Part shown: piece by piece, positions 1 to 35,240 of the stretch
Numbering within the stretch: position 1 is the first letter of the stretch
Layout of the letters: each line of letters starts with the position of its first letter
NCBI GenBank assembly: GCA_027623995.1
Contig: JAQBUF010000035.1
Location: forward strand, 1 to 35,240
Reading direction: 5' to 3'
DNA from: Nitrospirota bacterium
Lineage (GTDB): Bacteria; Nitrospirota; Nitrospiria; Nitrospirales; UBA8639
DNA: 35,240 bases
Program-made: the position numbers and the translations under genes
The notes under the pieces: generated by a model
Told to the model about the DNA's origin: nothing
Database searches by the model: none
Seen by the model: only the letters and a program-made list of their open reading frames with translations

Positions 1-1
1 A

Positions 2-103
2 GAGAAAACGTGGCGTCGGTTGCGAGGCTATCACCGATTGGCAGAGATCATCGCAGGCATTGAATTCATTGATGGAGAAAAGAAAGCCAGAAAGGCCGCC
101 TAG
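2..103 (+). pseudogene. C-terminal tail of a transposase, probably IS256/mutator type (partial at window edge)
   Basis: An open frame enters from the left edge and ends at TAG 101-103, giving about 33 residues that begin EKTWRRLRGYHRL and contain IEFIDG. A basic WRRL segment followed by a G-x-x-F-x-D-G tail resembles the extreme C-terminus of IS256/mutator-type transposases. That is family knowledge applied to a very short stretch. The rest of the gene lies outside the window, so it may be intact or truncated. The next transposase fragment follows in the same reading frame directly after the stop. Confidence 0.4.
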
Positions 104-679
104 TCACGGCATCCCCAACATTTGACAAAAGCTCGAAAAATTCTGGGGGGCAAGACCAAGCGATACTTGTTGGTCGGGATTGATCGGGTGTGCAAGAACG
201 CCTATGTAGAATTGCATAAACGCATGACGCAACCCATCGCCCGCAGCTTTTTGGAACACCTCATCAAAGATTCTCCCTTCACCATCCATCCCATTCTCAC
301 CGAGAACGGGCCCCAGTTGACCTACGCGCTGTTGCCCGAACGGTTAAGCCCGCAACACAAGATTCATCTTTTCGATCAGACCTGTGCAGCACACCGCATC
401 CGCCACCGTTTGACGAAGTTCCGGCATCCCGGGACCAACGGCCAAGTGGAGGGCTTCAACCGGAAGATCAAAGGCCACACACCCAAACGAGACCACTACG
501 CTACGGCCAACCAGCTCACACCACACCTCATGGCGTTCCTGCTTGCCTACAATTTCCAACGTCCCCTGAAGGCCTTGAAGTATCAATCACCCGATGACAC
601 CGTTATCCAAATCTCTACACAGAAACCGGAATTGTTTCACGACAATCCACTCCAGGAAATTGTGGGACTAAACAACTAA
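104..679 (+). pseudogene. 5'-truncated IS481-type transposase (integrase core)
   Basis: The frame is open from just after a TAG at 101-103. It reads about 185 residues from a TTG at 122 to TAA at 679, with no ribosome-binding site before the TTG. The protein shows the second half of an rve integrase core: KRYLLVGIDR strand, TENGPQ (the second acidic motif, normally TDNG), HRLTKFRHPGTNGQVEGFNRKIK with the catalytic Glu region, and the LAYNFQRPLKAL tail typical of the IS481 family. The N-terminal helix-turn-helix and the first catalytic Asp are missing. TDNG has become TENG. I therefore read it as a non-functional remnant. Confidence 0.7.
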
Positions 680-699
680 TGATATGAATCCGCGTAATC

Positions 700-1455
700 T
701 CAGTTTTTGGGAGTTTTGACATCAGACTGCCGCAGAAGTGCAGGCAAGCCAAAGTAGGAAAAGGCATCTTTCAGATTGGAGAACCAGCGCTTCCCTAAAC
801 TCATGGTGGGGTCGGTCACGTATTCTAGTGTCAGCACGATGCGTTCTTCGCCTTCAGCGGAGGGCGTGACGGCATGATGGAGTTTATCGCCGTTGAAAAA
901 TATCAACAGACCTGGATCGGTGGTGAGGCTTAATTCTTTGACTTCACGGCCAGGTTCTTTGGTGTGGAGACGGCATTCGAGTCGGCTGGTCGATCGATCG
1001 ACTAATCCTAATAACACGGTATATCGCGCGCCGTTGTAGTACGACGTATCGTAGTGCCATCCAATGTGGTCCCCAGCTTCGGTATAAAAATACAACGCGC
1101 AGGCATGGGGATCGTCATCAGGACACAGGAGTAATGGTGCTCCCGCGATTTGGCTTAGCCACTGGATAAATGCGGGGGAGCGATAAAACGCTAAAATTGA
1201 TGGTGCTGATTCGCGCAGCAAATAATGGCTGACGCTGCCGCCCTTTTTATGTGTAGGGAGGTAATTGCGATTAAGCTTGGGACGAACGATTTCCACTTCG
1301 GTCATAAATTGATCGATGACTTCTTGTGGGAAAAACTGGTCGATCGAGAAAAACTCGCCTTGATCCACGTAGGTCTTGGCAATCACTTCATTGGGATGTC
1401 GCGCAATCGCGTGTTCTAATTCTTGTGTCACACTGTTCAGTAATTCGGTTTGCAT
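700..1455 (-). CDS. 2OG-Fe(II) oxygenase superfamily protein, HalD/BesD-like
   Basis: Predicted non-heme iron, 2-oxoglutarate-dependent oxygenase of 251 residues, cytoplasmic, with no signal peptide. A double-stranded beta-helix core is marked by His134-x-Asp136 (GWHYD), His194 (KLHHAVTP) and Arg205 (ERIVLTLEY). These match the iron-binding HxD...H triad and the Arg that binds the 2OG carboxylate. Because the second position of HxD is Asp, hydroxylation is more likely than the halogenation done by HxG/A relatives. The start is ATG 1455, behind a strong GGAGGGAGGAA site; the open frame extends upstream but without support. It is divergent from another oxygenase at 1686. The substrate is unknown; an amino acid or a small modified metabolite is possible. 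Confidence 0.72.
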   Translation of the reverse strand: MQTELLNSVTQELEHAIARHPNEVIAKTYVDQGEFFSIDQFFPQEVIDQFMTEVEIVRPKLNRNYLPTHKKGGSVSHYLLRESAPSILAFYRSPAFIQWLSQIAGAPLLLCPDDDPHACALYFYTEAGDHIGWHYDTSYYNGARYTVLLGLVDRSTSRLECRLHTKEPGREVKELSLTTDPGLLIFFNGDKLHHAVTPSAEGEERIVLTLEYVTDPTMSLGKRWFSNLKDAFSYFGLPALLRQSDVKTPKN

Positions 1456-1685
1456 GATTCCTCCCTCCACCATTTTGATCAACACCTTGGTCTGATCGGA
1501 ACTAGCGCCAATCGGCCAACCACACCATGAAACACCCACCGTTCTCATTGGCACCGGCCTGTATACCAATCCTTGACCCAGGGAGAAGGCCCTGACTATT
1601 CTGCCATTTTGACAATTCACCACCAAACAGGCAAATCCTTTTCACACGTATATTTTTGTTGGACCGGACTAAAACGGAGGACATA

Positions 1686-2351
1686 ATGGCAGTGGATCTT
1701 TCTTTTCGTGAGCTACAACTCGGCACCGATTACTGGGTGGCCGATAATGTTCTGCCCAATGCCATCGAGGTGGCCCAGCGCTGCATCTCAAACAGCACAT
1801 GGACGTTGGGCTCCCCCTGGCGTCCGGAGCCCTGGCCGGGCATGCGTGCACCTCACGCGTTAACGGACGAAGAACTGAGGTACATTGAGACCACTGTCAA
1901 AAAAGGATTGGGCCTTGAATCTTTGAAACCGCAAAGTGCGGAAGACATGGGAGTCTCGGGACACAATCATATTCAAATTTGCGGTGGGGCCGAGGGCGTG
2001 GCTCGCCCCCATGTGGATTCGGCGAATATCTGCGACTATGCATCGGTCCTCTATTTACATCCGAGCCCACCCACCACGCATTGCGGAACGTCACTGTATC
2101 GCTTACATCTCCCAGGCGAAGAACCCGGGGGCAATGCGTGCCCGCGCCATTACGAAAGTTTAAGCCAAGTGCCCGGGCTCCCAGAGCAAATGGATCCAAC
2201 AATGTTCGAGGAAATTTTAGAAGTGCCGTATGTGTTTAATCGCTTGCTGGCGTATAAATCAGACTTGATTCATTCGGCGAGTTCGTATTTCGGTTGGGGG
2301 CATGAAATGGCCTCAAAACGCATGGCCGTCGTGTTTTTTTGGAAGGTTTAG
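1686..2351 (+). CDS. DUF6445-type 2OG-Fe(II) oxygenase-like protein
   Basis: A 221-residue cytoplasmic protein resembling the DUF6445 family, which is related to prolyl-4-hydroxylase folds. It has His109-x-Asp111 (RPHVDS), followed by YASVLYLHP and GGT-like CGTSLYR. His196 lies in KSDLIHSA and Arg212 in KRMAVVFFW. These fit the metal and 2-oxoglutarate ligands of a double-stranded beta-helix enzyme. The start is ATG 1686, six bases after CGGAGG at 1675-1680. It is transcribed away from the other oxygenase; the 230-bp space between them must hold both promoters. DUF6445 genes occur in amino-acid-modification neighbourhoods with flavin halogenases in other bacteria, but none is present here. 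The reaction is unknown. Confidence 0.7.
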   Translation: MAVDLSFRELQLGTDYWVADNVLPNAIEVAQRCISNSTWTLGSPWRPEPWPGMRAPHALTDEELRYIETTVKKGLGLESLKPQSAEDMGVSGHNHIQICGGAEGVARPHVDSANICDYASVLYLHPSPPTTHCGTSLYRLHLPGEEPGGNACPRHYESLSQVPGLPEQMDPTMFEEILEVPYVFNRLLAYKSDLIHSASSYFGWGHEMASKRMAVVFFWKV

Positions 2352-2431
2352 CAGGCGCGAAATATGGTGCCCAGTCAGGACTGGGTTCACTTTTAAAGTC
2401 TGGAGATACAGATTAGCTCTTTTCATATCTA

Positions 2432-3106
2432 ATTGTTCGGCGTAATTATGACCGAATACATGCTGAAGCCAGAACCTGAATCTTTATTGCCTCCAAGTGT
2501 CACAGAGCCAGCGGAAAAAACCTGCTGATACATCTGGAAGGTCGAATCCGTCGTACTCAAGACTTCCCCTGTTGGAGTCCAGGTCGTGAGCCAATTGGGT
2601 TTAGTGATAATGCGTTGGTCATGGGCTACTGAGACCGTCACCGGTTGATTCACCTCGAAACTGAAGAAACTGTTTCCTTGCGAATTCTTATCCGCATTGG
2701 CGGTCTGAATGAAGGTGGCACCAACCAATCCCGCTGGTACGGCTGTGTAGGTGTAGGTGCGGTCGATATACACTATGGGCCCCACACCCAGCCCATCCGG
2801 AAACACTTGATACGTGCGCCCACTGCCTGTCGCCACATTGGTAATAGCCAGAGGTCCACTCCCGCCTTCTGCTCCAAAGGTCGCCGTCACCATCCGCGCT
2901 TGATTCATCGTGAGAACACAGCCTCCTGCCCCGCTGCACCCTGCGCCACTCCAGCCGGTAAACACTGAGCCCGGTTCCGCACTGGCCTGTAACGTCACAC
3001 TGGTATTGTAGTCGTAGTCAGCGATGCAGTCGGTCGTACATGTGAGGAGGTTCCCATCGGTCACGGTCCCGCTCCCCGTCCCTGCCAGGGTCACGGTCAA
3101 GGTCTG
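2432..3106 (-). repeat. Duplicated subtilase module, copy 2 (Cys repeat plus beta-rich domain)
   Basis: This segment encodes one TGWSGAGCSG repeat followed by a beta-rich domain of about 140 residues. The domain contains SGRTYQV, YIDR, FIQTANADK, FFSFEVNQPVTV and HDQRI. The same order and many of the same residues recur at 4760-5428. Nucleotide identity is also visible, for example around 2830-2870 against 5160-5200. Confidence 0.75.
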
Positions 3107-4759
3107 TACGCCTTCAAACGTTGCCGTTACATTCTGGGCTTGGTCCATCGTCACGAGACAGTCGCCGGTCCCACTGCACCCCGCCCCACTCCAGCCCGTA
3201 AACACCAAGCCGGGATCCGCCGTCGCATGGAGGGTCACACTACTGTTGAGAGGATACGTAGCGCTACAGCTCGTAGAACAGCTCAGCGGCCCGTTATCCG
3301 TCACCGTGCCACTACCCGATCCCACGACGGTGACCGTCAGGGCCGGATCGCCGGGGACCATCTGATACGTGACGGAGAGCTGTGGACGCTGCGCCAGTTT
3401 GTTCGCTTCGGAGCTGCGAACAAGCACGGGGCTACTCCCGGTTGGGCGAAAGATCCAGCCGCGATTGGCCGTGGGATTATTCGTCCACGCGCTTAGGCTA
3501 CTCCTGACATCCACCAGCAGGGGCCCGACCGGTACGGTGCCCCCCACCGCACTGAGCAGCGGCCCAAGATCCTCGGCTTGAACTCCTGGCTGGCTCCCCA
3601 AACTATTAAACGTCTCGGCTTCCGTCCAGTCCACCGCCGCTTCATAGATCTCCGCAGCTAGCCCATCATCATACACTTCGAGCGTGAGGGTCGCCGAGGT
3701 AATCGTGGCCCCGATCGGGACTTGGTCGGCTCCGCCTCCAAACACATTGTCAAACCGGATCAAGACTGACTTCTCGCCACTACTCGTCCAGGTGAGAAAC
3801 GAGACATCTCCCTGGGAGGCGTCCGGGGCGCTCCCGCGAATAAAGGCATCCTGGGTCCCAGTATAGCCATTCTCGCCCTCACGAAAGGTCACGGTGCCGG
3901 TGGAGGGGGGCGGAGGCGGGACCTCAGTGGTAAAGGTAACCGTATTATCTGTACTCGTCGAGGCACTGTTGGCATTGCCCACACTATCGGTGGCCACGCC
4001 AGCGGCCAACGAGGCCGTGACCGTGCCATCGGTGGCCATGCCACTGACGGCCACGTTGTAGGTGAGCCCACTGCCGGTCACCGTCGCCGTGGTCGCACCT
4101 GCCGCGCCACCCAGCGTGACATCACCAGTGGCGAAATCGGTGACTATTTCACTAAAGACCACAGTTAAATTGATCGAGGACGTGTTCGTGGGATCGGCCT
4201 GGCCGGCGGCTTGATTGATGGTCACCGTCGGGCCCGTGGTATCGGTGGCAAACGTTGCGGTCACGGTCTCGGCTTGGAGAAGCGTGACGAGACATGGACC
4301 GGTGCCACTGCATCCCGCACCAGTCCACCCGGTAAATTCTATCGTTGGATTCGGGACAGCGGTCAGCATGACGGTCGTGCCCTGACCATAGCTATCTTGG
4401 CATGTGGTGGGACAATGAATGCTGCCGAGATCACTGGTCACCGTCCCATTGCCTGGGCCGGCCAGTTGTACTGTCAAGATATGTTCGAGCTCAAAGGTGG
4501 CGGTCACTAAGTGGGCTTGGTTCATCATCACCACACACGACAGGAGGCCACTACAGCCCGCGCCACTCCAGCCGGTAAAGATGGTCCCCGCTGGGGCGCC
4601 GGCATCCAATGTGACCACCGTTTGATCGGGATAGGTGTCCCCACAATTGCTGGCGGGACAATCGATGGTGCCCACATCACTGGTGACTTGCCCAAGCCCG
4701 CTGCCGCTGCCGGCCATCGTGACCGTGAGACTATAAGACGGGGGCGGTGGTGGTGGGCC

Positions 4760-5428
4760 GTTGGAGACGACGGCGATGGTATACATGCTTTTGCCCGTGG
4801 CAGTTTCGTGATTGCCTCCCAGAACGACGGGACCTACGGGAAAGGTTTGTGTATAGACCGTAAAGGTCGTATCCGAACTCACCCAAGTCTCCCCACTGAG
4901 GACAAAAGCGGATACCCAGACGGGCGTGTCTGTAATCCGTTGGTCATGACCGACATACACCGTGACGGGTTGATTGACGTCAAACGAGAAGAAACTGGGG
5001 CCTTGGGAACTTTTGTCGGCATTAGCTGTTTGAATATAGGTGGCGCCCTGTAGAGACCCAGGGATCGTGGAATAGGTAAAGCTTCGATCAATATACACGG
5101 TGGCGCCGATTTGCAAGCCATCGGGGATGACTTGATAGGTGCGCCCACTGCCTGTCGTCAGATTGGTAATAGCCAGAGGTCCACTGCCACCTTCTGGTCC
5201 AAAGGTCGCAGTCACCGTCCGCGCTTGATCCATCGCCAGAACACAGTCGCCTGACCCACTGCATCCCGCGCCACTCCAACCAGTAAACACAGAACCCGTA
5301 TCCGCACTGGCTTGTAACGTCACACTGATGTTGTAATCAAAAAACGCTAGACAATTCGCCACACAGGTGACGCTATCATTGTCGGTCACACTGCCTGTTC
5401 CGGTTCCCCCAAAAATAACGGACAGTGC
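4760..5428 (-). repeat. Duplicated subtilase module, copy 1 (Cys repeat plus beta-rich domain)
   Basis: This segment encodes a TGWSGAGCSG repeat followed by the beta-rich domain with SGRTYQV, YIDRSFTY, IQTANADK, FFSFDVNQPVTV and HDQRI. It is the partner of the module at 2432-3106 and lies internally rather than at the C-terminus. The two copies have drifted at many third positions and several residues, so the duplication is not recent. Confidence 0.75.
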
Positions 5429-6271
5429 TTGAGAACCCTGAAAGGTCGCAGTCACTGTCTGAAGCTGGTTCATAGTTACGACGCATGTTCCAATTCCGCT
5501 ACAGCCAGCCCCATTCCACCCTGTAAACTCATAACCGCTATCGGCGGACGCACTTAATGTCACGACGGTATTCAAATCGTAACTGTGGCTGCAGACGACA
5601 GGACAATTAATCGATCCCACATTACTCACCACTGATCCAGTGCCATTGCCACCAAAAGTGACTGTCAATTCTCGTTGAACCGTTGGATTCACACTTTGCA
5701 CAGCAGCAAAGGCATCCAGCAATCCATGGCCTGAATCCTGATCTACTCCTGGGGCTTCAATATCAAGGGCAGTCGATTCCAATGCCGTACGAATCTGTGC
5801 GTTACTTAATGAAAGGTTGGCTGACTTGACTAAGGCCGCAATCGCCGCCGCATGTGGGGCGGCGGCAGAAGTCCCAAAAAACGGATTAAATCCTGGGGTT
5901 GACGTGCTTACGCCATCGGCAGCGGCAATATCAGGTTTTTGCCTGACGAGCCCACCTGAGGCACTGAGATTCCCTGGAGTGACCTCGCTCCCATCAGCAT
6001 GATAGAAAATTCGACGAGGTCCATCGGAACTAAAGGTTTCCACCGGGTTGCTGGCCCCGCCGATAAAGTCGCCCCCGCCAGCTGTGGCAACGTTGACCGC
6101 GGCGACACCAAAAGCCTCGGCGGCGGCGGCATGTCCTAACGTTTGCCCATTTGTGGCAATATCTAATTCGCCTCGATGAGTATTGAGGTGCAAATACCTG
6201 TCCTGGGCACCATTGTTTCTCACCACCATTAATCTCGTATTCAAATGATTAATGAGTCGGGAATCAATAAA

Positions 6272-7552
6272 TTATAAAGGGTCTTGGGAGCCAGTTTGAT
6301 TACTGGTAGAGGCTGACAGTACCGAGGTTCCGCTAGAATCCAGGACAAACAAATCGTAATCATTGGTTGAAGCACCGGGAAGATCAGACCACCAGAGAAT
6401 CACCCAATTCGGTGGATCAGCTGTGATTTTGTTGGTTGCGGTGCCTCCGCCAAAATCATGAGCTTTGTCACCAGAATTGAGGGTGGCATGAGAAATTGCG
6501 CCAGGAATATCCATTTCCTTGAAATCACCTTCCCAGACACCTGCTCGATTGTCATTCACATTACCGGAATTCCCCGCAGAGGAAAAAAATAACACGCCAC
6601 TGGCCGTCACATCATTCACAGCTTGCGCGACGGTTCCATCGATAAAGGGGGTTTCCGCAAAATAAAAGACATCGTCTACGATGATATCCGCGCCCGCATC
6701 ACGAAGCGCTAATATATTATTGGCAAACTGTTCCTGAGTGTTAAACGCCGTGGCAAATAACAAATCTGCGCCTGGAACCAAATCATGCACGATCTCCAAC
6801 ATGGCCGTCCCTTCACTACCAGAACCAGCTTGGCCAGCGAGCACCGTCACATTGGTCGGAAGATCGCCCACTCCTTGCAGGTGGGAAAGATTGTCGACCC
6901 CATCGGACATCACTCCAACCTTGACGCCGGTACCGTCCACCCCAAACGTGCTTCGCACTAAATCACTGCGATGCGCATGGTCCCCTTCAGACACATCAGG
7001 AAGAGGATGAGAATTCGTTATCGCGTGATCGCCTGGTCGAATAAATTGAACCTGAGGTAATAAAGCCAGAGATTCTAATTGAGAAAGCGGAACTCGTGCG
7101 TGAATCGCTCGATGTGTGGGATAACTTTGTATATTCGATCCACCCATGGCAGTAATTTGCCCAATCACCGATGGGGAGACATCTGCGCGAATAAAAATGT
7201 CTGTGGTTTCACCTGCATGGATTTTGACGCCATTCAACAACTGCTGAATTCCCTTTGCCACAGGTCGCCCTAATCTCATGTTTCTTGCGTGCAATAAATG
7301 GGAACTGATTTTCTTTTGGGAAGGGGTGCGTTGAGCTTTTTCAGTCAACAACGCTTGGATTTGATTGAGTGCGTCTAGAGATATGTTGGAAAAATCAGGT
7401 TGAGCAGTTGCAGATCCTACTGTCAGCACACACACGACTAGGGCAGCGATGTTGATTTTCAAGAAGGCAGAAATCGTATTACATTGGGGAGTGTTTATGG
7501 AGAGACGACGACGGCTCGGACTCTTGTGTTTAGGCTTCCATAAAAAAGACAT
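6272..7552 (-). pseudogene. Secreted subtilase (S8-like), N-terminal part ending at a premature TAA
   Basis: The start is ATG 7552 behind AAGGAGAGAA, giving 426 residues. A basic N-terminus and a hydrophobic stretch at residues 33-47 end at SATA-Q, a plausible signal peptidase I site near residue 50. An inhibitor-like prosegment follows, then the catalytic Asp217 (GVMSDGVD) and the oxyanion Asn328 (SSAGN). Where subtilisins have HGTHVAG this protein has SEGTAMLEIVHD, so Glu247 occupies the usual His position. The catalytic Ser lies beyond the TAA at 6274-6272. Relatives read DPYEF where this gene reads DPL-stop-F. The whole reading frame, 2429-7552, is about 1,707 codons with this one internal stop. 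Confidence 0.8.
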
Positions 7553-7643
7553 TTCTCTCCTTTTCTTAATTTGACTTTAATACAAGAAGATTAATACCCC
7601 CCATCCGTGGGAATTGCTTCCATCCTTGGCTTTCAACCCCACT

Positions 7644-7666
7644 ATTATACTAAATCCCAACATTTT
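7644..7666 (-). promoter_or_regulatory. Candidate promoter of the subtilase gene
   Basis: Read on the minus strand, a perfect TATAAT (7644-7649) lies 17 bases after CTGAAA, a weak -35 match. It is about 95 bases upstream of the ATG at 7552. This is a match to the sigma-70 consensus only. Confidence 0.35.
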
Positions 7667-7807
7667 TTTCAGTACAAATATACGAGAAACATACGCCAGA
7701 TTGCGTACAAAACAATCGTTTTTTGGCCTTGTCCCATTAGAATTAGGCAAAACAATGATGGACAGAGACTTTGCCAACCGTGCTGGAAACTTCAATCTTC
7801 CGTCAGG

Positions 7808-9505
7808 TTATTTTTTTTTGCGAGTCACCGACTTTGAGAGGTGAAGCATTTCAGAAGCAGCTTTTTTCACAGTGTCCGTTGGTTGGTCGCCCCCAAGCAT
7901 TCGAGCGATTTCGTTCTTTCGCTCAGCAGGATCAAGAGGTACGACGCTGGTCGTCGTTCGATTGTGATCCACGACTTTTTCCACCCTGAAATGTTGCATG
8001 CCTTGTGATGCGATTTGAGGAAGGTGTGTTAAGCAAAACACTTGATGCGATAGCCCGAGTGCCAGAAGACGCTGCCCCATCACAGCCGCCACGTCGCCGC
8101 CCACCCCGGTATCGATTTCATCAAATACTAACACAGGGACCTGGTCGACATCTGCCAAGACCGTTTTCATCGCGAGCATCAGCCGCGAGAGTTCTCCGCC
8201 TGAAGCCACACGCCCTAGAGGTTGCAAAGGTTCTCCAGGGTTGGCACAAAACAAATACTCCACACGATCCATTCCCGTCCCACTCATTGGGCTCTCTACA
8301 GAGAATTCCCCAAACTGCACTTGAAATCGGGTGTGCTCCATTTTCAAGTCGGCTAATTCTTTCATCACTCGCTGTTGAAGATTCTGAGCAACTTTCTTGC
8401 GAGCCACCGATAGGGCGTTGGCCTTTTTTAAAGCCTCCTGCAAAGAACACTTGACTCTTTCCTCTAAGGCCTCAAGGTGATGATCCAAATCAGAGAGCTG
8501 AGATAATTCGGTCATGATCGTGTCCCGCTTCTCAATCAATCCATCTAGAGTTTCGTGATATTTTTTCTTGAGACGTTGGAGAAGGGCCAATCGTTCATCA
8601 ATTGCCCCCAAACGTTGGGGATCATGCTCGATTCCCTCGCGATAATCGCGACAGGTATGGGCCAGTTCCTCCATTTGCGCACTGGCTCCCTCGACCATAT
8701 CGCTCCAGGGTTTGGCTGCATGGTCAATATTTTTCAGTTCTTGTATGACACGGGTCAGGTTTTGAAGATGGGATAAAATGGAAGATTCTTGCTCATACAA
8801 TAGAGCATAGGCTTGATTGGAAAGATCTGATAACGTCTCGCTATTTTGAAGCCGACGATACTCTTGCAATAATACATCTTCTTCACCGGCGATTAATTGC
8901 GCATTGGTCAATTCCGCAGATTCAAATTGTAAAAATTCTTCACGGCTGGCTCGATTCTTCGAATGCTCCCGAAGTCCATCCAATTCTTCCTGCTGGGTTT
9001 TCCAAAGGCGAAAGGCCGTTTCATAGTCACCTCTTATGGGAACAAGGCCACCAAATGCATCAACTAAGTCCAGCTGTACCCGAGGAACCAGTAATGATTG
9101 TTGATCATGCTGACCATGGATATCCAACAAGAGTTGCCCCAGCTCTTGGAGTTGATGCAACGGAGTCGCGGTCCCATTAATATAGGCACGATTTCTCCCA
9201 GATCGAGAAAGCACCCGACGAATCAGCAATTCATCACGATCAGAAGTAGCCAGGTCGAGAGACGTCAACCAATTCTGCACGACCAAAGTTGTCGATGCTG
9301 AAAACACGGCTTCAAGGCTTGCCTCTTCAGCATCACGACGAATTTGCTCACCGACGGCCCGACCTCCCAGTAACAGGGCCAAGGCATCAACCACCAAAGA
9401 CTTCCCGGCACCGGTTTCGCCCGTAAACACGATAAAGCCTGGTGCGAATTCAAGCTGAAGTTGATCAAAGAGAGCGAAGTTGGAAATGCGCAGCTCACGG
9501 AGCAT
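7808..9505 (-). CDS. recN: DNA repair protein RecN
   Basis: SMC-like ATPase of double-strand break repair, which holds and tethers broken DNA ends with RecA in the cytoplasm. The 565 residues match the usual RecN length. Walker A is FTGETGAGKS at about residues 27-36. The middle, about 160-370, is rich in charged heptad-like helices, as expected for the coiled-coil arm. The ABC signature RVASGGELSR is near 432-441 and Walker B LVFDEIDTGVGG near 459-470. The tail carries CLTHLPQIAS. The start is ATG 9505, where the N-terminal MLRELRISNFAL matches the family; the ribosome-binding site is weak. It lies just downstream of the thioredoxin gene on the same strand, 28 bases away, so the two may share a transcript. 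Confidence 0.95.
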   Translation of the reverse strand: MLRELRISNFALFDQLQLEFAPGFIVFTGETGAGKSLVVDALALLLGGRAVGEQIRRDAEEASLEAVFSASTTLVVQNWLTSLDLATSDRDELLIRRVLSRSGRNRAYINGTATPLHQLQELGQLLLDIHGQHDQQSLLVPRVQLDLVDAFGGLVPIRGDYETAFRLWKTQQEELDGLREHSKNRASREEFLQFESAELTNAQLIAGEEDVLLQEYRRLQNSETLSDLSNQAYALLYEQESSILSHLQNLTRVIQELKNIDHAAKPWSDMVEGASAQMEELAHTCRDYREGIEHDPQRLGAIDERLALLQRLKKKYHETLDGLIEKRDTIMTELSQLSDLDHHLEALEERVKCSLQEALKKANALSVARKKVAQNLQQRVMKELADLKMEHTRFQVQFGEFSVESPMSGTGMDRVEYLFCANPGEPLQPLGRVASGGELSRLMLAMKTVLADVDQVPVLVFDEIDTGVGGDVAAVMGQRLLALGLSHQVFCLTHLPQIASQGMQHFRVEKVVDHNRTTTSVVPLDPAERKNEIARMLGGDQPTDTVKKAASEMLHLSKSVTRKKK

Positions 9506-9533
9506 GACACATCACTTACGTGAGGACAGCACT

Positions 9534-9881
9534 CTAGGCCGTGGCCGAGTGTTGTGAAATAAGGGTATCAATCATTTGTTTAAACTGGGGTTTGGGTCGA
9601 GCTCCAACCAACTTTTCCACAGGCTCACCATTTTTGAAAAAGAGAATCGTCGGGATGCTCATAATTTGATACTTACCAGCCACTTCGGGGGCTTCGTCCG
9701 TATTCAATTTCATGACTTTCAATTTACCTTCATATTCTTTGGCCAACTCCTCCACTATTGGAGCCACCATCTGGCAAGGACCACACCACACGGCCCAAAA
9801 ATCCACCATAATTAATTCAGAAGATTTAAGAACTTCACTCTCCCAGTTTCCATCAGTAGCTTGCACAACATGATCTGACAC
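9534..9881 (-). CDS. trxA: Thioredoxin
   Basis: Small cytoplasmic dithiol oxidoreductase of 115 residues that reduces protein disulfides and is recharged by thioredoxin reductase. The active site WCGPC covers residues 32-36, with nucleophilic Cys33 and resolving Cys36. The buried Asp is in MVDFWA and the cis-proline is Pro77 in MSIPT. The C-terminal half shows FFKNGE and VGA, as in standard thioredoxins. The start is ATG 9881, ten bases behind a strong AAGGAGG. There is no signal peptide, so this is the cytosolic class rather than a periplasmic cytochrome-maturation type. Confidence 0.95.
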   Translation of the reverse strand: MSDHVVQATDGNWESEVLKSSELIMVDFWAVWCGPCQMVAPIVEELAKEYEGKLKVMKLNTDEAPEVAGKYQIMSIPTILFFKNGEPVEKLVGARPKPQFKQMIDTLISQHSATA

Positions 9882-10177
9882 AACAACCTCCTTACATCAC
9901 TACTTTATTCTTTGGACAATTTAAGGAAAGAAAACCTGGATCAGAATCGTACATTCCCCGCTACAGGGTGTCAACTTAAGCCCAATAGGATAAATGAACA
10001 AGAACAACACCAAATCTCTTCTAAGCCTTCTTCGCAATAACCCTTCACTTCTCTTTTTTCCGCTTTCTGACAATTTAGACTCAAGTCTCCCCATGAATGC
10101 CGAAAGAATAAAGAAGAGAGATGTTTTTCAAAATAATTCCACGTGACCTTAATTCATAATCAATTCCATAGAAATTT

Positions 10178-10723
10178 ATGCAACACATTATTTCATTTTT
10201 TTTCAGACACCTATTGCTGGGACTTTGCCTTGTGTGTATTTCATCACTTTACAGCGAAGCTCAAACCTTATTTCCGAGAACTCAATTGTCCGTTTTTGAT
10301 TCACATGATAAGAAGGTGGGCAGTATCCTGGGAATGTTCAATGATAAAGCCAGCCCCTTATGGGTGGCCTTTACCATCGAAGGACAGCTGGTCGCCCTGA
10401 AAGTGACAAGGGATCAATTAAAAGGTCCAGATGGAGTGGAGGCGTATTACTTGTCTCAAGAATGTGCTGGCGAACCACATTTTAAATATTCACAAATTCA
10501 AGGAGGTAAGGGGATGCTGCCCACTGCACTCATTGGGTCTCCTGGAGAAACCGTCTATGTGGTTGATAAAAATGACCTTTCCTTAATTTTTTATCCTCAA
10601 TCTCGCCGTAATGCGTCGGGTGCCTGCGAAGGCGTCAATCTGCCCAATCCCATCAAGCTTCGGCCAGGAAAGGGTATTGTCAATTTACAAGAAGTATTCA
10701 CGCCTCCTTTCCATATTCGATAG
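10178..10723 (+). CDS. Secreted protein of unknown function
   Basis: I do not recognise this 181-residue protein. The N-terminus has a basic residue, a long hydrophobic run (about residues 10-23) and SLYSEAQ, a plausible signal peptidase I cleavage after about residue 28, so it is probably exported. The mature part is mixed alpha/beta in character with only two Cys (QECAGE and GACEGV), which could form a disulfide. No transmembrane segment follows the signal. The start is ATG 10178, with no clear Shine-Dalgarno. It stands alone, convergent with the gene at 10738. Confidence 0.6.
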   Translation: MQHIISFFFRHLLLGLCLVCISSLYSEAQTLFPRTQLSVFDSHDKKVGSILGMFNDKASPLWVAFTIEGQLVALKVTRDQLKGPDGVEAYYLSQECAGEPHFKYSQIQGGKGMLPTALIGSPGETVYVVDKNDLSLIFYPQSRRNASGACEGVNLPNPIKLRPGKGIVNLQEVFTPPFHIR

Positions 10724-10737
10724 ACCACCACCCATTA

Positions 10738-11289
10738 TTACCAGTTCCAGGACTCGGGCACCCCAGACCACCAGTTTGTAGGATGAGCCTCTTCCCAAGC
10801 CTTTCGCTCTAACCACAATTCGTCCGCTCGAGATTTATTCAGACGATTCGCCATACCGGCCGCAACATCAAATTGTTGTCGCAACCCTTCTTTGAGAATT
10901 TCCTTAGCCATCCGAGATAACATATTCGGCGGATCCACTAAATCCATCGTCCCGCGATTCACCATGGAAAGCGACAACCGTCCAACCTCGCCCCAATTGT
11001 CTTGCTTGGCCAGCCATTCCACATATCCATCAATCGCATGGTACACATAAATGAGATAGACATAGCTTTCCACTGAAGGGCTACGATCAATTTGAAGTTG
11101 GCACGCTTCTACCGCCCGACGATAGTCCCCAGCCATTAAATAGATTTTGGCCCGATGTAACGGCCGATCCGCCTGCCCAGATTCATCAGAAGCACCAGCC
11201 ACGCCTAACCCAAGGAACATCCAGGTCATGATAAATACGAGCCCAACCGCATAACCCCTAAAATTTCGTATGTGTTTACACCATCTCAT
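10738..11289 (-). CDS. Exported TPR-like protein of unknown function
   Basis: A 183-residue protein starting at ATG 11289, six bases behind GGAGGGAGGA. The open frame continues upstream, but only this start has a ribosome-binding site. A basic start and a hydrophobic segment at about residues 13-31 end in GVAGAS, so it is secreted or anchored. The body begins with one clear tetratricopeptide-like helix pair (AKIYLMAGDYRRAVEAC), then helical sequence rich in Trp at the end (WW, ESWNW). It may be a small periplasmic scaffold. Function unknown. Confidence 0.65.
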   Translation of the reverse strand: MRWCKHIRNFRGYAVGLVFIMTWMFLGLGVAGASDESGQADRPLHRAKIYLMAGDYRRAVEACQLQIDRSPSVESYVYLIYVYHAIDGYVEWLAKQDNWGEVGRLSLSMVNRGTMDLVDPPNMLSRMAKEILKEGLRQQFDVAAGMANRLNKSRADELWLERKAWEEAHPTNWWSGVPESWNW

Positions 11290-11758
11290 TGGTCCTCCCT
11301 CCAATTGGCAATTCATCATGTCGGAGATTTTCACTGTGCAGATTCCATTATTAATTTTAAAGAAGTAAACAAGAAACAGCCAAATACGTAACAAGCAGTC
11401 ACCGGCCCCTTTATTCCTTGGAAAAATTTCATCACGGTGTCGGATTTGTTTACGGATTCGTTTTTGCGTGTCAACCCTTTGAATTCTTTGAACAAGTATA
11501 GAAACTCGGTGGAAAGGGTATTTCTTACTGTCAAAAAATTTTCCACTTCTGATCAAAGCCTATGGGGATCGCGCCATTAAATGTTTACGAAACCTTACAG
11601 GGGCATATTGGAAAAACTTTTTATAAACAATGGGTTCGATCGATTCCCATATATTTTTTTCAATGTACCCAACAATGGCACAGTCAATGCATAGGAATAA
11701 ATATGAGTATCGATCCCACAAGGACAAAACACCAAATTCAGCCGAATGACACAAAAGA
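11290..11758. other. Intergenic region without a convincing gene
   Basis: This is AT-rich DNA between two divergent genes. Short open frames occur on both strands, but none has a ribosome-binding site or a recognisable product. It presumably holds the promoter of the minus-strand TPR-like gene. A TGGG...CCCA inverted repeat surrounds CGATCGAT near 11632-11650. I see nothing else to name. Confidence 0.5.
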
Positions 11759-11788
11759 GTGACAACGTCAAGGACAAATCTGTATAGT
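11759..11788 (+). promoter_or_regulatory. Candidate sigma-70 promoter of the cell-wall hydrolase gene
   Basis: GTGACA (11759-11764) and TATAGT (11783-11788) are separated by 18 bases and lie just upstream of the ribosome-binding site and ATG 11803. The leader would be very short, so this is a consensus match only. Confidence 0.35.
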
Positions 11789-11802
11789 GGGGAAGGATTC
11801 AA

Positions 11803-12387
11803 ATGAGCACATTCAAATTCACATATCAGACCAGGACGTTCATGGCCACCGCAGCCTTTGGTATATTGTTATTTGGTGTGGCTCCCTCCGCAGTGGCTCC
11901 TGCCATGAAAGCCAAAGGACTCTTAGCCGATTCCAGCCCCCAAACTTCACTGAATTCGTTTGTAGAAAATGAAGATGTACGGCAAACCTACCCTACCCCA
12001 GAGGACCTTGCCGCCTTGACCATTTATTTGGAGGCTCGTGGGGAAAGTTTTGCAGGCAAGATGGCAGTAGCAGCGGTGATTAGAAATCGAATGAAGTTGA
12101 AATATCACAGTGACGGCACGGTAAAAGGTACAGTCCTCAAACGTAAGCAGTTTCAACCGTGGAATCGACAACAACCCCACCAGGTATTAGCGAATTTTAA
12201 CAAGCGGAGAATGCAGGATAGTCTTTTAGCCTGGCGACTCGTTCAGGATGGGCGAAATGTGGTTGATGGTGCCGTACTCTTCTATAATCCTCAAATCGCT
12301 CAAACTCCACAGTGGGCCAAAGTTGGGCACCGAGTGGCCACGATAGGTGGACATGAATTCTATGTCCCCTCTCGCCAAGAAACCTAA
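11803..12387 (+). CDS. Cell-wall hydrolase, SleB family (Hydrolase_2)
   Basis: Predicted exported peptidoglycan hydrolase of 194 residues. The N-terminus has a hydrophobic signal or anchor segment (about residues 14-33, ending APSAVA). The catalytic domain covers about 65-190: it opens with LAALTIYLEARGE, where Glu77 is the likely catalytic acid, then MAVAAVIRNR, the KRKQFQPW segment and a closing GAVLFYNP...HEFYVP. This is the SleB/CwlJ lytic-transglycosylase-type fold found in many non-sporing bacteria, where it remodels the sacculus. The start is ATG 11803 behind GGGGAAGGA. It is a stand-alone gene followed by a hairpin terminator. Confidence 0.85.
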   Translation: MSTFKFTYQTRTFMATAAFGILLFGVAPSAVAPAMKAKGLLADSSPQTSLNSFVENEDVRQTYPTPEDLAALTIYLEARGESFAGKMAVAAVIRNRMKLKYHSDGTVKGTVLKRKQFQPWNRQQPHQVLANFNKRRMQDSLLAWRLVQDGRNVVDGAVLFYNPQIAQTPQWAKVGHRVATIGGHEFYVPSRQET

Positions 12388-12439
12388 CTCCTAGCTTTTT
12401 CAGCAATTCTCCATACATTCAGTCTCAAAAATTTCAGTT

Positions 12440-12480
12440 GTGCCAGAAATTCAATTTTTCTGGGCACACGCCTTCTTTTT
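12440..12480 (+). terminator. Candidate intrinsic terminator after the cell-wall hydrolase
   Basis: GTGCCAGAAA (12440-12449) pairs, with one bulged G, with TTTCTGGGCAC (12456-12466), and a T/C-rich CCTTCTTTTT tract follows. It lies 53 bases past the stop codon. Confidence 0.5.
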
Positions 12481-12508
12481 CCTAGAAGGAACACCTGAGG
12501 CCAGATGT

Positions 12509-12757
12509 CTAAGAAGAATGGATAAACCTTCGGGGTTCGGTGAAAAGGGAACAGAGAGTCGCATTGAAGAGGGGCTTTAAAGGAATGAGGTGAGGGTGTT
12601 TACAGGAAGGACATAAGCAATGTGAAACTGATCCACCAGGAGCAATTCTTCCAATGGATTTCACGATAGAAACCACTCCTGCGAGGACGCCACAATCTGG
12701 AAATCCAACAAAACCACAGTTGGGACACACGCACCGAATTTCTTGATCCCAACCCAT
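12509..12757 (-). CDS. Small zinc-ribbon-like protein
   Basis: About 82 residues from ATG 12757; a GTG at 12799 would add 14 residues, and neither start has a strong ribosome-binding site. Two Cys knuckles are visible: CVCPNC near residues 9-14, and CLCPSCKHPH about 40 residues later. An extra Cys is in FPDCG. These could bind one zinc ion. It lies just downstream of the sigma factor on the same strand, so it could be cotranscribed with it. I do not recognise the family, and it could be a spurious ORF. Confidence 0.4.
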   Translation of the reverse strand: MGWDQEIRCVCPNCGFVGFPDCGVLAGVVSIVKSIGRIAPGGSVSHCLCPSCKHPHLIPLKPLFNATLCSLFTEPRRFIHSS

Positions 12758-12845
12758 ATTCACCAAGATACTTAGAAGATTAGACCGTACTAGCGCCACG
12801 GAATCAGAATGCCCACATTCCCACCCGTACTCTCAAGAGCTTGAG

Positions 12846-13691
12846 CTATGTGGTTTCGGCATCCTGAAGATCTGTTCCAAGTGTCAACAAGGCTTCGCGC
12901 AATCGAATTAATGCATCACCATGGACTCGGCAAATTCCTGATTCGGTGAGCCCATGGGTTTCGCCAATGGCTTTCATCGTCATCCCTGAAAAGTAGTACT
13001 GCGTAATAATGGCTTGTTGGCGCTCGGGCAGTAGAGCAATGGCAGACTGGAGCACATCCCCCACCTGATTCGAAATACAGGCAGCCAGTGGATCCACTTG
13101 ATCTTTGGCGGGCAGCATATCTTTGAGTGTGCCCCCTTCGTCCTCTTCTCCAACCCATTCGTCGAGACTCAATACCGTGGCTTCCTTCATGAGGGACGCC
13201 CCCATATCTTCGGGCGCAATACCTAACATTTCGGCGATTTCATCTTGTGTCGGAGGCCGGCCAACCGTCCGCACAAATTCCGCCGAGGCCTGTTGATATT
13301 TTTCAATTCTGGCGCGAACAGATCGAGGCACCCAATCCATGGCTCGGATTTCATCAAGCATTGCGCCTCGAATACGGTATTCAGCAAAGGTACGAAATTT
13401 GATATCACGTGACGGATCATAACGGGACATCGCCGATAGGAGCCCCATGACCCCTGCACTCGTGAGGTCTTCCACATCAAGGGCCGCTGGATTACGAAGA
13501 ACGAGTTCTGTTGCTATGCGACGAACGATAGGAAGAAAGTCTCGAACAAGTTGATCCGGGTCCTTGCCTGCAAAGGCGGGATCAATTGTTCTCTCCTGCC
13601 CAGGAGAAGGGCTGCTTTCAGCCATAGTTGGCATGGCTGGCTTGGCTCGTAATCCCTTTAGTTTTAACCCACCCACTCGATGTCGATACAT
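12846..13691 (-). CDS. fliA: RNA polymerase sigma factor, FliA/WhiG (sigma-28) type
   Basis: Group 3 sigma factor of 281 residues that directs RNA polymerase to its own promoter set, classically late flagellar and chemotaxis genes. Region 2 contains DLTSAGVMGLLSAMSRYD and FRTFAEYRIRGAMLDEIRAMDWVPRSVR, a hallmark of the FliA/WhiG group. Region 3 carries GRPPTQDEIAEMLG. Region 4 carries ALLPERQQAIITQYYF and an HTH with LTESGICRVHGDALIRLR. The start is ATG 13691, behind AAGGA; the frame is open further upstream, but through the terminator. A riboswitch-like leader precedes it. No flagellar genes are visible in the window, so its regulon is inferred. Confidence 0.88.
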   Translation of the reverse strand: MYRHRVGGLKLKGLRAKPAMPTMAESSPSPGQERTIDPAFAGKDPDQLVRDFLPIVRRIATELVLRNPAALDVEDLTSAGVMGLLSAMSRYDPSRDIKFRTFAEYRIRGAMLDEIRAMDWVPRSVRARIEKYQQASAEFVRTVGRPPTQDEIAEMLGIAPEDMGASLMKEATVLSLDEWVGEEDEGGTLKDMLPAKDQVDPLAACISNQVGDVLQSAIALLPERQQAIITQYYFSGMTMKAIGETHGLTESGICRVHGDALIRLREALLTLGTDLQDAETT

Positions 13692-13716
13692 CTTGGTTTG
13701 TCCTTGTGAAATCGAT

Positions 13717-13750
13717 AAAAAAATGCCCACTTCTCAAACGAGAATGGGCA
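13717..13750 (-). terminator. Intrinsic terminator in the leader of the sigma factor gene
   Basis: On the minus strand TGCCCATTCTC, loop GTTT, GAGAAGTGGGCA forms a stem of about 11 pairs with one bulge, followed directly by seven T residues. It ends 26 bases before the sigma factor ATG and just before its AAGGA site. No gene lies immediately upstream in this direction, so its likely role is attenuation of this leader. Confidence 0.8.
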
Positions 13751-13774
13751 CACATCAAAACCAATTCGAGACTG

Positions 13775-13885
13775 TTCCAGTTCAGCAACCAGACGAACCC
13801 TTGGATGTTAAGCACCCAAACTCAGGTCTCTCGGCTTTGCGCCCTACCCTCTCGAGCAGTTTGCTATTGTCACCTGTGCTCTCAA
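13775..13885 (-). ncRNA. Candidate cyclic-di-GMP-I (GEMM) riboswitch aptamer
   Basis: On the minus strand the leader reads AGCAAAC, then hairpin CTGCTC-GAGA-GGGTAG (13844-13859) closed by a GNRA tetraloop, then GGCGCAAAGCC (13833-13843). The last matches the GEMM core GACGCAAAGCC at 10 of 11 positions. A second arm follows: AGAC (13826-13829) pairs with GTCT (13791-13794) and encloses TTGGGTG-CTTAA-CATCCAA (13801-13819). It closes with CTGGTTGCTGAA, like the 3' consensus GGTTGCCGA. The order of core motif, GNRA hairpin and second hairpin is that of class I c-di-GMP aptamers. The intrinsic terminator and sigma factor gene lie directly downstream. Whether the ligand is c-di-GMP or cGAMP cannot be told by eye. 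Confidence 0.72.
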
Positions 13886-13891
13886 TGATTG

Positions 13892-14245
13892 TTGTCGATG
13901 TCCTCCTTACGGCTGAATACGAACACCTCTGGATTCGTCACCCTTGATCCGTGGTGGCTTCGTTCTCATGAGATTCAAATTTCAGACAAAACCTTTTACG
14001 CCTGATTGTTGCCTTGTCGGGAAAATTTAAAAAATCATAAGTTAATTTTCGGTTCACCCCAGGCATTTTTTTTGAGACAGGAGAAAGAAGCAGGCAAGAC
14101 AACATCGAACAAGGAAAAATGAGAAAAACACACACGAATTTGCATGTTATTTGCGGGGTAATTTATTTGGGGTCCAGAATGTATCTCCTGACACTTCCCT
14201 GTATTTCCAGGCACCTGATCAATAACTACATTAGATTGAATTACT
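13892..14245. other. Intergenic region between sigma factor leader and TPR gene
   Basis: No convincing gene is present. It must contain the start of the riboswitch transcript on the minus strand, but no clear -35/-10 pair stands out there. It is AT-rich and has a few short open frames without ribosome-binding sites. Confidence 0.5.
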
Positions 14246-14273
14246 TTGGATTGATCGTGGTATCTGTTACAAT
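14246..14273 (+). promoter_or_regulatory. Candidate promoter of the secreted TPR gene
   Basis: TTGGAT (14246-14251) and TACAAT (14268-14273) with a 16-base spacer lie about 95 bases upstream of ATG 14368. This is a consensus match only. Confidence 0.35.
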
Positions 14274-14367
14274 TTCACCACTGAATCAAATCCGTTATTT
14301 TTTGGAACACGATGACTTCCAAACTGTGCTAGTTGCCGTGGACTCAATCACTCGTTGAATTTAAACA

Positions 14368-15075
14368 ATGCAGCGTTCATTCACATGTATATTTGGTTTC
14401 TTGCTGATGGTCGGTGTTCATGCTGTTGCCGTAGCAGAAACTGAGAGTTGGGAAACTCTTAATACGGCGGGGATGCTGGCCTACCAAGAAAAAAATTTCA
14501 TCACGGCCAAAAAACTTTTTGAACGCGCCTTAGATCCCCTTGAACAGGGAGAGCATCCAGACCCTCGCACGGCGATGACCTTTAATAACCTCGGAGCCGT
14601 ATATGAAAAGCTTGGAGAGTTTGAACAAGCAGAATTGCGGTATCGCAATTCGTTGGCCATCATAGAAATTATCCAAGGCCCAAACCATCCGGATATCGCT
14701 ATGAGTTTGAACAACCTCGCCTCGTTGTATTTCTCACAAAAAGAATTCGGAAAAGCCGAACCCTTGTGGCAAAGGTCCTTGGGGATTAGCGAAAGCATCT
14801 TAGGCGACAGCCATCCACATTTAGTTCAACCACTAGTGACCTTAGGAATCGTCACGCAGGCCCAACATAAATTTGATCAGGCTGAAACCTTCTATCTCCG
14901 CGCCATTCACATCACGGAACATTCCCTCACCCCTCACCATCCAGGACTTCTCCCCTTGTATGAACGGTATGCCACGTTACTTCACCAAGCTGACCGCAAG
15001 GGAGAAGCGGAAATCGTTCAACAAAAAATTGAATCAATTCGATCTGAGAATAGGATGGCACCCATCACGCCTTGA
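14368..15075 (+). CDS. Exported tetratricopeptide-repeat protein (kinesin-light-chain-like TPRs)
   Basis: A 235-residue protein with a signal peptide (hydrophobic residues 4-22, AVAVA then ETES). At least four 42-residue TPR units of the kinesin-light-chain style follow, from about residue 28 to 225. Each has an N-N-L-A/G and Y...G/EFxxAE pattern and a conserved HPD/HPH/HPG at the turn: AMTFNNLGAVYEKLGEFEQAE, then AMSLNNLASLYFSQKEFGKAE, and so on. These form a protein-binding superhelix, here in the periplasm or envelope. The binding partner is unknown. The start is ATG 14368, which lacks a clear Shine-Dalgarno. An Lhr relic begins directly after it in the same frame. Confidence 0.82.
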   Translation: MQRSFTCIFGFLLMVGVHAVAVAETESWETLNTAGMLAYQEKNFITAKKLFERALDPLEQGEHPDPRTAMTFNNLGAVYEKLGEFEQAELRYRNSLAIIEIIQGPNHPDIAMSLNNLASLYFSQKEFGKAEPLWQRSLGISESILGDSHPHLVQPLVTLGIVTQAQHKFDQAETFYLRAIHITEHSLTPHHPGLLPLYERYATLLHQADRKGEAEIVQQKIESIRSENRMAPITP

Positions 15076-16017
15076 ATTCTTCATACTGAGATAAACCTTG
15101 GGATTCCCGATTCGACGAGTTATAGCCCCGACGCCCTGGATTATCTGTGTTTACGCGTCGCCGTCACCTGAGGGCGACTGACCCTTCTGGCTTTTGATAA
15201 CGATCTGATCAATGCCAAGCACCGAAAGCGTATCATCCCCACGAGTCTCGCTCCCATTACTGTATTTCCACGAAATGATGCTGAATGGCTGCTCGCGTTA
15301 ACTCGCCAAAGCCCCAAAGTCGTCCAAGCCCTGCTGCCAGATAGGCTCAGTGCTGTTGCCCACAATGTGTATTCGTATCTCAGTCAACGAAGGGCAAGTT
15401 TTTTTACCGATAGCACGCGAGGAACAGGACAACTCCAAGCCGAAGTGGAACAGGGTTTGTGGGAAGTGGTCAGTGTGGGATTGGTCACAGCAGATGGGTT
15501 CGATAATCTTCGGTCTCTGCTCGACCCCAAGCGCCGACGAGGAATTGGCCGCCACCAAAAGCAACGACCGCGCCATGCCATCGGACGATGGTCCTTACTC
15601 ACATCTCATCCCAATGAAGATGATAATTCTGGGACTTCAACTACCGACCCAACCGAAGCCTGGGCACGGCAATTACTCAAACGCTATGGCATCGTGTTTC
15701 GAGATTTATTAAAACGCGAGTCTCTTTCCCTACCATGGCGAGATTTGTTGATGATCTATCGTCGATTAGAACTACGCGGAGAAATTCGTGGCGGACGCTT
15801 TGTGTCCGGTTTCACCGGTGAACAATTTGGATTACCTGAAGCGGTAGAAGCCCTGCGTGCGGTCCGGAAAGATCCTCAGGCTGGAGCACAAGAAATACGA
15901 CTATCCGGGTCTGATCCGCTCAACCTCGTCGGCATCATTCTCCCCGGCGACCGAATACCTGCACACCCCTCCCAACAGGTGATTTACCAAAACGGAGTTC
16001 CAATGGCTTCCCCCTAA
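15076..16017 (+). pseudogene. lhr: Decayed C-terminal fragment of an Lhr-type ATP-dependent helicase
   Basis: One frame reads from the end of the TPR gene to TAA 16017, about 313 codons with a single TGA at 15169-15171. It matches the C-terminal domain of Lhr superfamily-2 helicases: SPDALDYLCL, then stop-GRL where relatives read WGRL, then IIPTSLAPITVFPRND, VEQGLWEVVSVGLVTADGFDNLRSLL, GRWSLL, WARQLLKRYGIVFRDLL, WRDLLMIYRRLELRGEIRGGRFVSGFTGEQFGLPEAVEALR and SDPLNLVGIILPG. The roughly 1,000-residue helicase core is absent. A GTG at 15367 would give 216 residues without a ribosome-binding site. I take it as a relic rather than a new small protein. Confidence 0.75.
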
Positions 16018-16160
16018 CAAAACACCAAATCAGCATAATCCCCATCACTGTTTCTGGATTTTTCGTTATCACTTATTAAAGACGGCATTTTTACAGCTGA
16101 GAATGAACTTCTCAGTCTAACAATCTTACGATCGCCCTGAGAGAAGTTGCCCAAGTTTCG

Positions 16161-16190
16161 TTGACAAGGTTCACTGAATATTGATAGATA
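16161..16190 (+). promoter_or_regulatory. Candidate promoter of the Cld/HemQ-family gene
   Basis: A perfect TTGACA (16161-16166) is followed after 18 bases by TAGATA (16185-16190), a weak -10. The palindrome ACGCG-GGT-CGCGT (16190-16202) sits where transcription would start. The gene's ribosome-binding site AGGGAGGG is at 16226-16233. Confidence 0.4.
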
Positions 16191-16239
16191 CGCGGGTCGC
16201 GTTATTACATCATTATTAGCTTTTCAGGGAGGGTCTCAC

Positions 16240-16947
16240 ATGGCTGAAGGGAAAGAGCCAGCCAAACGGCAATTCGTCAACTTTAGCTACCATAAGGTTG
16301 ATCCAGCCTGGAGGCGACTCCCTCAAGATGAGCGAGAAGCTGGCAAGCAGGAATTTGTTAAGGCTATCGAAGAGTATACAGGGAAAATCATTATCGTCCC
16401 CTATTCAACCGTGGGAATTCGAGGTGATTGCGATTTTCTGTTGTGGCGCATCTCTTATGAACTCGAACTCTTTCAGGAACAAATGTCGAAAGCCTTATCC
16501 ACGGGACTTGGACAATACCTCACAACACCCTACTCCTATCTGTCCATGACCAAACGATCGGTTTATGTTGATAGCCATGTGCATGAAGACCAAGAAGGCC
16601 GCCGATTAAAAATCACTCCAGGACGAAGCAAGTATATTTTTGTCTACCCCTTTGAAAAAACGCGGGAATGGTACTTGCTGACCAAGGCCGCTCGACAGGG
16701 GATGATGGATGAACATATTGAGATTGGACATAAATATCCTTCGGTGAAACTCAACACCACCTATTCCTTTGGTCTTGATGATCAAGAGTTTGTCGTGGCG
16801 TTCGAGACCGACCATCCAGAAGATTTCCTTGACCTTGTGATGAATCTTCGTGAAGCTGAGGGAAGTCGCTACACAAAACGCGACATTCCAATCTTTACCT
16901 GTATCATGAAGAGTTTAAAGGAAATGGTGGATACCCTCGGCGGTTAA
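16240..16947 (+). CDS. Chlorite dismutase/HemQ-family heme protein
   Basis: A 235-residue b-type-heme protein family member starting at ATG 16240 behind AGGGAGGG. Typical blocks are FVNFSYHKVDPAWR, GIRGDCDFLLWR, YVYPF-type FVYPFEKTREWYLL, MMDEHIEIG with proximal heme ligand His159, and TTYSFGLDDQEFVVAFE. Chlorite dismutases carry a catalytic Arg 13 residues after the proximal His; here the corresponding region reads Lys170-Leu171-Asn172, with no Arg. Coproheme decarboxylases (HemQ/ChdC) also lack that Arg, so a heme-biosynthesis or peroxidase-like role fits better than chlorite detoxification. There is no signal peptide. It is a single gene, not in an operon with hem genes. Confidence 0.8.
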   Translation: MAEGKEPAKRQFVNFSYHKVDPAWRRLPQDEREAGKQEFVKAIEEYTGKIIIVPYSTVGIRGDCDFLLWRISYELELFQEQMSKALSTGLGQYLTTPYSYLSMTKRSVYVDSHVHEDQEGRRLKITPGRSKYIFVYPFEKTREWYLLTKAARQGMMDEHIEIGHKYPSVKLNTTYSFGLDDQEFVVAFETDHPEDFLDLVMNLREAEGSRYTKRDIPIFTCIMKSLKEMVDTLGG

Positions 16948-17313
16948 ATCAAGCCATTTATCCGGCCTGGACAACCAAGCGGTTGCTTAGCTTTGCAACC
17001 TCCACGAATCAAATGAAGTTTGCGCGATGACCTTAAGGAACGAATTTGTCACGTTCCAGGACCTCCCCTCTCTTTCCTGCAACCCATGGCTTCCTAATGC
17101 CGGCCTAACTCGTTGGATTCGGCGGGATCCGCACGGCATTCGTCATTTCACTTAGAGTTTTTATGGCATACGTCATTTGGCGCAGAGGCTATTTTATCGA
17201 AAAAGCCTAATGATTCCGGCAAACCTCCTGGTCAAAAACAGGGATTTTTTTGACAGTCTCGCCTCCAGTATGCTATCCACAAAGTGGTCGTAATAAGGGT
17301 TAGGTTGCATGTC
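16948..17313. other. Intergenic region with hairpins and a direct repeat
   Basis: No gene is seen. Hairpins are GGTTGC/GCAACC (16981-17000) and GGAACG/CGTTCC (17037-17057). GGCATTCGTCATTT at 17135-17148 is repeated with one change at 17165-17178, a 30-base period. Near 17227-17252 a weak stem CCTG/CAGG is followed by seven T residues. The gene at 17314 has AAGGG and TTAGG upstream as a possible ribosome-binding region. Confidence 0.5.
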
Positions 17314-17544
17314 ATGGAACACACTCCGGAACAAGAAAAAGATATTTTATTTGCCACCCGAGACAAAGATGGTGCCGTCACCCTATATGCTGACGAAGAA
17401 TGGGCTGTGGAGCGTGGGGCAGATCCGTCCCAACTTCATATGGTCGAGATCCCACGAGAATTATATTCCAAGGGAACGATTCAAGAAGTCCGAGAATTCG
17501 TGGCCTCGTACCTAGAAGACCGGCAAGGACAATCACCTCAATAA
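17314..17544 (+). CDS. Small acidic protein of unknown function
   Basis: A 76-residue protein from ATG 17314, reading MEHTPEQEKDILFATRDKDGAV. It is rich in Glu and Asp and has no signal peptide, membrane segment or Cys. The sequence looks like a short beta-hairpin (VTLYADEEWAVER) plus a helix near the C-terminus (IQEVREFVASYLED). The gene ends 18 bases before the next one, so the two are probably cotranscribed. An upstream GTG at 17284 or TTG at 17305 is possible but less well placed. I do not recognise it. Confidence 0.55.
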   Translation: MEHTPEQEKDILFATRDKDGAVTLYADEEWAVERGADPSQLHMVEIPRELYSKGTIQEVREFVASYLEDRQGQSPQ

Positions 17545-17562
17545 AAAAGAGAATAGTTTCCT

Positions 17563-18750
17563 ATGAGCACCACGACCACATACATCGTCCCTAAAGAGCT
17601 TATTGATTCGGCGATTGAATCCCTCTCAGTACAAAATCGAACCATGATTCGATTGTTGCTCCTTCAATACCAAGATCCTGTACTAGAAGACATTGAGTAT
17701 ATGGCGGCAGACCAACCAGACTCTCGATTTATGGCAGGAGGACAGCCAGCCATTAAACCCTCGATTGGCGAAGCCGTCATGGAAATCACTGCTCGTATAG
17801 GTCAATACCGGCTACTATTTCGCCAGAAACGTGAGCGCCCCTCCCTGCAAATTGACTGCATAAAAAAACACATGGCCATTACGGATTTAGCGATCAGTGC
17901 CGCGGAAGGTTTGCTCAATGATCGCTTCCACGTTGATCCAGTCACACTGAAAGATCGAAAAAAAGCAGGAATTTCAGCCTTACCCAAGCCTGAGATTCGG
18001 CGACTCAATAAAGCCTGGGATCAAGATGAGATTTCAGAGAAAGATTATCAGACGACTCGCCTACTGATTGAGTATCAAACCCTGATTCGTCGACAAGAAC
18101 GGAACCGACGTCGACTGGCCACGGCTCAAAATGAATTCTTACATTCAGGGATGAGCCCGCTTCAAGATCATGAGATCGCACATATTTGGGGGATTCCCTT
18201 AGGAAGTTTGTCTGGGCGAAAAGTTAAAGCCCTGAATAATTTCCTTATTTCTCTTCAAAATAAAATAGAAGCAGATAATACACTCCCAGACGTGAAAGAG
18301 GCTCGGCCAGATCTCTGGCGCGAAACCCTTCAGGCCTTGACAAAACAACCTGTTGAACGATCTGTCGTAAGCTTTATTGCCGGAATTGAACGGACTGAAG
18401 AAATGTTACTGGAGAAGCTGACAACACTGGCAGAAGGCACAATACCCGAGGAGTTGGAATCGGGTTTTTGGCAACTTATCTCCCGCATTCATGATACTGA
18501 ACATTGCGGGCCATGGAGTAATCACGCTCGAGCCGTTTTTGCGCTTCAGCGCTTGTCCGCGATCCTTTCGGATATTGACCCAACCATAGAAGACCTTGAA
18601 GATGATCTCTTGAAAATCATTACCCCTCAAGCCAAGGGCGAAGCGCTCCCTGCCCCAGAAGACCAAGGGAAAGAAATTGAACTCGGGGAAGAGGCTCTGG
18701 GGGTTCTCAACGCATTCATTGGAGAAATTGACGACAAGCGATCTAGATAA
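17563..18750 (+). CDS. Conserved-looking helical protein of unknown function
   Basis: A 395-residue soluble protein starting at ATG 17563 behind AAAGAGAA. It is almost entirely helical and highly charged, with an acidic tail after about residue 330. There is no signal peptide, membrane segment, Walker motif or Cys cluster. Basic blocks such as LIRRQERNRRRLATAQ (about 165-180) suggest coiled coil or nucleic-acid contact. HEIAHIWGIPLGSLSGRKVKAL (about 200-222) has the spacing of a helix-turn-helix, but that is weak. It is paired with the 76-residue gene upstream. I do not recognise the family. Confidence 0.6.
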   Translation: MSTTTTYIVPKELIDSAIESLSVQNRTMIRLLLLQYQDPVLEDIEYMAADQPDSRFMAGGQPAIKPSIGEAVMEITARIGQYRLLFRQKRERPSLQIDCIKKHMAITDLAISAAEGLLNDRFHVDPVTLKDRKKAGISALPKPEIRRLNKAWDQDEISEKDYQTTRLLIEYQTLIRRQERNRRRLATAQNEFLHSGMSPLQDHEIAHIWGIPLGSLSGRKVKALNNFLISLQNKIEADNTLPDVKEARPDLWRETLQALTKQPVERSVVSFIAGIERTEEMLLEKLTTLAEGTIPEELESGFWQLISRIHDTEHCGPWSNHARAVFALQRLSAILSDIDPTIEDLEDDLLKIITPQAKGEALPAPEDQGKEIELGEEALGVLNAFIGEIDDKRSR

Positions 18751-18779
18751 CCTTCGCTTCACACCGCGCGTTTTTTAGG

Positions 18780-18804
18780 CTCTCAAAACTCGACTTCTTG
18801 AGAG
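18780..18804. terminator. Possible terminator hairpin between convergent genes
   Basis: CTCTCAA (18780-18786) and TTGAGAG (18798-18804) form a 7-bp stem with an 11-base loop between two convergent stop codons. No good T-run follows on either strand. Confidence 0.3.
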
Positions 18805-18849
18805 AGGCGAGCGCGCACAGATCCTACAAGGGAAAACAAGAGGGATGAT

Positions 18850-20091
18850 TTAACTCTTGAGGAGAGGGACAAGATTGGAAGTCCAGGAAATGGCTTCCAA
18901 GTAGGCCGCTTTGGCGGTTTCAACTTCCACGCCGTGACACAACACCGAATCCCAGTCACCTCGCTCGTAGGCCAGCACACAATCTAACGTCATACCAAGA
19001 GAGCCTTTTTTATGAACCAAGCCCTCCTGAATATCTAATCCAAGGGGGAGCGTGGGAATGATGTCTTCCAGTGGTTGATCGAGCAACCCATCCAAGATCG
19101 AAAACAGCCCAACAGTGAAGTACTGATCAACGTCCCGAACATGATGGACCAAGGCCAATTGTTCACACATCCTCGCTCGCACAATGGCTGTCACGAACAA
19201 TTCAACTGGCTTGTCTTCGATCCGAGCCAACATCAGTAAACTGGCCCAGGTCCGAAGCCGATCCGTCCCAACCATATAGACCGCTTGATCTATTGAATCA
19301 ATTTGTTTCGGCATTTCAAAGAACGCGGAATTGATATACCGGAGCACCTGTGCCCCAAGAGAAAAATCTTCTTGAATAATCCGTTCTAATTGTGAAATTT
19401 CAATGGTTGGGTTTTGAAGCTGGGTGAGCAGTGCAAGAATCGCCATCCGATTCACTGGCATAGGTTTTGCTGAGATCACATTCGGCTTACAAAAAAAGTA
19501 TCCCTGAAAATAATCAAATCCCAAATCTCGACAAAATTCAAATTCTTCGTGGGTTTCCACTTTCTCCGCGAGTAACTTTACGGGATATTGGCGAAGGATT
19601 TTCACGTGTTCAGCCACAGTCTCACGATCAAGCTCCAAGACATCCACCTTAATAATATCCGCAATCTCAACCAAGGGCTTCAGGCTTTCATGATAGACAA
19701 AATCATCCAATGCGATCCGATATCCGAGCTTGGACAAGCGCTGCAGGGCGTCCATCAATTCTTGATCGACACCCATATTTTCCAAGACTTCGAGTACCAC
19801 CCGATCTTTAGGAAGGGCCACACAGTAATTTCCAAGCACGAAATCCCGCGTTAAATTAATAAACGCCAAATGATGATCGACAATATGATCGAGCCCAATC
19901 TCTACAAAGGTATTGAGCATGACTTGGGCAGTGGCCGCATCTCCATCGGTAAAAGAAGCGCGATTCACTTCATTATTTCTAAACAATAATTCATACGCAA
20001 ACACATCGATGGAACGCCCATAGATCGGCTGACGCCCCACAAATGCCACATTTGAATCAACGGCTTTACTTGACGCCGGAACCTCAATCAT
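18850..20091 (-). CDS. EAL-HDOD signalling protein (YuxH/CdgJ type)
   Basis: A 413-residue cytoplasmic protein with an EAL domain (about 15-203) fused to an HDOD domain (about 205-400). In the EAL part the signature is YELLFR (Glu34) rather than EALLR. FINLTRDF, ALDDF (Asp129-Asp130), IIKVD (Lys148), AEKVET (Glu176) and FQGYFFCKP remain. In this family the EAL domain is often catalytically weak or inactive and serves in binding. The HDOD part contains IIQEDFSLGAQVLRYINSA and YMVGTDRLRTWASLLML. Known relatives affect motility and c-di-GMP signalling. The start is ATG 20091 behind GGGAG. It lies close to two HD-GYP genes. Confidence 0.88.
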   Translation of the reverse strand: MIEVPASSKAVDSNVAFVGRQPIYGRSIDVFAYELLFRNNEVNRASFTDGDAATAQVMLNTFVEIGLDHIVDHHLAFINLTRDFVLGNYCVALPKDRVVLEVLENMGVDQELMDALQRLSKLGYRIALDDFVYHESLKPLVEIADIIKVDVLELDRETVAEHVKILRQYPVKLLAEKVETHEEFEFCRDLGFDYFQGYFFCKPNVISAKPMPVNRMAILALLTQLQNPTIEISQLERIIQEDFSLGAQVLRYINSAFFEMPKQIDSIDQAVYMVGTDRLRTWASLLMLARIEDKPVELFVTAIVRARMCEQLALVHHVRDVDQYFTVGLFSILDGLLDQPLEDIIPTLPLGLDIQEGLVHKKGSLGMTLDCVLAYERGDWDSVLCHGVEVETAKAAYLEAISWTSNLVPLLKS

Positions 20092-20330
20092 TCATTTGCT
20101 CCCATATCATCCCTTAAACTCATGACAAAATTATCACCGGCTTGCAACCACGACCAGGGTTCTTTCGACCTTCCCTACAATCTAAGCTGAACACATTATA
20201 CGACATTCTTAAGGCCTTGGCGGTACGCAATTTACCCCAACAGATGGCATTGACAACTAACACCCACCAGACTTTTCCACTATCTTAATGATTAGATTCC
20301 TAGGGCTTCTTGAGAATTGTTCGGAAGAAT
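20092..20330. other. Intergenic region upstream of the EAL-HDOD gene
   Basis: No gene is seen. The region should contain the minus-strand promoter of the EAL-HDOD gene, but no strong -10/-35 pair was found by eye. I looked for a second c-di-GMP-I core motif here and did not find one. Confidence 0.45.
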
Positions 20331-20360
20331 TTGTCCCAACCCCTTGGCCTATGGTATAGA
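20331..20360 (+). promoter_or_regulatory. Candidate tRNA promoter
   Basis: TTGTCC (20331-20336) and TATAGA (20355-20360) with an 18-base spacer lie 48 bases before the tRNA 5' end. Confidence 0.4.
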
Positions 20361-20407
20361 ACAAAACACTCTACGGACAGAGTGACCTCAGCAGAGATCT
20401 TTTGGTA

Positions 20408-20483
20408 GGCGGTGTAGCTCAGGTGGTAGAGCAGCGGACTCATAAGCCGCGGGCCGGGGGTTCGAGACCCTCCACCGCCACCA
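20408..20483 (+). tRNA. tRNA-Met (anticodon CAT)
   Basis: A full cloverleaf is visible in 76 bases. Acceptor GGCGGTG pairs with CACCGCC at all seven positions. The D-arm is GCTC/GAGC. The anticodon stem GCGGA/GCCGC has four pairs and an A-G mismatch at the loop end, and the loop is CTCATAA with anticodon CAT. The T-arm is GGGGG-TTCGAGA-CCCTC. A discriminator A is followed by an encoded CCA. The U1-A72 or mismatched end of initiator tRNA is absent, so it is elongator Met or an Ile tRNA whose CAT is modified to lysidine. The sequence alone does not separate these two. Confidence 0.92.
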
Positions 20484-20529
20484 TCCCATTCCCTTCTTCA
20501 ATTTCCATGAACAATGAAATGCATTGTCA

Positions 20530-20557
20530 GTAAGGTGGTTCCACCTTACAAATCTTT
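20530..20557. terminator. Hairpin terminator between tRNA and HD-GYP gene
   Basis: GTAAGGTG-GTTC-CACCTTAC (20530-20549) is a perfect 8-bp stem with a four-base loop, followed by AAATCTTTT on the plus strand. It lies between the tRNA and the convergent HD-GYP gene. Confidence 0.55.
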
Positions 20558-20609
20558 TGGCATACAAAGACGAACCAAGAAAACAGAAAAAATCATCCTG
20601 TAGAGGGTA

Positions 20610-21980
20610 TTATGACCGACCGGCCAACAAATAGTGTTGAACGTGCTTAGGCAGGTGTTGGGGGCGTATACTATGGACAATAGCAATTTCATCTTTGGCT
20701 AAATCAACAACTCTGGCTTCTTGTCGTGGGACATTGGGGGTACAGATCATAACGCAGGGCTTGGTTCGTTCTTCAGTACTCACCCCAGTGACTAACCCTA
20801 CAGCTCCATTCGTCAGCTCCACAAAACTTCCCGGCGGGTATACACCCAAAGCCCGAACCATATAGACCACCACTTCTTCCGATAACTCGGCATTCTCACT
20901 CACTTGCTCAGCCGCCACCGCTTCTTCCTTTGCAGAAGAATCCTCAACGGATTTCGACTCAACCAGACCCTCATTCATCAAATTATTGATGGTATCGCTT
21001 ACGGCCATTAATTTATCCACGATATAATGATCGTACAGATAGGACAGAGCCTCCGCTGGCGTTAAGTTTTTAGAATGATCAGCTTGGTGACACAAATGAT
21101 CGTATTCATCAGCCGCCATGAGGATTTTGGCGAAAAATGAAATGTCATCGCCTTGTAATCCCAAGGGAAATCCTGAACCATCTAATCGCTCATGATGCTG
21201 GTGGACCGCGAGAACCGCCGCTTCCGGAATGGAAGGAAATCGTTCGAGCACTCCATGTCCTAGAGTCGGATGCTTGACCCATTCCTGGTGTTCCATTTTG
21301 GTGAGACCAAAATGCTTGTCCCGAAGCATAGTGGGAAAATTTTGTTTCCCAACGTCATGCAACAGTCCCGCCAAACCCAAGGCATATAAATCAGTCTCAT
21401 CCAATTGATACTCTTTCCCAACCAGGACGGAAACGATACATACATTTAAGGCATGCGCTAAAAATGGGTCCCCAGCCTCGGAAGACGTCATGATATCTAT
21501 GATAGCCATGGATGTCCCGGGACTGTTTAGTGAATGGATAAGGGTGGAGACTACTTGATCTGCTGACTTGATGCCAGCGGCATGGCCATCACTAATTCGT
21601 TTTATGGCAATTTTTGTTTGAGCGATCGCCTGCTGATAGAGATAGGAAGCTTTTTGCAATTCAGCGGTATGGTCCTCGCAGGCTTGAATCTGCTCCTTGC
21701 GGAGTTCTTCTTCCTGACGTTCCAGTTCTTCTTGGTTTGGCCCCCCGTTAATTGATTCTGGAATTTCTGCAACTGTCTCAACCGTGACCACTTCCTCGGG
21801 ATCAGACAACTCGGGGTCATAAAACAGCGTGACCTTTCGCATGCCTTTAATCGTGGCAATTTCCTTCTTGGATGTAACCTTAAATTTATTTTTCGCAAAC
21901 GGATGGTTCCACCAGGAACATTCCAGTTTAATGTATAATCCAATTCGCAAATCGCCAATTTTAAGTGGAATAAATGCCAT
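20610..21980 (-). CDS. HD-GYP domain protein with N-terminal DUF3391
   Basis: Predicted c-di-GMP phosphodiesterase of 456 residues, cytoplasmic. Residues 1-65 match DUF3391 (IGDLRIGLYIKLECSWWNHPF). A charged helical linker covers about 75-130. HD-GYP covers about 155-310, with LLHDVGK (His208-Asp209), HPTLGHGVLE (His237), HHERLDGSGFP (262-272) and AADEYD (289-294). GYP is GFP here, which many family members tolerate. An acidic low-complexity insert (about 340-372) precedes a C-terminal PPGSFVELTNGAVGLV segment. The start is ATG 21980, with a poor ribosome-binding site. A paralogue is transcribed divergently from 22490. Confidence 0.9.
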   Translation of the reverse strand: MAFIPLKIGDLRIGLYIKLECSWWNHPFAKNKFKVTSKKEIATIKGMRKVTLFYDPELSDPEEVVTVETVAEIPESINGGPNQEELERQEEELRKEQIQACEDHTAELQKASYLYQQAIAQTKIAIKRISDGHAAGIKSADQVVSTLIHSLNSPGTSMAIIDIMTSSEAGDPFLAHALNVCIVSVLVGKEYQLDETDLYALGLAGLLHDVGKQNFPTMLRDKHFGLTKMEHQEWVKHPTLGHGVLERFPSIPEAAVLAVHQHHERLDGSGFPLGLQGDDISFFAKILMAADEYDHLCHQADHSKNLTPAEALSYLYDHYIVDKLMAVSDTINNLMNEGLVESKSVEDSSAKEEAVAAEQVSENAELSEEVVVYMVRALGVYPPGSFVELTNGAVGLVTGVSTEERTKPCVMICTPNVPRQEARVVDLAKDEIAIVHSIRPQHLPKHVQHYLLAGRS

Positions 21981-22489
21981 AGATCAGAATCCCGTATTCG
22001 CTTCGATTTTTTTCACTTTTCAAATCAACTTCAAGCCTGCATTCAACAATTTGTCCCTAACCCTTTTCTTTCTCTGGCTTCATTGCTATGACTTCCTGCC
22101 TGTCATTGCACGCTGTAAGGGTTTATTCGGATATAATTTTCAAAACTTCAGCGTTTTCATTCCTTCTTTCCACTTGCACCTTTCATTTTCAAGAGACGGC
22201 TTGGACCACGACTTAGAAGAATAACCCCTCCGATTTCGATGAATTCCAGGCAAGACGCTCCACCTCCAAAAAAACTCACACGGCCCAGCATTTAAGGTCA
22301 TGCACTAACACCAAAGTTATTCAATGGAATAAAACCACAAATAAATAAAAGGAACCTGGCACGGATATTCAAACAAGAACCCGATTCTCCTTCAACATCA
22401 CAGGGTTTAGATCCCTAGGGGATAACCGAAAGGAATGAATAAGACTGCATGTGTATTTTCATCCATTCCATTTTGGAGTCCTAACCATC
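21981..22489. other. Divergent intergenic region between two HD-GYP genes
   Basis: No gene is seen in about 500 bases. It must carry the promoters of both HD-GYP genes. TATAAT occurs at 22134-22139, but the best -35 on the plus strand is 20 bases away. AT-rich stretches and pyrimidine runs are present, with no clear operator or riboswitch core. Confidence 0.45.
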
Positions 22490-23881
22490 GTGTCGTATCA
22501 ACGACTTGAAAATCTCGACGAACTCCGAGTGGGGTTACATGTCAAACTGGAATGCTCCTGGTGGGCGCATCCCTTTGCGACCAGCCAATTTAAAATCGCC
22601 TCACAAAAAGATATTGAGATTATCCGAGGCATCAGGAAGCTCAAGCTCTACTATGACCCAAGGCTTTCTGATCCTTTAACCAAACCTCTAGAGGAACCCG
22701 AAGAACCTGAAATACTTGAGTTAGAAGAGACAATCTCGGAGGAAGGGTTCTCCGATGATGATTCCCTTTTACTACTTCAAGATGAAGAAGAAGTCCTTGA
22801 CGAAGAGCCCATCCAACTGATTGATGCCCCTGATCCAGAGGAAATTAAAAAAAATCGAAAACGGGTCTATCAAGATCGAAAAACACATTTGAAAAAAGTT
22901 GAAGATGCCTATTGGAAGGTGCTGGGGAAAAGTAAGGATATCTTTAAACGAATCGGAACCGGCAACCATGCCGCAGTGAAAAATGCCGCTCAATTGGTTA
23001 ACAATGTGACATCCGTCCTCAAGCATGAACAAGCCACCATGACCCTGATGGATATTGTCAGTTCCACAGGCATGGCGGAAGGACTCTCCTCCCATGCCCT
23101 CAACGTCTGCATTATGTCATCGATTATTGGCCGGGAAATGGGATTGAGCCCAGAAGAACTGCACATGCTAGGCCTTGGGGCATTATTTCATGACATGGGC
23201 AAACGCCTGCTGCCCATGAAAGTCAAATTTCATTCAACCGGCATTACCATGGAACCTGACCCTGAATCCATTAAGCTCCACCCTGAAAAAGGGAAAGAAT
23301 TGATGGCCAAATTTAAAGACTTTCCACGACAAAGCCTTGAGGCCATCATTCAACATCATGAACGGCTCGATGGGTCTGTATATCCCGAAGGATTATCCAA
23401 TGAGCAAATTTCACTATTTGCTCAAATTGTGATGGTCGCGGATGAATACGATGAGCTATGTAACGCAGCGGAGATGGACAAGAGCCTGACTCCCCACGAA
23501 GCCCTAGCTCAACTGTATCGACATATTAATGCCAAACACCAGAGATTCTCTAAACAAGTCATCCTGACCCTCATACAAACAATGACCGTGTTTCCACCAG
23601 GCACGTTGGTTGAATTGTCTGATGGAACCATCGGACAAGTGATTAGCGTGAATTTACAAAATCCAACCCGCCCCCTCTTACTCTCTTCTCATTTTGAAGG
23701 ATCGAGACAAGAAGCCCTGATGGTGGACCTGGTAGAAGAAGTACATCTCAGCATTGCCAGAAGTCTCCGCCCGAGTGAAGTGCCGCCTAAAATCTTAGAA
23801 TTTTTGAGTCCTCGTCGAATGAGCATTTTCGTCCATCAAGAGGAAAATGTCCCTCGCTTTGCAGGAAAGATGTCGACGTAA
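22490..23881 (+). CDS. HD-GYP domain protein with N-terminal DUF3391, paralogue
   Basis: A 463-residue protein from GTG 22490, with GGAG 12 bases before it. That start aligns its N-terminus with the neighbouring paralogue; the frame is open 13 codons further upstream. DUF3391 (ENLDELRVGLHVKLECSWW) is followed by a very acidic stretch of about 50 residues (EEPEEPEILELEE..., DEEEVLDEEP), then HD-GYP with LFHDMGK (His234-Asp235) and HHERLDGSVYP (289-299). The usual GxGYP is GSVYP, so the second Gly is Val. It ends with PPGTLVELSDGTIGQV like its partner. Metal-binding His and Asp residues seem kept. Activity is uncertain because of the altered GYP motif. Confidence 0.87.
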   Translation: MSYQRLENLDELRVGLHVKLECSWWAHPFATSQFKIASQKDIEIIRGIRKLKLYYDPRLSDPLTKPLEEPEEPEILELEETISEEGFSDDDSLLLLQDEEEVLDEEPIQLIDAPDPEEIKKNRKRVYQDRKTHLKKVEDAYWKVLGKSKDIFKRIGTGNHAAVKNAAQLVNNVTSVLKHEQATMTLMDIVSSTGMAEGLSSHALNVCIMSSIIGREMGLSPEELHMLGLGALFHDMGKRLLPMKVKFHSTGITMEPDPESIKLHPEKGKELMAKFKDFPRQSLEAIIQHHERLDGSVYPEGLSNEQISLFAQIVMVADEYDELCNAAEMDKSLTPHEALAQLYRHINAKHQRFSKQVILTLIQTMTVFPPGTLVELSDGTIGQVISVNLQNPTRPLLLSSHFEGSRQEALMVDLVEEVHLSIARSLRPSEVPPKILEFLSPRRMSIFVHQEENVPRFAGKMST

Positions 23882-23909
23882 CTTTCACTGGATTCAACAG
23901 TATTTTTAC

Positions 23910-25403
23910 TCAATCGCCGTCCACGCCTGATTCTGAAAAATATTCTTCCAAAATATGTTGGCGCTCCACTTCCATAATGACAAGCTGACGTTGATCAAAC
24001 GTATTAGCCCAATATAAATACGCCAATTGTCCCGCACAGTGCCCAAGCTCTACATGATACTGCTGCCCCCCCAATCCCTCTTGAGTGGTTTCACGCTGAA
24101 CGGCTCGCTCGATAAGCCCTCGCCAGACTTCCTCAGCACTCGCTGAGTGATTCTCATATAACGGAATCCATTGCGTTTCGAAAGACTCTTCGATGGTCCA
24201 GGTTTCACGCACCATCTCTTGAGGAGTCTTCCCTGAACGACCTGCTTTAAGGACATCGTCAAACAGGCTCTTTATGAATTCTTCATCTTCATAAAATCCC
24301 ACAAGCACCCCGGCAAACACATTCGGGACAAGAAACCGTCCGCACAATACCCCTGCCGCCGTCCGACACAGTTGCCACTGAATTTCATAGTCACCCCAAC
24401 GAGCTTCTTCCGGTTGATCCAGAGAACCATGTTCAGAAATTTTTGCCCATACCCAATCAGCATTCCTCCCTTGGCTGCGATACACCCGCTCAATGGGATT
24501 CACAAGAGGCTTTTCGTCAAAGGCTATCGTCGTAGGGTTGACTGTCAATGAATACAACGGCCCATCTAGTTCGTATTCATCAAGAGAGGCATAGCGGAGA
24601 AACACATGCTCTTGGTCACAAGACAACCCACGCGCAGCAAAGGCCCGTTGCAACAGCACTCGGCGCCCGAGATGGTAGGCTTTTTCGAAAGCCAGCAGAC
24701 GACCAAGAGGATTCAGCCGTGCCAACAACCAATCCAACCGCTCACCAATGCCTGTAGGAGTTTCATAGCCTCGTTGATGTTCGGGATCATCCTCCCGTTG
24801 AAAACTTTCCCAAGACTGACTCGGAATGCCCGGATCACTCTCTGATTGAAACAGAGCCTGGGAGGAAATAATCACATCAAATGTTTCTGAGGGTTGATCC
24901 TGAGGCACCACACAGGAATAAAAGGACACATTCTGCAAATTCATGGCCTTGGCCCGTTGCCGAGCAACCTCAATAGATTGCCTGGACCGATCAACACCGA
25001 TAAATACAGAACCTGGAAACATGGAAGCGTACCAAGTAGTGAGAATCCCGACCCCACAGCCAAAATCTAACACTGACGTTCCTGGTTCAAGACGCTGACT
25101 GATGGCAGCCCCCACCGTTCGATAATAACCAAAGCGTTGGCTGTACAAAACAGGAAGAACCATCGAAGAGGAAGCGAGATCATAAAACTCACGATCGGAC
25201 TCTGAATCCAAGCCTCCCTGACGTTGTTCAGCTAGTTCATTCAGATGCTGAAGTACCTCAGGAGAAAGGGATTGCTTTTGCCATGCGTAGTAGTCCCGTT
25301 CCTGAAAAAATTCACGAAGACCCCACTGGGCTAAATGTTGTGCAAGACGGGCATCAACGGATAATGGAGAATGATCGTTGTCAAAACTCTGAAGATCAGA
25401 CAT
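23910..25403 (-). CDS. SAM-dependent methyltransferase with a long unrecognised C-terminal region
   Basis: A 497-residue cytoplasmic protein. A class I Rossmann methyltransferase domain lies at about 85-260: motif I VLDFGCGVG (111-119), acidic residue Asp138 in IGVDRSRQS, and FDVIISSQALFQ as the motif IV region. The remaining 240 residues (DADWVWAKI-like, WGDYEIQWQLC, CGRFLVPNVFAGVL) are not a known domain to me. The C-terminus has HCAGQLAYLYWANTFDQRQLVI. Catalytic residues outside SAM binding cannot be assigned, so the substrate is unknown. The start is ATG 25403, with no clear ribosome-binding site. It stands convergent with the HD-GYP gene. Confidence 0.72.
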   Translation of the reverse strand: MSDLQSFDNDHSPLSVDARLAQHLAQWGLREFFQERDYYAWQKQSLSPEVLQHLNELAEQRQGGLDSESDREFYDLASSSMVLPVLYSQRFGYYRTVGAAISQRLEPGTSVLDFGCGVGILTTWYASMFPGSVFIGVDRSRQSIEVARQRAKAMNLQNVSFYSCVVPQDQPSETFDVIISSQALFQSESDPGIPSQSWESFQREDDPEHQRGYETPTGIGERLDWLLARLNPLGRLLAFEKAYHLGRRVLLQRAFAARGLSCDQEHVFLRYASLDEYELDGPLYSLTVNPTTIAFDEKPLVNPIERVYRSQGRNADWVWAKISEHGSLDQPEEARWGDYEIQWQLCRTAAGVLCGRFLVPNVFAGVLVGFYEDEEFIKSLFDDVLKAGRSGKTPQEMVRETWTIEESFETQWIPLYENHSASAEEVWRGLIERAVQRETTQEGLGGQQYHVELGHCAGQLAYLYWANTFDQRQLVIMEVERQHILEEYFSESGVDGD

Positions 25404-25583
25404 GAAAGCGGCAACGTATTAGGATGAAAAATTAGAAGAGAACGACATCGTTTCACTGAGAAACGGCTGGAGAAAGCTCTTCCCCGTTTCCCAAAGATCA
25501 TGATCAAGACAACCGATGGGTGCGACACCCTTACCAAATAATTACATCGAAAGAAGCCGTATCAATCTCATGATTGCCCTCTC

Positions 25584-26939
25584 CTAGAACTTAGAGGAAA
25601 GCATCATGGCATCTTGATATTCTGTGGGAACAGGATGAGGATGTCGAAGCTGACCTGTTCCAAGACCAATCAGCTTTTCAACGGTCAACGATTGAAGCGT
25701 TAATGGGCCACGAACATGGAAATGTGTCGTATTGGTCCCAATGTCAGGCCCAAATCCCATTTGGGATCCAGCATGAAACCGAGTCGAGGCATTGACAAAC
25801 ACCGCACTGGAATCAATTTCACGAACGAACCGCATGGCAGTAGGATAATGCCTGGTCACAATCGTATCCGTATGCCCTGGAGCATAGGCACTAATATGGT
25901 CAATGGCCTCATCAAGGCTCGCGACGACCTTAATGCCCAACGTACTGGTTTGAGACTTTTGCCCCCAATCTTCTTCGGTCGCTTTCGCAATACCCCGATG
26001 ACCCGTCATTTCCATAATTCCCATCAAGGAAGTCGTTTTCACGCACCCGACCAAATCAACCTTGAATTCGCTCAGCAACCGACGGAGAAGGCCTGGCAAG
26101 AGCTGGCGAGAAATACTTTGATGAACCAACACGGTATCGCAAGAATTCGATGCCAGAGGATCTTGAATTTTTGAATTGACCACCACGCCTTGGGCCAAAG
26201 GAAGATCCGCATCGCCATCAATATAGACATGGCACAACCCACCATCATATCCGAGTACTGGCACTCGAGACTGCTCCAACACGGCCTTTCGCAATCCAGC
26301 TTTTCCCCGAGGAATAATGCCATTGATCAATTTGGGAAGGCGTGTCAATTCCAGCACACCATCTTTGTCAGGTCGATCAATAAATGTCACCGCACCAGCA
26401 GGAAGGCCCTGCCCTTCTGCGGCCTCCTGGAGCACCTTCATTACGGCGGTATTGGTCAGAAACCATTCCTTGCCGCCTCTGATGATGCAGACATTCCCGG
26501 ATCGGATACACATCGCCATCGACTCGACTGACACTTCAGGGCCAAATTCTGAAATGATCCCTATGACTCCGATAGGGACTCGCACACGGCTCATTTGCAA
26601 CCCGTCCACAGACATCCACCCCTGAATTTCCTCTCCAGTGGGATCAGGTTCAGCCCCAATCCGTCGAATGGTGTCAACCATCAAAAGCACATCATCTTGG
26701 GTGACAGTGACGGTATCGCGAAGTTTTCGATAATCGTCAGTCCCAATATCTTTCGGGATGGCATCAAGGTCTTGGCGATTGGCGGCCAGGATATCATCTG
26801 CCCGCACTTCAAGCTGACTGGCCATAGCCTCCAGGACTAAGGTGCGCTGATGACTTGAAAAAAGCGCCAAGGGACGTGTCGACTGACTGGCAATCCGTGC
26901 CAAATTCTGAATGTGCATTTTTATCGGAACTTCAACCAT
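25584..26939 (-). CDS. proA: Glutamate-5-semialdehyde dehydrogenase-like protein (ProA)
   Basis: Aldehyde-dehydrogenase-fold enzyme of 451 residues resembling gamma-glutamyl phosphate reductase, the NADPH-dependent second step of proline synthesis. PIGVIGIISEFGPEV, IRGGKEWFLTN and IIPRGKAGL match ProA blocks. The likely catalytic Cys is Cys267 in SNSCDTVLVH. The end differs from classic ProA: RFHAGSQMGFGPDIGTNTTHFHVRGPLTL in place of the usual [22 protein letters not shown]. It is about 35 residues longer than the E. coli form. The start is ATG 26939 behind GGGGTG. No proB is adjacent. It could be a divergent ProA or a related aldehyde dehydrogenase. Confidence 0.72.
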   Translation of the reverse strand: MVEVPIKMHIQNLARIASQSTRPLALFSSHQRTLVLEAMASQLEVRADDILAANRQDLDAIPKDIGTDDYRKLRDTVTVTQDDVLLMVDTIRRIGAEPDPTGEEIQGWMSVDGLQMSRVRVPIGVIGIISEFGPEVSVESMAMCIRSGNVCIIRGGKEWFLTNTAVMKVLQEAAEGQGLPAGAVTFIDRPDKDGVLELTRLPKLINGIIPRGKAGLRKAVLEQSRVPVLGYDGGLCHVYIDGDADLPLAQGVVVNSKIQDPLASNSCDTVLVHQSISRQLLPGLLRRLLSEFKVDLVGCVKTTSLMGIMEMTGHRGIAKATEEDWGQKSQTSTLGIKVVASLDEAIDHISAYAPGHTDTIVTRHYPTAMRFVREIDSSAVFVNASTRFHAGSQMGFGPDIGTNTTHFHVRGPLTLQSLTVEKLIGLGTGQLRHPHPVPTEYQDAMMLSSKF

Positions 26940-27166
26940 AGCCACCCCGTTTCCATACCCATTAAAATGATCACTGCCAAATACTACCGAATATTTCTAT
27001 ATTTTTATCTTTTTAGCAAGAGTATCTACACAAACGTGACTTTACCTACATTAATTTTTTGAAGTCAAAAAAGGCCTATTTCCGAAAACCACGTCTTCAC
27101 AGAAAACCGCTGGCAAAGGTACTGTTATTAAGACATTTCATTTAAAAAACCGAAAAATCAATACTT
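26940..27166. other. Intergenic region upstream of the rpsB operon promoter
   Basis: No gene is seen. The stretch is AT-rich and separates the divergent ProA-like gene from the rpsB operon. It includes runs of A and T that could serve as an UP-element-like region for the strong promoter at 27167. Confidence 0.45.
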
Positions 27167-27195
27167 TTGCTTGCAATAAAAACAATGCGTATGCT
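27167..27195 (+). promoter_or_regulatory. Candidate promoter of the rpsB-tsf-pyrH-frr-alr operon
   Basis: TTGCTT (27167-27172) and TATGCT (27190-27195) are separated by 17 bases, and AAT follows. The start would fall near 27202, giving a leader of about 155 bases before the rpsB ATG at 27358. Confidence 0.45.
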
Positions 27196-27260
27196 AATTT
27201 TTTAAGGTTTCAGGCGACAACCAACTACTTTTACAATTATTAGACTGATGTCGCGTTTGT

Positions 27261-27315
27261 AGGGCTCGGTAGGCCAAAGTTCTAGTCCTGTCGAACACTT
27301 GGCTGGGCAAGCCCT
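27261..27315 (+). ncRNA. Structured rpsB 5' leader, candidate r-protein S2 binding site
   Basis: One long hairpin has three nested stems: AGGGCT (27261-27266) with AGCCCT (27310-27315); GCCAA (27273-27277) with TTGGC (27299-27303); and GTTC (27279-27282) with GAAC (27293-27296). A six-by-six internal loop (CGGTAG opposite TGGGCA) lies between the first two. The apical loop is TAGTCCTGTC. rpsB leaders in several bacteria carry S2 autoregulation elements; that this one does is inference from position and structure. Confidence 0.5.
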
Positions 27316-27357
27316 CACCAAATTCGTGGCGTCACAGAAGGGAATGGCTAAGCACGT

Positions 27358-28143
27358 ATGGTCAGTATTAAAGACATGTTGGAAGCGGGCGTTCACTTTG
27401 GGCATCAAACCAATCGGTGGAACCCCAAAATGAAGCCCTATATTTTCGGTGAGAAAAACGGAATTTACATCATCGATCTACAGCAATCGGCACAATTGTT
27501 TCACGCCGCCTACAATTTTGTTCGCGATACAGTCGCCGCCGGGGAAACTGTGCTCTTTGTTGGCACAAAACGTCAAGCCGTGAACATTGTCGAGGAAGAA
27601 GCCACGCGTTGTAACATGTACTATGTGACCCAACGCTGGTTGGGCGGCATGCTCACGAACTTCCAGACGATTCGTAAAAGCATTAATCAGTTAAAAAAGC
27701 TTGATGCCGCTCAGACCGATGGAACGTACGACCGCCTCAAGAAAAAAGAAATTTTGCTGATGGATAAAGAGCGAGGAAAATTAGAAAAATACTTGAGCGG
27801 CATTAAAAACATGGAAAGCCTCCCAGGGTGCATCTATGTCCTCGACACCAGAATTCAGCACATCACCATCAAAGAAGCCAATCGTCTTGGAATACCCGTC
27901 ATCGCCATTGTGGATACCAACTGTGATCCTGAAGGCATCGACTTCCCCATCCCGGGCAATGATGACGCCAATCGAGCATTGAAACTTTTTACGGCTCAAA
28001 TTGCCGATGCCTGCCTTGAGGGGCAAGGGATGAGAGATAAACAAGATGGTCCTGCCCATAAGGAAGAAGACAGCATCATGGCTGAGATGATTTCTGCCAG
28101 AACCCCAGAAAGTGGTTCGGAAAGCATGCCGACTCCTGCCTAG
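27358..28143 (+). CDS. rpsB: 30S ribosomal protein S2
   Basis: A 261-residue S2 protein of the small ribosomal subunit, which joins late in assembly and helps S1 bind. The opening [39 protein letters not shown] is the S2 signature. [27 protein letters not shown] and [25 protein letters not shown] also match. The C-terminal tail after about residue 225 is variable and acidic, as is common. The start is ATG 27358 with GAAGGGA upstream. It heads the operon with tsf 69 bases downstream, behind the structured leader. Confidence 0.97.
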
Positions 28144-28212
28144 CATGATCCGGTTATTTATTTTCTATTACAGTTTTTTTTGCATGACACGACCAAGGGA
28201 GAACTTACGATT

Positions 28213-28809
28213 ATGTCCAGCATGAGTGCGTTGGTGAAGGAACTTCGATCACAAACAGGAGCAGGCATTCTTGATTGCCAGAATGCTCTGAAAGAGACCA
28301 ATAGCGATATTGAAAAAGCTATTGATCTCCTTCGCCAAAAAGGCCTAGCGGCCGCACAGAAAAAAGCTGGCCGCGAGACTAAAGAGGGTGTCGTCTCTTC
28401 CTATATTCATGCTGGAAGCAAAATTGGAGTCCTGGTGGAGATTAACTGCGAAACGGATTTCGTCGCTCGCAATGATGAATTTCAATCGCTGGTCAAGGAT
28501 GTCGCCTTGCAAGTGGCTGCGGCCAATCCCTCCTACGTCAAACGTGAAGACGTCCCTGCCGATCTCATTGAACGAGAAAAAGCGGTGTATCTTGGACAGG
28601 CCAAGGAAATGGGAAAACCTGAACCCGCCTGGGAGAAAATTGTCATTGGTAAGTTAGAAAAGTTCTATCAAGAACAATGCTTACTAGAGCAAAGTTTCAT
28701 CAAGGATCCCAATATCACCATCAAAGAAATCTTGACTCAAAAAATTGCCAAACTTGGAGAAAATATCTCCATTGCCAGATTTACCAGGTATCAACTAGGC
28801 CAGGGATGA
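28213..28809 (+). CDS. tsf: Elongation factor Ts
   Basis: Guanine-nucleotide exchange factor that reloads EF-Tu with GTP. The 198 residues are the short form, without the second core domain of the E. coli protein. The N-terminal module is [23 protein letters not shown]. The core has the [13 protein letters not shown] motif that reaches the EF-Tu nucleotide pocket. The C-terminal [23 protein letters not shown] also fits. The start is ATG 28213, where [11 protein letters not shown] aligns with the family; AGGGAG lies upstream. An open-frame extension to 28180 is not supported. Its stop codon overlaps the pyrH start as ATGA. Confidence 0.96.
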
Positions 28810-29540
28810 CACCACTTCCCTACCGTCGAATCCTGTTAAAAATTAGTGGTGAAATGTTGGCTGGCTCACAGGAGTACGGCATTCACCCTGAGATTCTGAC
28901 CAATCTCGCGGAGGAGATTGCCGAAGTCGTCGGTATGGATGTTGAAGTCGCCTTGGTCATCGGCGGTGGAAATATCTTTCGCGGGATTGCGGCCAGTGCA
29001 TCTGGCATGGAACGAGCATCAGCCGACTATATGGGCATGTTGGCCACCATGCTCAATGCCTTAGCACTTCAAAATGCTCTTGAGCGAATCGATATTACCA
29101 CCCGAGTCCTGTCAGCCATTGAAATGCGTCAATTGGCTGAAGGCTATATCCGACGACGTGCCATTCGCCACCTTGAAAAAAAGCGTGTGGTCATCTTTGC
29201 GGCAGGAACCGGAAATCCCTATTTTACCACTGATACTGCTGCAGCCCTCAGAGCCATGGAAATTGGAGCCGACGTCATTTTAAAAGGCACGAAGGTGAAT
29301 GGCATTTATGATTCCGATCCTGTCACAAATCCCAATGCCACGATGTTTAAAGAAGTCACATTTTTGGAAGTCCTGAATAAAAACTTAAAAGTCATGGATG
29401 CCACAGCCATTACGTTGTGCATGGATAACAAATTGCCATTGATCGTTTTTAATTTAACCGCGACGGGTAACCTCAAACGAGTCGTGAACGGCGAAAAATT
29501 AGGCACCCTCGTGGTTCAAACTCCGACCCAACCCTCATAG
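28806..29540 (+). CDS. pyrH: Uridylate kinase (UMP kinase)
   Basis: Amino-acid-kinase-fold enzyme of 244 residues that makes UDP from UMP with ATP and feeds all pyrimidine nucleotides. [14 protein letters not shown] is the nucleotide-binding strand. [59 protein letters not shown] and [13 protein letters not shown] are standard PyrH blocks. The start is ATG 28806, overlapping the tsf stop by four bases, so translation is probably coupled. The frame is open further upstream inside tsf but is unrelated there. Confidence 0.97.
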
Positions 29541-29552
29541 AGGCAATTGCAA

Positions 29553-30113
29553 ATGGCCTATCAACCAACCCTTGAAAAAGTCAAAGAAAAAATGGCAAGC
29601 GCGCTTGAGCACCTAAAAAGTGAACTAACCGGTCTTCGAGGGGGCCGAGCTTCGCTCGCGATTCTCGATCATATCAGAGTCAACTACTATGGGACCCCCA
29701 CCCCACTGCACCAAGTAGCAAACCTATCCATGCCTGACGGACGATTGATCACGATTCAACCCTGGGAGGCTTCCATCATCAAGGAAATTGAAAAAGCCAT
29801 TGCAATGTCTGACCTTGGGATTACGCCTTCAAATGACGGCAAATTGATCCGCCTGCCAATCCCACCATTAAGCGAAGATCGCCGAAAAGATCTTGTCAAG
29901 GTCAGTAAAAAGTATGGCGAGGAAAGCAAAATCCACATTCGTGGCATTCGCCGCGAAGGTAATGAGGAACTGAAAAAGCTACAAAAAGATTCGACAATTA
30001 CCGAAGACGACCTGCGTCGCGGTGAGGCTGAAATCCAGAAGATCACAGACGCCGATATCAAAAAAATCGATGATTTGCTGAAGAAAAAGGAGGAGGAAAT
30101 ACTCGAGATTTAG
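29553..30113 (+). CDS. frr: Ribosome recycling factor
   Basis: A 186-residue factor that, with EF-G, splits post-termination ribosomes. TGLRGGRASLAILDHIRVNYYGTPTPLHQVANLSMPDGRLITIQPWE is the typical central block. The C-terminal half gives the long three-helix bundle (GKLIRLPIPPLSEDRRKDLVK, IRREGNEELKKL, ending DDLLKKKEEEILEI). The start is ATG 29553 with GAGG upstream; a TTG two codons earlier is less likely. It sits 12 bases after pyrH and 7 before alr, tightly packed in the operon. Confidence 0.97.
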   Translation: MAYQPTLEKVKEKMASALEHLKSELTGLRGGRASLAILDHIRVNYYGTPTPLHQVANLSMPDGRLITIQPWEASIIKEIEKAIAMSDLGITPSNDGKLIRLPIPPLSEDRRKDLVKVSKKYGEESKIHIRGIRREGNEELKKLQKDSTITEDDLRRGEAEIQKITDADIKKIDDLLKKKEEEILEI

Positions 30114-30120
30114 CTGCATT

Positions 30121-31284
30121 ATGACCGCCCATCTCTCTTCTCCAACGTCATTGATTTCTTCTCAACTTTCTCCCACGATCGCGACCATTCACCTTTCTGC
30201 CTTAGCTCATAACCTTGCCGAACTCCGACGAGTGCTTGCACCCAGTTGTGAGATTTTGGCTATTGTCAAAGCTGATGGATATGGGCATGGCAGTATTGCC
30301 ATGGCCGAGACCCTCTCTCAATTGGGCATCACGAAATTCGGAGTGGCCTCCATTCAAGAAGGGGTCACTCTACGTGAAGCCGGGCTAACCGAAACCATCA
30401 TAGTCCTTGGTGGTATATTTTCTTGGCAACTAGGCGATTTGATTCACTATAGCCTTACACCAGTCATCTCCGACGCCTCCATTGGGAGGCAATTGGGAGA
30501 AAAACTCTCGCCGAGTCAAATGCCATTTCCCGTCCATGTCAAAATTGATACCGGGATGAGGCGACTGGGGTTCACACCAGAAAGCGTGCTGGATTTTCTC
30601 GACTCCCCTCTCTTTCGAGGGCCTTTACTTCTGGAAAGTCTCATGACACATTTGGCTGATGCCGACAACACAAATCCTGACTTCACCCTCAAACAACTTG
30701 ACGAGTTTCAAACAATAGTCACACAACTCCGAAGCCAAGGCACCCTCATTCCATCACTGCATGCAGCTAACACTGCAGGGATTGTGTCCTACCCTCAATC
30801 GCACTGTGATATGGTGAGGCCAGGACTTTTGCTGTATGGCTATCAGCCCACTTCGTCTTCCACCATCACATTGGATCTTCAACCGGCTCTCACCCTGTCG
30901 ACCAAAGTGGTACAAACCAGAGACGTCCCTGCGGGTGAGGGACTCAGCTATAATGGGTTGTATCGGACGACACGAGCATCTCGGATCGGCATTCTCCCCA
31001 TTGGCTATGCACATGGCTACAACCGACTTCTCTCTAACAGAGGGGAGGCACTCATCGGCAAAACACGTGTCCCTATCGTCGGGAGAATTTGCATGGACAT
31101 GACGCTCATCGACATCACCGATGTGCCTCATGCGCAAGTTGGCGATGATGTCGTGTTGTTAGGAAGGCAAGGAGCAGAGGAGATCTCTGCCATAGATATC
31201 GCGAACTGGCAGGAATCGATCCCTTATGAGGTCTTGTGCAGTATCGGTCCCAGAGTGAATCGGGTGTATGAACCGATGACGTGA
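30121..31284 (+). CDS. alr: Alanine racemase
   Basis: PLP enzyme of 387 residues that interconverts L- and D-alanine for peptidoglycan. PLP attaches at Lys50 in AIVKADGYGHG. The second catalytic base is Tyr277 in GLSYNGLYR. HVKIDTGMRRLGF, MVRPGLLLYG and VPIVGRICMDMTLIDIT are family signatures. The start is ATG 30121, eight bases after the frr stop. Placement after frr is unusual compared with uppS-cdsA in many bacteria. A perfect 14-bp inverted repeat spans its stop codon. Confidence 0.95.
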   Translation: MTAHLSSPTSLISSQLSPTIATIHLSALAHNLAELRRVLAPSCEILAIVKADGYGHGSIAMAETLSQLGITKFGVASIQEGVTLREAGLTETIIVLGGIFSWQLGDLIHYSLTPVISDASIGRQLGEKLSPSQMPFPVHVKIDTGMRRLGFTPESVLDFLDSPLFRGPLLLESLMTHLADADNTNPDFTLKQLDEFQTIVTQLRSQGTLIPSLHAANTAGIVSYPQSHCDMVRPGLLLYGYQPTSSSTITLDLQPALTLSTKVVQTRDVPAGEGLSYNGLYRTTRASRIGILPIGYAHGYNRLLSNRGEALIGKTRVPIVGRICMDMTLIDITDVPHAQVGDDVVLLGRQGAEEISAIDIANWQESIPYEVLCSIGPRVNRVYEPMT

Positions 31285-31317
31285 AGCGTAAAAAAATACC
31301 CTCTTTTACGCTTCACG
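31280..31317. terminator. Strong inverted repeat at the end of alr, likely terminator
   Basis: CGTGAAGCGTAAAA (31280-31293) and TTTTACGCTTCACG (31304-31317) are perfect 14-bp complements around a 10-base loop. The 5' arm overlaps the alr stop codon. No long T-run follows, but the A/T pairs at the stem top and the convergent gene order fit a bidirectional end. Confidence 0.6.
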
Positions 31318-31333
31318 GATGACGCATCACGAT

Positions 31334-31642
31334 TTAGGTCTTCAATTTCCGCTTGAGTCGCTTCTCAATACTGGCGACTTTCCCACTCAATCGGTCTTTC
31401 TTCCCCTTTCGATAATCGACCTTCATCGTACAAGAAATTCGATTGCAATCTTTTTTCATTCGTTCATAGCATTGCTGCACCACACCCATGACTTCCTCCC
31501 ACTCACCCTCTAAGACCGTTCCCATAGGATTGAGGCGATACTCGACACCACTTTGATCAATGATTTCCAAGGAGCGGGAAACATATTTCCCGACGCTCTC
31601 ACTTTTCCCCAACGGAGACATGCTAAATTCTAGCAATACCAT
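31334..31642 (-). CDS. MTH1187-family thiamine-binding protein (YqgV-type)
   Basis: A 102-residue small ferredoxin-like-fold protein of the PF01910 group. MVLLEFSMSPLG opens the fold. VSRSLEIIDQSGVEYRLNPMGTVLEGEW is the ligand-site block known from family members that bind thiamine. It is last in a minus-strand run after the siroheme dehydrogenase and HNH genes. The start is ATG 31642 with a weak GGTGAG. The C-terminus is very basic (KGKKDRL..., KRLKRKLKT), beyond the usual fold. Its cellular role is not established even for well-studied relatives. Confidence 0.82.
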   Translation of the reverse strand: MVLLEFSMSPLGKSESVGKYVSRSLEIIDQSGVEYRLNPMGTVLEGEWEEVMGVVQQCYERMKKDCNRISCTMKVDYRKGKKDRLSGKVASIEKRLKRKLKT

Positions 31643-31664
31643 ATACTCACCATTCCTATTCGAA

Positions 31665-32303
31665 TTAAGAAGACGCCACCGGTTCTTTTTGAGCCACCCA
31701 CGATGAGGGATATGTGATCTGGCCAGTCAAAGCAAATCCCTCGACCGCGGTCATCAACTGTTCTCGGCGTCGCGAATCATTGGGCTCATTGTTCTTTAGG
31801 TCCTCCCGCATGGCTCCTAACCAGTCGAGAAACTTACCAAAATCTTCATCAAACAGACCTTCGCAATTTTGACGCAAAAGACTGGCTAATGCTGGGGAGG
31901 CCCCACTCGTACTGATCGCCACCCTAAGCCTTCCACGTTCGACTACCGCAGGCATGAAAAAATTTGATCGGTCAGGTTGATCCATGGACCAAATAAGAAA
32001 CCGCTCTTTTTTTGAAAGTTCAAAAAGCGACTTGGACAGGTCGAGGTCATCTTGCAAAAGGTTCAAGATTAAAAAGGCATCCTGGGTGTCGGTGGATCGA
32101 AAATGCCGACCTCGATGAATAATTTTTGCGGAAGCCGCAAATTTCCTCAGCGAGGTATTGAGAGTAGGATGCACGACAACCACTTTAGCGCCAGCTTCCA
32201 ATAAACGAGAGGCTCGTTCGGAAGCCTCATCGTCTCCCCCAATCACCACACACAATCTGCCTCCAACATCAAGGGTAATTGGAAAAACTGCATGTTCACT
32301 CAT
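31665..32303 (-). CDS. Precorrin-2 dehydrogenase / sirohydrochlorin ferrochelatase
   Basis: A 212-residue enzyme of the siroheme branch, which oxidises precorrin-2 with NAD and may insert iron. The N-terminal Rossmann stretch is LCVVIGGDDEASERASRLLEAGAKVVVVHP. ISTSGASPALASLLR is the conserved substrate-site loop of MET8/CysG. The start is ATG 32303 with AAGGAG upstream. Siroheme serves sulfite and nitrite reductases. No uroporphyrinogen methyltransferase is fused or adjacent, so this is the SirC/Met8-like stand-alone type. A 22-base gap to the thiamine-binding gene suggests one transcript. Confidence 0.88.
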   Translation of the reverse strand: MSEHAVFPITLDVGGRLCVVIGGDDEASERASRLLEAGAKVVVVHPTLNTSLRKFAASAKIIHRGRHFRSTDTQDAFLILNLLQDDLDLSKSLFELSKKERFLIWSMDQPDRSNFFMPAVVERGRLRVAISTSGASPALASLLRQNCEGLFDEDFGKFLDWLGAMREDLKNNEPNDSRRREQLMTAVEGFALTGQITYPSSWVAQKEPVASS

Positions 32304-32487
32304 AACGACTCCTTCTCCTCACTCAAAACTATTGCTGAAACTTTCGACAAACACCGCCAATCAAGTACGACACAACCACAACTGCTCAATGGGAAAATCG
32401 GAACATATCATATGATGGCAGGATCGCGACGAGGGGCACACACGAATCACTTTTCAGACTACAACAACGAAGGAAGGCCACGACACG

Positions 32488-33024
32488 TTACTCATCAGAA
32501 TCTAACTCCATATGCCAGTAAAGATAATCTCGCCAACTATCTGGAGCATTTCTGATCCCAATCATTATGGTTAACGTCGGATTCCAGCGTGGCTTTTCCG
32601 GCTTTTTCACAAGGCGCATCCTTGCCTCGTCAGGAGTCCTCCCGCTTTTTCTGTTATTGCACCGCCAACAGGCGGTCGCAATATTCTCCCAGGTTTTCTT
32701 GCCACCTTTGGCGATAGGGACGACATGATCAAAGGTCAACTCTTCAGTCCCGAATTTTTTACAACAGTACTGACAGGTATATTTATCGCGAGTGAAAATA
32801 TTAATTCTGGAAAACTTTACAGCTCGATGCGTGGACTTTAATTTCACCACATTCAGGAGACGCATCACCGAAGGAAGCTTGAAGGTGATCGCCACACCTC
32901 GAATATCCCGTTCGTAGAATTCAAGGACTTCGACCTTTTCCTGGAATAATAACGTGATAGCCTTTTTCCAATCGACGACCCGTAACGGCTCATAGGTCGC
33001 ATTCAGAAGCAGGGTCATTTCCAT
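32488..33024 (-). CDS. HNH endonuclease family protein
   Basis: A 178-residue protein of the common stand-alone HNH group. Zinc-type Cys pairs are Cys84/Cys87 (CQYC) and Cys119/Cys122 (CWRC). The beta-beta-alpha-metal core has Asp99-His100 (TFDHVVPIAKGG), Asn114 (WENIATAC) and Asn123-Asn124. The N-terminal LLLNATYEPLRVVDWKKAITLLF is characteristic of this subgroup. The function is not established: it could act on nucleic acid in repair or defence. No partner methylase is nearby. The start is ATG 33024 with GGAGG 12 bases upstream. Confidence 0.88.
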   Translation of the reverse strand: MEMTLLLNATYEPLRVVDWKKAITLLFQEKVEVLEFYERDIRGVAITFKLPSVMRLLNVVKLKSTHRAVKFSRINIFTRDKYTCQYCCKKFGTEELTFDHVVPIAKGGKKTWENIATACWRCNNRKSGRTPDEARMRLVKKPEKPRWNPTLTIMIGIRNAPDSWRDYLYWHMELDSDE

Positions 33025-33126
33025 CAGCTACACGAACCTCCAGATTTGTTCCAACATCGCGATAGAGTTGTGTGTGTATAACATCAGCCTCTACGGTGAA
33101 TCAACAATGTCGACTTGGACATTCCC

Positions 33127-33155
33127 TTGCAGGCACTGACCAACCTTGCTAAAAT
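33127..33155 (+). promoter_or_regulatory. Candidate promoter of the Rieske ferredoxin gene
   Basis: TTGCAG (33127-33132) and TAAAAT (33150-33155) with a 17-base spacer lie 41 bases before the TTG start at 33197. Confidence 0.45.
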
Positions 33156-33196
33156 TTCCCCTTTATTTTTGATCGGGACATATCCGGAGGCAGAGC

Positions 33197-33532
33197 TTGA
33201 AGTATATTGATGCAGCAAAATTATCCGATCTTCCTCCAGGATCATGCCTATCTGTTGAACTGGATAAAGATGGCCGTGGCGTGGCCTTATTCAATGTCGA
33301 TGGCGAGGTATTTGCCCTCGATAATACTTGTCCTCATGCTGGTGGACCCTTGGGTGAAGGGATTCTTCACGGAGATACCGTGCGCTGTCCCTGGCATGGC
33401 TGGAAGTTCAATGTCCGGACAGGGCAATGCCTAAAAAATCCCGTGGACGATTGGGCCGTCTCCTGTTTCCCCCTGCGGATAGAAGACGGAACTATCCAAG
33501 TTGCGCTTGAAGGCCAAGAGCCTTCTCCTTAA
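33197..33532 (+). CDS. Rieske [2Fe-2S] ferredoxin, NirD-like
   Basis: A 111-residue soluble Rieske protein. The two cluster motifs are CPHAGGPLG (Cys45, His47) and CPWHGWKF (Cys64, His67). The cluster is therefore 2Fe-2S with two Cys and two His ligands. Such proteins pass electrons to reductases or oxygenases. The start is TTG 33197, supported by GGAGG at the right distance; there is no ATG near the N-terminus. The two 2OG-type oxygenases in the window do not normally need it. Its 3' end overlaps the convergent membrane protein gene by 41 bases. Confidence 0.92.
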   Translation: MKYIDAAKLSDLPPGSCLSVELDKDGRGVALFNVDGEVFALDNTCPHAGGPLGEGILHGDTVRCPWHGWKFNVRTGQCLKNPVDDWAVSCFPLRIEDGTIQVALEGQEPSP

Positions 33533-33977
33533 GAGAGATTTGGTCTTGATGCGGTAAAGGTGGCAACTCATGAAACGGCATAAAATGAATAGCCGCCAAT
33601 GAGATCACGCGAATGGTTTTATCCTTCAGCGTCACCCGCCAGGCGAACTCTCGCTGAAGCCATTCATTAAACCCTTGCTCACGAATCAGAATCCTGACGG
33701 CAAAGACTCCCGGTTGCTCTTCTCCAACCTGCCATTCCCCCTTATGATGTGGCGTACCCTTGGCTTCTAAATCTCGAACATATTGATTCACAGCCTCCTC
33801 AAGGGTTGAGGTATTTCGGCCGGGATGCGTACGCACAAGCTCCAAAGCCTCAAGGGCCTTCGGATCATCTGGAATGTCTGGAGTTACACCCTTAGGCTGG
33901 GAATAGAAAAACCCGGCAAGCACAAGGAGGACAAGCACACTCAAGCCTAAGATGCTTCGGAAGCTGATCGATCCCAT
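33492..33977 (-). CDS. Membrane-anchored protein of unknown function
   Basis: A 161-residue protein with one N-terminal membrane segment (SILGLSVLVLLVLAGFFY, about 7-24) and an extracytoplasmic or periplasmic domain. The domain contains PDDPKALEALELVRTHPG, then WQVGEEQPGVFAVRILIREQGFNEWLQREFAWRVTLKDKTIRVISLAA, which looks like an alternating beta-sheet. I do not recognise the family. The start is ATG 33977, 11 bases behind GGAGAA. It overlaps the end of the cobalamin adenosyltransferase gene by 31 bases, so expression is probably linked. Confidence 0.62.
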   Translation of the reverse strand: MGSISFRSILGLSVLVLLVLAGFFYSQPKGVTPDIPDDPKALEALELVRTHPGRNTSTLEEAVNQYVRDLEAKGTPHHKGEWQVGEEQPGVFAVRILIREQGFNEWLQREFAWRVTLKDKTIRVISLAAIHFMPFHELPPLPHQDQISLKEKALGLQAQLG

Positions 33978-34540
33978 AAAAATTCTGATTCTCCTTTGTG
34001 GTGGGCCATCCAACGAGCAAAGACAAACAACGCATCACTCAATCGATTCAAATACGGAACAATCTGAGGGTTAATAGTTTCCTCTCGCGACAGACGAACA
34101 CAAAGACGTTCAGCACGCCGGCACACGGTTCGTGCTTGGTGCAGAAAACCAGGCACCTTCCCGCCCCCTGGCAATAAAAATTCTTTGAGCGGTGCTAACT
34201 CTTCTTGGCACGTATCAATCCAAGTCTCCAACCGCTCAACATGCTGAGTGGTCACTTGCGGCATATTCTTAAATTCTTGCCCAGATGTGGTCGCGAGCAA
34301 CCCCCCGATATCAAATAATTTATGCTGAACTTTGTTCATCCACTCGTCCAACTGGAGAGACGCGTGACTCGACTCACAGTCCCCTTGATTAAACACGCGG
34401 ACCAATCCGATGATGGAGTTTAACTCATCAACCGTTCCATAGGTCTCAACGCGAAGAGAATCTTTCTCAATTTCTTGTCCTCCGGCGAGCCTCGTGCGAC
34501 CACCGTCCCCAGTCTTGGTATAAACTTTAGAAATTCTCAC
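33947..34540 (-). CDS. ATP:cob(I)alamin adenosyltransferase, PduO type
   Basis: A 197-residue helical-bundle enzyme that makes adenosylcobalamin. The N-terminal VYTKTGDGGRTRLAGG is the ATP-binding signature. RVETYGTVDELNS follows. The C-terminal RRAERLCVRLS and PYLNRLSDALFVFARW complete the active site. The start is GTG 34540, seven bases behind GAGGT. It is transcribed after the small Cys-rich CWC gene and before the membrane protein gene, whose start lies inside its end. It serves B12-dependent enzymes elsewhere in the genome. Confidence 0.93.
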   Translation of the reverse strand: MRISKVYTKTGDGGRTRLAGGQEIEKDSLRVETYGTVDELNSIIGLVRVFNQGDCESSHASLQLDEWMNKVQHKLFDIGGLLATTSGQEFKNMPQVTTQHVERLETWIDTCQEELAPLKEFLLPGGGKVPGFLHQARTVCRRAERLCVRLSREETINPQIVPYLNRLSDALFVFARWMAHHKGESEFLWDRSASEAS

Positions 34541-34581
34541 GTTTCAACCTCATTGTGTTTTCACAAAGGAAGGGCCTCAAC

Positions 34582-34779
34582 TCAAAGAGTCTGGCTCAAT
34601 TCATCCAAGCATACATGGCAAACACAATCGGCGAATTGGTCTTCAAGAGACATTCGTTGAGCATCAGTGAGAATCATCTCAAAACACCAACAGGCATAGA
34701 GTGGTCCACAGGAAAAGGCTTCCCCACAGCGCTCGCACGTTTTCGCCACAGCATTTCCATTTTGAGTTAACGGTATCAC
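34582..34779 (-). CDS. Cysteine-rich CWC family protein
   Basis: A 65-residue protein with eight Cys arranged as in PF14375: CERC (15, 18), FSCG (24), ACWCF (30, 32) and the late CVCHVC (52, 54, 57). These probably bind zinc. The start is GTG 34779, eight bases behind GGAGG. The open frame runs on upstream to 34857, but that extension has no ribosome-binding site and does not match the family. Function unknown. It lies 41 bases upstream of the cobalamin adenosyltransferase on the same strand. Confidence 0.75.
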   Translation of the reverse strand: MIPLTQNGNAVAKTCERCGEAFSCGPLYACWCFEMILTDAQRMSLEDQFADCVCHVCLDELSQTL

Positions 34780-34950
34780 TTTCGCAACCTCCAGGTAGAC
34801 AAACAATGAGAGAGAAAAAACGACTTCGCCGAGATGCCTCTTCTGGATCAATCGCAATTTTAGTCGCGAGAGACTCGCCCTCGTTAATTATTCACATGAT
34901 GGGGTTCGCGCCGGGCAAGACCCTATCTTCCCCTTCGAGCTTCAAGTCTT
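34780..34950. other. Upstream region of the Cys-rich CWC gene
   Basis: No gene is seen. It contains the ribosome-binding GGAGG for the CWC gene and presumably its promoter on the minus strand. Confidence 0.45.
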
Positions 34951-35045
34951 TCCTGTAGCTGCAGCATCTCATGCTGCCTCCGCCTGGCGTCCTTGGCCAT
35001 GGTTGCGCGGAAGAGAGCACGATGAGATCGTGCAGCTACAAGGAA
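34951..35045. repeat. REPIN-like pair of inverted REP hairpins
   Basis: The left arm has GTAG (34955-34958), then CT and a hairpin GCAGCAT-CTC-ATGCTGC (34961-34977). The right arm, read from the other strand, has GTAG, then CT and GCACGAT-CTC-ATCGTGC (35017-35033). The outer sequences TTCCTGTAGCTGCA and TTCCTTGTAGCTGCA also mirror each other. A GTAG head plus an adjacent palindrome, in inverted pairs, is the classical REP/REPIN layout moved by TnpA-REP (RAYT) transposases. No such transposase lies in this window. Confidence 0.6.
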
Positions 35046-35240
35046 GCCCATAGGAAGCACCCCAACAGAGATGATGATGTAACACTGAGTGGACAAGCTT
35101 AGTCATACAATAGCCTACGACTCCACCAGAATGGCGATTGACCTAGAAACACCGTGAATCAGCACGCCGCCGCCCTCTGTGTCAATAATGATGAGACACC
35201 TCCCCTATGTTAAATTAGTGTAGAGGGCGGGGAGGAGAAG
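35046..35240. other. Right-edge intergenic sequence
   Basis: No gene is seen in these last 195 bases. A short direct repeat (AGGAAGC) lies at 35041-35058. A purine-rich end continues past the window. Confidence 0.4.

Follow-up and report, generated by a model that had tools for sequence, protein, structure and literature searches.

A c-di-GMP-I aptamer and an intrinsic terminator precede a FliA/WhiG-family sigma factor gene

The minus strand of the window, by which we mean the whole 35,240-nucleotide stretch of Nitrospirota DNA analyzed here, encodes a sigma factor of the FliA/WhiG family preceded by a leader that carries an aptamer and an intrinsic terminator (Table 1). A preliminary description of this DNA had read a GEMM-I-like core, two hairpins and a closing segment in the leader and had proposed a comparison with the Rfam family RF01051 (c-di-GMP-I). 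Direct reading recovered all of these elements, and a cmscan search of the whole window matched RF01051 over the full length of the model (E = 1.6e-6, gathering score 35), the sole other Rfam match in the window being a tRNA. The helix P1b with its GNRA loop, the conserved CGCAAAGCC core, the second arm and the closing segment are those of the family, and on this sequence evidence we regard the window RNA as a confirmed member of the c-di-GMP-I riboswitch class, that is, of a known class in a new setting. The genome to which the window belongs (3.1 Mb, 99.7% complete) harbors three such riboswitches, and relatives of the same family harbor up to nine per genome.

Table 1. Features of the sigma factor gene and its leader (Vc2 residue names are inferred by counting against Vc2).
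Feature	Positions	Strand	Basis and remarks
FliA/WhiG-family sigma factor, 281 aa, ATG start at 13691	12846-13691	-	Pfam sigma-70 regions 2, 3 and 4; TIGR02479
AAGGA, likely ribosome-binding site of the sigma gene	13701-13705	-	Direct reading
Intrinsic terminator	13717-13751	-	5' arm 13751-13740, loop 13739-13736, 3' arm 13735-13723, T run 13723-13717; hairpin about -16 kcal/mol
TGTGCCC, predicted antiterminator 3' strand	13746-13752	-	Pairing and folding; overlaps the terminator 5' arm
c-di-GMP-I (GEMM-I) aptamer	13781-13875	-	Rfam RF01051, 47.9 bits
Closing segment GGTTGCTGA	13782-13790	-	Direct reading
U replacing the usual C after C92	13784	-	Leader alignment
C92, kept	13785	-	Leader alignment
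Second aptamer hairpin, length variable among relatives	13800-13820	-	Folding and leader alignment
Aptamer core GGGCGCAAAGCC	13833-13844	-	Direct reading
Core GGGCGCA, predicted antiterminator 5' strand	13838-13844	-	Pairs with 13752-13746 in orthologous leaders
Helix P1b, CTGCTC-GAGA-GGGTAG	13844-13859	-	Direct reading; GAGA is the GNRA tetraloop
A at the Vc2 G20 position (ligand-specificity residue)	13865	-	Leader alignment
U next upstream of the A20 position	13866	-	Leader alignment

The terminator with seven T that had been placed ahead of the ribosome-binding site of the sigma gene was found as described, with the hairpin and T run followed by the AAGGA sequence and the start codon. A consensus terminator scan did not return this hairpin near the leader, which the bulge in its stem probably explains, and a consensus scan for sigma70 promoters near the leader found none. 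The mechanically predicted sigma ORF extends to a GTG at 13730, within the terminator. No sigma28 site was found ahead of the sigma leaders themselves (5-8 mismatches). The sigma leaders of genus g9 (L043-L063) share an element, GAGG(T)-N9-TAnnATAA, that lies some 16-35 nt before the aptamer and fits the sigma70 and sigma28 consensus sequences both poorly.

The sigma protein scores 213.3 bits against the NCBIfam model TIGR02479 (FliA/WhiG, cut-off 189.6) and 191.8 against the stricter FliA model NF005413, below its cut-off of 201. Searches of the window's genome for flagellin and FlhA found neither, so that the earlier label of a FliA-type, flagellar-type sigma factor holds for the family and ancestry of the protein but not for its function here. 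No close FliA-type sigma factor other than the riboswitch-controlled one was found in this genome, and flagellin occurs in some 30 relatives of the family. In genomes of genus g4 of family f1 (G005, G012, G015 and others), c-di-GMP-I riboswitches, a close FliA-type sigma factor and flagellin are all absent together.

No family match was obtained for a 96-aa ORF (12509-12799) that follows the sigma gene; its conservation is only weak, and we did not accept it as an established anti-sigma factor. Elsewhere in the window, at 5-10 kb from the sigma gene, an HDOD+EAL protein and two DUF3391+HD_5 (HD-GYP-like) proteins (18850-20091 and 20610-21980 on the minus strand, 22451-23881 on the plus strand) likely act in c-di-GMP signaling or turnover. 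A 1271-aa protein with a subtilase domain and six InlB-type repeats (2429-6244, minus strand) is probably secreted.

The riboswitch leader is conserved in one clade of sigma factors

We searched 118 relatives, which are uncultured Nitrospirales represented mostly by metagenome-assembled genomes (some of them labeled Nitrospinota), with the sigma protein, and found two FliA-like paralogs in most members of the family. A c-di-GMP-I aptamer lies shortly upstream of the sigma ortholog in 28 of the 30 best loci, and an intrinsic terminator separates aptamer and gene in 26 of the 27 distinct leaders, no recognizable terminator being present in the remaining one (L037); this is the conservation that the preliminary description had proposed to look for in an alignment of sigma leaders. 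Across the distinct orthologous leaders the terminator helix is paired in 98.7% of cells, with two-sided changes at three of its pairs, and P1b is kept in 25 of 25 (100% of cells paired, one-sided changes only). Tandem c-di-GMP-I aptamers, about 530-560 nt apart, were observed at three loci (L018, L023 and L199), in some of which the downstream ORF encodes a TadE-like pilus protein.

On the inferred tree, the riboswitch sigma clade and the clade of FliA paralogs without riboswitch are split at 100/100 support, and a single member of the former (L101) has no detected aptamer. Neither the other FliA-like paralog nor the FliA of the neighboring family, Nitrospira proper included, has a c-di-GMP-I aptamer upstream. 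This separate clade, the score below the NF005413 cut-off and the lack of flagellin and FlhA in the genome all place the window protein outside the flagellar FliA group.

The terminator arm is complementary to the aptamer core in a conserved register

The terminator 5' arm had been proposed to be complementary to an aptamer segment read as CGAGA...GGGC. The complementarity is present, but the register is a different one, the better pairing being that of the core GGGCGCA with TGTGCCC. In 25 orthologous leaders, the core (GGRCGCA) and the arm are complementary at this fixed register in 96% of cells, whereas controls displaced by one to three columns reach 26-58%. The core GGACGC is accompanied by the arm GCGTYC in four leaders, a change from G-C to A-U on both sides that is confined to one clade and probably represents a single event. 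Compared with shuffled arms, the complementarity is significant in one representative per genus in each of four genera (P = 0.017, 0.003, 0.002 and 0.002; combined P of about 4e-7). Energies of generic core/linker duplexes were mostly unremarkable (P < 0.05 in only 4 of 26 leaders), so that the antiterminator claim rests on register and not on overall energy, and folding gave a low core/arm pairing probability in six of the 26 truncated leaders.

In the window, the core/arm duplex is extended by GAGGGT (13851-13846) with ATTCTC (13745-13740), and pairing of AAGCCGA with TTGGTTT and of GAGAC with GTCTC completes a long predicted antiterminator, whose duplex is the strongest among all orthologs in the duplex-energy test (z = -4.2). 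Folding of a transcript that ends at the terminator loop gave -48.4 kcal/mol for the antiterminator versus -40.3 kcal/mol with seven arm bases free, an advantage of about 8 kcal/mol once the transcript reaches the loop. At full length, the minimum energy of the terminator state (-56.9) lies slightly below that of the antiterminator state (-53.7). Aptamer and terminator have no bases in common and can coexist, whereas aptamer and antiterminator cannot, and this mutual exclusion, by sequence and by folding, upholds the earlier proposal that aptamer folding could be coupled to the terminator.

The leader is predicted to act as an OFF switch

In the reading that we consider probable, this leader is a riboswitch that couples a class I c-di-GMP aptamer to a platform for transcription attenuation, is dedicated to a FliA-type sigma factor and most likely operates as an OFF switch. 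As long as no ligand is bound, the newly transcribed 5' arm of the terminator (TGTGCCC with its flanks) would capture the aptamer core GGGCGCA, and the resulting antiterminator would block the terminator, allowing the sigma factor to be made. With ligand, the core would be locked in the aptamer and the terminator arm left free, and the hairpin and T run would form and stop transcription ahead of the start codon. In this scheme, we infer ligand binding by the window copy as well as the direction and strength of its response.

The predicted topology is that of Cd1 (Cdi-1-3), the OFF switch of the Clostridioides difficile flgB operon, where a class I aptamer likewise precedes an intrinsic terminator, the antiterminator combines an aptamer strand with the terminator 5' arm, and the terminator is compatible with a folded aptamer (PMC9262584, PMC6200980). 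The class I riboswitches of C. difficile are OFF switches, and the operon under one of them encodes SigD, a FliA-type sigma factor that relays the signal (PMC6200980, PMC9262584); given the shared topology, OFF would by analogy be the preferred prediction for the window. The two systems differ in setting: Cd1 stands ahead of a flagellar operon of 23 kb in a Gram-positive species, whereas the leader studied here serves a single gene, that of a stand-alone sigma paralog, in a Nitrospirales genome without flagella.

An ON switch, in which the bound aptamer would favor read-through as in Geobacter pilM (PMC8835794, PMC6456294), appears very unlikely: this aptamer fold is known to work in either direction (PMC9262584), and the slightly lower full-length energy of the terminator state makes a ligand-free terminator conceivable, but the pilM terminator uses the aptamer strand itself, while the window terminator does not overlap the aptamer. 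Moreover, the strong alternative pairing ties the terminator arm to the aptamer core, and ligand should therefore promote termination, as expected of an OFF switch.

c-di-GMP is the likelier ligand despite a substitution at the specificity position

Position 20 of the aptamer is G in nearly all related sigma leaders, including that of the sister species, and C in one (L038); the window copy is the only sigma leader with A. G20 is a selectivity factor for c-di-GMP (PMC9262584), although it is not required for membership in RF01051. The G20A change is known to move specificity toward cGAMP (PMC11352751, PMC10671752); it has been used to turn GEMM-I into a cGAMP sensor (PMC11352751), G20A structures of Vc2 exist (PMC10671752), and an A20-type change is common to the window copy and to the Geobacter GEMM-Ib cGAMP riboswitches (pilM/Gm0970 and pgcA), which belong to the same aptamer family (PMC8835794, PMC6456294). 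A second natural c-di-GMP-I aptamer with A20 was observed in an unrelated leader (L010, G020:C1:4646759-4646848).

On these grounds, the window copy could have switched to 3',3'-cGAMP while its G-bearing relatives sense c-di-GMP, a reading that we regard as unlikely in view of the enzymes encoded in the same genome. Hypr cGAMP synthases are marked by a Ser in the GGDEF domain (PMC6456294), and Geobacter pairs its GEMM-Ib riboswitches with a Hypr GGDEF enzyme (PMC8835794, PMC6456294). The window's genome contains four clear GGDEF and four EAL matches; all four GGDEF domains keep Asp at the Hypr Ser position, and no match to a SMODS/DncV-type cyclase was found in this 99.7% complete genome, so that neither type of cGAMP synthase was found alongside A20. 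Both remaining GEMM-I aptamers in this genome, moreover, retain G20. Because the GGDEF enzymes found are all canonical and a DncV-type cyclase was not detected, c-di-GMP is the likelier signal, perhaps sensed with changed affinity, even though A20 would favor cGAMP.

The substitutions may also be read as decay, the pocket changes having abolished binding and left the leader as a fixed attenuator. U19, A20 and U93 lie at or beside the pocket and depart from the orthologs, and the aptamer is the lowest-scoring of the three GEMM-I copies in a genome without detected flagellin or FlhA; nonetheless, the helices, terminator and antiterminator are intact, with an antiterminator duplex unsurpassed among orthologs, the differences from the sister species are limited to the pocket region instead of being spread, and the sigma gene is intact, all of which makes decay improbable. 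We retain a leader that would respond to c-di-GMP as the preferred reading, with a cGAMP switch and a decayed pocket as serious alternatives.

Candidate sigma28-type promoters lie upstream of most other c-di-GMP-I riboswitches

Exact FliA-like sites returned by a pattern search led us to a broader test of riboswitch upstream regions. We collected 65 upstream regions of c-di-GMP-I riboswitches, excluding the sigma leaders, grouped similar ones into 42 clusters, and scored TAAAGTTT-N11/12-GCCGATAA with at most 4 mismatches of 16, using 976 segments from the same loci as controls. A sigma28-type site is present in 25 of the 42 riboswitch clusters versus 15 of the 976 control segments (1.5%; Fisher P of about 1e-28), and 11 of these 25 sites fall within a seven-base stretch that would place the transcript start at the aptamer 5' end (P of about 1e-9, with a chance expectation of seven in 173 positions). 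The boxes read TmAAGTnT and nCCGATAm, a result that is partly circular because the sites were picked by similarity to the consensus, and correspond to the same motif as the TTAAG-N16-CCGATA of the Bdellovibrio FliA regulon (PMC3627812).

Of the riboswitches in the window's genome, C104 is preceded by a two-mismatch site, GAAGGTTT-N11-GCCGATAA, and C10 by a weak site with six mismatches, at chance level by itself, at approximately the fixed distance. TAAA-N14-16-GCCGATAA showed no excess over the reversed pattern genome-wide in six genomes, and the FliA consensus with up to 3 mismatches occurred 33 times across genome G000 versus 43 in the control; the sigma28 signal is hence visible only in riboswitch upstream regions. 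An exact E. coli-type FliA consensus, TAAAGTTT-N11-GCCGATAA, was observed on contig C67 of G000 (12763-12789; L157 1501-1527, minus strand), with no obvious ORF downstream and nothing credible in an Rfam search around the site.

The genes sampled behind the riboswitches encode fn3-type secreted proteins, Tad pilus components, response regulators, hybrid kinases and a BrxC/BrxD-like ATPase. The last of these, a BrxC/BrxD-like ATP-binding protein, follows a c-di-GMP-I riboswitch in two genomes (L193 2885-5467, and L236), a possible link of c-di-GMP to a defense-like ATPase. The riboswitch-controlled sigma factor is the sole candidate for the sigma28-type promoters in the window's genome only; ordinary FliA could drive them in flagellated relatives and also in Nitrospira, for which no FliA but the ordinary one was found. 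For the window's genome, we infer that the riboswitch-controlled sigma factor reads these promoters.

A possible two-tier c-di-GMP cascade

These observations lead us to suggest, tentatively, a two-tier cascade in which the leader riboswitch would set the level of the sigma factor and the sigma factor would transcribe, via sigma28 promoters, mRNAs that carry c-di-GMP-I riboswitches of their own, forming a feed-forward loop. The second tier is put forward as a hypothesis with good sequence support, and its mRNAs would hypothetically include those for secreted fn3 proteins, Tad pili, response regulators and the BrxC/D-like ATPase. In this genome, whose lineage lacks flagella, the ligand preference of the first-tier copy may have drifted.

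Control of a FliA/WhiG-family sigma factor by c-di-GMP has a counterpart in Streptomyces, where WhiG is governed by the anti-sigma protein RsiG, armed by c-di-GMP; the second messenger stands above the sigma factor as proposed here, but acts through a protein and not through RNA. In Bdellovibrio, FliA is a global and not merely flagellar regulator, and merRNA, an abundant c-di-GMP riboswitch RNA, belongs to the same program; as far as the available part of the source extends, it reports no riboswitch on the sigma gene and does not mark merRNA with a FliA promoter (PMC3627812). Our literature search, incomplete in coverage, found no report of c-di-GMP riboswitches in Nitrospira and none of a sigma gene whose own leader is a c-di-GMP riboswitch.

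Two features make this RNA worth following up: a leader reserved for the sigma gene, and sigma28 promoters that appear to be coupled to further c-di-GMP riboswitches. If the proposed scheme is true, relatives of the nitrite-oxidizing Nitrospira that are known mostly from metagenomes use a single RNA switch to subordinate a sigma factor to a second messenger, and a FliA-type sigma factor has a part to play where flagella are absent. A sigma28 promoter coupled to a c-di-GMP riboswitch would then constitute a network motif that senses one signal at two levels, the synthesis of the sigma factor and each of its target mRNAs.
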